From Prochloron sp. SulCav_FS08_3_32_3330 (GTDB taxonomy: Bacteria > Cyanobacteriota > Cyanobacteriia > Cyanobacteriales > DYNF01), in contig DYNF01000019.1 of the NCBI GenBank assembly GCA_020721205.1, forward strand, positions 1 to 48,025: a stretch of 48,025 bases of DNA, given 5' to 3'. The position numbers and the translations under genes were made by a program. Under the pieces are notes generated by a model. The model searched no databases and was not told where the DNA came from. It saw only the letters and a list, made by a program, of their open reading frames with translations. This document shows positions 1 to 48,025 of this stretch, piece by piece. How positions within the stretch are numbered: the first letter of the stretch is position 1; every line of letters begins with the position of its first letter.

Positions 1-2783
1 GCTCATTATTAAGTTTAGAATTAGACTTAACAAATAGTAATCTTAATTTATCAGAATTAACCCCTTTAGACTTACCCGCATTATTAACAGGAAGTGAAGT
101 TAATACAGGTTTAGAAATTAATAATGATGGTAAAGTAATTATAACAGATTGGAACACAATTATACCAACAGAGCAAGGAGCATCTTTGATTTCAGGAATA
201 ATTGATACTTCAGGAAATAATGGCGGTAATATTTTAATTTTAGGGAATAAAGTAGGTCTATTTGATGCTAATATTAATGCTAATGGGAATAATAATGGAG
301 GTACAATTTTAATCGGTGGAGATTATCAAGGTCAAGGTTTAATTCCTAATTCTCAAATTACTTTTGTTGATCCTAATACTACAATTAATGCTGATAGTTT
401 AAACGAAGGAAATGGAGGAAAAGTAATTATTTGGGCGGATCAAACTACAAGATTTTTTGGTGAAATTAATGCCAGAGGTGGTAATATTTCAGGGGATGGA
501 GGTTTTGTGGAAGTTAGTGGTAAAAATAACCTTAATTTTCAAGGAAAAGTTAATACTTTTGCCCCCAATGGTAATATAGGTACATTACTTTTAGATCCTG
601 ATAATCTTACGATTGTTGATGGGAATAGTCCTTATTCAGGTACTACTAATATATTTGATGGAATATTATTAGCAACAGATGATCCCGGAGATCAAACAAT
701 GGGAGTAAATTATCTACTTGATTATGTACTACATTATACTGATGTCACATTAGAAGCAAGTAATAATATTACTTGGGATGCACCTCTTATCTACACTGCT
801 GGAGCGACAGTAGGTTTAAAGAATGATCGTATTTTAACTTTAAAAGCAGGTAATTTAATTACGATTAATAATAGTATCTCATCATCTTTTGACACTGGCT
901 TAAATCAGTCTTTAAAGTTAACTTTAAATGCTACAGGTAATGAAATTGTAATTAATAGTAATATTGATACTTTTGGTGGTTCTATTAATATGACAGCTAC
1001 GGGTGGTAATATTACGGTTGGTAATAATGTTACTTTAAAAACAGGAGAAGAATTTGGTAGTGTCGGAAATATTAGTTTGATCGCCTCAAATGGTTTAATT
1101 AATATTGGTAGTGGTGTGATCTTTGATACTACTGTACCTTCAGGCACAACAGGAGGAGTAACTACAATTACTAATCCTGAAAATGTTACTAATAATGGTA
1201 CATTAACTTTAGGATCAGGAAATATTACTCTCGAAGCTAAACCTCCCGAAACACTGCCCGAAACACCTGTTTATACAGAAATTATAGAGACTACAGAAAT
1301 TATAGAGACTACAGAAATTATAGATGACTATTATCAATATAATTTTAATAATTATGAATTTGATTATAACTATCAAATTGCTGATAGTACAGATCATACT
1401 AAAGAAAAATTTGATTATTGTGAAAATAGTCTTTTAAGCTTATTTAGTGGCGATAATTTAGCGCATATTCGTCAATTTGAAAAAAGAATTAATGAAGATA
1501 TCTATGGTTACTATTTAGGGAATAGTAATATTACTTGTAAAGGGAATGTTAGCCCTCAAGCAAGACTAAGACAAATTGAAGAATTAACAGGGGAAAAAGG
1601 AGCTTTAATTTATGCTCGTTTTGTGCCAGAAAATGAAGAAATAATTGAAGATGATAATTTAATTTGGTTATTAAATAAATCCAATCTTAAATCTGAATTA
1701 TCCCCCAATCCTGAAAAGAAAGCTGTTGATCAATTAGAAATTACTGTTATTACTGGTAATGGTGATATTATTAAGAAAAAAATCCCCGAAGCTACAAGAG
1801 AAAATGTTAAAACTTTAGTCAATAAATTTATTGCTTCAGTAACAGATACTCGACGCAAAAAAGCTTATGAAACTCCATCAAAACAACTCTATAATGTTTT
1901 AATTACACCGATCGAATCAGAATTGAATAGTCAAGATATTGATAATCTTACTTTTGTGATGGATGAAGAATTGAGATCTCTTTCCGTTGCCGCCTTATAT
2001 GATGAAAAAACTGAACAATTTTTAGTGGAAAAATATAGTTTGGCAATGATGCCTAGTTTTTCTCTAACTAATAGTGAGTATTCTGACATTAAAAATACAC
2101 CAATTCTCACAATGGGTTCAGAAAAATTTGAAAACAAAAATCAAGAACAAAGTCCTTTACCTGCTGTTCCCACTGAATTATCTCTGATTACTAATCAAAT
2201 GTGGCAAGGAGAAGGGGAGTTATTTTTAAATGAAAACTTTACGATTAGTAATTTACAAGAAGTTCGAGCCAGTGAAACTCCTTTCGGTATCTTACATTTA
2301 GCTACTCATGGAGAATTTCACACGGGCAGTGTGGATAACTCTTATATTCAATTTTGGGATAATAAATTATCCCTTGATCAACTCGAAACCCTCAGATTAA
2401 ACGCTCCGCCTGTAGATCTCTTGGTGTTATCCGCCTGTAAAACGGCTGTGGGGGATAAAGACGCAGAATTAGGTTTTGCGGGTCTTGCGATCGCCGCCGG
2501 AGTCAAAACGTCTCTCGGTAGTTTATGGTATGTGTCAGATCAAGGCACATTAGCCCTAATGACCAGTTTTTATAATGCCCTACGTTATGCACCGATTAAA
2601 GCTGAAGCCTTGCGCTCCGCTCAGATAGACATGATTAAGGGAAATGTACACTATGAAAACGGAGAATTAATTGTCAATTCAGAGGCTATTCCTTTACCCG
2701 AAAATTTAGCAAGACAGGGAACACCTGATCTATCTCATCCTTATTATTGGAGTGCGTTTACACTGGTAGGCAGTCCTTGGTAA
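1..2783 (+). CDS. Secreted TpsA-type exoprotein with C-terminal CHAT protease domain (5' end outside window)
   Basis: The frame is open from base 3, so the gene begins before the window; a TTG at 186 is not a believable start. The first ~370 visible codons are low-complexity, Asn/Gly/Ile/Thr-rich repeats (GGNILI-, GNITV-like) typical of the beta-helix of filamentous-haemagglutinin (TpsA) proteins. A Glu/Thr/Ile-rich linker with a repeated ETTEII unit (about 1280-1330) leads into a C-terminal CHAT domain, a caspase-like peptidase fold. The expected dyad is visible: His in HLATHGEF (codon at 2307) and Cys in LVLSACKTA (codon at 2436). The next gene encodes a TpsB transporter, so export by two-partner secretion to the cell surface is inferred. 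The secretion signal and TPS domain would lie upstream and cannot be seen. The substrate is unknown. Confidence 0.85.
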   Translation, partial: SLLSLELDLTNSNLNLSELTPLDLPALLTGSEVNTGLEINNDGKVIITDWNTIIPTEQGASLISGIIDTSGNNGGNILILGNKVGLFDANINANGNNNGGTILIGGDYQGQGLIPNSQITFVDPNTTINADSLNEGNGGKVIIWADQTTRFFGEINARGGNISGDGGFVEVSGKNNLNFQGKVNTFAPNGNIGTLLLDPDNLTIVDGNSPYSGTTNIFDGILLATDDPGDQTMGVNYLLDYVLHYTDVTLEASNNITWDAPLIYTAGATVGLKNDRILTLKAGNLITINNSISSSFDTGLNQSLKLTLNATGNEIVINSNIDTFGGSINMTATGGNITVGNNVTLKTGEEFGSVGNISLIASNGLINIGSGVIFDTTVPSGTTGGVTTITNPENVTNNGTLTLGSGNITLEAKPPETLPETPVYTEIIETTEIIETTEIIDDYYQYNFNNYEFDYNYQIADSTDHTKEKFDYCENSLLSLFSGDNLAHIRQFEKRINEDIYGYYLGNSNITCKGNVSPQARLRQIEELTGEKGALIYARFVPENEEIIEDDNLIWLLNKSNLKSELSPNPEKKAVDQLEITVITGNGDIIKKKIPEATRENVKTLVNKFIASVTDTRRKKAYETPSKQLYNVLITPIESELNSQDIDNLTFVMDEELRSLSVAALYDEKTEQFLVEKYSLAMMPSFSLTNSEYSDIKNTPILTMGSEKFENKNQEQSPLPAVPTELSLITNQMWQGEGELFLNENFTISNLQEVRASETPFGILHLATHGEFHTGSVDNSYIQFWDNKLSLDQLETLRLNAPPVDLLVLSACKTAVGDKDAELGFAGLAIAAGVKTSLGSLWYVSDQGTLALMTSFYNALRYAPIKAEALRSAQIDMIKGNVHYENGELIVNSEAIPLPENLARQGTPDLSHPYYWSAFTLVGSPW

Positions 2784-2816
2784 ATCAATATTAGTTGACA
2801 GTTGATAGATCGTGGT

Positions 2817-2833
2817 ACAGGCATCCTGCCTGT
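2817..2833. repeat. Short palindrome after tpsA-like gene
   Basis: ACAGGCATCCTGCCTGT is a short inverted repeat 34 bases past the stop codon. A closely similar palindrome occurs in the opposite orientation at 33861-33879. There is no T-run, so it is a dispersed palindrome rather than a clear terminator. Confidence 0.5.
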
Positions 2834-2856
2834 TACTAACAAACTTATTATTGATT

Positions 2857-2987
2857 AAGTAGGTGATCATAAATAAAGTAACAAAAAGAAGATGGTTCGT
2901 AGTTGGGCTTCAGCCCAATCTAGTTAGGGCTGAAGCCCAACTACGAACTTTTTTATCTACTGAATATATATTTATTACCACCTACTT
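2857..2987. mobile_element. MITE-like element, AAGTAGGTG family, copy 1
   Basis: This 131-bp element is bounded by imperfect terminal inverted repeats (AAGTAGGTGATCATAAATA on the left, the complement of roughly the same sequence on the right). Its core is a strong hairpin with arms CGTAGTTGGGCTTCAGCCC and complement, followed by ACTTTTTTAT. A second copy with the same ends and arms but a different loop is at 44499-44623. It has no coding capacity, so it is probably non-autonomous. It sits between the exoprotein gene and its transporter, and its stem plus T-run could reduce transcription between them. Confidence 0.75.
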
Positions 2988-3098
2988 ACTTGAGTTGTAC
3001 AATCTATCTGTATACCATACAGTATAGGAAATTTTTAACACAAAACCGTCAAGAACGGGCTTTTAAATCAAATTTACGAATAACAAGTTAAATAATTT

Positions 3099-4913
3099 AT
3101 GAACCGCTTTACATTATTTCAATTCTGTCCTCAATTTCAACTAAAATATTTAGCAATGATCCTCGGTTTGCTCCTTTTAAATCTTACCGTTATAGGGATT
3201 AAACCCACTTTAGCTAAAAGCTTAACCCCTAATCACTCCAGCACAAAACCTGAGTTAAAAAAAGAACCTAAAACGATTATTGCACAGGATAATATTTCCC
3301 CTGAAAGCAATAGAGATCGCTTTGTTCAACCTGCTCCCCTTCCTGATCCCTTACCCGAAGAAACGGAAACACCTGTTACTCCCACTCCCCCCACTACAAC
3401 TACCCCCCCGATCGCCGGGGGAAATATTAATATTAAAACTATCACAGTGGAAGGAAGTAGTATTTTTACCGAAGAAGATTTTAGGGAATTTATCCAACCC
3501 CTAGAAGGTCAAAAAGTCACCGTAGACCAGTTACAAGGGGTGGCAGATCAAATTACTCAACTTTACCTAGAACAAGGCTATATTACCAGTCGTGCCGTGA
3601 TTGATCAAAATTCTCTCAGTACAGGTAATATTAATATTGATATAATCGAAGGCAGTTTAGAAGCGATCGAAGTGGAAGGTACAGAACGCCTCAATCCTGA
3701 TTATATTCGAGATCGGATCGCCCTTGGTGCAAGTGTTCCCCTGAATACAGCAGATTTAGAAGATCAACTCCGTTTATTACGCACCGATCCCCTGTTAGAG
3801 AATATCGAAGCCAGTTTAAAATCAGGAACAGGTTTAGGTCAAAGTATTTTATTCGTTACCGTTACAGAAGCCCGTTCTTTTTCTGGCGATTTTAGCATAG
3901 ATAACTATTCCCCTCCCAGTGTAGGTTCTGAGCGTTTCGGCATGAATCTACGTTATCAAAATGTCTCCGGTTTAGGAGATAATCTCGGTTTACTTTATCA
4001 ACATACTTTACAAGGGGGATCCGATAACCTCGATCTCAATTATCGTATCCCCGTAAATGCCATGAATGGTACTGTACAACTAAGAAGCGTGTTAAACTGG
4101 AACAGTGTTACTCAACCAAATTTAGCCTTTTTAGATATTTCGGGAGAATCGGATCTTTATGAAATAAGTTACCGCCAACCCCTAATCCGTACACCCAAAG
4201 AAGAATTTGCCCTATCTTTAGGTTTCACCCGTCAAGATGGACAAACCTTCACCTTTGCAGGTCCCACCGCTTTTGGTACAGGACCTGATCCCTTTGATGG
4301 TACAACCCGCACCAGTGTGTTAAAATTTGGACAAGAATATATCTCAAGAGATGGTGCGGGTGCTTGGGCGTTACGCTCATCCTTAAATTTTGGTACAGGC
4401 TTATTTGGCGTAACGGATGTCAACCCGAATGTTAACGGTTATTTTTTCAGTTGGTTAGGACAAATGCAACGGGTTCAAGTTCTTAATCCTGATAATTTCC
4501 TCATTATTCAAGCGGATTTACAATTATCTCCCGACGGGTTATTACCCTCTCAACAGTTTGTAATCGGTGGAGGTCAATCTATTCGAGGTTATCGTCAAAA
4601 TGTGCGCGCCGGGGATAATGGTTTTCGAGTTTCGATCGAAGATCGTATCACTTTAGAAAGAAATGAAGCGGGAGAATCAATTTTTCAAATTGCACCTTTT
4701 TTTGATTTTGGTAATGTGTGGAATGTCAGTGATAACCCAAATATTTTACAAAATGAAACTTTTATTATGGGTTTAGGAATGGGAATTTTATGGCAACCTT
4801 TACCAAAATTAAATATTCGTTTAGATTATGGTTTTCCTATTATGAATCTTGAAGATCGGGCGACTAATGCTCAAGATGAAGGGTTTTATTTTAGTATTAA
4901 TTATAATCTTTAA
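3099..4913 (+). CDS. TpsB/FhaC/ShlB-family outer-membrane transporter of two-partner secretion
   Basis: A 604-residue protein of usual TpsB size. It has an N-terminal signal peptide (hydrophobic stretch about residues 18-38, then TLAKS), a Pro/Thr-rich linker (about 80-105), a POTRA region (about 107-195, including TVEGSSIFTEEDF and a segment ending GYITSRAV), and a C-terminal 16-strand-type barrel region. The motif GGGQSIRGYRQN matches the conserved (V/I)RGY loop motif of the Omp85/TpsB superfamily, and the chain ends in an aromatic/hydrophobic strand (FYFSINYNL). In this family the protein moves one TpsA partner across the outer membrane; the upstream CHAT exoprotein is the obvious cargo. 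The 315-bp gap between them contains a mobile element, so co-transcription is uncertain. Confidence 0.93.
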   Translation: MNRFTLFQFCPQFQLKYLAMILGLLLLNLTVIGIKPTLAKSLTPNHSSTKPELKKEPKTIIAQDNISPESNRDRFVQPAPLPDPLPEETETPVTPTPPTTTTPPIAGGNINIKTITVEGSSIFTEEDFREFIQPLEGQKVTVDQLQGVADQITQLYLEQGYITSRAVIDQNSLSTGNINIDIIEGSLEAIEVEGTERLNPDYIRDRIALGASVPLNTADLEDQLRLLRTDPLLENIEASLKSGTGLGQSILFVTVTEARSFSGDFSIDNYSPPSVGSERFGMNLRYQNVSGLGDNLGLLYQHTLQGGSDNLDLNYRIPVNAMNGTVQLRSVLNWNSVTQPNLAFLDISGESDLYEISYRQPLIRTPKEEFALSLGFTRQDGQTFTFAGPTAFGTGPDPFDGTTRTSVLKFGQEYISRDGAGAWALRSSLNFGTGLFGVTDVNPNVNGYFFSWLGQMQRVQVLNPDNFLIIQADLQLSPDGLLPSQQFVIGGGQSIRGYRQNVRAGDNGFRVSIEDRITLERNEAGESIFQIAPFFDFGNVWNVSDNPNILQNETFIMGLGMGILWQPLPKLNIRLDYGFPIMNLEDRATNAQDEGFYFSINYNL

Positions 4914-5097
4914 AAGGTGTTTTCATTCTTGGTAAGCAACGGGTTTTAACCCGTTGCTACATAAGCAAAACCTGCATAGGCAGGTTGAATTTTTTAATAT
5001 TAGTTAATATTTAATCCTAAAACCAGTGAAGACGGGTTTTGTTTGGGTAGCAACGGGTTTTAACCCGTTGGGAAAAAAAAAGAATGAAAACACCCTG
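4914..5097. mobile_element. MITE-like element, AGGGCGTTTTCATTC family, copy A (inverted)
   Basis: The terminal inverted repeats are AAGGTGTTTTCATTCTT and AAGAATGAAAACACCCTG. Each end carries an internal 22-bp palindrome (GCAACGGGTT...AACCCGTTGC), and the middle has an A/T-rich stretch and a GACGGGTTTTGTTTGGGTAGC block. The same element lies in the opposite orientation at 30232, 30427 and 41440. It begins immediately after the TpsB stop codon and could act as that gene's terminator. No clear target duplication is visible at this copy. Confidence 0.8.
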
Positions 5098-5100
5098 CCT

Positions 5101-5137
5101 TATGTAGCAAAGGGTTTCAACCCGTTGCTTTTTTGAT
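5101..5137. repeat. Partial copy of the same palindromic element
   Basis: Just outside copy A there is a lone end-fragment: TATGTAGCAAAGGGTTTCAA followed by CCCGTTGC and a T-run. It matches one internal palindrome arm of the AGGGCG family, with a mispaired base in the stem. It may be the remains of a second insertion. Confidence 0.6.
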
Positions 5138-5234
5138 CATTAATAATTATGACCACTTATTGATAAACTTTGACTAAAGATCAAAATTATCTTAAACTTA
5201 TTAATGTAATTATAACGTATTTATTGACAAGAAT

Positions 5235-6185
5235 ATGCAAGAAAAATTAAAACCCGATTGGACTGGTGCTGATCTTTTATCTCGTTTTGTTAATTTATTA
5301 ATTAATACTAAGCCTTTATATCAACTGATGAAAGCACAAGCGAGAAATGTGATGATTAATACAGCCGAAAAAAATGGTGTTCCTTGGCGAAAAAATTATC
5401 AAGATTTAGAACAATCTAATATTAAAGAGTCTTTACAAGAACTAACTAATCCTAATATTAATTATCCTGATTATTTTAATGTACCCTTTCATGCTTATGA
5501 CGAGGGAAATATGTCTTGGAAAGCCGCTTTTGAAGTTAATTCTGCTACTTATGCCATGGCTTTACGAGTCTGGAAAAATGAAAAATTAACTCCAGAAACT
5601 GCCCATAATCGTTTAAGAGGTAGCTTCCATCAAGTATTAAAAGAATATCTATCTTTTCCAATTAAAAATGTCTTAGATGTGGGTTGTTCTGTCGGAATTT
5701 CTACCCTTGCTTTACATCATTTTTTAATTCAACAACAAACGGAAAAAGTTAACACTATGGGCATAGATTTATCGCCTTATATGTTAGCTGTAGCGAAAAA
5801 GAATGATGAAAAAAATGAAATTTCTCAATGGATTCATGGTTTAGCAGAAAAAACAGATTTTGAGGATAATTCTTTTGATTTAATAACTATTCAATTTTTA
5901 TTACATGAGTTACCAAATCAAGCGACTAAGGATATTTTTCAAGAAATTTTCCGCATTTTACGTCCGGGTGGTTGTTTAGGAATAGTTGATAATAATCCTC
6001 GTTCAAAAGTTATTCAAAATTTACCTCCGGCGTTATTTTTATTAATGAAAAGTACCGAGCCTTGGAGCGATGAATATTATACTTTTAATGTGGAAGAAAC
6101 TTTAAAAAGTATTGGTTTTGATTATAAAATAACGACAGAAAGTGATCCTCGTCATCGGACAATTATTGCTTTTAAACCTGTTTAA
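5235..6185 (+). CDS. Class I SAM-dependent methyltransferase
   Basis: A 316-residue protein. Motif I of Rossmann-type methyltransferases is visible in VLDVGCSVGIS, the acidic motif II in MGIDLSPYML, and the post-motif region in ITIQFLLHELP and LRPGGCLGIVDNNP. An N-terminal part of about 140 residues precedes the catalytic domain and has no motif I can name. It is a stand-alone gene between a mobile element upstream and a terminator at 6195-6243. The substrate cannot be deduced; a small-molecule target (methyltransf_11/UbiE-like) is more likely than RNA, but this is inference. Confidence 0.85.
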   Translation: MQEKLKPDWTGADLLSRFVNLLINTKPLYQLMKAQARNVMINTAEKNGVPWRKNYQDLEQSNIKESLQELTNPNINYPDYFNVPFHAYDEGNMSWKAAFEVNSATYAMALRVWKNEKLTPETAHNRLRGSFHQVLKEYLSFPIKNVLDVGCSVGISTLALHHFLIQQQTEKVNTMGIDLSPYMLAVAKKNDEKNEISQWIHGLAEKTDFEDNSFDLITIQFLLHELPNQATKDIFQEIFRILRPGGCLGIVDNNPRSKVIQNLPPALFLLMKSTEPWSDEYYTFNVEETLKSIGFDYKITTESDPRHRTIIAFKPV

Positions 6186-6194
6186 TAATTAATG

Positions 6195-6243
6195 AAAAAA
6201 ATCGGGGATTTTCTGAAAATATGAGAAAAAATCCCTGATTTTT
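6195..6243 (+). terminator. Rho-independent terminator after methyltransferase
   Basis: AAAAAAATCGGGGATTTT pairs with AAAAATCCCTGATTTTT across a short loop and ends in a T-run, just past the stop codon at 6185. Confidence 0.75.
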
Positions 6244-6282
6244 GAGTTAGTTAATAAAATCAAATATTACTAATAATAATCT

Positions 6283-6693
6283 ATGCACCATATTTCTATT
6301 CGCACAGCTAATATTCATCAGGCGATCGCATTTTATGAAAAGTTAGGTTTTACGATAGAAGAAAGATTTACAACGGGTTATACTTTAGCTTGTTGGATGA
6401 TTGGTTTAGATGGTAGAATTGAATTAATCCAAATTCCTGAGCCTAAACCTAGTCTTGATGCTTTTAATGATGAACATTATGTAGGATATTATCATATTTC
6501 TTTTGATTTGACAGGTAAAATTGAAAATTTAACTCAATGGTTAGAAGAATTAAAACTAAAATTACAAGATTTAAGCCCTCTGAAAGTTTTATTAGAACCC
6601 ACTCAACAGATGATCGGCGATCGCATTTATGAAGTAGTGTTTATTGCGGATCAAGATCAACTTCCCCTAGAATTTCTGAATCGGTTAAAATAG
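6283..6693 (+). CDS. VOC/glyoxalase-fold protein
   Basis: A 136-residue single-domain protein of the vicinal-oxygen-chelate superfamily. It opens with HHISIRTANIHQAIAFYEKLGFT, the typical first beta-alpha-beta unit, followed by IELIQIPEP and, near the end, YEVVFIADQDQLPLEFL with the usual Glu near the C-terminus. Such proteins bind a metal and act as lyases, dioxygenases or small-ligand binders; lactoylglutathione-lyase-like activity is possible but not shown. It lies 41 bases before the Fe-S carrier gene on the same strand and may be co-transcribed with it. Confidence 0.85.
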   Translation: MHHISIRTANIHQAIAFYEKLGFTIEERFTTGYTLACWMIGLDGRIELIQIPEPKPSLDAFNDEHYVGYYHISFDLTGKIENLTQWLEELKLKLQDLSPLKVLLEPTQQMIGDRIYEVVFIADQDQLPLEFLNRLK

Positions 6694-6734
6694 GAATTAT
6701 TCTTAATAACCATTACTCAACTCAAAAAAAGACT

Positions 6735-7094
6735 ATGACCACAGCAACTCAAACACAGCAACAAAAAGGAATACAGGTATCAGAAACCGCCCTTAATCAC
6801 CTTTTAATGTTAAAACAACAACAAGGGAAAGACCTTTGTTTAAGAGTGGGAGTCCGTCAAGGCGGATGTTCGGGAATGTCCTATATGATGGACTTTGAAG
6901 ACATCAATAATATTAATGAACATGATGATGTTTTTGATTATGAAGGCTTTAAGATTATTTGTGATAAAAAAAGCCTACTTTATCTCTATGGTTTACAATT
7001 AGACTATAGTAACGCTATGATCGGTGGCGGTTTTCAGTTTACTAACCCGAATGCGGCTCAAACTTGTGGTTGTGGGAAGTCTTTTGGGGTTTAA
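6735..7094 (+). CDS. A-type iron-sulfur cluster carrier (IscA/SufA/ErpA family)
   Basis: A 119-residue protein with the three conserved cluster-binding cysteines of A-type carriers: Cys45 in RQGGCSGMSY and Cys111/Cys113 in the C-terminal TCGCGKSF. The family receives Fe-S clusters from the SUF scaffold and passes them to apoproteins in the cytoplasm. A Gln-rich N-terminal extension of about 12 residues precedes the domain. Cyanobacteria usually carry two paralogues (IscA-like and SufA-like), and the sequence alone does not let me assign this one firmly. The palindrome at 7139-7160 with a following T-run probably ends the transcript. Confidence 0.93.
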   Translation: MTTATQTQQQKGIQVSETALNHLLMLKQQQGKDLCLRVGVRQGGCSGMSYMMDFEDINNINEHDDVFDYEGFKIICDKKSLLYLYGLQLDYSNAMIGGGFQFTNPNAAQTCGCGKSFGV

Positions 7095-7110
7095 AACTGT
7101 TTAAAATTTA

Positions 7111-7165
7111 ACCTGCGTATGTCTGTTTTGTTTATATAGCAACGGGTTTAAACCCGTTGCTTTTT
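7111..7165 (+). terminator. Half-element palindrome acting as terminator
   Basis: AACCTGCGTATGTCTGTTTT followed by a perfect 22-bp palindrome (AGCAACGGGTTT / AAACCCGTTGCT) and TTTTT. It equals one half of the AGGGCG-family element without terminal repeats. Its place 45 bases after the Fe-S carrier gene, plus the T-run, makes it a plausible intrinsic terminator of mobile-element origin. Confidence 0.65.
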
Positions 7166-7247
7166 GACTCATAATAAGTTTTATTAGTTGATATTTTATC
7201 TTATTATGTTAGAATAATATTAACCTATTATTCTTAATCAAACTCTC

Positions 7248-7868
7248 ATGTTCAAGTTTTTATCAATCTCCCCTCGCTATAAAAAGCAATTCTCTTTATC
7301 AAATATTACCCAAAAATGGAGTAAAATATTAATTTTCTCCTCTTTTTTTACGCTCACGATTAATCAAAATACCCTCGCTCAAAATCAATCTCAATCTTTA
7401 GTTGATTTATTAAGTGGTTGTTCTCGTTCAGGCTATACTTATCAATGTTATAATGATGATCGAGTGCCTTTATCAGAAAAAATAGGTTTAAAACCCCGTC
7501 CTTCTAGGACGGCTTTGTGTTAGAATGAAAGAGTAGCAAATATGCTACCTAGTCGGAGTCCCCGACGAAGTGACGACTAACCTTGAATCGGCAAGGTGTC
7601 TGGGTTTCCCAGATGGATATATGAGTAGTGGTTTCACGCTCAGCCTAGTAAACCTCGTAAGAGAGTAGGTTTTAGTAAGTAATTACTAAATCTGAATCCC
7701 CGTACCTTTAGGTCGGGGAGCAGTCAACAAGGTACAAGTTATCAAAATGTCCATATTTATGAGGCTGAATGTAATTATTTATCTCAAACTTTTCACTCTT
7801 TAACTTATGCTTGTATTGATGATCCTGAAATTATGTGTGAATTGATTAATCAAGCTCCAAAAAGATAA
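7248..7868 (+). pseudogene. Small secreted Cys-containing protein, interrupted by a mobile element
   Basis: The 5' part encodes an N-terminal hydrophobic segment (about residues 24-42, ending TLAQNQ, signal-peptide-like) and a short mature region containing GCSRSGYTYQCYNDD. It then runs into foreign hairpin sequence and stops at 7523. After the insertion (about 7485-7727), the original frame resumes at about 7728 and is open to TAA at 7866: QQGTSYQNVHIYEAECNYLS..., with further Cys residues and the ending NQAPKR. The two halves are in the same frame. The uninterrupted product would be about 125 residues; its function is unknown. A terminator follows at 7918. Confidence 0.75.
7485..7727. mobile_element. 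IS200/IS605-like non-autonomous element (PATE-type) without transposase
   Basis: About 240 bp inserted in a reading frame. The left end carries the hairpin CCGTCCTTCTAGGACGG (7496-7512). The right end carries GAATCCCCGTACCTTTAGGT then CGGGGAGCAGTCAA, the subterminal hairpin style of cyanobacterial IS200/IS605 elements. There are no terminal inverted repeats and no target duplication, as expected for this family. The interior has no ORF but several small hairpins (GTAGCAAATATGCTAC; GTCGGAGTCCCCGAC; TTTAGTAAGTAATTACTAAA). It could derive from the 3' end of a tnpB element that encodes a guide RNA. Boundaries are approximate and the orientation is not certain. Confidence 0.65.
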
Positions 7869-7917
7869 TTTTTCATCTCAAAATTAAAGGTAGAAAAGCA
7901 AAATCTTACATTTCTAC

Positions 7918-7975
7918 AAAATATTTAAAAAAGTCGAGAAATTTTCCGAAAAAATCCGACTTTTTTAAATATTTT
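7918..7975. terminator. Strong bidirectional terminator hairpin
   Basis: AAAATATTTAAAAAAGTCG pairs with CGACTTTTTTAAATATTTT over a loop of about 20 bases. It has A- and T-runs on both sides and follows the interrupted secreted-protein gene. Confidence 0.8.
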
Positions 7976-8116
7976 GAGTTAGAATATAAAGAAATAACTT
8001 CCCTAGAGTTCTAAAAGAGCGATATTATTAGCGATCACTTTTGTAGTAGCGGATGTTTTTTTAGAAAGTGATTATTTTGTTATAATTGAATTTGCGATAA
8101 TAGAAAAATAAGTAGA

Positions 8117-8347
8117 ATGTTAACATTTATGAACACACTTAAATATAAAACAAAAATTAAAGACGGTCAACTTGATTTACCTCCGCTTAACTTACCAGAA
8201 GGAACAATTGTCGAAGCCATTTTATTGATTAAAGAATCTATTGATAGCGATGAAACAGAATATCTGCTATCAACAGAAGCTAATCGTCAACATCTCAAAG
8301 AAGCAGTGGAATTACTCAAAAATACTGAAAACTATATCTATTACTAA
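8117..8347 (+). CDS. Antitoxin-like small protein without visible toxin
   Basis: A 76-residue protein. The N-terminal half (YKTKIKDGQLDLPPLNLPEG then TIVEAILLI) resembles the short beta-rich start of DUF104/AbrB-like antitoxins. The C-terminal half (LLSTEANRQHLKEAVELL) resembles the helix of YefM/Phd-type antitoxins. The start could be 8117 or the ATG at 8129. No toxin gene follows: a terminator and the convergent pyrG gene come next. It is called an orphan antitoxin on pattern only and could be a conserved protein of another kind. Confidence 0.55.
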   Translation: MLTFMNTLKYKTKIKDGQLDLPPLNLPEGTIVEAILLIKESIDSDETEYLLSTEANRQHLKEAVELLKNTENYIYY

Positions 8348-8378
8348 ATTAATTATTAGGTTGAGTCTGTTAAGAGTT

Positions 8379-8444
8379 AAAAGTCGAGGATTTTAATTAA
8401 TTTTAGATTTAATCAATTAAATTTAGGCAAATCCCCGACTTTTT
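8379..8444. terminator. Bidirectional terminator between the antitoxin-like gene and pyrG
   Basis: AAAAGTCGAGGATTT pairs with AAATCCCCGACTTTTT. It lies between two convergent genes, with A and T runs on the outer sides. Confidence 0.75.
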
Positions 8445-8453
8445 GATCATAAC

Positions 8454-10076
<1,623 letters not shown>

Positions 10077-10135
10077 TTAATAATTAGACAAACAATCCAA
10101 TCTAACATTGTTTATGTTTAATTTCAATCATCAAA

Positions 10136-10240
10136 AAATCCGTAGATGTCTGTAAAGCTGAGGTTTCTTTTTGGTTTCAATCCCTAATAGGTATTAATAA
10201 TAAATGAAACTGTAAGCTCTACAAATTAGGCTACGGATTT
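10136..10240. other. Inverted repeat enclosing a CRISPR-repeat-like sequence, possible structured RNA
   Basis: AAATCCGTAG at 10136-10145 pairs with CTACGGATTT at 10231-10240. Inside, GTAGA can pair with TCTAC, and GTTTC (10163-10167) with GAAAC. The region lies 80-185 bases upstream of the pyrG start and may be transcribed as a leader or a separate small RNA. No family is recognised. Confidence 0.45.
10174..10210. repeat. Solo CRISPR-repeat-like 37-mer
   Basis: The 37 bases begin GTTTCAATCCCTAATAGG and end AATGAAAC. This matches the length and the ends (GTTTCAATCCC...GAAAC) of repeats common in cyanobacterial type I/III CRISPR arrays. Only one copy is present, no spacer array flanks it, and there are no cas genes in the window. 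It could be an array remnant, a captured repeat, or chance similarity. Confidence 0.5.
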
Positions 10241-10369
10241 AACTAATATTATGCTGAATTATCGCTAATTGTCAAACTAAAATCTTGTCTAAGTACCGTT
10301 AAGGAAAAATAGGTAAACCCCTATTCCTCAAAATAGTTAAACGTCAAAAGCATTGATATATATAATGTT

Positions 10370-11752
10370 TTACAATAAATTAGAATGTTCATAAAGTCTT
10401 CTGAGCATTGCCATGATTTTATCTCCATAACGAAGATCCGCCGTCCAACGTCCTGAAAGTTGCCCCACAAGAGGAGCAATCCCCCTAGTGACAAAGCGAA
10501 AACGAGGGTCTACTATTTCTTGCACAATCGGCTCAAGACTAGCGTAGGCTTTTAAATGTTGAATATGCGCCCTTACCCCGACTTTAGCACTAGGAAAAAT
10601 TGCCATTTGAGAACTTCCCCCCGCCGAGCCTAAAGCCCCAAAATTATTTTGAGAAGCTTTTAAATCAGCACCAAAACGTAAAAAATTGGTTTCTACACAC
10701 ATTTGACTAAAAGCGATATCATAACTAAGTCCTTCGACTTCTGCTTCTTCTCGATACAGTCTGGCAATATCTGGAAACTGCTCTAATGCCTTTTCATTAT
10801 TATTTTTGAGAAACATGATCATCTGTACTTCTGACGTATTCCCATGTCCGACAATTTTATCTATGAAACCGGGACAAATTTTCAAAATCGTGCGTAATAC
10901 AACAGTACGAGTAGAACTTTCCCAATTAACTGTAATATTATAATCCCTTAGTTCTATCGCTTTAACATAGACAACTCCTTGATACTGTACTAAACGAGCG
11001 GTGGTAGATTTCGTTAAGTCTACCCCCAAACGATCCACTAGATCCATAGGAATAAAAGCATTCCCATTAATTAAAATACCCTGTTCTACATAATTTTGAT
11101 TATTAATTGTAATATTAATCATCTGGTAGGATGGAGTAGTTTCCGAGGGTGAAGGGGGGCTGGTAGGAGTGCTAGGGGATATCACCCCTGATATTTCTCG
11201 ACTCCATTCTGCTAAACCTTCCGCAATACCTTGTGCTATTTCTCGACGTTTATTCGTTAATAAGACTCGATCTTCAGGACTGGTAAGGAAACCAACCGTC
11301 ATCAATAAGGATGCGGGTATTACTTGACGACAAAACCGCAGTTGTCCTAAACCCGTTGATGTATCGGCTTTTGTGCCTCGGTTGGGAAAATTTGGCACTC
11401 GTCTTAATAGTCTTAATAATAAAAGATCAGCGTGTTTTTTTCTTTCATCATTATTAAGGATATAAAAGACGCTTACGCCCCTCACACTAGGATTTGAGGA
11501 AGAATCACTATGAATTTCTAAAGCAATATCTCCGGGTCTTGCTCTCCCATTGATCCATTGAATACTGCCTATTTCACTAAGATCGTCTGGCACGGATAAA
11601 ACCTCCTGTCCTTGGGATCTCAACTCGGAAACGATTTGATCTCGTAATAAAATCATTTGTTGAGCTTCCGTTGTGCCTCCAGCGATCACTCCGGTATCGG
11701 CTCTCCCCTGCTCTATGCCCCCATGTCCGGCTGAAATAAAAATCCTTCCCAT
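10370..11752 (-). CDS. N-acetylmuramoyl-L-alanine amidase with C-terminal glucosaminidase-like domain (TftA-like)
   Basis: A 460-residue two-domain cell-wall hydrolase. Residues ~1-190 are an Amidase_3 domain; the zinc ligands are apparent as His10 (SAGHGG), Glu29 and His81 (LEIHSDSS). A Pro/Ser/Thr linker (~193-208) leads to a copper-amine-oxidase-N-like beta module (~210-290) and a glucosaminidase-type domain (~300-460, with FSQMCVETNFLRFGA and NNFGALG). This architecture resembles the cyanobacterial protein named TftA, involved in terminal cell shape in filamentous strains; that name is from memory and the role here is inference. No classical signal peptide is visible, unusual for an enzyme acting on peptidoglycan. 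Confidence 0.85.
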   Translation of the reverse strand: MGRIFISAGHGGIEQGRADTGVIAGGTTEAQQMILLRDQIVSELRSQGQEVLSVPDDLSEIGSIQWINGRARPGDIALEIHSDSSSNPSVRGVSVFYILNNDERKKHADLLLLRLLRRVPNFPNRGTKADTSTGLGQLRFCRQVIPASLLMTVGFLTSPEDRVLLTNKRREIAQGIAEGLAEWSREISGVISPSTPTSPPSPSETTPSYQMINITINNQNYVEQGILINGNAFIPMDLVDRLGVDLTKSTTARLVQYQGVVYVKAIELRDYNITVNWESSTRTVVLRTILKICPGFIDKIVGHGNTSEVQMIMFLKNNNEKALEQFPDIARLYREEAEVEGLSYDIAFSQMCVETNFLRFGADLKASQNNFGALGSAGGSSQMAIFPSAKVGVRAHIQHLKAYASLEPIVQEIVDPRFRFVTRGIAPLVGQLSGRWTADLRYGDKIMAMLRRLYEHSNLL

Positions 11753-11798
11753 AATAATTTTCTCTATCTCAATTTAATTAATCATAATATTAACAAAG

Positions 11799-11829
11799 TA
11801 GAGACGTAGCACTGTTACGTCTCTTTTTA
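11799..11829. repeat. Inverted repeat GAGACGTA...TACGTCTC
   Basis: AGAGACGTAGCACTG then TTACGTCTCT followed by TTTTATTTT on the plus strand. Related GTAGAGAC palindromes occur at 35299-35330 and 45192-45231. The T-run is on the plus strand while both flanking genes are minus, so a terminator role for them is doubtful. Confidence 0.5.
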
Positions 11830-11877
11830 TTTTAAGGTCAAACTTTAACTATAATTCGTTTTTGATCGTCCTTTTGT

Positions 11878-11935
11878 GAGAATTTTTGAATTATTTTGAA
11901 TTATTTTGAATTTTGAATTTTGAATTTTGAATTAT
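11878..11935. repeat. Short tandem repeat (TTTTGAA heptamer type)
   Basis: Direct repetition of GAATTTT/GAATTATTTT units just past the glucan phosphorylase stop. The complementary heptamer run (AAAATTC) appears at 19602-19634, there inside a reading frame. Confidence 0.75.
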
Positions 11936-11940
11936 TTAAA

Positions 11941-14505
11941 CTATGCCCATAAAATTAATCCGGGTTCAGAAGGACTAGCTAAATGGGGATGATCGGGTAA
12001 AATCCGTAAAGATAAACCCTGTAAACCACTCACAGAATAATGAATATCAGTTTGATAAATACTAATATTACCATCCTGTGTGCCTTGATAAGTCATTCCT
12101 AGGGCATAACCGTTCACAATGTCCCCTTTATCATCTAATTTACCCATGTATAACTCTACTTTCACATCCTTAAAGGTAAGTCCTGCTAAATTAATCTTAG
12201 CGGTGACATTCACCGTTTGATTAACTTCTAGCTCTTTACGTTGGGACACATCCACCGAGTGTATTCGGACGTGATACCATTGTTCAAACAGTTTGTGTTT
12301 CCACTGGGATAACTCTTTCACTGGAGTATAATTATTGGATGTCAGCTTAGAAAAGCGATCGCTAGTAGGAAAATAAAAACGGTTAGCATAATCGCGCACC
12401 ATCCTTGCTGTATTAAACTTAGGACAATTAAAGCGGATTGCATTTTTCATTTTCGATAACCAGCCCCTCGGTAAACCTAATTCATCTCGGGTATAGAATA
12501 AAGGTATTACTTCTTTTTCTAATAAATCATAAAGAAAATTAGCTTCTACCTCATCTTGATACTCTAAATCATCATATTCTTCTCCGCTACCGATCGCCCA
12601 ACCCGTTTGTTTATAATCAGCTTCATCCCACCAACCGTCTAAAATACTCACATTAGGTAAACCGTTCATTGCCGCTTTCATCCCAGATGTACCCGAAGCT
12701 TCCCGAGGACGACGAGGAGTATTTAACCAAATATCACAACCTGCTACCATTTTACGCGCAATATGTACATTATAATTAGGTAAAAAGATCACATGATCAC
12801 TTAAACCTTCTTCGCGCATAGTGTGAATAATATAACGAATTAACTCTTTACCGGGTATATCTTTAGGGTGAGCTTTTCCGGCTACAATAAATTGAACTTG
12901 CCGATTTTTATTCCCCACTAAAAGCTGTTTAAAGCGTTTGAGATCCCGTAACAATAAGTTAGCACGTTTATAAGTAGCAAAACGACGGGCAAAACCGATC
13001 GTAAAGACACTCGGGTTTAGAATATCATTAACCTTATTTATATCCGTATCTCGCGCTCCTTGACGTTCTAATTCATCGGCTAATTTTTGACGCACAAATA
13101 CGACTAACTCAGCCCGACGTAATTCATGATTACGCCATAATTCTTCATCAGGAATATTTGCCACCTTTTTCCAGATGGGATCTTTTGCCCCTCGGTGATC
13201 CCAACTGGGACCTAAATAACGATCATATAATTCTTGAGTTTCGGGGGATACTACACTACGCGCATGGACACCATTGGTAACGGAGGTAATCGGCACTTCT
13301 TTTTCAGGAAAATCTTTCCACATTCCATGAAACATTTTGCGCGAGACTTCCCCATGTAATAAACTTACCCCATTAATATGACTAGCAGTTTTCAGAGCTA
13401 ATGCCGCCATACTAAAAGGTGAGGAAAAATCCCCTGTATTCTCCCTGCCTAAACCTAAAAATTCCTCCTGTCCTAAGTTAAAAATATGAGCATAATGACC
13501 CATATAGTGCATCATTTTATCAGGGGGAAAAAGGTCAAAACCTGCGGAAACGGGAGTATGAGTGGTAAAAACTTGAGTGGACAGTGCCAGTTGTTTCGCT
13601 TCTTTAAAATTAAGTCCATCTTCGGTAATAAATTGACGAATCCGCTCTAAGATTAAAAAGGCACTATGACCCTCATTGAGATGAAATACCGTCGGTTTAT
13701 AGCCTAAAGCTTTTAACATTCGGATCCCGCCGATGCCTAACATCATTTCCTGTTGCAGACGCATATCTAAATCCCCACCATACAGGCGATCGGTCAGATC
13801 ATGATCATAAGGATTTTTATTTTGCTCAATATTCGTATCTAACAAATATAAAGGAATTGTACCCACTTGGACACGCCAAACTCTGGCATAAATAGTTCTG
13901 CCCGGATATTCTACTTCAATAATAATTTCCTTTCCATTAGTATCATGTTCAAGGATAATGGGCATATTATAGAAATCATTAATCGGATAATATTCCTGTT
14001 GCCATCCATCAGCATTCAGATATTGAGAAAAATAGCCCTCTTGATAGAGTAAACCCACGCCCACCAGAGGTAAACCGAGATCACTGGCAGATTTTAAATG
14101 ATCTCCGGCTAAAATGCCTAAACCACCGGAATAGAGATGTAAACAATAACTTAGACCAAACTCGGCACAGAAATAGGCAAAACACTCTTGAGGGTGATCT
14201 TTCCCCCTAGCTTGACCATACCAAACTCGACTTTCTAAATAATTATTTAAAGCTTGTACCGCCCGATCCATTTGAGCGAGAAAACCGTCATCTTCTGCTA
14301 CTTCATTTAATCTTTCTTGACTGATTGTCCCAAGCATTAAAACGGGATTATGACGACTAGATGACCAAAGATCCCGATCTAAGCGTTGAAATAAATTTTT
14401 TGCTTCCACACTCCAATCCCAATGGATATTATATGCCAATTCTCGTAAGGGTTCGAGTTTTTTGGGAAGGGAAGGTTTTACATTAAAACTATGTATTGGT
14501 TTCAT
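11941..14505 (-). CDS. glgP: Alpha-glucan phosphorylase
   Basis: About 854 residues when started at the ATG at 14505 (MKPIHSFNVKPSLPKKLEPL). The reading frame extends 24 codons further, but that part (VIYYLTFNKTKK) looks non-coding. The enzyme releases glucose-1-phosphate from glycogen or maltodextrins with pyridoxal phosphate. Family hallmarks: the SGGLGILAGDHLKSASDLG segment, TTHTPVSAGFDLF, VTNGVH, and the PLP/phosphate site EASGTSGMKAAMNGLPNVS with LDGWWDEA. It belongs to the shorter 'alpha-glucan family phosphorylase' type, not the classical GlgP of ~840 residues with regulatory N-terminus. Monocistronic; a heptamer repeat lies downstream. Confidence 0.95.
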   Translation of the reverse strand: MKPIHSFNVKPSLPKKLEPLRELAYNIHWDWSVEAKNLFQRLDRDLWSSSRHNPVLMLGTISQERLNEVAEDDGFLAQMDRAVQALNNYLESRVWYGQARGKDHPQECFAYFCAEFGLSYCLHLYSGGLGILAGDHLKSASDLGLPLVGVGLLYQEGYFSQYLNADGWQQEYYPINDFYNMPIILEHDTNGKEIIIEVEYPGRTIYARVWRVQVGTIPLYLLDTNIEQNKNPYDHDLTDRLYGGDLDMRLQQEMMLGIGGIRMLKALGYKPTVFHLNEGHSAFLILERIRQFITEDGLNFKEAKQLALSTQVFTTHTPVSAGFDLFPPDKMMHYMGHYAHIFNLGQEEFLGLGRENTGDFSSPFSMAALALKTASHINGVSLLHGEVSRKMFHGMWKDFPEKEVPITSVTNGVHARSVVSPETQELYDRYLGPSWDHRGAKDPIWKKVANIPDEELWRNHELRRAELVVFVRQKLADELERQGARDTDINKVNDILNPSVFTIGFARRFATYKRANLLLRDLKRFKQLLVGNKNRQVQFIVAGKAHPKDIPGKELIRYIIHTMREEGLSDHVIFLPNYNVHIARKMVAGCDIWLNTPRRPREASGTSGMKAAMNGLPNVSILDGWWDEADYKQTGWAIGSGEEYDDLEYQDEVEANFLYDLLEKEVIPLFYTRDELGLPRGWLSKMKNAIRFNCPKFNTARMVRDYANRFYFPTSDRFSKLTSNNYTPVKELSQWKHKLFEQWYHVRIHSVDVSQRKELEVNQTVNVTAKINLAGLTFKDVKVELYMGKLDDKGDIVNGYALGMTYQGTQDGNISIYQTDIHYSVSGLQGLSLRILPDHPHLASPSEPGLILWA

Positions 14506-14657
14506 TTTGCTTTTTTTTGTCTTGTTAAATGTTAAATAGTAAATAACTCTTGATGTGTTGAGAAATACAAAACACAAAAGTTAGATTGATATTCCCTTTT
14601 TATTGTTACGCTAATTAGGGACAAAAGAATGTTTTTTTTAGAAAAATTAATCTTGAT

Positions 14658-14696
14658 TTAAGAATATAGATAATCTAAAGCATAAAGACGCACCAT
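14658..14696 (-). pseudogene. Possible vestigial start of a DUF5615-type toxin gene
   Basis: Directly after the DUF433 stop codon on the minus strand, ATG opens a 12-codon frame MVRLYALDYLYS ending in TAA. DUF5615 (PIN-like) toxins that accompany DUF433 antitoxins often start with M-x-RLYADE and begin at this position. The resemblance is only six residues, so this is a weak inference. Confidence 0.25.
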
Positions 14697-15041
14697 CTAA
14701 GACAAATCCTCATACATTACTTCATTATTTACAATAATTTCTCTTTCAATTTCTTCAGGGAAAACTTCAGCATAAGCCCAAGCATTAGCCAGATCAGTGG
14801 CACTAATCGTTGGATAACTAATCAATAAATCAGCTTCAGTATAACCAAGACTACGAGCTTCCACCAATCCCCAAACGGTAATGCGAGTTCCGGCAATACA
14901 GGCACTACCACCACAAATATGGGGGTTTTTTTCAATGCCACGTCCGATCAGGATTTTTCCCTGTGATAATAGGTTCACAACCTGAGCTTTTTCTTGATCA
15001 GAAAGTGCCAATAGTTGCGGTTCTAATTCTTTAAGCATCAT
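14697..15041 (-). CDS. DUF433 family protein, antitoxin of VapB45 type
   Basis: A 114-residue protein. The DUF433 core is clear: HICGGSACIAGTRITVWGLV, then ARSLGYTEADLLISYPTIS and DLANAWAYAE, with helices typical of this winged-helix-like antitoxin. About 35 N-terminal residues (LEPQLLALSDQEKAQVVNLL) form an extra helical region seen in the cyanobacterial subfamily. DUF433 proteins normally precede a DUF5615 PIN-like toxin; here only a 12-codon start remains downstream. Probably an orphan antitoxin or regulator. The start could be MM at 15041 or the next codon. Confidence 0.85.
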   Translation of the reverse strand: MMLKELEPQLLALSDQEKAQVVNLLSQGKILIGRGIEKNPHICGGSACIAGTRITVWGLVEARSLGYTEADLLISYPTISATDLANAWAYAEVFPEEIEREIIVNNEVMYEDLS

Positions 15042-15278
15042 GGTAAATAATGGTAAATAATATTACAAATATTGACTATCCTTTCATTGTAAATTACGAA
15101 ACTAACAAAAATCCGTTAAATTTTTCTCCTCGCTCATTTAGGGATCATCTCAAAACTGATTTTTCTCATATTTTACCTGAAAAATGTAACATTAATTTAA
15201 CAAACTTTACAAAAGTTAATAATGGTAAGAGTGTCTCTTTGGAAAAATAGGGTTTTATCTAAAGTTATGCAAAGTTTT

Positions 15279-15308
15279 TTGACAATATACCCCATTTGTA
15301 ATTAACAT
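15279..15308 (+). promoter_or_regulatory. Candidate sigma-70-type promoter for the small membrane protein gene
   Basis: TTGACA at 15279-15284 and TAACAT at 15303-15308, 18 bases apart, about 110 bases upstream of the ATG at 15420. The -35 box matches consensus fully and the -10 is moderate. Confidence 0.45.
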
Positions 15309-15419
15309 TACTTCTTTTGTGAAGATGAAGGTGTTATGTTTAATAATAAGCACTCAAGCTAGATAAATACAAATAATAAATTTTAAGTTTTTTTAACAAT
15401 TGAATTAAAGGTGACTGCT

Positions 15420-15653
15420 ATGATGATTTCTCTTTTATCTCTCGGTTTTTTAATTATTGCCCTTGGTAGTATTTTGACTTATCAAAAAGCATCTCACGAA
15501 GTAACCAGAATGTTAGCCGCCTCCGGTGCTGTAGTATTTTTACTATCGGGTTTCGCTTTAGCACACTGGTCAATTCATTTGTTATGTTTACTTCTGCTTT
15601 TGAATTTCAAAGTTTCTCAAAATCTTTTACAAACTGTTCAGATTAACAAATAA
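15420..15653 (+). CDS. Small two-segment membrane protein of unknown function
   Basis: 77 residues from the ATG at 15420. This start is preferred over GTG 15411 because AAAGGTGA lies 6-12 bases upstream as a Shine-Dalgarno-like sequence. Two hydrophobic stretches (about residues 2-20 and 32-62 of this start) surround a short loop, QKASHEVTRML. No family is recognised. It has its own likely promoter at 15279 and a terminator at 15753. The clean signals argue for a real gene. Confidence 0.65.
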   Translation: MMISLLSLGFLIIALGSILTYQKASHEVTRMLAASGAVVFLLSGFALAHWSIHLLCLLLLLNFKVSQNLLQTVQINK

Positions 15654-15752
15654 AAGTAATTGTTTTTCTTTTTTGTAGCGCGTCCCATTCTAACATACAA
15701 TATTTAATTTAGCAAGATTTTGAATGAAATTTAACAAAACTTTAATAATTAG

Positions 15753-15796
15753 AAAAAATAAAGACACAGTTTAAAAGCTGTGTCTTTATTTTTTTG
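15753..15796. terminator. Bidirectional terminator
   Basis: AAAAAATAAAGACACAG pairs with CTGTGTCTTTATTTTTTT across an 8-base loop. It lies between two convergent genes and serves both. Confidence 0.85.
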
Positions 15797-15809
15797 AGTT
15801 AATTAAAAA

Positions 15810-16259
15810 TTAATCATCATAATAAAAAGGACGGACTTGACTAGCAAAACCTGACGCTTTAAATTGTTTTAATTGTAAAGGAGTAGGTTGATTAGCGGGG
15901 ACAGAAATCCGAATTTCAAAATTACTAATTCCGGGAGGTGCTTCCATGATCGTACCTAAGCGATTACGATTTTGTAAGGCTGGTTCTCCATTTGCATCAT
16001 AAATCCTACCAAAAACATCTGCATCTACCACTAATTTTCCTGATGTATTTTCAGCTTTTCCTGTGATCATAAAACATTTTGCTTCTTGTCCTGATCCGTC
16101 ACTGGTAACAATTCCTGCTGATAATTCTATCGGACAATCATGATAGGAAATATCAAAAAGTTTAATCGGAGTTAAGGCAAAAGCTAAAGGAGAATTTACC
16201 CAACTAATCAGAGTAAAAAGACAGGAAATAAATAAAAGTAAAAATGGTTTAAATTTCAT
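15810..16259 (-). CDS. Secreted or periplasmic protein of unknown function
   Basis: A 149-residue protein with a clear signal peptide (MKFKPFLLLFISCLFTLISW..., cleavage likely after PLAFA). The mature part has two Cys residues (DISYHDCP and EAKCFMIT), which could form a disulfide. Its beta-rich sequence (GKAENTSGKLVVDADVFGRI, FEIRISVPAN) resembles the FxLYD/immunoglobulin-like fold used for extracellular decoration. I do not recognise a named family. It faces the small membrane protein gene convergently. Confidence 0.7.
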   Translation of the reverse strand: MKFKPFLLLFISCLFTLISWVNSPLAFALTPIKLFDISYHDCPIELSAGIVTSDGSGQEAKCFMITGKAENTSGKLVVDADVFGRIYDANGEPALQNRNRLGTIMEAPPGISNFEIRISVPANQPTPLQLKQFKASGFASQVRPFYYDD

Positions 16260-16405
16260 AATTGCTTAAGTTCAATTTTAATTTTGTTAATTTTAACATG
16301 ATAAATGATAATAGACATACACACGAAAGTCTAACTAATAATTAGTGATAATAGTGTTTTCGTCAATTCTCCTCCTCATTACTCATTACTCATTACTTAT
16401 TACTC

Positions 16406-16422
16406 GACTTCTGCAAGAAGTC
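16406..16422. repeat. Short palindrome after fraD-like gene
   Basis: GACTTCTGCAAGAAGTC is a 17-base palindrome, preceded by a microsatellite of ATTACTC units (about 16378-16405). There is no T-run on the relevant strand. Confidence 0.5.
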
Positions 16423-16433
16423 TAATGATGAAT

Positions 16434-17396
16434 TTACTTTTTCCAGCCTTGAATATGAGTAGGTTGACATTTTAATTGACTGGTAGTAAGTTCAGGTTCA
16501 TCTACGGAAAATAATAGAGGTTGAAGTGTGCAAAGTTTTTGACAAAAATAGTCTTTTTCTGTTGCTTTTGGACCTTGCCAAAATGCTAAAATTTTAAGAT
16601 TATATCCTGATTCTTTTTGAGTAATTTTAATTTTTAAATTCCAAAGACTATCTTCTAAAATTGGTGGGGTATTTTGGATAATTTGTTTTTTCAATTGACT
16701 AATTGTATCCGTTTCTAGGGCATTGTTAATCCATCTTTCCACAAGAAACCATTGTTTATTATTGAGTTGACTATTTAAACTAAATTGGATTTGTTCTAAC
16801 CAATATATTCCCCTTGGATAAGTAACAGGATTAAGATTAATGATAAAAGAACTTTGACTTAAGTTATCTGCTAATAAACTTGGATATTGATTTGTCCAGT
16901 GATTAAATAAAAAATAAACTTGTAACCAACAAGTTAACATTAAATGAATACCTAAAATTAAAATAACTTTTAAACGGTGTTTTTCTTCTACCCCATGAAA
17001 GTTAAATTTTTTATCTATAAAATAGGGAAAAATAGCGATTAAACTAGCAATAATCGGAAAAAATATAAAACCTAAAGAGATGGGAAGTTGGGAAATATTG
17101 CCAAATATAAATAAGCAAATTAAGCTACTTATTAACCAATATCTAATCAGCCACTCTTGTTCAATGGAAATCCAACTAATGCCAATTATCAGAAATATAA
17201 AACCACAATTGGCGATTAAATTCTGAATAAAATTAACATCTTTTATGCCATTAATAAAGTTAATAGAAAAGGATATAGTGGCAAAAATAAGGGAAATAAT
17301 AGTTAATAAAATAAAAGTTTGCCATGAATAAACTTGGGGTGGTTTTATCATGGTTTTAATTATTTCTTTTATTTTGTTTTTTTTAGGATCTGACAC
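16434..17396 (-). CDS. fraD: FraD-like septal protein (DUF5357-type membrane protein)
   Basis: A 320-residue protein with five hydrophobic segments in the first ~170 residues (about 24-48, 58-78, 83-100, 106-128, 145-166) and a hydrophilic C-terminal domain. The N-terminal PPQVYSWQTFILLT and the overall layout fit FraD of filamentous cyanobacteria, a plasma-membrane protein at septal junctions needed for filament integrity and intercellular transfer. The gene starts 11 bases after the fraC-like stop, as in the fraC-fraD operon of Anabaena. The function in this organism is inferred and depends on whether it forms filaments. Confidence 0.65.
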   Translation of the reverse strand: MSDPKKNKIKEIIKTMIKPPQVYSWQTFILLTIISLIFATISFSINFINGIKDVNFIQNLIANCGFIFLIIGISWISIEQEWLIRYWLISSLICLFIFGNISQLPISLGFIFFPIIASLIAIFPYFIDKKFNFHGVEEKHRLKVILILGIHLMLTCWLQVYFLFNHWTNQYPSLLADNLSQSSFIINLNPVTYPRGIYWLEQIQFSLNSQLNNKQWFLVERWINNALETDTISQLKKQIIQNTPPILEDSLWNLKIKITQKESGYNLKILAFWQGPKATEKDYFCQKLCTLQPLLFSVDEPELTTSQLKCQPTHIQGWKK

Positions 17397-17407
17397 TTTA
17401 GTTTAAT

Positions 17408-18004
17408 TTAATTTAAAATGGTTTTAATCTGACTAAGAAAATAAATAAAAATTGTAGCTAGATAACTATAAAGATTTGCGAGGAGAATTGTTAACAGTTT
17501 TTTCGCATTATTTTCCCGAATTATATTCATTAAAAAATCATATAATTCTAATGCACCTCCTTGTTTAATTAAAATTAATTTACTTGCTAAGTTAAAACCT
17601 AAAAATTCTATGGTTACGATTATAACAAAATTAAATAAGATTGTGCTGATCATAAAAGCTGAAATTTGATAAAATAATGATAAGTCAGTTATTTTACCTA
17701 AAATTACATAACTTATGATCTGTAATCTTAAAACAATTCTATCAGAAATTAATCCGTTAATGATTAAAAAATAAAGCCAACTGATCAGATAAGATGTAAA
17801 GTTAATTAAACAAGATAATTCGATACTTTTTTGACGATTAATATTAAATTGCCAGTTAAACATATAAGCCTCAATCATGATTGTTAATAACATGGTTAAG
17901 ATTTGTAATAAAATAAATTGTAATGGTATAGTCATAGTACGGAAAAACCTAAAATATAATAATAAATAATGACTGAACAAAATGCTTTCTTTTCTTTTGA
18001 TCAA
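17408..18004 (-). CDS. fraC: FraC-like filament integrity membrane protein
   Basis: Up to 198 residues; the ATG at 17935 (MTIPLQFILLQILTMLLTIM) would give 175, close to the ~180 of known FraC proteins, and is my preferred start, although no Shine-Dalgarno distinguishes the two. About four or five transmembrane segments. The start PLQFILLQ...IEAYMF...RQKSIELSCLINF resembles FraC (PLRAILFQ...IE...RKSIEYA). In Anabaena, FraC is at septa and works with FraD. The two genes are adjacent, in the same order, and probably co-transcribed. Confidence 0.62.
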   Translation of the reverse strand: MIKRKESILFSHYLLLYFRFFRTMTIPLQFILLQILTMLLTIMIEAYMFNWQFNINRQKSIELSCLINFTSYLISWLYFLIINGLISDRIVLRLQIISYVILGKITDLSLFYQISAFMISTILFNFVIIVTIEFLGFNLASKLILIKQGGALELYDFLMNIIRENNAKKLLTILLANLYSYLATIFIYFLSQIKTILN

Positions 18005-18254
18005 TCTTTAGTTATTTTTAGCATATTTAATTTAAAATTAATCTCCTTTCTTTATCTTTATTAAATTTTTATTAAATTTTTCTTTATTTTCTTAACAAAA
18101 ATTTTAGATTTCTTTAACAAGTAAATATCAAGAATTATTAAAAAATAGGTTCAATTTTGCATTTATTGAGTACCCTAGAAATAACGATCATGATTGATAA
18201 TGAAAATCAAGTCATTGTCACAATTAAATTTCAGTTCTTAATCTGATTTATATT

Positions 18255-19646
18255 ATGAATAATAAACAATTAGAAAAAATGACCAAAGTTGAGGTTTTTT
18301 CTCCAGAAATACAACCTCAAATCATCGCTCAATCTGGTAATACAAGGTCTTCTAATGTGGTAGGAGGTGTGGGAGTTAGTGTTGCTATTCTCATCTTTTT
18401 ATCTGTGTTAGGAATTTGGTTTCTTAATACTTTTATGTGCATTTGTAAACCTAATGAAGTTTTAGTTCTTTCTGGTAGAAAACATAAAACTAAAGGGGGA
18501 CGAGAATTAGGTTATCGGATTATTTTTGGAGGCAGGGCAATTCGGAATCCTTTATTAGAAACTGTTAAGAGTATGGATTTAACAGTAATGCCTGTACCTG
18601 TAGAGGTCAAAAATGCTTATTCTAAAGGGGGTATTCCCCTTTATATTCAGGCGATCGCTAATGTTAAAATATCAGGAAATCCCGGGGTTATTGGTAATGC
18701 AATTGAACGGTTTTTAGACAGAAATCGGTCAGAAATTGCTAGGGTAGCTAAAGAAACTTTAGAAGGAAATCTAAGAGGTGTGGTCGCTACTTTGACCCCG
18801 GAAGAATTGAATGAAGATCGTCTAAGATTTGCTGAACAAATTGCTGAAGATGTGTCAAAAGATTTGACGAAATTAGGGTTACAATTAGATACTTTAAAAA
18901 TTCAAAGTGTGTCTGATGAAGTGGATTATCTTAGCTCGATCGGTCGTCGTCAAATTGCGATTATTATTCGAGATGCGGAAATTGCTGAGTCTAATGCTTT
19001 AGGGGAGGCTGAGCGCATTGAAGCTGATTGTCAACGGGGGGCAGAAGTGGCTAAAACCCAAGCAAGAACCGTGATTCAAGAAAAAGAAAACGAATTACGC
19101 AAAATTAAAGCTCAATTAGAATTAACTGCGCGATCGGAGGAGGAGCGCACGGAAGCGGCGGCAAAAGAAGCAAGGGCAAAAGCGGAGCAAATTTTACAGA
19201 AAGTTCGGGCGGAATTAGAACGATTACGCTTAGAAGCCGATGAAGTTTTACCCGCAGAAGCTCAGAAACAGGCGAAAGAATTAGCGGCGAGGGGAAATGC
19301 GGCTTCTTTGGCAGAAAACTCTAAAGCCTCTGCTGTTGTCAACAATATGCTTTCTGAGGTCTGGAAGTCTATGGGTTCAGAAGCCTCTGATTTATTCTTG
19401 ATTCAACAAATTGAAACCCTCTTACAAGAAGCGGCAAAAGTGCCTAGTCGTCTGCATTTGGAGCATATTAATGTGATTGATAATGGAGATGGTAAAGCGA
19501 TCGCCAGTTTAATCAATGCTTATCCTGAAATTGTGCGTCAATTCTTAGCGCAAGTGGATCAAACTTTAGGAATTGATATGGCAGGAACATTAAATCAAAC
19601 TAAAATTCAAAATTCAAAATTCAAAATTCAAAATAACAATAATTAA
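18255..19646 (+). CDS. Flotillin-like SPFH-domain protein 1
   Basis: A 463-residue protein: short N-terminal region, one membrane segment (about 37-60), Cys-containing junction FMCICKPNEVLVLSG, SPFH domain (about 65-220), and a long Ala/Glu/Lys/Arg-rich coiled coil (about 230-340) with EA-rich repeats, then a C-terminal flotillin tail. Flotillins assemble on the inner membrane and organise membrane domains. The last residues (TKIQNSKFKIQNNNN) are encoded by an AAAATTC heptamer repeat. It is 24 bases ahead of a second flotillin and surely co-transcribed. No nfeD-type partner is next to it. Confidence 0.9.
   Translation: MNNKQLEKMTKVEVFSPEIQPQIIAQSGNTRSSNVVGGVGVSVAILIFLSVLGIWFLNTFMCICKPNEVLVLSGRKHKTKGGRELGYRIIFGGRAIRNPLLETVKSMDLTVMPVPVEVKNAYSKGGIPLYIQAIANVKISGNPGVIGNAIERFLDRNRSEIARVAKETLEGNLRGVVATLTPEELNEDRLRFAEQIAEDVSKDLTKLGLQLDTLKIQSVSDEVDYLSSIGRRQIAIIIRDAEIAESNALGEAERIEADCQRGAEVAKTQARTVIQEKENELRKIKAQLELTARSEEERTEAAAKEARAKAEQILQKVRAELERLRLEADEVLPAEAQKQAKELAARGNAASLAENSKASAVVNNMLSEVWKSMGSEASDLFLIQQIETLLQEAAKVPSRLHLEHINVIDNGDGKAIASLINAYPEIVRQFLAQVDQTLGIDMAGTLNQTKIQNSKFKIQNNNN
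19602..19634 (+). repeat. In-frame AAAATTC tandem heptamer
   Basis: Four to five AAAATTC units lie at the very 3' end of the first flotillin gene and encode KIQNSKFKIQN. The same heptamer class is intergenic at 11878-11935 (opposite strand sense). Confidence 0.8.
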
Positions 19647-19670
19647 AAATTAATTAAAAGGGAAAAAATC

Positions 19671-21320
19671 ATGGATGTTATTATCACAGTTTTATTCATG
19701 TTAAGTTTAGGAACAAGTGCCGGATTTATGGTACTTCGTAATCTTTATTATATCTGTCAACCTAGTGAAATTTTAATTTTTGCTGGGAGTAGTAGTAAAA
19801 CAGATGATAAGCGACGAATTGGCTATCGTTTAATAAAAGGAGGTAGTGCTATTCGTACTCCTTTATTAGAAAAAGCTTTTCGTATGGATCTAACTAATAT
19901 GATCATCGAATTAAAGGTAACAAATGCTTATTCAAAAGGCGGTATTCCTTTAAAAGTAGATGGTGTAGCTAATATTAAAATAGCAGGAGAAGAACCGACA
20001 ATTCACAATGCAATTGAAAGATTATTAGGCAAAACTCGTAAAGAAATTGAAGGTTTTGCTAAGGAAACATTGGAGGGAAATTTAAGAGGAGTTTTAGCAA
20101 GTTTAACCCCTGAACAAGTTAATGAAGATAAAATTGCTTTCGCTAAAAGTTTATTAGAAGAAGCAGAAGATGACCTCGAAAAATTAGGTTTAGTTTTAGA
20201 TAATTTGCAAATTCAAAATATTTCTGATGATGTTTCTTATTTAGATTCAATTGGGCGAAAACAACAGGCAAATTTAATGCGAGATGCGAGAATTGCTGAA
20301 GCTCAAGCTCATGCTGAATCTTTAATAAAATCAGCAGAAAATGAAAGAATTACGGCTTTAAGACGGATTGATCGAGATATTGATATTGCTAAAGCCCAAG
20401 CAGAATTGAGGGTTAAAAGTGCCTTAACAAAAAGAGAAGCTGTAGTGGCAGAAGTAGAGGCAGAAATTTCTTCTGAAGTGGTAAAAAGAAAGGCTGAAGT
20501 ATCAGTTCAAACTGAAAGAATTAAACAGGTTGAACAACAATTACAGGCTGATGTAATTGCCCCTGCTGAAGCAAATTGTAAAAAGGCAATTGCCCAAGCG
20601 AAGGGAAATGCTGCCTCTATTATTGAAGATGGAAAAGCTAAAGTTGAGGGGATTAAAAGTTTAGCTCAATCTTGGCAAAATGCGGGGGATTCAGCAAGGG
20701 AAATTTTCCTTTTTCAAAAATTGGATATTCTCTTAAAAACTTTAGTTAAATCTATCCCGGAAGTTAATGTTCAAAATGTAACTGTTATTGATGCTAAAGA
20801 TGGCAATACTGTTACTAAAATGGCTTCTTTTATGGAACAATTACGCCAAGCAACGGGGATGGATCTCGTTAAAGTAGTTAATAATATTTCATCTCAATCC
20901 TCAGATAATCCTGAGTTACTTGTAGGAAAAACAATTGAGGAATCAAACTCAGAAACTTCGCAAAAAAAAACACCAATAAATAATCCGCCGTCTCTTTCTG
21001 ATCAATCTTTTAATTTTACCCCTTCTTCTATTCCTGAAAAAAATACAGAAACCGATGAAAAACTCTCAACTCCTCCTATTGATCATGCTCTTAAGTCGGA
21101 AATTAAGCAACAGCTTGATAAATTAGCTCTCAATAGTGCGAATAATGACCTTGCACACCGATATATTCAACAAATGATCAAAAATTCTCCCCAACTAAAA
21201 CAACGCCTTCAACGGGCGTTACAAGCGGGGGGTAAAGAAGCTTTAGAGGTTGTTTTAGACCATCCTTTGATTCATATTTCTACCACGATGGTGGAAGCTT
21301 GGTTAAAGAATGATCATTAA
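19671..21320 (+). CDS. Flotillin-like SPFH-domain protein 2 with extra C-terminal domain
   Basis: A 549-residue paralogue of the preceding protein: membrane segment at the N-terminus (about 4-28), YICQPSEILIFAGSS, SPFH domain (about 32-200) and coiled coil (about 200-310). Unlike its neighbour it continues through a Ser/Pro/Thr-rich linker (about 415-465) into an extra ~85-residue helical domain with LKQRLQRALQAGGKEALEVV and LDHPLIHISTTMVEAWLK. That tail resembles, from memory, small helical modules at the ends of cyanobacterial signalling proteins (effector-associated domains); this is unverified. GGGAAAAAAT lies a few bases before the ATG. The pair may form hetero-oligomers. Confidence 0.88.
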   Translation: MDVIITVLFMLSLGTSAGFMVLRNLYYICQPSEILIFAGSSSKTDDKRRIGYRLIKGGSAIRTPLLEKAFRMDLTNMIIELKVTNAYSKGGIPLKVDGVANIKIAGEEPTIHNAIERLLGKTRKEIEGFAKETLEGNLRGVLASLTPEQVNEDKIAFAKSLLEEAEDDLEKLGLVLDNLQIQNISDDVSYLDSIGRKQQANLMRDARIAEAQAHAESLIKSAENERITALRRIDRDIDIAKAQAELRVKSALTKREAVVAEVEAEISSEVVKRKAEVSVQTERIKQVEQQLQADVIAPAEANCKKAIAQAKGNAASIIEDGKAKVEGIKSLAQSWQNAGDSAREIFLFQKLDILLKTLVKSIPEVNVQNVTVIDAKDGNTVTKMASFMEQLRQATGMDLVKVVNNISSQSSDNPELLVGKTIEESNSETSQKKTPINNPPSLSDQSFNFTPSSIPEKNTETDEKLSTPPIDHALKSEIKQQLDKLALNSANNDLAHRYIQQMIKNSPQLKQRLQRALQAGGKEALEVVLDHPLIHISTTMVEAWLKNDH

Positions 21321-21373
21321 CATAATCCGAATAATTCTTTTGAATCCTGAAATTAGCTCTTAAATCAAGTTTT

Positions 21374-21393
21374 AAGGTGGGCATTGCCCACTT
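21374..21393 (+). terminator. Hairpin after flotillin genes
   Basis: AAGGTGGGCATTGCCCACTT followed by TAATT. It is a compact palindrome 54 bases past the stop. The T-run is weak. GTGGGCAAT palindromes recur at 27270-27332. Confidence 0.5.
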
Positions 21394-21455
21394 TAATTCA
21401 ACTCATAATTTAAGAAAAAATCAATCAATTAAATAAATTTTGAGATATTTTAATA

Positions 21456-21872
21456 ATGGCGGCTAAAGATATATATCATAATCTAGTGAAACAAGCTTTA
21501 GAGCAAGAGGGATGGATTATTACGGCTGATCCTCTTAGTTTTAGTTTTGGGGAGGTTAATTTTCAAGTTGACTTAGGTGCAGAGCGTATTATTGCCGCTC
21601 AAAAAGATAATCAAAAAATAGCAGTGGAAATTAAGAGTTTTCTTAATCCTTCTGCGGTAACAGATTTTTATGGAGCTTTAGGACAATTTCTGAGTTATCG
21701 TTTAGCTTTAGAAGAAATTGAACCAGAACGCTTATTATATTTAGCAATTCCTTTAGAGACTTATAAAACATTTTTTCAACTTACCTTTCCTAAAATTGCT
21801 ATTATTAAATATGAATTAAAACTAATTATTTATAATTCAGAAGAAGGAGGAATTACAAAATGGATAAGTTAG
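21456..21872 (+). CDS. xisH: XisH family protein
   Basis: A 138-residue protein that matches XisH in length and sequence (AAKDIYHNLVKQALEQEGW, YGALGQFLSYRLAL). The region around Asp39, Glu58 and Lys60 (FQVDLGAERI...AVEIKSF) has the layout of a PD-(D/E)XK nuclease fold. In Anabaena, XisH and XisI help the XisF recombinase excise the fdxN element during heterocyst differentiation, but the pair is widespread in cyanobacteria without that element. It overlaps xisI by 13 bases. No recombinase or nif gene is in the window, so the biochemical role is open. Confidence 0.92.
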   Translation: MAAKDIYHNLVKQALEQEGWIITADPLSFSFGEVNFQVDLGAERIIAAQKDNQKIAVEIKSFLNPSAVTDFYGALGQFLSYRLALEEIEPERLLYLAIPLETYKTFFQLTFPKIAIIKYELKLIIYNSEEGGITKWIS

Positions 21873-22195
21873 TAAAATATCGCAGTTTTATTAAACAGTT
21901 ATTATCTCAATATTCGGCTCAGGATTTACCTCGTAATAATTTAGATGTACAGTTAATTTTTGATGAACAAAGGGATCATTATCAATGGTTAAATGTTGGT
22001 TGGCAAGGTTCAAACAGAATTTATCGCTCTATTGTTCATTTTGATATTAAAGAAGATAAAATTTGGTTACAACAAAATTTAACGGATCTTAATCCTGCTG
22101 AAGATTTGGTGAATTTAGGTGTTCCTAAAGATGATATTATTTTAGGTTTACATCCGCCTTTTAAACGCCCTTATACTGATTATGGAGTAGCTTAA
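21860..22195 (+). CDS. xisI: XisI family protein
   Basis: A 111-residue protein with the XisI signature: an N-terminal MDKLVKYRSFIKQLLSQY helix, QLIFDEQRDHYQWLNVGWQG, and the C-terminal NLGVPKDDIILGLHPPFKRP. Its start overlaps the xisH end by 13 bases, with GAAGGAGG at 21842-21849 (11 bases before the ATG) as ribosome-binding site inside xisH, so the two are translationally coupled. XisI has no known catalytic motif and is considered XisH's partner. The tight overlap is also typical of toxin-antitoxin-like pairs. Confidence 0.93.
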   Translation: MDKLVKYRSFIKQLLSQYSAQDLPRNNLDVQLIFDEQRDHYQWLNVGWQGSNRIYRSIVHFDIKEDKIWLQQNLTDLNPAEDLVNLGVPKDDIILGLHPPFKRPYTDYGVA

Positions 22196-22276
22196 TTTTA
22201 TTTAAACTCTAATCTTAATAAATAAGAGTTTTAATCTAAATTTGTAAATTTATTTTTTTAGTTTCTAGGTAAACCA

Positions 22277-23674
22277 ATGGCTTCCGAAAAATTCCGACAT
22301 CAATTAATGATAGAAGCTCAAAAATGGCAAGAAGAAAATATTATTAATTCTTCTATTTATGAGCAACTTTCTCAACGCTATGAATTTGATCAATTAGCAA
22401 CCACAGCAAGAAACCGTTTTGTTATTATTTTAATTAGCATTGGTAGCATTTTATTAGGTTTAGCTGTTATTACTTTTGTAGCGGCAAATTGGGAATATTG
22501 GACAAGGGAAATTAAAGTTATAATATTATTAGGATGTTTCTTAATTACTAATATTATTGCCTTTTATTTATGGCGAAATTCCCAAGAAAAATGGCAACAT
22601 CGTTTAGGCTTAGGTTTATTTATTTTAGCGGGTTTAATTTTTGGGGCAAATTTAGGTTTAATGTCTCAAATGTTTCATCAAAGTGGCGCTATTTATCAAC
22701 TTTATTTAGTCTGGGGAATCGGTGTTATTTCGATGGCTTTTGGTTTAAGAATTACCTCCTTATCTATTTTTGGTTTTATTCTTTTAACCATTAGCTATTT
22801 ATGGGGACATTATGAAGTTTTTTATGGCATTAATCAACCAATAATTTATCAAATATTAATTCAACATTTTCCCTTAATTATTGGTAGTATTTTAATTATT
22901 TTAGCTTATCGGTGTCAATCCCCTTGGCTTTTTGGTTTAACTGTCTTTTTAATTATCTCTAGTTTTTTCGCTAATTTAACCAGTGAAGCAGAAAAAATTG
23001 TTGGTTTTTCTCCTTTTTTAAGTAGTTTATTTGCGGTAATTGCTTATGGTTTTACCCCGGCTTTTTTCTATGCTTATCATGATAATTTATGGGGAATTAA
23101 TTCACCACAAAATCAAATTTTTTCAAGAATTTCTCGCCGTTTAGCCATAATATTTATGGGGTTAATCTTTTATGTTTTTTCCTTTAAAGGATTATGGAAA
23201 AATAGTTTTACCCCGAATGATATAAATTTTAATTGGTATCAACTTTTTAATTTAATAGATCCTATTATTTTATTCGGTTTAACTATACTTGCTTGGTGGA
23301 GATTTGGCTTCAGAAATGAACAAAAAATTTGGAAAATAGACTTAAATACCACAGCGATCGCCTGTTTATTATTAATAACTTCCCTTTGCTTAATTATTCA
23401 TATTACAGTTACCCCGATCGCTGGGGTTGGCGTATTTATTTTTAATGTTATTTTAGCCCTATTAGCGATCGGTTTAATTCGAGAATCTTTAGGTAATGGA
23501 AAAAGAAAAGGTTTTTGGTTTGGTATTATTTTAATTGTCTTACAAATTTTTACCCGCACCTTAGAATATGATACTGATTTATTATTCAAAGCCCTCATCT
23601 TTTTCCTCTGTGGAATTGGTATTATTATCGCAGGTTTATGGTTTGAAAAATATGTTAAAAATCTTAAAATATAA
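22277..23674 (+). CDS. DUF2157 multi-pass membrane protein
   Basis: A 465-residue integral membrane protein. The N-terminal soluble helix (ASEKFRHQLMIEAQKWQEEN...LSQRYEFDQ) precedes about a dozen hydrophobic segments beginning FVIILISIGSILLGLAVITF; this start and VAANWEYWTREIKV are characteristic of DUF2157. Function unknown. In many bacteria a DUF2157 gene is followed by a GDYXXLXY-domain gene, and that is the case here, so the two products probably work together at the inner membrane. Confidence 0.85.
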   Translation: MASEKFRHQLMIEAQKWQEENIINSSIYEQLSQRYEFDQLATTARNRFVIILISIGSILLGLAVITFVAANWEYWTREIKVIILLGCFLITNIIAFYLWRNSQEKWQHRLGLGLFILAGLIFGANLGLMSQMFHQSGAIYQLYLVWGIGVISMAFGLRITSLSIFGFILLTISYLWGHYEVFYGINQPIIYQILIQHFPLIIGSILIILAYRCQSPWLFGLTVFLIISSFFANLTSEAEKIVGFSPFLSSLFAVIAYGFTPAFFYAYHDNLWGINSPQNQIFSRISRRLAIIFMGLIFYVFSFKGLWKNSFTPNDINFNWYQLFNLIDPIILFGLTILAWWRFGFRNEQKIWKIDLNTTAIACLLLITSLCLIIHITVTPIAGVGVFIFNVILALLAIGLIRESLGNGKRKGFWFGIILIVLQIFTRTLEYDTDLLFKALIFFLCGIGIIIAGLWFEKYVKNLKI

Positions 23675-23775
23675 GGGAGATAATATTTATAGAAAACAAA
23701 ATGTTATCTATAAATATTAATAAGCATTGCCCACCCTACATAATTAATCATTAAATATTACTTTAAAAAAAAACA

Positions 23776-24402
23776 ATGAATCCAGAAAAATCAACTAACA
23801 AAAAAAATAAGCAATGGCATTTTTTTATCCCATTGCTATTACAAACAATCTTAATTATTGCAGTTCCTGCTCAAAGTTTTTATACTTATTCTACAGGTAA
23901 AACTGTCATTTTACAAACCCAACCCATTGATCCTTACGAATTATTGAGGGGTTATTCCCAAACCTTAAGTTATAATATTTCTCAAGTGGATGATTTAACT
24001 AAATTAGAAGGTTGGCAAGAATTAAAAAATAAGGCAAAAAGTTATAATAATACTAATTATTATTTACCTAATAATATGACAATTTATGTTACTTTAAAAG
24101 CCCCCAATAATCCTAATCAAAAACCACCTTTACCTTGGCAACCTTTAGCCGTTAGTTTAACCTATCCCAAAGATTTAAAACCGGATCAAATAGTATTAAA
24201 AGGAGTATCACAATATTCTATGATCATCTACGGTTTAGAAACTTATTATTTTCCTGAAAGTAAAAGAGAAGAAATTAATCAAAAAATTAATACAATTCAA
24301 GCCCAAGATCGTCAAAAATTCGTCGTAGAAATTAAAGTTGATCCCCAAGGAAATGCCGTGCCAATTAGTTTATGGATCGAAGATCAAAATTATCGTTTTT
24401 AA
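23776..24402 (+). CDS. GDYXXLXY-domain protein, partner of the DUF2157 protein
   Basis: A 208-residue protein with one N-terminal membrane anchor (about 15-36) and a periplasmic-side domain containing QTQPIDPYELLRGYSQTLSY. This is the family's name-giving segment; here the GDY is RGY followed by the conserved L-x-Y. The C-terminal half has VEIKVDPQGNAVPISLWIED, typical of the family. It follows the DUF2157 gene by 101 bases on the same strand. The role is unknown. Confidence 0.82.
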   Translation: MNPEKSTNKKNKQWHFFIPLLLQTILIIAVPAQSFYTYSTGKTVILQTQPIDPYELLRGYSQTLSYNISQVDDLTKLEGWQELKNKAKSYNNTNYYLPNNMTIYVTLKAPNNPNQKPPLPWQPLAVSLTYPKDLKPDQIVLKGVSQYSMIIYGLETYYFPESKREEINQKINTIQAQDRQKFVVEIKVDPQGNAVPISLWIEDQNYRF

Positions 24403-24486
24403 TGGTAAAATAAAAATATAGCAATTCTCATACTTCATACTTATGAGGTACAAAATTAATCCTTTTTGTCATTTATCCCTTGTAAG

Positions 24487-24806
24487 CAGGGCGTTTTCAT
24501 TCTCCAAATTTACGATCGCCAAAGGCGGTGCTACAGGATCATTATAAGCTTTTTGAGATCAGTTTTTTAGCTTGTTTTTGATATTAATTAATCAAAAATT
24601 ATGAAAAAACGGATCAAAATTTAAAATTCAAGTCGCTTTAGCAGACTTTTGCTATTAGCTGTGAAATTTATTTCACAGCGATATCAATACTGATCGGGAT
24701 AACTGTAAGTAATTTACCCGCAATGAAATAAATTTCATTGCTAACAGCAAAAGTCTGCTAAAGCGACTAAGAATCGTATTTTACCTCCGAGAATGAAAAT
24801 GCTCTG
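24487..24806. mobile_element. Large member of the AGGGCG-TIR family with three internal hairpins (copy E)
   Basis: The ends CAGGGCGTTTTCATTCTC and GAGAATGAAAATGCTCTG are the same terminal inverted repeats as the smaller elements. It is flanked by CCTTGTAAG (24478-24486) and CTTTGTAAG (24807-24815), a 9-bp target duplication with one mismatch. The interior is different: a perfect 22-bp inverted repeat (24632-24653 with 24746-24767; GTCGCTTTAGCAGAC arms) enclosing two perfect or near-perfect hairpins (24658-24679, GCTGTGAAAT arms; 24720-24741, GCAATGAAAT arms). No ORF. It fills most of the 491-base gap between genes. Confidence 0.75.
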
Positions 24807-24893
24807 CTTTGTAAGACTGGATCTCATGACGATGAAAAATGCTATATACAATCTTTGTATTTTTACTTTTGCAACTAATTTCTATTAAAAAAA

Positions 24894-25994
24894 ATGACTA
24901 AAATTGTAATTGTTGGTGGTGGTATTATTGGGGCAACTATTGCTTACGAATTGAGTTTAAATTCTGATTTTGAAATAACTTTATTTGAGCAAGAAAATAG
25001 CCCTGCTTTACATTCCACAAGTGCATCTCTAGGGGTATTAATGGGCATTCTTAGCCCAAAAGCAAAAGGAAGAAGTTGGAAACTACGTCAAAAAAGTTTA
25101 GAAAGATATGAAACTTTAATTCCTGAATTGGAAAAATTAACAGGTAAAACTATTAGTTATAATCAGCAAGGAATCGTTGAATTATTATTTCCTGAAGACT
25201 CTTTAGAGACATGGAAAAGTTTAATTAAAATTAGAAAACATCAAGGTTATCATTTAGAAATTTGGGATAAAAATAAACTTTTTAAAGAATGTCCTCAAGT
25301 GGAAATTAATAATATTATTGGTGCTGTTTATTCCCCCCAAGATCGTCAAGTTGATCCCATTGAATTAACAGAAGCACTCATCGCAGGAGCTACTTTAAAC
25401 GGCGTTAATTTGGAATTTGGGGTAAAAGTTCAAAAAATATTAACCACAGGCACTCATGATGAAAATAACTGCATTTGTGAGAGAGTTTTAACCTCTAAGG
25501 GTGAAGTTGAGACAGATTTCTTAATTATGGCGGCGGGGGTAGACACCACAGAATTAACTCAAAATTTTAAAAATCCTCTTGATATTCGTCCGGTTTTAGG
25601 TCAAGCTTTACAGGTAAAAATTGAGGAAAATAATTACAATTTTAACCCTGTAATCACCGGAGATGATATACATATTGTCCCCTTAAAAAATAACGAATAT
25701 TGGATTGGTGCAACGGTGGAATTTCCTAACGAAAAAGGAGACATAATTATGCAAGAAAATTTATTAGAAGAAATGAAAGAAATTGCTTTTTCCTATTGTC
25801 CAATCTTAAAAAATAGCACTATTCTAAAAACATGGTCAGGAAAACGTCCACGCCCGGAAGGAAGACCTGCTCCTATTATTGAAAAATTAACTGGAACTAA
25901 TAACATTTTATTAGCAACAGGTCACTATCGTAATGGTATTATCTTAGCTCCAGCTACGGCTCTGATCATTAAAGATTTTTTAATTAATAATTAG
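24894..25994 (+). CDS. FAD-dependent oxidoreductase (DadA/ThiO-like)
   Basis: A 366-residue flavoprotein. It begins with the dinucleotide-binding motif KIVIVGGGIIGATIAYELS and ends with ILLATGHYRNGIILAPATA, the second FAD-contact region of the DAO family. The middle contains VLGQALQVKIEEN and WSGKRPRPEGRPAPIIEK, similar to glycine oxidase/D-amino-acid oxidases. It probably oxidises an amino acid or amine with release of hydrogen peroxide. The true substrate is unknown; glycine oxidase for thiamine synthesis is one option, but no thi gene is nearby. Confidence 0.88.
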   Translation: MTKIVIVGGGIIGATIAYELSLNSDFEITLFEQENSPALHSTSASLGVLMGILSPKAKGRSWKLRQKSLERYETLIPELEKLTGKTISYNQQGIVELLFPEDSLETWKSLIKIRKHQGYHLEIWDKNKLFKECPQVEINNIIGAVYSPQDRQVDPIELTEALIAGATLNGVNLEFGVKVQKILTTGTHDENNCICERVLTSKGEVETDFLIMAAGVDTTELTQNFKNPLDIRPVLGQALQVKIEENNYNFNPVITGDDIHIVPLKNNEYWIGATVEFPNEKGDIIMQENLLEEMKEIAFSYCPILKNSTILKTWSGKRPRPEGRPAPIIEKLTGTNNILLATGHYRNGIILAPATALIIKDFLINN

Positions 25995-26015
25995 TAGCAA
26001 AAAAATCTTGTTTGA

Positions 26016-26034
26016 GACAGGCTAGAAGCCTGTC
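26016..26034. terminator. Hairpin between convergent genes
   Basis: GACAGGCTAGAAGCCTGTC lies 22 bases after the oxidoreductase stop and before the convergent methyltransferase end. No long T-run follows, so terminator strength is uncertain. Confidence 0.45.
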
Positions 26035-26060
26035 CCACAGCTATTTTAATTAAATAATAT

Positions 26061-27233
26061 TTAATTAATCATTAACCCTTTTAAGGTTATTTTTTCTTCA
26101 TTTTCGGTTAAATTTTTGCTTTGAATAAGCACATTAAATCCCCCTAAACCTTGAGGCTCAATTAATTGATGTAATGCGTCTCTTTTTTTGAATAATTCTT
26201 GAAGATTAATCTTTTCTGAAGTTAATTTTGCAAGGCGATCTCCTAAACCTAAAGCCATTAAAAATAATCCTTGTTTAGTTAAATAAACTTGATTTAATCC
26301 TAACTCTTTACCCCATAATTCTAAAGCGGTAAAATTAACATGAGTTGTTAAATCTTGTAAGCCTAAATTAATGTAAGGATTATCATGATGATGGTGTTGA
26401 TAATAACATTTTAAAGTGCCTTGATACCGTTGAGGATGATAATATTTTTTGTTAGAATAACCATAATCAATGGTGATTAAATAGCCTTTTTTTAGTTTAT
26501 TATTAATAGTTGTTAACCAATCTTTTGCTAATAAATTAACTTCTGTACGGTAATTATGAGGGTAGCTATTTTCTGAAAAATTAATCTCATTTAACTCAAA
26601 ATAAGTAAGAATTTCCTCAGTAGAAAGCTCATCAATTACTTCAATTAAAGTATTTTCTGAGGATAAACTAACATAAATTTCCTTTAATTGACCTTTAGTA
26701 TAGATAACTTGATGCACAGGAAAAGCGTCTATTAATTCATTACTAAAACCACAACCAATAATCGAATTATCCTCAATTTCTGACCAATTTTTCCAAGTAA
26801 TTTTTTGAGGATATTTATTAATAAAAACCTTTAAATTTTCTTTTTGTTGTGAGATTAAACCTTGAGAAGTTTCCACAATAATATAATTTAAACTAGCAAA
26901 AAAATCAGGATATTTTTCTTCAAGATAAGTTAAAATATCCTTAGCAAAAATTCCTGTTCCTGCCCCCATTTCTAAAAAAGAAAAAGGCTTAGGATAGTCT
27001 AATATTTCCCAAATTTGTTTAATTTGTTCTCCAATTAATTCGCCAAAATCAGAGCCAAGGGAGGAAGCAGTAAAAAAATCTCCTTTTTGTCCAATTTTGA
27101 CTTTTTCCGCACTATAATAACCCCGGAAGGGATGATATAAAACCTCCCCCATATAATCAGCAAAAGTAATCCTTTTGAGGGGATTATGATTCATTTTTTC
27201 CGCAATAAAATTAAAAAGTTGACTGTCACTCAT
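26061..27233 (-). CDS. MidA/NDUFAF7-family SAM-dependent methyltransferase
   Basis: About 390 residues from the ATG at 27233 (MSDSQLFNFIAEKM). The open frame extends another 56 codons into the hairpin region and the neighbour, but that part is non-coding in appearance. Family features: ITFADYMGEVLYHPFRGYYS, GDFFTASSLGSDFGELIGEQ, the SAM motif FLEMGAGTGIFAKDIL, NELIDAFPVH, ITIDYGYSNK. NDUFAF7 methylates an arginine of respiratory complex I in mitochondria; the bacterial homologues' target is not settled, though the complex I relative NDH-1 is a reasonable guess. Confidence 0.9.
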   Translation of the reverse strand: MSDSQLFNFIAEKMNHNPLKRITFADYMGEVLYHPFRGYYSAEKVKIGQKGDFFTASSLGSDFGELIGEQIKQIWEILDYPKPFSFLEMGAGTGIFAKDILTYLEEKYPDFFASLNYIIVETSQGLISQQKENLKVFINKYPQKITWKNWSEIEDNSIIGCGFSNELIDAFPVHQVIYTKGQLKEIYVSLSSENTLIEVIDELSTEEILTYFELNEINFSENSYPHNYRTEVNLLAKDWLTTINNKLKKGYLITIDYGYSNKKYYHPQRYQGTLKCYYQHHHHDNPYINLGLQDLTTHVNFTALELWGKELGLNQVYLTKQGLFLMALGLGDRLAKLTSEKINLQELFKKRDALHQLIEPQGLGGFNVLIQSKNLTENEEKITLKGLMIN

Positions 27234-27269
27234 GATGATAAAAAATACTAGATCTACTAATAAAAAGTA

Positions 27270-27332
27270 AGGTGGGCAATAGCAATACAAATTAAAATTA
27301 TTCCCAAAGATAATAATAGCTATTGTCCACCT
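27270..27332 (-). terminator. Inverted repeat between DUF4330 and MidA-like genes
   Basis: AGGTGGGCAATAGC pairs with GCTATTGTCCACCT around a 35-base A/T-rich loop. It lies 11 bases past the DUF4330 stop on the minus strand. It could terminate or attenuate, but the long loop makes this uncertain. Confidence 0.45.
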
Positions 27333-27342
27333 ACAATCATAA

Positions 27343-27912
27343 TTATTTTTCCTTTTTTGGTTCAGTTTTTTCAGTTTTTTCAGTTTGATTAATGCGCACA
27401 TCTACCACACTTCCTTTAAAATTATAGGTAGCTCCATCTAATTCTAAAACCGTGCCAATTTTAACTTTTTGTTGGGCAAAAACCGCCCCTTCTTCTGTTA
27501 TTTGTGCATCCCCTTCTAAAGTTATTAACATATCTTGAATAAAATTAATTTCAGGACGAGGATCATTCAGAGCTAATACTGAGCCATCAGGTTGTGGTAC
27601 ATTAGTAGTACGGGGTAATTGAACCACATCTTTAATTTGAATTTGACTATAGGGTTGATTCCGAATAATAATAGAAGTTTTCTGATTTTCCTTCATATTT
27701 TTATATAAAGTATCAGGATTTTTTACCGTTAATCCTCTTACTAATAAATCTATTTCTACTTGAGCCGCATCTCCCACTTGTGCCACAGATCCCCCCGTAT
27801 TTCCGGGAATAAAAAAGATCCCAATAATTACACCAAGAATAACTAAAGCCGCACCTAGATCAAAAACATTGATTAAACCGAAAATGCGTCCTTTTGAATC
27901 AATTATTTTCAT
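27343..27912 (-). CDS. DUF4330 membrane-anchored protein
   Basis: A 189-residue protein with a start typical of DUF4330 (KIIDSKGRIFGLINVFDLGA), one membrane segment (about 15-36), and a beta-rich extramembrane domain (VEIDLLVRGLTVKNPDTLYK). The tail TEKTEKTEPKKEK is charged and built from 9-bp repeats, similar to the TEK repeats at the start of the Uma2 proteins at 41654-42958. Function unknown. It is downstream of another membrane-protein gene on the same strand, 77 bases away. Confidence 0.85.
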   Translation of the reverse strand: MKIIDSKGRIFGLINVFDLGAALVILGVIIGIFFIPGNTGGSVAQVGDAAQVEIDLLVRGLTVKNPDTLYKNMKENQKTSIIIRNQPYSQIQIKDVVQLPRTTNVPQPDGSVLALNDPRPEINFIQDMLITLEGDAQITEEGAVFAQQKVKIGTVLELDGATYNFKGSVVDVRINQTEKTEKTEPKKEK

Positions 27913-27989
27913 AATTTTTCTAACTTTATTTTTTAAGAATTATAAGAATTAACTAACAATAATATAATATACATGATAGCACTTAATTA

Positions 27990-29048
27990 TTAATAATCAT
28001 TATTTAATAAAGAAGATAATGAACGACGACGACGTAGATCCATTAATTCTGCTAAAGTGGGTTGTTTTTGATCTAAAGGAGTCTTTTCTTCAGGCGCTAA
28101 TAGAGTAACTTGAGGTAGATCATAACCATAATTTTGATCAGAAATATAGGGAGAAGTGGTTTGTTTTACCGAGGGAGAAATAGGTTTTTTTCTAATTTTT
28201 TTAGGTACAGAAAATTTATTTTCAGATTGAGAGGGAGGTTTGGGAGGTTTTGCTTGGGGTTTTCTTTTTTGCTCTGACTTTCTCAGAATAGAATTGTTTT
28301 CAGGCTTAAGTTTTCTACTTGTTTCTCGATTATATTCATCATTATATGATAAAATAAACCCGTTTAATTCTGGTATTTGACGAGGGTTATCAAAATTATT
28401 ATTTTTTACCGGATTATTTTTAGGAGCATTAAAGCTAGTATTTTGAAGTTTAACAGGTCTTTTTTTTCTTTTTTGCTTAGGATTTTCGTCAATAGATTCT
28501 TCCGATTTTTGATCTAAACTTTTCAAAAAAGCAATAAAAAATTTAAAAATACCTGAAATTAAATTAGGTATTAAGGTAACTATAAAAAAGATTATTTTAA
28601 AAATAAAGGTAAAAATAAAATTGAAATTACGAGTAATAGATGCTCTAGTTTGTGAGGGAAGGGAAAGAAATCTTAACCAAGCTGTCACGAATAAAGAAAC
28701 AAAGGCACTACCGCCAAGAATAGCCCCAAAAAGCCATAAAGGAAAAGTATTAGAGGATAAAGAGTTACTATTAAGACGTTCGGGAGGATTAGGAATAGTG
28801 GGAGTAATAATCAGTTGAGGAGCGGGAATCGGCGAAGGAGTTAAAGACTGATCGGGAGTAGCTGGATTAATAATCTGAGGATTAAGTAGGTCAGGGTCAA
28901 TCAGTCCTTTCATAGCGATCACCGTAACAATCATCATCAAAAACAAAGTTATTGCCCAAGTACCGACTAAAAAAGAGGAAGGGAAAAAATGTTTGATCAG
29001 GGGACGAGAATAGTTTTGCTGAGACTCAAATGGGGAAAAATGATTCAT
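27990..29048 (-). CDS. Membrane protein with long basic, proline-rich tail
   Basis: A 352-residue protein not matched to a named family. Visible parts: cytoplasmic start, membrane segment (about 27-47), Pro-rich loop (about 62-95, PSPIPAPQLIITPTIPNPPE), second segment (about 102-125), a third very hydrophobic stretch (about 143-175), then a ~170-residue Lys/Pro/Asn-rich hydrophilic tail (KQKRKKRPVK, KRKPQAKPPKPPSQ). It ends in LAELMDLRRRRSLSSLL, a basic helix that looks conserved. Possibly a scaffold or anchoring protein; no function can be given. Confidence 0.65.
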   Translation of the reverse strand: MNHFSPFESQQNYSRPLIKHFFPSSFLVGTWAITLFLMMIVTVIAMKGLIDPDLLNPQIINPATPDQSLTPSPIPAPQLIITPTIPNPPERLNSNSLSSNTFPLWLFGAILGGSAFVSLFVTAWLRFLSLPSQTRASITRNFNFIFTFIFKIIFFIVTLIPNLISGIFKFFIAFLKSLDQKSEESIDENPKQKRKKRPVKLQNTSFNAPKNNPVKNNNFDNPRQIPELNGFILSYNDEYNRETSRKLKPENNSILRKSEQKRKPQAKPPKPPSQSENKFSVPKKIRKKPISPSVKQTTSPYISDQNYGYDLPQVTLLAPEEKTPLDQKQPTLAELMDLRRRRSLSSLLNNDY

Positions 29049-29164
29049 GGATAAGGTTTCCTGCTTATCTGGATAATTTTTAAACTGTGGATTGTTAATT
29101 TAGCTTTAATCAATCTTATCTGAAAACTAGATTTTTATCAAAATTATAAAATTTTAGCCTGAAA

Positions 29165-30178
29165 CTAGATTAAATTTTGAGGATTTATTGAAGAAATTTT
29201 GTTTCTTTGATGGCTACGAGTTAAATAATTAAGATTAGGTAAACAAGGAATAATTCCCCCCGGATTTAAGGGAAATAAATTGCCATAATAATCATTTTGG
29301 ATTGCTTCTAAATCGCAAGTTTGAGCGATGCCTTTTAATTGATATAATTCCCTTAAATAATCTCCTAAATTTTCATAATCTTGAATCCTTTGACGACTAC
29401 ATTTAAACAAGTTATTATAGACCAGATCAAAACGGATTAAAGTAGTAAATAAACGTAGATCCGCAAGGGTTAAAATATCCCCACATAAATAACGATTATT
29501 TTTTAAGATTTCTTCAATTTCATCTAAAGTATGAAATAATAGATCACAAGCTTCTTGATAAGCCTCTTGAGTTTGAGCAAAACCGCAACGATAAACCCCA
29601 TTATTTACATTATGATAAATTTTTTCATTCCATTGATCAATTATTTCTTGTAACTCTTTCGGATATAAATTTAATTCAGGAATTTCTGCCAAATCATTAA
29701 ATTGATCATTTAAGATAATTATAATATCTGAACTTTCATTATTAACAATAGTTTTTGTTTTACTATCCCATAAAATAGGCACGGTAAAACGTCCAGTATA
29801 ATCAGGTTTTGCCTCTTGATAAAGTTTAGCTAAAGGGCGATTATTTTCTGTGGGAATAATCCAGCCACCTTCTAGGGGAGCGGGGGTAACAATAATTACA
29901 GAAATTACCTTTTCTAAACCTTTTAAAGCTCTAACAATTAAGGTACGATGCGCCCAAGGACACCCCATTCCTACATATAAAATATACCGATCTTTTTCCG
30001 GTAAATAGGGATTATTTTGATCTAAATTAATCCAATTTCTAAATTCACTTTCTGGACGAATATAAGCACCTGATTTATTACGAGGTGCCATTTGTGACAT
30101 CATTAAATTCCAGAAAGTTGTCCAAGCAAATTTTCCTAATTTAATAATCGTTTTAGGGGGTAAAGATTTTTTTTTCAC
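29165..30178 (-). CDS. Glutathionyl-hydroquinone reductase-like GST (Xi class)
   Basis: A 337-residue protein with the domain order of Xi-class/YqjG-ECM4 enzymes: an N-terminal extension (ENPYLPEKDRYILYV region), a thioredoxin-fold domain with catalytic Cys73 in GMGCPWAHRTL, then the helical GST domain with YRCGFAQTQEAYQEACDLLF and LCGDILTLADLRLFTTLIRF. Members reduce glutathionyl-hydroquinones with glutathione. The usual length is ~320-330, so the gene is complete. It stands alone; two palindromic mobile elements lie upstream. Confidence 0.9.
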   Translation of the reverse strand: MKKKSLPPKTIIKLGKFAWTTFWNLMMSQMAPRNKSGAYIRPESEFRNWINLDQNNPYLPEKDRYILYVGMGCPWAHRTLIVRALKGLEKVISVIIVTPAPLEGGWIIPTENNRPLAKLYQEAKPDYTGRFTVPILWDSKTKTIVNNESSDIIIILNDQFNDLAEIPELNLYPKELQEIIDQWNEKIYHNVNNGVYRCGFAQTQEAYQEACDLLFHTLDEIEEILKNNRYLCGDILTLADLRLFTTLIRFDLVYNNLFKCSRQRIQDYENLGDYLRELYQLKGIAQTCDLEAIQNDYYGNLFPLNPGGIIPCLPNLNYLTRSHQRNKISSINPQNLI

Positions 30179-30231
30179 GGTAATAATTCTAAAAAATAAA
30201 TATTTTGTTGTGCATCTTTAGTGCTAAAAGT

Positions 30232-30414
30232 AGGGCGTTTTCATTCTTTTTTTTTACGACAGGTTAAAACCTGTCGCTACCCAAACAAAACCCGTCTTTA
30301 CGGGTTATATAATTAAATATTAACTAATATTAAAAATTTAAACCTGCGTATGCCTGTTTTGTTTATGTAGCAACAGGTTTCAACCTGTTGCTTTTTGGAG
30401 AATGAAAACACCCT
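30232..30414. mobile_element. AGGGCG-family MITE, copy B
   Basis: The ends are AGGGCGTTTTCATTCTTTTT and GGAGAATGAAAACACCCT. Internal palindromes: left arm ACAGGTTAAAACCTGT, right arm AACAGGTTTCAACCTGTT. The middle is GTCTTTACGGGTTATATAAT and A/T-rich. It is flanked by GCTAAAAG on both sides. It lies only 12 bases from copy C. Confidence 0.85.
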
Positions 30415-30426
30415 GGGGCTAAAAGC

Positions 30427-30608
30427 AGGGCGTTTTCATTCTTTTTTTTTCAACGGGTTAAAACCCGTTGCTACCCAAACAAAACCCGTCTTTACGGGTT
30501 ATATAATTAAATATTAACTAATATTAAAAATTTAAACCTGCGTATGCCTGTTTTGTTTATGTAGCAAAAGGTTTCAACCTGTTGCTTTTTGGAGAATAAA
30601 AACGCCCT
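30427..30608. mobile_element. AGGGCG-family MITE, copy C
   Basis: Same structure and orientation as copy B. The left palindrome here is CAACGGGTTAAAACCCGTTG, with G/C where copy B has A/T at both paired positions; the right one (CAAAAGGTTTCAACCTGTTG) is partly mispaired. The sequence after its right end is again GGGCTAAAAG. Together with copy B it occupies most of the 524-base gap between the GST and Uma2 genes. Confidence 0.85.
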
Positions 30609-30702
30609 AGGGCTAAAAGTAATAAATAAATTATAGGGTGTACCATTCGTATTTACTTTTATATTTTAAGCAATTAACTTTAATGATACCCACTCTAAAA
30701 AT

Positions 30703-31551
30703 TTACTTTTCTTTTAATTTTTGAGTTAACTCATTTAATTGTTTTAAGAGTTCCTCTTTTTCTTGATGTTCTTGATCGGCACGTTGACATTCCTGATCAG
30801 CACGTTGACGTTCTTGATCAGCCCGTTGACATTCCTGATCCGCCCGTTGGCGTTCCAGTTCAGCCTGTTGGCGTTCCAGTTCAGCCTGTTGGCGTTCCAG
30901 TTCAATACGTTCCGTCGCCCAAGGAAGTAGATTTCCGGCACTGTCCCACCATCTGAGCCAATAACCAGAACGATCAACTTTTTGTCCTTCCCAAACTCCT
31001 AAAAAAAGGTTCATTTCTTCTAACCAATAAAGACCATTTTCATTAGAATTTTGACTTTGATAACGTCCGTTTTCTAAGCGATAACATTCTAAAATGCCCT
31101 CGTCAGGTTGAAAAATTACATAAAAAGGAATTTGTAAAATTTGCTCATAAAAGTACCATTTTCCGTAAGGATAATGGGGATTAACTGAGTATTCTCCGCC
31201 CTCTGTTTCCGAGATAAACTCCATCACAATTAGAGGTAAATCACCCTCTGTATGAGGAGTATAACTTCGGCGATCGGATTTTGGGGTCTCCACATGAGGC
31301 ACATAAACCCAATCAGGGGCTTTAACGGCGGTTTTGCCATCAACTTTAGTACAAATCCCAAAATTAGTAGCAATAATCATTTCTGAGGTAATAAACCCGG
31401 CAATTTCGAGAATTTCTCGTAAAACTGAGGCTAATAAAGGTTGAGTTAAATTATCCACTGGATCATCAGGTAATTGAAAGTCATCAGGTAAAATTTCCCA
31501 AATAATTTCATGGGTTGGGGTTTTCGGTTTTAAAATTGGTGTTATAGTCAT
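30703..31551 (-). CDS. Uma2-family (PD-(D/E)XK) protein with heptad-repeat tail
   Basis: A 282-residue protein. Residues ~1-205 are an Uma2/DUF820 domain, a putative restriction-endonuclease-like fold very common in cyanobacteria, with APDWVYVPHVE and LPLIVMEFISE as the likely active-site strands (PD...E-x-x motif). The tail (~215-282) is built from seven-residue units (QQAELER, QRADQER, QRADQEC), clearly a coiled coil encoded by 21-bp DNA repeats, ending KEELLKQLNELTQKLKEK. The coiled coil may oligomerise the protein. The role of Uma2 proteins is not established. Confidence 0.85.
   Translation of the reverse strand: MTITPILKPKTPTHEIIWEILPDDFQLPDDPVDNLTQPLLASVLREILEIAGFITSEMIIATNFGICTKVDGKTAVKAPDWVYVPHVETPKSDRRSYTPHTEGDLPLIVMEFISETEGGEYSVNPHYPYGKWYFYEQILQIPFYVIFQPDEGILECYRLENGRYQSQNSNENGLYWLEEMNLFLGVWEGQKVDRSGYWLRWWDSAGNLLPWATERIELERQQAELERQQAELERQRADQECQRADQERQRADQECQRADQEHQEKEELLKQLNELTQKLKEK
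30766..30903 (-). repeat. 21-bp in-frame tandem repeat in Uma2 gene
   Basis: About six to seven 21-bp units coding for QRADQER/QQAELER heptads, in two sub-types (CGTTCCAGTTCAGCCTGTTG-like and CGTTGACATTCCTGATC-like on the plus strand). The copy number is likely to vary between strains. Confidence 0.8.
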
Positions 31552-31599
31552 ATTTTATTTTATGATTAAATTAATAATTATTCCTATAATTATAACCTC

Positions 31600-31633
31600 A
31601 AAAAAAAGCGATCGCATTTTTTCAAGCGATCGC
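31600..31633 (-). terminator. prk terminator formed by two HIP1 octamers
   Basis: On the minus strand, two GCGATCGC octamers separated by TTGAAAAAAT and followed by eight T residues form a classical intrinsic terminator 24 bases after the prk stop. HIP1 is self-complementary, so two copies can pair with each other as an 8-bp G/C-rich stem. Confidence 0.7.
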
Positions 31634-31656
31634 ACTGTGAATGAATGACAAAAGAA

Positions 31657-32664
31657 TTAAACTGTAGCAGGGACTTTAGCCTCAACATTAGCAGTTAAAC
31701 GCTCATAAGTTTCCCGCATTTTTAAACCTACTAAAACTTGGAATAAACCAGTCCCATTATTGGAGCCGGGATAATCTTTATGTTTAGTTAAAAGTTCAGT
31801 CATTTCACCATAATACTTAGTCGAAGTCTTACTTAAATGACTCTCAACATAGATCATTTCTTCAAGATTATCAAATTGACCATCCACCTCTAAGACAGAG
31901 ACTTCATTGCCAAAATAATTATCAGGTCCGTAGAATAACTTAATCCCCGGATAAGCACAAGTTAACTTACGTCCACAGGGTCTCCAGTCAATAGTAGAGC
32001 CTTCATCAAACAGATAAACAGGTTCAAATCCTTCTACGTCCTCTTTTTGCACAAGACGAACTCTCAGGATTTTACCCTCTTTTTCATCTTTAATTAATTC
32101 AGTGGGTAAAACTTGAATTACCACATCAGCGTGTTGTCTTTGAGGTTCAATATACGCTGTAAAATCAGGTTTTCTGGAATTAATCGAAGCGAGAATATCC
32201 TCATAAGTATGACCACGTTCTGCCATATCACGCTGAATTTTCCATTTGATTTTAACTTCATCAGAAATATCTAAATAAACGCTAAAATCAAGTAAAGAAC
32301 GCACACGCTCATCATAGAGAGGATGGAGTCCTTCAATTACAATAACTTTATTCGGTTCGATCCGTTCAGGAGGATCCAGTTCTCCTGTTTCGTGGTTATA
32401 AATAGGTTTATCAATAGCTTGACCATTTTTGAGAGCCTTGATTTGCTGCGCCATAAGGTCAAAATTATTCGCTTTAGGATCCAGAGCGGTCACACCTGCT
32501 TCTTTTCTGCCTTTACGATCCAAACTATGATAGTCATCTAAACAGATTACCGTCATAAATTCTTCACCAAATAAATCACTTAAACGGCGTAAAAAAGTTG
32601 ATTTACCACAGCCAGAGTCTCCAGCTACACCAATAATAACCACACGATCGGACTGATTTGTCAT
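31657..32664 (-). CDS. prk: Phosphoribulokinase
   Basis: 335 residues. It phosphorylates ribulose-5-phosphate to ribulose-1,5-bisphosphate in the Calvin cycle. The P-loop is GVAGDSGCGKSTFLRR. Cys19 and Cys41 are the redox pair of the cyanobacterial/plant enzyme, and Cys230/Cys236 (RPCGRKLTCAYPG) is the second pair linked to CP12/GAPDH complex formation, so thioredoxin-type regulation is expected. The ELDPPERIEPNKVIVIEG segment holds the Walker-B-like region. The start fits the family. It is transcribed leftward and ends at the HIP1 terminator. Confidence 0.98.
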   Translation of the reverse strand: MTNQSDRVVIIGVAGDSGCGKSTFLRRLSDLFGEEFMTVICLDDYHSLDRKGRKEAGVTALDPKANNFDLMAQQIKALKNGQAIDKPIYNHETGELDPPERIEPNKVIVIEGLHPLYDERVRSLLDFSVYLDISDEVKIKWKIQRDMAERGHTYEDILASINSRKPDFTAYIEPQRQHADVVIQVLPTELIKDEKEGKILRVRLVQKEDVEGFEPVYLFDEGSTIDWRPCGRKLTCAYPGIKLFYGPDNYFGNEVSVLEVDGQFDNLEEMIYVESHLSKTSTKYYGEMTELLTKHKDYPGSNNGTGLFQVLVGLKMRETYERLTANVEAKVPATV

Positions 32665-32768
32665 AATTACCCTCTAATGAATGAAAAACTAAAAATTAAT
32701 CTTATCTGTATTTAGCAACCTACTTTCAATGAAAAATTAATTCCCATTCTTAAAGTAGAAATAGCGTT

Positions 32769-32880
32769 GTGAACTACTCCGCCCCGCTATCGCTCTCATC
32801 CCCATTCCGCAGAAGCTGAGAATGGTGACTTCTCACTTTCGTTAAAGAAAGTTTACCACAATAGCGGAGACTCCCTTGAT
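32769..32880 (-). mobile_element. Possible IS200/IS605-type right-end remnant
   Basis: On the minus strand this stretch reads GGGAGTCTCCGCTATTGTGG... and ends GGGGCGGAGTAGTTCAC. The arms ACTCCGC-CCC-GCTAT and ATAGCGGAG are complementary, with smaller hairpins inside (CTTTCTTTAACGAAAG). The end sequence GCGGAGTAGTTCAC reminds me of transposon ends in cyanobacteria, but I cannot confirm it. It has clearly higher G+C than its surroundings and no ORF. Confidence 0.35.
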
Positions 32881-33113
32881 CAAACTTACTATTAAACAAG
32901 CTATCAGCTTGTTTCAAGCTGATCAAAACAAGACCCGATACTTATTTTAGGTTGAATCTAATCAATAAATTTTACAAAAGCTACTGATTTTGCATCTTAC
33001 CATTTTTTGCTAAATCTTCGATGAAAATTAAAGAATAAACTAAGGTTTTTCCCTTTGAGACTTTGTTGTGGATCTTTGATCAATTAGATCAACTGTTAAT
33101 TTAACTCTTTGAT

Positions 33114-33138
33114 GAAGTGTAAAGTAATGATAGTCTAT
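33114..33138. repeat. 25-bp direct repeat, distal copy (petH leader duplication)
   Basis: GAAGTGTAAAGTAATGATAG + TCTAT; identical except for one base to 33970-33994. The two copies bracket the toxin-antitoxin module. Confidence 0.75.
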
Positions 33139-33304
33139 CGCAATTTTCAATTTCCCTACCGCTAGTCGAGGTAATTGTCCACTGTCCACTGTCCATTGTC
33201 AATATTAGATATCTTTTAAGAATTAATTTTTGATCGACAGGAGTTTAATTTATAGTTATAATTTAATAAAACTAAGGTTTACTCAATCAATTAAAAATAA
33301 GACA

Positions 33305-33565
33305 ATGGAAAAATTAATTATTAATCAAAATCAAAAAGATGTCATTAATCTAATTCAATTAGTTAATCAAGAAAATAAAGTATATCAGATAGAATCAAAT
33401 CAAGATTCTGCTATCCTTATCTCTAAACAAGAATATGAAAGTTTACAAGAAACAATAGAATTGTTATCAGTACCCGGATTAAAAGAAAGTTTACAAAGAT
33501 CTCTTCAACAAATATCTAATAATGAAACTTATTCTTTAGATGAGGTATTAGGGGATATTGATTAA
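33305..33565 (+). CDS. Type II antitoxin, YefM/Phd family
   Basis: 86 residues from the ATG at 33305 (MEKLIINQNQKDVINLI); the open frame continues 25 codons upstream but with no family similarity. The Phd/YefM fold is visible in YQIESNQDSAILISKQEYES followed by LQETIELLSVPGLKESL, where the C-terminal helix wraps the toxin. TAATG overlap with the next gene couples translation. Antitoxins of this group repress their own promoter. Here the toxin partner is truncated, so the antitoxin is probably a relic, though intact. Confidence 0.85.
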   Translation: MEKLIINQNQKDVINLIQLVNQENKVYQIESNQDSAILISKQEYESLQETIELLSVPGLKESLQRSLQQISNNETYSLDEVLGDID

Positions 33566-33786
33566 TGGTTTATGATATAAGGTTTACTAAAGAAGCAAAA
33601 AAAGATATTACTAAACTTACTCCAAAACTTAAGCAAAAACTAATACTAATTATTCAAAATATAATTAGTATTAATCCTTATGAGGGTAAGAAACTTATTG
33701 GTGATATGACCGGATTTTTTTCTATCCGTTTAAATTATAAGGATAGAATTGTTTTTGACACTCCCCCGTTAAATCAAAGATTGTAA
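33565..33786 (+). pseudogene. RelE/YoeB-type toxin, 3' end replaced by a mobile-element end
   Basis: 73 codons; residues ~1-64 (YDIRFTKEAKKDITKLTPKL ... GFFSIRLNYKDRIVF) match Txe/YoeB ribosome-dependent mRNA interferases of ~85 residues. From about 33755 the frame runs into TTGACACTCCCCCG and a hairpin, giving the non-homologous tail DTPPLNQRL. The missing part normally carries the C-terminal His/Tyr residues needed for catalysis, so the toxin is predicted inactive. The downstream half is not found in the next 250 bases. Confidence 0.8.
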
Positions 33787-33796
33787 CGGGGGATTC
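33755..33796 (-). mobile_element. IS200/IS605-type right-end hairpin, remnant
   Basis: Read on the minus strand: GAATCCCCCGTTACAATC...AACGGGGGAGTGTCAA. This is the same end type as the element at 7485-7727 (GAATCCCCG...CGGGGAGCAGTCAA). The stem is CCCCCGTT (33763-33770) with AACGGGGG (33785-33792). No transposase gene or opposite end is recognisable nearby. Confidence 0.65.
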
Positions 33797-33860
33797 TTGT
33801 TTCTTTCAGGGAGAATAAATTAACAAAAAAAAGCAGACTAATCCACAAGATTTTAAGAAT

Positions 33861-33879
33861 AACAGGCAGGATGCCTGTT
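33861..33879. repeat. Short palindrome, related to 2817-2833
   Basis: AACAGGCAGGATGCCTGTT, the complement-oriented version of the palindrome after the exoprotein gene. It is followed by CCACAGG, a wording common in dispersed cyanobacterial repeats. Confidence 0.5.
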
Positions 33880-33968
33880 CCACAGGTTATATAACGGAAT
33901 TTTGTTAAACTGGTAACTGTTCACTGTTCACTGTTCACTGAAATTACCGATCTAAAATTTGGCTATCT

Positions 33969-33998
33969 TGAAGTGTAAAGCAATGATAGTCTATATAC
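33969..33998 (+). promoter_or_regulatory. Proximal repeat copy and candidate petH promoter
   Basis: The 25-bp direct repeat (33970-33994) ends in TCTATATACT. TTGAAG (33968-33973) and TATATA, 18 bases apart, make a plausible -35/-10 pair about 50-75 bases upstream of petH. The distal copy at 33114 has GATGAAG and TATCGC in the same places, so it would be a weaker promoter. GGGAG at 34031 lies 12 bases before the petH ATG. Confidence 0.35.
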
Positions 33999-34008
33999 TA
34001 ATCAATAA

Positions 34009-35226
<1,218 letters not shown>

Positions 35227-35298
35227 GGCATCGGCAAAAGTCGGGAATTTTAATCGGCTGTGCTGATATAGAGCTACGCGCACTTGGTTAGGACATTT

Positions 35299-35330
35299 GT
35301 GTAGAGACGTAATATATTACGTCTCTACAC
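35299..35330. repeat. Perfect 32-bp palindrome after petH
   Basis: GTGTAGAGACGTAATA is followed directly by its exact complement. Related palindromes are at 11799 and 45192. It may terminate petH and the convergent potA-like gene, but no T-run follows, so it is likelier a dispersed repeat. Confidence 0.7.
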
Positions 35331-35369
35331 AAAATCAAAATTGATTTTGCCGAGATTGAATTTCCTGAT

Positions 35370-36473
35370 TTAACTTTCTTTCAATACACGAATACTATCA
35401 GGCGAAATATTAATTTTAACATTTTCTCCAGCACTAAACTGCCCTAAAACCGAGCGATTAAGATTTTGTTTACGGATAATTAAACTGGTTTTACGAGTAA
35501 TTTTTACTATATAACGAGTATCTGTACCAATATAAACCACATCTTCTACTATTCCCATTAAAGAAGCGGGTAGTTTATAGTCCGCCGGATATAACACTGC
35601 TTTTTCTGGACGAATTAAAATTGTGATTACTTGTCCTAAATTTAGATCATTTTCATTATAATTAATACTTAAAGGAAGTTTATCATCTATTAAAACTACT
35701 ATTGTTTCTTTATTTTTTTCAATTATTCTCCCTTTTAACAAATTACTTTCCCCAATAAACTCCGCCACAAAACGATTTTTGGGTTCTTCATAAATTTCAA
35801 CGGGACTCCCTACCTGTAAGATTTTCCCGTCATTCATTACCCCGATCCGATCCGACATCGTTAACGCCTCCTCCTGATCATGGGTCACATAAACAAATGT
35901 AATCCCCATTTGTTGCTGAGTATGTTTTAACTCTAATTGCATTTCTTTTTTTAATTTTAGGTCTAATGCTCCTAAAGGCTCATCAAATAATAACACTTTT
36001 GGACGTTTAACCAGCGATCGGGCTAAAGCTACCCTTTGCTGTTGTCCTCCAGATAATTGATGAGGATAACGATTTTCTAAGCCTTTTAATTTAACTAAAT
36101 TAACAATTTCTGTAACTCTACTTTCAATTTCCAACAGAGGAGTTTTATCCATTTCTAAGCCAAAAGAGATATTTTTGACAACAGTTAAATGAGGAAAAAG
36201 AGCATAAGATTGAAATACCGTATTAACAGGACGTTGAAAAGGAGGACGATCCGCCATTGCTTCCCCATAAATATAAATTTCTCCGGTAGTAGGAGTTTCA
36301 AAACCTGCAATCATCCGTAAAACCGTCGTTTTGCCACAACCTGAAGGACCTAACAAGGAGAAAAATTCACCCTCTTTGATTTGCAGATCCAGATGATCCA
36401 CTGCCAAAAGTTGCTTTTTGCGAACATTGGTAAAGGATTTAGATATACCCACTAATTCAACAGCATAACTCAT
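35370..36473 (-). CDS. ABC transporter ATP-binding protein, PotA type
   Basis: 367 residues from the ATG at 36473 (MSYAVELVGISKSF); the extra ten upstream codons overlap the neighbouring gene's stop and are unlikely. Walker A is GPSGCGKTT, signature LSGGQQQRVALARSL, Walker B VLLFDEPLGALD, with the switch His in VTHDQEEA. The C-terminal ~120 residues form the TOBE-type regulatory domain of spermidine/putrescine and related importers. No permease or binding-protein gene is adjacent, so the substrate (polyamine, iron or other) is not fixed. Confidence 0.88.
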   Translation of the reverse strand: MSYAVELVGISKSFTNVRKKQLLAVDHLDLQIKEGEFFSLLGPSGCGKTTVLRMIAGFETPTTGEIYIYGEAMADRPPFQRPVNTVFQSYALFPHLTVVKNISFGLEMDKTPLLEIESRVTEIVNLVKLKGLENRYPHQLSGGQQQRVALARSLVKRPKVLLFDEPLGALDLKLKKEMQLELKHTQQQMGITFVYVTHDQEEALTMSDRIGVMNDGKILQVGSPVEIYEEPKNRFVAEFIGESNLLKGRIIEKNKETIVVLIDDKLPLSINYNENDLNLGQVITILIRPEKAVLYPADYKLPASLMGIVEDVVYIGTDTRYIVKITRKTSLIIRKQNLNRSVLGQFSAGENVKINISPDSIRVLKES

Positions 36474-36474
36474 A

Positions 36475-37101
36475 TTATTCACAATTCCAGTAACCATTAA
36501 CAAATCTTGTTTCTTGGGGTGAAGTGAAAGAAACCCATCTACAATTAGGATTAGGGGCTTCTGTGACCATTCCCATCGGTAGAGAAGGATTAATCATACC
36601 CACATTCAGATTATTCTGATTAAAAGTGGGAACAGTATTATTCTGATTATTCTGATTATTCAAGGGAACTGATTGATTTTGAGGTGTAGACTGAGGGGTC
36701 GCTGGGATAAATTGAGGAATATTAACAGGGGGATTATTCGGAATATTAGGAGTTGAAGTGGTAGGATTATTCGAGGGTGTATTAGTAGGATTATTCGAGG
36801 GTGTATTGGTGGAAGCAGGAATTTCTCCCGCACAATAAGCCGCAGGGGGCCATCCAGCTAATCTAGCTCTTGAATTTCTTAAATTAACTAAACTGGCGCG
36901 ATAGTTGTTAAGATGACGAATCTGACTAGGAGCGGCTTCTTTCATCCGATCAATAATGGCGATCGCCGCCGCCCAATTTTGACGACAGAGGGCATCTCGC
37001 AGTTGAAAATTTAAGTAACTTTGGGCAAAAACAGGAGAGGAAAAATTTAAGCCAGTAGTGACCAAGAAGACAATCGAAATTATAGATTTAAAATTTGTCA
37101 T
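36475..37101 (-). CDS. Secreted Asn/Pro/Thr-rich protein of unknown function
   Basis: 208 residues with a signal peptide (IISIVFLVTTGLNFSSPVFA). A conserved-looking N-terminal domain (FQLRDALCRQNWAAAIAIID ... LRNSRARLAGWPPAAYCAG) resembles a small helical repeat, followed by a low-complexity linker with repeated TNTPSNNP units and NQNNQNN, and an ending with WVSFTSPQETRFVNGYWNC. Three or four Cys residues may form disulfides. It ends one base before the start of the PotA-like gene, so they are probably co-transcribed. No family name. Confidence 0.65.
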   Translation of the reverse strand: MTNFKSIISIVFLVTTGLNFSSPVFAQSYLNFQLRDALCRQNWAAAIAIIDRMKEAAPSQIRHLNNYRASLVNLRNSRARLAGWPPAAYCAGEIPASTNTPSNNPTNTPSNNPTTSTPNIPNNPPVNIPQFIPATPQSTPQNQSVPLNNQNNQNNTVPTFNQNNLNVGMINPSLPMGMVTEAPNPNCRWVSFTSPQETRFVNGYWNCE

Positions 37102-37269
37102 ACATATTAGTTAAATTTTTAAAAAAATAATTATAACTGAATATAAAATAAAGAAAATCGAATTTTCAGACTATTTATCTATATTTTACCATTAGATAAC
37201 AAATTTTAAAACTTTTTTTCCTCAAGGGCATAATTATTAACAATTTCTGAAGGACTAATTTAATTAAAT

Positions 37270-37818
37270 TTAGGATAAACATTTTGAATGTTTACTTTGA
37301 TAATGATTAAGATAATTCAAATCTTGATCATTAAATTTAGACTCATTTTTTATTAAAAATTTACCATTTTGATAGGGACAATATTGATTAATCCAAGGAG
37401 AATCTAAACGATGTTCTGGGAATAAATAACGAATAAAAAAATCCACAGTATCCTGTTTTAAATAACCTTTTAAAACTGCTAAAGTGCCAAAACGTAACAT
37501 CGTTTGATTTTGTTCAATTAAAATGCTGTTGATTTGTTCAGGGCTTAATAAATTAGCTTCTTCTAAATAAAAACCAAAAAGATGTTTTGGTTCTTCCTTA
37601 CAAAAAAAACGTAATTTTTCTGCAAAAAAATCCGCCGTTTCTTGTTTAATCCAGCCCCTTAAAGCCAGAATTTCACCTAATTTTAGATCACAATATTGAA
37701 TTTGATCCCTTAATGCTACGGTAACTTGGGATTGGGTGATTAATCCTGCATCTTGTAACATTAAGCCAAGGGGAAATCCTAAAGAAGTTTGAGACAGAAA
37801 AATTTGTAAATCAATCAT
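37270..37818 (-). CDS. Protein with two MshEN-like repeats, unknown function
   Basis: About 182 residues from the ATG at 37818 (MIDLQIFLSQ); the frame could start 7 codons earlier at 37839. Two similar halves: LGLMLQDAGLITQSQVTVAL ... LGEILALRGWIKQETADFF, and FYLEEANLLSPEQINSILIE ... FGTLAVLKGYLKQDTVDFF. This pattern is like the N-terminal (MshEN/GspE-N) repeat of type II secretion and pilus ATPases and occurs as small free-standing proteins in cyanobacteria. No catalytic motif. A binding or regulatory role (for example cyclic-di-GMP sensing, as for MshEN) is speculative. Confidence 0.65.
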   Translation of the reverse strand: MIDLQIFLSQTSLGFPLGLMLQDAGLITQSQVTVALRDQIQYCDLKLGEILALRGWIKQETADFFAEKLRFFCKEEPKHLFGFYLEEANLLSPEQINSILIEQNQTMLRFGTLAVLKGYLKQDTVDFFIRYLFPEHRLDSPWINQYCPYQNGKFLIKNESKFNDQDLNYLNHYQSKHSKCLS

Positions 37819-38051
37819 AATAATAACAACTTCAGTCAATAAGTTGCACAGATTTTTGATTTAAAATAAATAAATAAATGTCTTATATTTTTATTATACC
37901 CATAATTGACTGTTTTTTTAAAATTTTTTCAAAAATCTGATCCCAATTTACCCTAATTATGTTAAATATAAATTATCTTAGAAAGGAAACAGAGGTTAAA
38001 AAATATTTCAATTTAATATTAATCTTAACATAAATTTATCATTTATAACTT

Positions 38052-39179
38052 ATGATGCAACAATTATTAGCAAATCGTTATCAAACTATTCAACATTTAG
38101 GAAGTGGTGGTTTTGGGGCTACTTTTTTAGCACAAGATACCCATTTACCTTCTAAACGAACTTGTGTGATTAAACAACTTAAACCAATTAATAATAATCC
38201 ACAAATTTATCAATTAGTTAAAGATCGCTTTCAAAAAGAAGCAATAATTTTAGAAGAATTAGGAAATAATCATGGTCAAATTCCCAGTTTATATGCTTAT
38301 TTTGAAGAAGCTGGACAATTTTATTTAGTACAGGAATATATTGAAGGTGAAACTTTAACTAAATTAGTAGAAAACCAAGGTATTCAAGATGAAAATATAG
38401 TCAAAAATATCTTAATTGAAATATTAAAAATTTTAGAATATATTGAAACAAAAAGTATTATTCATCGGGATATAAAACCCGATCATATTATGATTAGAAA
38501 AAAGGATCAAAAGCCAATTTTAATTGATTTTGGTGCCGTTAAAGAAACGATGGGAACAGAATTATCTACCAGTGGAAAATTGGCTAGTTCTATTATTATT
38601 GGTACTCCCGGATATATGCCCCCAGAACAAGCTATGGGTAGACCTGTTTTTGCTAGTGATTTATATGCTTTAAGTTTAACTGCTATTTATTTATTAACAG
38701 GAATTAATCCTCAAGATTTAGAAATTAACCCTGTTACCGGGACGATCCTCTGGCGAAAATATGCTCCTAATATTAGTGAGAGTTTAGCTAATATTTTGGA
38801 TCAAGCTATTAATCCTCAAATACAAGAGCGTTTTTTTACAGCGAAAATGATGAAAAATGCTCTTTTAGTTAATCCAAAAATTCCTACCCAAACCCCTAGT
38901 TCTCCTAATCAAAATTATCCCACTAAAGTTATTCCTGTTCCCACATTAATTAATCCAGATTATCCCACTCAAGTTACTCCTGTTCCCACAATTAAATATA
39001 ATAATAAACCTAAATTTTCTCAACTTATTATTTCCCTTGTGATTATTAGCTTAATTTTAATTACAGGAGGAGGCTTTTTATTTTTGCAAAATCAATTAAA
39101 TAATAGACTTTTAAAATTACAAAAAGACCCACTTATGGAGGATAATAATAATAATAATTCCGTAGTCACACCTCCATAA
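38052..39179 (+). CDS. Serine/threonine protein kinase with C-terminal membrane segment
   Basis: 375 residues. The kinase domain starts at ANRYQTIQHLGSGGFGATFL (glycine loop), with the ATP lysine in CVIKQLKP, catalytic loop IIHRDIKPDHIMI, metal motif IDFGAVKE and activation-segment end GTPGYMPPEQ, so it should be active. After the domain (~275) come two copies of a (N/D)YPT(K/Q)V(I/T)PVPT unit and a transmembrane helix (~327-350), with a short Asn-rich tail outside. Cyanobacterial kinases of this type respond to stress or cell-surface signals; the substrate is unknown. The start may be 38052 or the next ATG. Confidence 0.92.
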   Translation: MMQQLLANRYQTIQHLGSGGFGATFLAQDTHLPSKRTCVIKQLKPINNNPQIYQLVKDRFQKEAIILEELGNNHGQIPSLYAYFEEAGQFYLVQEYIEGETLTKLVENQGIQDENIVKNILIEILKILEYIETKSIIHRDIKPDHIMIRKKDQKPILIDFGAVKETMGTELSTSGKLASSIIIGTPGYMPPEQAMGRPVFASDLYALSLTAIYLLTGINPQDLEINPVTGTILWRKYAPNISESLANILDQAINPQIQERFFTAKMMKNALLVNPKIPTQTPSSPNQNYPTKVIPVPTLINPDYPTQVTPVPTIKYNNKPKFSQLIISLVIISLILITGGGFLFLQNQLNNRLLKLQKDPLMEDNNNNNSVVTPP

Positions 39180-39232
39180 TCAATGGACTATTACAATATA
39201 CAAGAAAATAATCAATTAGACAAAATTTAACT

Positions 39233-39793
39233 ATGACATTAAATAATCTTTATCTTAAACCTTTAACTGCGGAATTTTTACCCGATGTCGTTGAATTAGA
39301 TCAACTATGTTTAGGCTGTTTATGGACTTTAGACGGCTATAAACGAGAGTTAGATAGTCCTAATAGTACCCTTTTAATTTTATCTATTTTACCACAGCAA
39401 AATTCCCCTGAAAAAATAATTGGTGTGGGTTGTTTTTGGGCTATTTTAGAAGAAGCACATCTGACAATTTTAGGGATTCATCCTGATTTTCAAGGACAAG
39501 GATTAGGGAAACTTTTATTATTTTATTTATTAAAAGATGCGATTAAAAGACAATTAGAAAGAGCCACTTTAGAAGTAAAAGAATCTAATCATGTAGCCCT
39601 ATCTTTATATCAAAAATTTGGTTTTAAAATAGCCGGAAAAAGAAAAAAATATTATCAAGATACGGGGGAAGATGCTTTAATTTTATGGTTAGGAAAATTA
39701 GCTAAACCTGAATTTGAAAATGATTTAATTTTCTGGGATCAAGTAATCAGCGATCGCCTGAAAAATGCCAATTTTCAACTCATTAATAATTAG
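39233..39793 (+). CDS. rimI: Ribosomal protein S18-alanine N-acetyltransferase (RimI-like)
   Basis: A 186-residue GNAT enzyme. The acetyl-CoA site is visible in LTILGIHPDFQGQGLGKLLL, and the RimI-type ending in ATLEVKESNHVALSLYQKFG with YYQDTGEDALIL. RimI acetylates the N-terminus of ribosomal protein S18. Length is slightly above the ~150-170 typical, owing to a C-terminal extension (FWDQVISDRLKNANF). It follows the kinase gene by 53 bases. Confidence 0.88.
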   Translation: MTLNNLYLKPLTAEFLPDVVELDQLCLGCLWTLDGYKRELDSPNSTLLILSILPQQNSPEKIIGVGCFWAILEEAHLTILGIHPDFQGQGLGKLLLFYLLKDAIKRQLERATLEVKESNHVALSLYQKFGFKIAGKRKKYYQDTGEDALILWLGKLAKPEFENDLIFWDQVISDRLKNANFQLINN

Positions 39794-39933
39794 TTATTTA
39801 CTTTTATAATTTTAGATATTACCCATATCAAAATGCTATAATATAAATAAGTCCTAATTTATCTTAAACAAGAAAAACAAGAATCAAAAACAGTTATTAA
39901 TTAATCATTTTTCTAAATTTTAGGAGTAAAAAA

Positions 39934-40518
39934 ATGCTTTATTCTCACCTTAAAAAATATTTATTATTCTGGGGAATTTTCTTAAGTATATTAGGAAATT
40001 TTCCAGCAGTTTTTGCCCGTCCAGCCGATATTTTTTTACCATATATTGACAGTATTGAAAATGAATTACCCACAGGTTTAACTTTTAGACTACCTTCTTA
40101 TTTTGATGTTTTTCAACATTCAGATATTAACCCAAATGACTTAATTATTACTAGATTTGGCTCAGATTTTCCCTTAAAATATAACCTGAGTGTGTTCACT
40201 TGTAGAGAAGGATTTTATAGTTGTTTACTGGCTAGTTTTTCCGTCGAAAGAGCAGATTCAATTGAAAGATTTAATGAACTTGTAAGTTATAGTAGACAAG
40301 GGGATCCTATTATTTTAAATCCTAATTATCAAGGCTATTTTATTAGGGGATATTTAATAGATGGAAGTAAAAAAAATCCCCCCTCACTTTTTTCTAGTAT
40401 TATGTGGCAACAAGATTATATGATTTATACAATTAGTTTCCCCGCCGAAGAAAGACAAAGTTTACTTTATATTGCCTTAAGTATGGCACAAGAAGCCCCA
40501 ATTTATCCTCACAGATAA
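39934..40518 (+). CDS. Secreted protein of unknown function
   Basis: 194 residues with a signal peptide (LLFWGIFLSILGNFPAVFA, cleavage before RPADIF). The mature part is beta-rich with aromatic residues (TGLTFRLPSYFDVF, GYFIRGYLIDGSKK, WQQDYMIYTISFPAEERQSL) and two Cys (FTCREGFYSCLL). AGGAG sits 6 bases before the ATG. No recognised family; several cyanobacterial hypothetical proteins have this look. Confidence 0.7.
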   Translation: MLYSHLKKYLLFWGIFLSILGNFPAVFARPADIFLPYIDSIENELPTGLTFRLPSYFDVFQHSDINPNDLIITRFGSDFPLKYNLSVFTCREGFYSCLLASFSVERADSIERFNELVSYSRQGDPIILNPNYQGYFIRGYLIDGSKKNPPSLFSSIMWQQDYMIYTISFPAEERQSLLYIALSMAQEAPIYPHR

Positions 40519-40576
40519 TTATTGATTATTAGTTATTAGTTATTAGTTATTAACAACTATTAATTTACAATTTTCT

Positions 40577-41329
40577 CTAAATTCCCGAACCTTCTAAAAA
40601 CTCTTTAATTTCCTTATCTTTTAAGCGACAATTAGCTCCATCTTTATTGTTATTTTGAGATAATACTCCCACTAAAACTTGATTATTTGTGCTTTTTTGT
40701 GCTTGTAAATCTTCAATTTGTTCCTCTAAAGCTTCAATCCTATCTACTAAAGCTCTGATTACATTCGCTTCAGAATCAGGAAGTTTACCATGATCCAGAG
40801 GATCAACTTTTTCGCCTGAACGATAGACGACACGACCCGGAATCCCCACCACAGTAGCATCAGAGGGAACATCTCTTAACACAACCGAACCAGCCCCAAT
40901 GCGTACATTGTTACCAATTAGAATATTCCCTAAAACCTTAGCACCAGCGCCAACGACCACATTTTCGCCGAGAGTGGGGTGACGTTTACCGCTTTCCTTA
41001 CCCGTCCCGCCCAAAGTGACACCTTGATAAATCAAACAATAATCCCCTAAAATTGCTGTTTCGCCGATCACAATACCCATACCATGATCAATACATACAC
41101 CCTTACCAATGGTAGCCCCAGGGTGAATTTCAATCCCCGTCAGAAAACGGGCAATCTGGGATAATACCCGGGGAATCACAGGTAAACCTAAATTATAAAG
41201 CCAGTGGGAAAAACGGTGAAAAATTAACACCTGTAGCCCCGGATAGCAAAGGATAACTTCTAGCCAGTTTCTCGCCGCCGGATCCCGTTCAAAGATAATA
41301 CGAAAATCAGCAATTATAGTTGAAAACAT
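40577..41329 (-). CDS. cysE: Serine O-acetyltransferase
   Basis: A 250-residue left-handed beta-helix acetyltransferase making O-acetylserine, the first step of cysteine synthesis. Features: N-terminal helical part ([20 protein letters not shown]), hexapeptide repeats, catalytic-region motifs [20 protein letters not shown] and [19 protein letters not shown], and [10 protein letters not shown]. The C-terminal tail (~195-250) with [20 protein letters not shown] is the coiled-coil ending seen in cyanobacterial CysE. A mobile element lies upstream of its start. Confidence 0.96.
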
Positions 41330-41439
41330 ATTTTCGTTGGTAGTTTGTTACATTTGACAATAATATTTTAGCTTTAAATGGCAATTTTTGCAGTAAAGAT
41401 TTGATGACTTTATTTTTTCGGAGTTTAGAAGTGAAGAAT

Positions 41440-41620
41440 AAAGTTTTCATTCTTTTTTTTACAACGGGTTAAAACCCGTTGCTACCCAAACAAAACCCGT
41501 CTTTACGGGTTATATGATTAAATATTAACTAATATTAAAAAAATTCAACCTGCGTATGCCTGTTTTGCTTATGTAGCAACGGGTTTCAACCCGTCGCTTT
41601 TTGGAGAATGAAAACGCCCT
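41440..41620. mobile_element. AGGGCG-family MITE, copy D
   Basis: Same structure and orientation as copies B and C: left AAGTTTTCATTCTTTTTTTT (end degenerate), right GGAGAATGAAAACGCCCT. The left palindrome is CAACGGGTTAAAACCCGTTG and the right one CAACGGGTTTCAACCCGTCG. Its right end is exactly where the duplicated Uma2 segment begins (41621). Confidence 0.8.
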
Positions 41621-41653
41621 GCTGTAACAAGTTAGAAGCTTATTTTAGGTTAA

Positions 41654-42256
41654 TTATTCCTTATTAAAATCAATTTTTTTATATAATTCTTGTAAACTAA
41701 TCTCAAAATTAATTGATTCTAATTTTAACACAGATTCTTCTCCATAATAATCTGTTAATACCCATTTTCCTGTTTCATTTTTCGCAAATTGTTTCACATA
41801 ATATTGATATTGATCAATTAAGATATATTCTTTAAATGTTTCTAAACTACGATAAGAGTCAAATTTATCATTTTGATCATAATCTTTCGTTGATTTTGAT
41901 AACACTTCAATGATTAAACTAGGATTAACAATTGTGGTTTTACTTTTACCTTGATAAATCGGTTTTCCTGTTACGATCATCACATCTGGATAAGTATATA
42001 TTTTTGTTTTTTCAATAGAAACACGCACATCTCCTATATATACTTGATAGTCTTGATCTTCTAAAGCTAAAAGCAGTAAAGTATAAATTTTACCCGCTAA
42101 TTTATTATGATTAGTAGTAGCCCCTGTCATAGTTACAATTTCTCCATTTAGATATTCATGTTTTGCTTGGGAATTATCCTCAAATTCCAGATATTCTTGA
42201 ATAGAATAATGTTTTTTTTCTGTTTTCTCTGTTTTAACTGGAGTAGCAATAGTCAT
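41654..42256 (-). CDS. Uma2-family protein, copy 1
   Basis: 200 residues from the ATG at 42256 (MTIATPVKTEKTEKKHYSIQ). GGAG lies about 10 bases upstream, and the same start in copy 2 supports it over the in-frame ATG five codons earlier. The Uma2/DUF820 fold has the putative PD-(D/E)XK residues in YTYPDVMIVTGKP and PSLIIEVLSKST, followed by DYDQNDKFDSYRSLETFKEY with IDQYQYYVKQF. Uma2 proteins are numerous in cyanobacteria and considered nuclease-like; their biological role is unclear. Copy 1 differs from copy 2 by Gln/Glu and Ala/Glu changes near residues 20-32 and two fewer TEK units. Confidence 0.88.
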   Translation of the reverse strand: MTIATPVKTEKTEKKHYSIQEYLEFEDNSQAKHEYLNGEIVTMTGATTNHNKLAGKIYTLLLLALEDQDYQVYIGDVRVSIEKTKIYTYPDVMIVTGKPIYQGKSKTTIVNPSLIIEVLSKSTKDYDQNDKFDSYRSLETFKEYILIDQYQYYVKQFAKNETGKWVLTDYYGEESVLKLESINFEISLQELYKKIDFNKE

Positions 42257-42337
42257 GTTTTTTTTCTCCAAAATTAAATATTAGTAATATATGTTTAATA
42301 TTGTGCTGTAACAAGCTAGAAGCTTGTTTTACGTTAA

Positions 42338-42958
42338 TTATTCCTTATTAAAATCAATTTTTTTATATAATTCTTGTAAACTAATTTCAAAATTAATTGA
42401 TTCTAATTTTAACACAGATTCTTCTCCATAATAATCTGTTAATACCCATTTTCCTGTTTCATTTTTCGCAAATTGTTTCACATAATATTGATATTGATCA
42501 ATTAAGATATATTCTTTAAATGTTTCTAAACTACGATAAGAGTCAAATTTATCATTTTGATCATAATCTTTCGTTGATTTTGATAACACTTCAATGATTA
42601 AACTAGGATTAACAATTGTGGTTTTACTTTTACCTTGATAAATCGGTTTTCCTGTTACGATCATCACATCTGGATAAGTATATATTTTTGTTTTTTCAAT
42701 AGAAACACGCACATCTCCTATATATACTTGATAGTCTTGATCTTCTAAAGCTAAAAGCAGTAAAGTATAAATTTTACCCGCTAATTTATTATGATTAGTA
42801 GTAGCCCCTGTCATAGTTACAATTTCTCCATTTAGATATTCATGTTTTTCTTGGGAATTATCCTCAAATTCGAGATATTCTTCAATAGAATAATGTTTTT
42901 TTTCAGTTTTTTCAGTTTTTTCAGTTTTTTCAGTTTTAACTGGAGTAGCAATAGTCAT
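42338..42958 (-). CDS. Uma2-family protein, copy 2
   Basis: 206 residues, starting MTIATPVKTEKTEKTEKTEK with four TEK units against two in copy 1. GGAG lies 9-12 bases upstream. The rest of the protein is identical to copy 1 except for a few residues near the start, and it has the same putative catalytic residues (PDVMIV, IIEVLS). The identity suggests a recent tandem duplication or gene conversion. The pair is minus strand with 81 bases between the genes. Confidence 0.88.
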   Translation of the reverse strand: MTIATPVKTEKTEKTEKTEKKHYSIEEYLEFEDNSQEKHEYLNGEIVTMTGATTNHNKLAGKIYTLLLLALEDQDYQVYIGDVRVSIEKTKIYTYPDVMIVTGKPIYQGKSKTTIVNPSLIIEVLSKSTKDYDQNDKFDSYRSLETFKEYILIDQYQYYVKQFAKNETGKWVLTDYYGEESVLKLESINFEISLQELYKKIDFNKE

Positions 42959-43095
42959 GGTTTTTTCTCCAAAATTAAATGATTAGAATTATATTATAAT
43001 CTAAACTTACTCATTTTAAGTAAAACTTAAAATTTAAGCTTGTTTCCTCTGTAGCACAAGCATCTTACCTGGATCTTATTAATATTAGAACAAGT

Positions 43096-44433
43096 TTATC
43101 TTTCTAATAACCAAATTATTACCGTTGTACCTTGTAAATCTGATAATTGAAAATATAAATTAGGGCTATAAATCTCAATTTTACCTCCCATTTGTTCAAT
43201 TAATTCTTTCACTATTGCTAATCCTAATCCACTTCCGGGAATATCTCCATTTGATTTTTCTCCACGATAATGTCGCTCAAAAAGATGCTCTAAATCTTGC
43301 TCTGGAATACCATAACCATTATCATGTATTGCTATACCTTGATAATGGTTATTTTCTAATATTTTCTCTAATCCCAACTCCAGATAAACTAAACCTTTTG
43401 CTGGGGTATATTTTAAAGCATTATCTATTAAATTACTCAAAATTTCTTTTAATGCTTGTAAATTCCCTTTAATCGGTAGTAATTTATCTTGAATTAGACT
43501 TAAATTATGTTTAAAATTAATTTCTTTTTCCTCGGCGATCGCCTGAAAAGGAAAGATTAAATCTGCTAAAATTTCTGATAAAAATAACCTGTCAAGATTG
43601 AGGGTATTTCCTGTTAAGAAAAAAGAAGTATTTAAAGATTTTGCTTCAGAAGGTAAAGCTAAAATTAAAGAAGATGGCTCTATAATTTCTGATTGAAAAT
43701 TACCAATTAAATCTTGTAAACGATTACTTTCTTGAAAGATACCTTGAGCTATATTATAATTAGAATTATCGGGTAAAAAACGCTTTAATAAAAGTTTACT
43801 AAAAGTGCGTAAAGCGGTAATCGGATTTTTTAATTGATGTAACAATGTATCTAACTGATCCTGTTGTTGTAAAGTCATTTTTTGATGCTGAATTAATTGT
43901 TTTTCATACCAAGTTTGACGCTGATCTAAAAAACAAGCGATCGCTAAAGTCTTAACAATATTTTGGATCTGTTCTATTTCCGAATCATTCCATTCTCGAT
44001 CATTACGCCCTGTAATTAATAAACCCATCACAGAATCTTGATAGATTAAAGGTGACATGATCTGTTTTTTTTCCTGAAAATCACTAATTTTTTTGATATT
44101 TCCTTTTATTTCAAAAGTTGAACTCGAAGGTTGATCAACAGAATAATTATAATCTTTTTCTAAAGAATAACTATTAGAAAAAGACGGCTTAAAAGGGAGA
44201 GAAAGTAAGTTTTGATCACCTTTTTTTTCAGGAAATAATAAAGGAGAAAGATCCTGTTCCCAAAACTGTTGATTAGGAGGATAAATCACAATGGGATTTA
44301 ACATTTCAGGACGACTATGCCAAAAATCTTCTGTTAAATAAATCACTGTCCAAGTAGCATTTAAACTCTTAGTTAATAATTGTACTTGAGCTTGACATAA
44401 TGCTAAAAATTCTGAACTAGAGTTAGTAGTCAT
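43096..44433 (-). CDS. Sensor histidine kinase with GAF-like input domain
   Basis: 445 residues, no membrane segment. Residues ~1-175 form a GAF-like sensory domain (TNSSSEFLALCQAQVQLLTK ... SPLIYQDSVMGLLITGRNDR). The phospho-accepting His199 lies in LLHQLKNPITALRTFSK. The ATPase domain has the N box NLIDNALKYTP, G1 DNGYGIPE, F box LFERHYRG and G2 GSGLGLAIVKELIEQMGG, all intact. A soluble kinase, so it senses a cytoplasmic signal; the partner regulator is not adjacent. It resembles the Hik-type kinases of cyanobacteria, but I do not assign a name. Confidence 0.9.
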   Translation of the reverse strand: MTTNSSSEFLALCQAQVQLLTKSLNATWTVIYLTEDFWHSRPEMLNPIVIYPPNQQFWEQDLSPLLFPEKKGDQNLLSLPFKPSFSNSYSLEKDYNYSVDQPSSSTFEIKGNIKKISDFQEKKQIMSPLIYQDSVMGLLITGRNDREWNDSEIEQIQNIVKTLAIACFLDQRQTWYEKQLIQHQKMTLQQQDQLDTLLHQLKNPITALRTFSKLLLKRFLPDNSNYNIAQGIFQESNRLQDLIGNFQSEIIEPSSLILALPSEAKSLNTSFFLTGNTLNLDRLFLSEILADLIFPFQAIAEEKEINFKHNLSLIQDKLLPIKGNLQALKEILSNLIDNALKYTPAKGLVYLELGLEKILENNHYQGIAIHDNGYGIPEQDLEHLFERHYRGEKSNGDIPGSGLGLAIVKELIEQMGGKIEIYSPNLYFQLSDLQGTTVIIWLLER

Positions 44434-44498
44434 TGAACAAATAATTACAATGGGAAATTTGAAGATTGATCCAGATAAATTATTAATTATAGCATTTT

Positions 44499-44623
44499 AA
44501 GTAGGTGGTCATAAATAAAGTAACAAAAAGAAGATGTTTCGTAGTTGGGCTTCAGCCCTCTTACAGGGCTGAAGCCCAACTACGAACTTTTTTATACATG
44601 ACAATATTTATGACCACATACTT
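44499..44623. mobile_element. MITE-like element, AAGTAGGTG family, copy 2
   Basis: Ends AAGTAGGTGGTCATAAATA and ATATTTATGACCACATACTT. The core hairpin has the same arms as copy 1 at 2857 (CGTAGTTGGGCTTCAGCCC and complement) but a shorter loop (TCTTACA), then ACTTTTTTATA. Outside both copies the right flank is ACTT. It lies in the 399-base gap upstream of psaK. Confidence 0.8.
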
Positions 44624-44728
44624 ACTTAACTTTAATCAGATCGAAAAAAAGACATAACAGCTAAAAAGCTTATTACATAAGCTTTTTGACCTTTAACTAA
44701 GAGAACAAAGCAAAGAGAAATATTAAGT

Positions 44729-44746
44729 ATTGTAAAGTATTGCAAC
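44729..44746 (+). promoter_or_regulatory. Candidate HLR1 (RpaB) element upstream of psaK
   Basis: ATTGTAAAGTATTGCAAC matches the reverse orientation of the HLR1 direct repeat (TGTAA-type half sites separated by 5 bases), with one mismatch in the second half (TGCAA). HLR1 is bound by RpaB and controls photosystem I genes in cyanobacteria. It is about 85-105 bases upstream of the psaK start. A/T-rich DNA makes chance matches possible. Confidence 0.4.
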
Positions 44747-44832
44747 AATAGTTGAAATTTTTACTCAAAATTTGCTAAAAATTTCTTAATAATAAAAAAC
44801 TCAATCTTGTTTTTAAATTAAGGAGAAAAATT

Positions 44833-45102
44833 TTGACTTACGCCACTTTACTCGCTGTTACTTCTAGCATTCCCGCTACTTTAGAATGGAGTCCCAAAGT
44901 TGCACTGGTGATGATCATTTGTAATATTCTTGCGATCGCCATTGGTAAATATTCCATTCAAAAACCCAGCGAAGGACCAGCTATGCCTTCTCCAGCCATG
45001 TTTGGTGGTTTTGGACTTCCCGCCGTTTTAGGCACCACTTGTTTTGGTCATATTCTCGGTGCGGGTGTAATTTTAGGACTTGCCAGTATGGGCGCTTTAT
45101 AA
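44833..45102 (+). CDS. psaK: Photosystem I subunit PsaK
   Basis: 89 residues starting at a TTG codon; AGGAG lies 7 bases upstream at 44821-44825 and no ATG or GTG is in the proper place. The sequence TYATLLAVTSSIPATLEWSP and the transmembrane segments (about 16-36 and 62-87), with the loop PSEGPAMPSPAMFGGFG, are characteristic of PsaK, a two-helix outer subunit of photosystem I at the thylakoid membrane. Its start resembles the PsaK2-type (high-light) proteins. Monocistronic; candidate HLR1 upstream. Confidence 0.95.
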   Translation: MTYATLLAVTSSIPATLEWSPKVALVMIICNILAIAIGKYSIQKPSEGPAMPSPAMFGGFGLPAVLGTTCFGHILGAGVILGLASMGAL

Positions 45103-45191
45103 TTCTAATAATTTAATAATTAGAAGATAAATCAAACTGTTAAAATTAGATTTTTCTTACTTTAGCAGTTTCTTTTTTTTGTTATTAACCA

Positions 45192-45231
45192 GTAGAGACT
45201 TATTCCACAATTGATCAGATTAAGTCTCTAC
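45192..45231. terminator. Inverted repeat between convergent psaK and the diguanylate cyclase
   Basis: GTAGAGACTTA pairs with TAAGTCTCTAC over an 18-base loop. It belongs to the GTAGAGAC palindrome group. It could end either gene; a poly-T stretch TTTCTTTTTTTTG (45169-45181) precedes it. Confidence 0.5.
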
Positions 45232-45239
45232 ATTAGAAT

Positions 45240-46190
45240 TTAATCTTTATCTATAATAACACGATTACGTCCTTGAGCTTTAGCTTGATATAAAGCCCGA
45301 TCCGCCCTTTTTAAAATATCTTCTATTTTCTCATCTCCTTGGTGATAAATACTAATCCCAATACTAACAGTAATTTTTACAAAAAAATCTTGAATATATA
45401 CAGAAATTTGTTCAATATTTTGCCTAATTCTTTCCGCCACATATTGGGCTTGATTTGTACAAGTTTCGGGCAATAAAATGGCAAATTCTTCCCCACCTAA
45501 ACGTCCAAAAATATCTACATTTCTTAAACAATGAATAGTAGTTTCAGTCATTTTTTTTAAAACTTGATCACCAATACTATGACCATAACTATCATTTACT
45601 GTTTTAAAATAATCCAGATCTAACATTAAAAGAGAAAATTCTTGACCATAACGCTGAGATCTTTGTAATTCTTTATTTGCTAAATCCAAAAAATAACGAC
45701 GATTAGCTATTTCCGTTAAAGAATCAATAGTCGCTAGTTTTTCTAATTTTTGCGTCAATTTTTGTTGTTCTTCTAAAGCTTCTTTCAGTTGATCTCTTGT
45801 CATTTTTAACTCTAAATGTGTGCGCACTCTAGCAAATAATTCAGGTAAATTAAAAGGTTTAGTAATATAATCCGCCGCCCCCGCATCAAAAGCTTGAATT
45901 AAATGACTTGTTTCATGACTTGCTGTGAGAAAAATAATCGGAATTTCAAGAAATTTCGGATTACTTTTTAAAATTTTACACACTTCAATTCCTGTAATTT
46001 TTGGCATAAATAAATCCATCAAAATTAGATCAGGAATTTCTTTTTCTATCATTGAAAAAGCTTCCTCTCCATTAAAGGCACAAAGTACCTTATATTGTTC
46101 AATCTTAAGTAATTCTTCTAAAAAATAGAGATTTTCCTGTAAGTCATCAACAACTAAAATTACAGCCTTTTGATCTGACGATGATTTCAT
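45240..46190 (-). CDS. Response regulator-diguanylate cyclase (REC-GGDEF)
   Basis: 316 residues. The receiver domain (~8-122) has Asp15/Asp16, phospho-acceptor Asp59 (LILMDLFMPK) and Lys111 (DYITKPF). After a coiled-coil linker (~125-152), the GGDEF domain (~153-315) has DSLTEIANRRYF and the active motif GGEEF (232-236), with the inhibitory I-site RxxD (223-226) five residues before it. It should make cyclic-di-GMP when phosphorylated and be product-inhibited. The architecture is that of PleD-like/WspR-like proteins. The kinase is not adjacent (the kinase at 43096-44433 is a candidate only by proximity). Confidence 0.94.
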   Translation of the reverse strand: MKSSSDQKAVILVVDDLQENLYFLEELLKIEQYKVLCAFNGEEAFSMIEKEIPDLILMDLFMPKITGIEVCKILKSNPKFLEIPIIFLTASHETSHLIQAFDAGAADYITKPFNLPELFARVRTHLELKMTRDQLKEALEEQQKLTQKLEKLATIDSLTEIANRRYFLDLANKELQRSQRYGQEFSLLMLDLDYFKTVNDSYGHSIGDQVLKKMTETTIHCLRNVDIFGRLGGEEFAILLPETCTNQAQYVAERIRQNIEQISVYIQDFFVKITVSIGISIYHQGDEKIEDILKRADRALYQAKAQGRNRVIIDKD

Positions 46191-46354
46191 TATTTTCCAA
46201 ATCCAATTTATATAAATAACTTTTTAGTTAAGCCTTCATAAACATACCATAATCTACTTTTAATTATACTCTAAACACAGACAATTTGAGAATAAAAGAA
46301 ACTAGCTAAAATAGGAAAAATCCTGTTTTAATAGCAATCAAGTATTAATTACTA

Positions 46355-46825
46355 TTAATTTAATAAAATCCATTGAGAAAAAGTAGCACCTTGACCACAA
46401 TATTGATTATTTTCATCAATTAAATTCCAGAGAGTAAAATCATTAATTTGATATCTTTTTCCTGTTTTAGAAATACGAATACCTTGAAAATTCTCTAAGA
46501 AACCTTTTAGATTAGTTTCTTCTAAAATTTTTTGACGTTCTTCTCTTAAGATTATTTCAGCAGATAAACGGGAAGGCATTGTCGTTAATTCATCCCAATT
46601 TCTTTCCCATAATTGTAATCCAATTTTATTGCCATAATTATAAATAGGATCGGATTCAATCCCATGAGAAAAAACCGTAAAAGGGGCAAAAAACAATCTT
46701 TTTGCCTGTTCTTCGAGCGATAAGTCCCGATCAATTAATTCTTTTTTTAATAATTTTTGATAACTATTAAGTAAAACTTGCGTCCAATTAATAATTTCTA
46801 AATTTTGCCAAATTTCTTGATTCAT
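46355..46825 (-). CDS. MEKHLA-domain protein
   Basis: 156 residues forming a single MEKHLA domain, a PAS-related ligand-binding fold. The features are the N-terminal helix (NWTQVLLNSYQKLLKKEL), FFAPFTVFSHGIESDPIYNY, GLQLWERNWDELTTMPSRLS and the closing strand GQGATFSQWILL. In plants the domain is attached to HD-ZIP III factors; in cyanobacteria it is free-standing and its function is unknown. It is a lone gene between divergent neighbours. Confidence 0.88.
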   Translation of the reverse strand: MNQEIWQNLEIINWTQVLLNSYQKLLKKELIDRDLSLEEQAKRLFFAPFTVFSHGIESDPIYNYGNKIGLQLWERNWDELTTMPSRLSAEIILREERQKILEETNLKGFLENFQGIRISKTGKRYQINDFTLWNLIDENNQYCGQGATFSQWILLN

Positions 46826-47016
46826 TTTATTTTAATTAATTTACTTTTATTAATGTTTGTGTTATAATCAGTTATTCAAAGCCTCTCTTTATAATTGTTA
46901 ATGATCAAAAATAAAACTTGATCACTAAACTTAGATAATAATTAAGTTTGACTACATACATTTTACATTTAATTTCGACTATTTTAGCTATTCAAAAATT
47001 AAAAAATCATAAAATT

Positions 47017-47862
47017 ATGAACATTATTATTATTGGCTGTGGTTATGTGGGAGTTGCGATCGCTGAAAAATGGAAAAAAGAAAGTCATTTTGTCACAGCA
47101 ACTACTACCACCCCTGACAGAATAGCAGAACTTGAACAAATTGCCAACCAAGGTATTATCTTAAAAGGGGATAATTTAGAAGCCTTAAAAACAGCAATTA
47201 AAGATCAAGAAATAATTTTATTAATGATCAGTCCCGGAAAGGATAGAAGTCTGGAAACTTATCAAAAAACCTATTTAGAAACAGCACAAAATTTAGTCAA
47301 AGCTGTTAAAAATTCCCCTACAGTGAAACAAATTATTTATACCAGTAGTTATGGGATTATTGGGGATCACAAAGGTAATTGGATAGAGGAAAATATCGAA
47401 ATTAAACCGAGTAGTGAAAGAAATAAAATTTTAGCAGATACTGAACAAATATTATTAAGTTTAAATGGAAAAACGAACTTTAATAATAGCTTAAAAGTTT
47501 GTATTTTAAGATTAGCAGGAATTTACGGAAAAAATCGAGAATTGTTAAAATATTTTCAATCTTGGGCGGGTACAACGAGAGAAACAGATGGAGAAGAATA
47601 TAGTAATTGGATCCACCTTGAGGATATTGTTAACGCTTTAGAATTAATCCGATTGAAACAATTAGAAGGAATGTATCATTTAGGCAATGATTTTCCCTTG
47701 AAAAAAAAGGTTTTATTTGATCAAATGTGTGAAAAACATGGGTTAGTAAAAGTTAATTGGTCATCTCCTTCTACTATTCCTTATCCCCATAATTTACGCT
47801 TATCAAATAAAAAAATTAAAGCCGAAGGTTTAGTCTTAAAATATCCTCAAACTATGGTTTAA
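47017..47862 (+). CDS. NAD(P)-dependent epimerase/dehydratase-like protein
   Basis: 281 residues from the ATG at 47017 (MNIIIIGCGYVGVAIAEKW); the open frame begins 23 codons earlier but without family similarity. The Rossmann motif IIGCGYVGVAIA is at the very start, followed by ILLMISPGKDRSLETYQKTY, IIYTSSYGIIGDH and LRLAGIYGKNREL, with HLEDIVNAL near the end. This is the atypical/extended SDR (YeeZ-like) pattern; the classical YxxxK is not evident. Substrate unknown. Confidence 0.85.
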   Translation: MNIIIIGCGYVGVAIAEKWKKESHFVTATTTTPDRIAELEQIANQGIILKGDNLEALKTAIKDQEIILLMISPGKDRSLETYQKTYLETAQNLVKAVKNSPTVKQIIYTSSYGIIGDHKGNWIEENIEIKPSSERNKILADTEQILLSLNGKTNFNNSLKVCILRLAGIYGKNRELLKYFQSWAGTTRETDGEEYSNWIHLEDIVNALELIRLKQLEGMYHLGNDFPLKKKVLFDQMCEKHGLVKVNWSSPSTIPYPHNLRLSNKKIKAEGLVLKYPQTMV

Positions 47863-47871
47863 TTAGTCAAT

Positions 47872-48025
47872 AAAATATATCGGTTCGTTGTTGCGCTTCA
47901 GCACTAAAATATATCGGTTCGTTGTTGCACTTCAGTGCTAAAATATATCGGTTTGTTGTTGCGCTTCAGCGCTAAAATATATCGGTTTGTTGTTGCGCTT
48001 CAGCGCTAAAATATATCGGTTTGTT
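47872..48025. repeat. 34-bp tandem repeat, continuing past the window
   Basis: Four full units (47872, 47906, 47940, 47974) plus 18 bases of a fifth. Each begins AAAATATATCGGTT and contains a small hairpin, GCGCTTCAGCGC. Unit 2 has GCACTTCAGTGC, which keeps pairing. No spacers, so it is not CRISPR. The right end is outside the window. Confidence 0.9.

Follow-up and report, generated by a model that had tools for sequence, protein, structure and literature searches.

The window, as the whole 48,025-nucleotide stretch of DNA analysed is called here, covers positions 1-48025 of contig C22 in a cyanobacterial draft genome of 4.73 Mb and 209 contigs. It opens with the 3' part of a gene for a predicted exoprotein of the two-partner secretion (TpsA) type that ends in a CHAT domain, followed on the same strand by a gene for a TpsB transporter. 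The features of this region are:

3-2783, plus strand: 3' part of the TpsA-CHAT gene, 926 amino acids, an open frame with its 5' end cut
3-1160, plus strand: beta-rich exoprotein segment, residues 1-386, assigned by homology to the part of exoproteins that follows the TPS domain; low-confidence model
1161-1400, plus strand: low-complexity linker (PET/ETTEII), residues 387-466, recognised from the sequence and a pLDDT of about 30
1401-2783, plus strand: predicted separase/Csx29-type protease module (pseudo-caspase and active caspase halves), residues 467-926
1419-1421, plus strand: codon of Cys473, one of just two non-catalytic cysteines in the fragment
1536-1538, plus strand: codon of Cys512, the second non-catalytic cysteine
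1875-2774, plus strand: Pfam CHAT domain, inside the protease module
2307-2309, plus strand: codon of the predicted catalytic His, H769, in HLATHGEF
2436-2438, plus strand: codon of the predicted catalytic Cys, C812, in LSACKT
2856-2988, no strand assigned: MITE-like repeat of 133 bp with 20-bp terminal inverted repeats and an inner hairpin with 27-bp arms
3099-4913, plus strand: TpsB (FhaC/ShlB-type) outer-membrane transporter, 604 amino acids, with POTRA_2 and ShlB domains

CHAT (PF12770) is the sole Pfam domain of the 926-residue fragment. It occupies residues 625-924 (E=1.2e-66), and the match extends over positions 3-289 of the 289 in the profile with a score of 225.6 bits against a cut-off of 24. 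An earlier note on this DNA had reported a CHAT domain with its His (2307) and Cys (2436) intact, and this is borne out, the domain being complete and both codons lying exactly at these bases. A TPR match is absent from the Pfam search of the window protein. The same note described the region in front of the CHAT domain as beta-helix repeats, which holds in part. The segment is beta-rich by prediction, and the beta-helix assignment is based on homology, the segment being 43-59% identical to the part of full-length exoproteins that follows their TPS domain, whereas the AlphaFold model of the whole window protein gives the solenoid part low confidence, with a pLDDT of about 30-55.

Since base 1 of the window is also base 1 of contig C22, the start codon of the gene is missing, and the signal peptide and the TPS domain are lacking for the same reason. 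The upstream sequence, in which the earlier note proposed to look for both, is thus off the contig, but the alignment of the first 300 residues, at about the identity given above, places residue 1 or 2 of the fragment opposite about residues 229-253 in several homologues of full length (L047, L085, L097, L120, L151, L178, and L179), just behind their TPS domain. Judging from this alignment, about 230-250 N-terminal residues appear to be absent, as many as a signal peptide and a TPS domain together take up. The beginning of the fragment has no significant residual similarity to TPS, and the 11 TPS-domain matches in the assembly all belong to other genes, none of them being a free contig end that completes the window gene. 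The nearest paralogue in the genome, on contig C35, is 70-75% identical and has both a signal peptide and a TPS domain; no close orthologue above about 57% identity was found in 60 relatives. The window copy itself is presumably exported. The C35 paralogue (L045 3670-9713) carries a frameshift inside its TPS domain (183 + 1833 amino acids), making it either a pseudogene or the product of an assembly error.

The 604-residue downstream gene has POTRA_2 at 3429-3653 (1.6e-21) and the ShlB barrel at 3837-4787 (3.8e-27) in Pfam and is, therefore, a TpsB. The earlier note had this gene directly following the exoprotein gene; it is indeed the next gene on the same strand, but a gap of 315 bp (fold z-score of -8.45) holding the MITE-like element lies between the two. 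The terminal inverted repeats of this element are found at 2856-2875 and 2969-2988 and its inner hairpin at 2895-2948, and more than 30 other copies occur in the genome; the window holds a copy at 44497-44627 as well. Given that TpsB adjoins the fused gene in just 8 of 62 loci where TPS and CHAT are fused, the neighbour at 3099-4913 may not be a dedicated transporter. The genome G000 and five related genomes contain 4-20 TPS exoproteins each versus about 2-5 TpsB, and since the exoproteins outnumber the transporters, one TpsB probably serves several of them.

A sequence-only search of the PDB with the protease gave nothing, and its relatives were found by a search on fold. The AlphaFold model of residues 447-926, built from 59 sequences, has a pLDDT of 87.5 and a pTM of 0.89, and it matches Csx29/TPR-CHAT (VIA Z of 27.6, 337 residues, 3.6 A), separase (24.6), the gingipains RgpB and Kgp (19.2 and 18.1), and DdvA (8rot and 8rw5, about 18). 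The matches to Csx29, separase, and gingipain mean that the prediction is of an entire separase-type module, comprising a pseudo-caspase half and an active one, and goes beyond a caspase p20-like patch. The modelling that the earlier note had called for thus yields a confident separase/Csx29-type fold. Both this check and the one on the upstream domains, made through the homologues, speak for the reading given in the note. The His and Cys are both present in 61 of 61 CHAT domains that were gathered without a dyad-based search. The two residues are 43 positions apart in the fused CHATs of this unbiased set and likewise in H769/C812, which is the spacing of the dyad H615/C658 of Csx29 (PMC10028731). 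The Cys is kept in 76 of 76 fused proteins of a larger, partly biased set. For the His, conservation in the set of 80 loci is biased given that HLATHGEF was a scan pattern, and the recount used the unbiased set. From the fold match, a caspase geometry is predicted for the H769/C812 dyad, and the window CHAT is expected to be catalytically active.

The combination of TPS and CHAT in a single polypeptide is not restricted to the window. The same genome has four intact single open reading frames (ORFs) with signal peptide, TPS, and CHAT, namely two tandem genes on C122 (1389 and 1365 amino acids), one on C70 (2077 amino acids), and one on C171 (1715 amino acids), in which Pfam shows just TPS and CHAT, plus TPR in C171. 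In 80 cyanobacterial loci that were fetched, 68 ORFs hold both domains. In these fused ORFs CHAT is always at the extreme C-terminus, the match stopping two residues short of the end, and a start resembling a signal peptide is found by a crude rule in 52 of the 69 complete ones. The window protein has matches in 55 of 60 related genomes, and in five complete genomes CHAT lies inside the same ORF for 16 of 54 TPS genes, with up to seven TPS-CHAT proteins per genome. The 68 ORFs and the 55 genomes indicate that the architecture is widespread in cyanobacteria and no singular oddity. The earlier note had set CHAT domains that are often intracellular effectors against this one, predicted to be displayed or released outside the cell. 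Export is supported by the homologues that carry TPS and CHAT in one ORF; as a use of CHAT it is not exceptional, given how common the architecture is. The wide recurrence of this coupling, fused or in neighbouring genes, suggests that in many cyanobacteria a caspase-type protease resides beyond the cytoplasm and acts on the cell's own surface proteins. CHAT and TPS are both long-established families, and any domain scan would reveal that they occur together. A literature search, with subscription journals outside its scope, found no paper coupling CHAT with two-partner secretion or filamentous haemagglutinin, and what appears to be new is a two-partner-secretion exoprotein with a separase-type protease as its tip.

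Cysteines were counted in 74 distinct fused proteins, beginning where the TPS domain begins. In 38 of them no Cys other than the catalytic one occurs, and the counted part is as long as 3,368 residues. Additional cysteines are even in number in 69 of the 74 proteins overall and in 31 of the 36 that have any, versus 33% for a Poisson distribution of the same mean (non-zero counts), although the fused sequences are related and the counts are, therefore, not independent. These cysteines often form close pairs, such as C-x3-C. The pattern would fit an exported protein with disulfide pairs and one free nucleophile. The window fragment, with Cys473 and Cys512 in addition to the catalytic Cys812, conforms to this pattern, and a disulfide between Cys473 and Cys512 is possible.

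TPS and CHAT also occur as separate neighbours. Using 2000 circular shifts in the five complete genomes to obtain expected counts, a separate CHAT gene is found within 10 kb of 17 of the 38 CHAT-less TPS genes versus 2.6 expected, with none of the 2000 shifts reaching this number, and DUF928 (12 versus 1.1) and CHASE2 (8 versus 1.2) are enriched within the same distance. The fused TPS genes have no excess of nearby separate CHATs (2/16 versus 0.94 expected). Most of the separate TPR-CHATs that adjoin TPS genes have an N-terminal signal-like stretch, and the separate TPR-CHATs cluster with CHASE2 (20/96 versus 3.3 expected) and with DUF928 (19/96 versus 3.2), while fused loci have no excess of either (1/16 each). 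The typical order is TPS exoprotein, TPR-CHAT, DUF928, and a CHASE2 kinase or cyclase. DUF928 is a family whose function is so far unassigned. The neighbourhood of TPS, exported TPR-CHAT, DUF928, and CHASE2 recurs in L049, L054, L056, and L163-L177. A different arrangement, an array of near-alike and very large CHAT genes of another clade (ORFs of 1221-1733 amino acids), is seen in L180-L181 (G009 1386000-1423000).

The CHAT-less exoproteins share a C-terminal domain, A4, which has the motifs GRGGxPxxP and VEAxGW and a C near its end (e.g., L049 4608-4937) and has no Pfam match. With genes and ORFs matched by ORF length, it is present in 31 of 38 CHAT-less TPS ORFs, whereas all 16 fused ones lack it. 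A4 and a C-terminal CHAT are mutually exclusive except in the C171 protein. In this protein (L048 3507-8654), residues 1-885 correspond to a complete exoprotein including an A4 domain at 804-885, and residues 880-1715 align with the whole mature length of separate TPR-CHATs, minus the signal peptide; the C150 protein is 44% identical over its residues 44-863. The internal A4 domain and the alignment over the full mature TPR-CHAT indicate that in C171 a whole exoprotein is fused to a whole TPR-CHAT, and this anatomy argues that it would be a second TPS-CHAT fusion, involving a CHAT clade different from that of the window gene. Two independent fusions could not be derived from the tree alone, given that the AU test does not reject a single clade (p 0.65), and for this reason the case for a second fusion rests on the anatomy of C171. 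In two other ORFs, the exoprotein is fused to TpsB instead (L168 1395-5825 in G009, 1476 amino acids, and L176 8027-12448 in G037, 1473 amino acids), with TPR-CHAT as the next gene, then DUF928 and CHASE2. Together with C171, these fusions indicate that TPS, TpsB, and CHAT behave as one working set. The gene arrangement thus indicates that TPS and CHAT are functionally linked. Linkage of this kind means that the two work together; it does not imply that one is cut by the other.

The reading preferred here, with a probability of about 0.6, is that the window encodes a two-partner-secreted separase/Csx29-type CHAT protease acting on TPS surface exoproteins. The exoprotein would consist of a signal peptide, a TPS domain, a beta-solenoid body, a linker, and the CHAT cysteine protease as the last part. 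The polypeptide would leave the cytoplasm by Sec, and a TpsB, probably the one encoded next door at 3099-4913, would recognise its TPS domain. Threading of the outer membrane would proceed N-terminus first, so that CHAT would either emerge last or be held in the periplasm. It would then fold outside the cytoplasm, where the His769/Cys812 dyad may cut TPS exoproteins, be it the protein itself, its copies, or its neighbours. At other loci, both in this genome and in related ones, the same pairing would operate in trans, with a CHAT-less TPS exoprotein beside a TPR-CHAT protease that has a signal peptide. For the window CHAT, its activity, what it cuts and on which side of the outer membrane it sits are presumptive, and the linkers of the fused proteins revealed no conserved motif for a cleavage site. 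It is put forward more tentatively, at rather less than even odds, that these proteins constitute a widespread extracytoplasmic caspase-type pathway in which CHATs, in trans or fused, cut TPS exoproteins and thereby control their release, display, or signalling.

The C-termini of FhaB and CdiA are kept in the periplasm, and for this reason a location of CHAT outside the cell is not secured. CHAT might stay periplasmic, like the FhaB prodomain or the CdiA toxin end, and act as an envelope protease or as a checkpoint tied to signalling through CHASE2 sensors. This would agree with CHAT being always the last segment exported, with the clustering of the separate TPR-CHATs with CHASE2 and DUF928, and with the fact that these have a signal peptide without a TPS domain and would, therefore, end in the periplasm or the membrane. 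Nonetheless, it is considered unlikely, given that such an excess is not observed for the fused loci and that Pfam detects no known retention domain in the four intact proteins of the same genome. More improbable still is that CHAT is a toxin-like payload for neighbouring cells, as in contact-dependent inhibition. A TPS exoprotein with a body of variable length (314-2,874 residues between TPS and CHAT in the fused proteins) and a C-terminal enzymatic domain would be compatible with this, and caspase-type effectors do kill in other bacterial conflict systems (PMC10907252). However, PT-VENN or another pretoxin domain is absent from the window protein and its four intact homologues in the genome, and CHAT is conserved as the tip, with 41-49% identity to the window in all 58 other rows of the alignment, and never swapped for other toxins in the set. 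Moreover, the genes downstream encode TpsB, then methyltransferase, glyoxalase, and Fe-S proteins, with no candidate for immunity among them, and the order is TpsA-TpsB versus cdiB-cdiA-cdiI. That CHAT has lost its protease activity and serves an adhesin only as a cap, structural or for binding, is hardly credible: TPS-CHAT proteins have no known activity and no paper on them was found, but the dyad is kept throughout the unbiased set and half of the fused proteins retain no Cys besides the catalytic one along the whole exported chain.

The proposed two-partner-secreted protease can be compared with several known systems. It shares with FHA, HMW1, and ShlA (PF05860), which work with FhaC/ShlB (PF03865), the TPS domain (in the homologues), the beta-rich and Cys-poor body, and the adjoining TpsB. 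Known TpsA proteins are adhesins, haemolysins, or toxins of contact-dependent inhibition, and to our knowledge none with a caspase-fold tip has been characterised. Gingipains (clan CD) are likewise caspase-fold proteases working outside the cell, as proposed here, but they belong to another family and phylum, use another secretion route (type IX), and are not fused to a TPS exoprotein. Separase shares the pseudo-caspase and active domains but is eukaryotic and intracellular and cleaves cohesin, while the transmembrane anti-sigma factor DdvA has a CHAT-like module but serves membrane signalling, with no TPS exoprotein. Csx29/TPR-CHAT of type III-E CRISPR (Craspase; PDB 7y9x and 8eex; PMC10028731) has the same fold across the whole protease module, and a Glu two residues after the His is common to Csx29 (E617) and the window CHAT. 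Nevertheless, Csx29 is a cytoplasmic protein that carries TPRs at its N-terminus and has Cas7-11 as its switch, whereas the window CHAT has no TPR and is the tip of an exoprotein predicted to be secreted. A gene of the size of gRAMP (Cas7-11) is absent, there being no ORF above 880 amino acids between 7 and 48 kb of the window. HetF (Alr3546) of Anabaena sp. PCC 7120 is a cyanobacterial CHAT protein too, in which CHAT lies in the N-terminal 555 residues of a divisome protein with one transmembrane segment and no TPS export (PMC8406250); in the window protein, an exoprotein body comes first and CHAT forms the C-terminal end.

In Nostoc 7120, the phage-resistant substrain RD5 is listed as having a mutation in a protein with a filamentous-haemagglutinin N-terminal domain and lower phage adsorption, and one of the two mutations of RD2 is in the CHAT protein all2170 (PMC10811720). 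These genetic data are thin but point to the surface. An assignment of the window gene to anti-phage defence was rejected, the only support being a weak match to BovA through the CHAT domain.

CHAT proteases have been studied as intracellular switches, as in Craspase, HetF, and separase-like proteins. In the present case this fold, its dyad unimpaired, appears to form part of the route by which giant surface proteins are exported. This points to a little-studied extracytoplasmic caspase-type proteolysis in bacteria, with possible roles in adhesion, phage adsorption, and filament or mat behaviour. DUF928 and the CHASE2 sensors, which are poorly understood families, gain a concrete partner.

Elsewhere in the window, two adjoining genes at 18255-21320 (463 and 549 amino acids) look flotillin/SPFH-like and are apparently a duplicated pair, and two tandem, near-identical genes at 41654-42958 (205-206 amino acids) look like Uma2-type nucleases.
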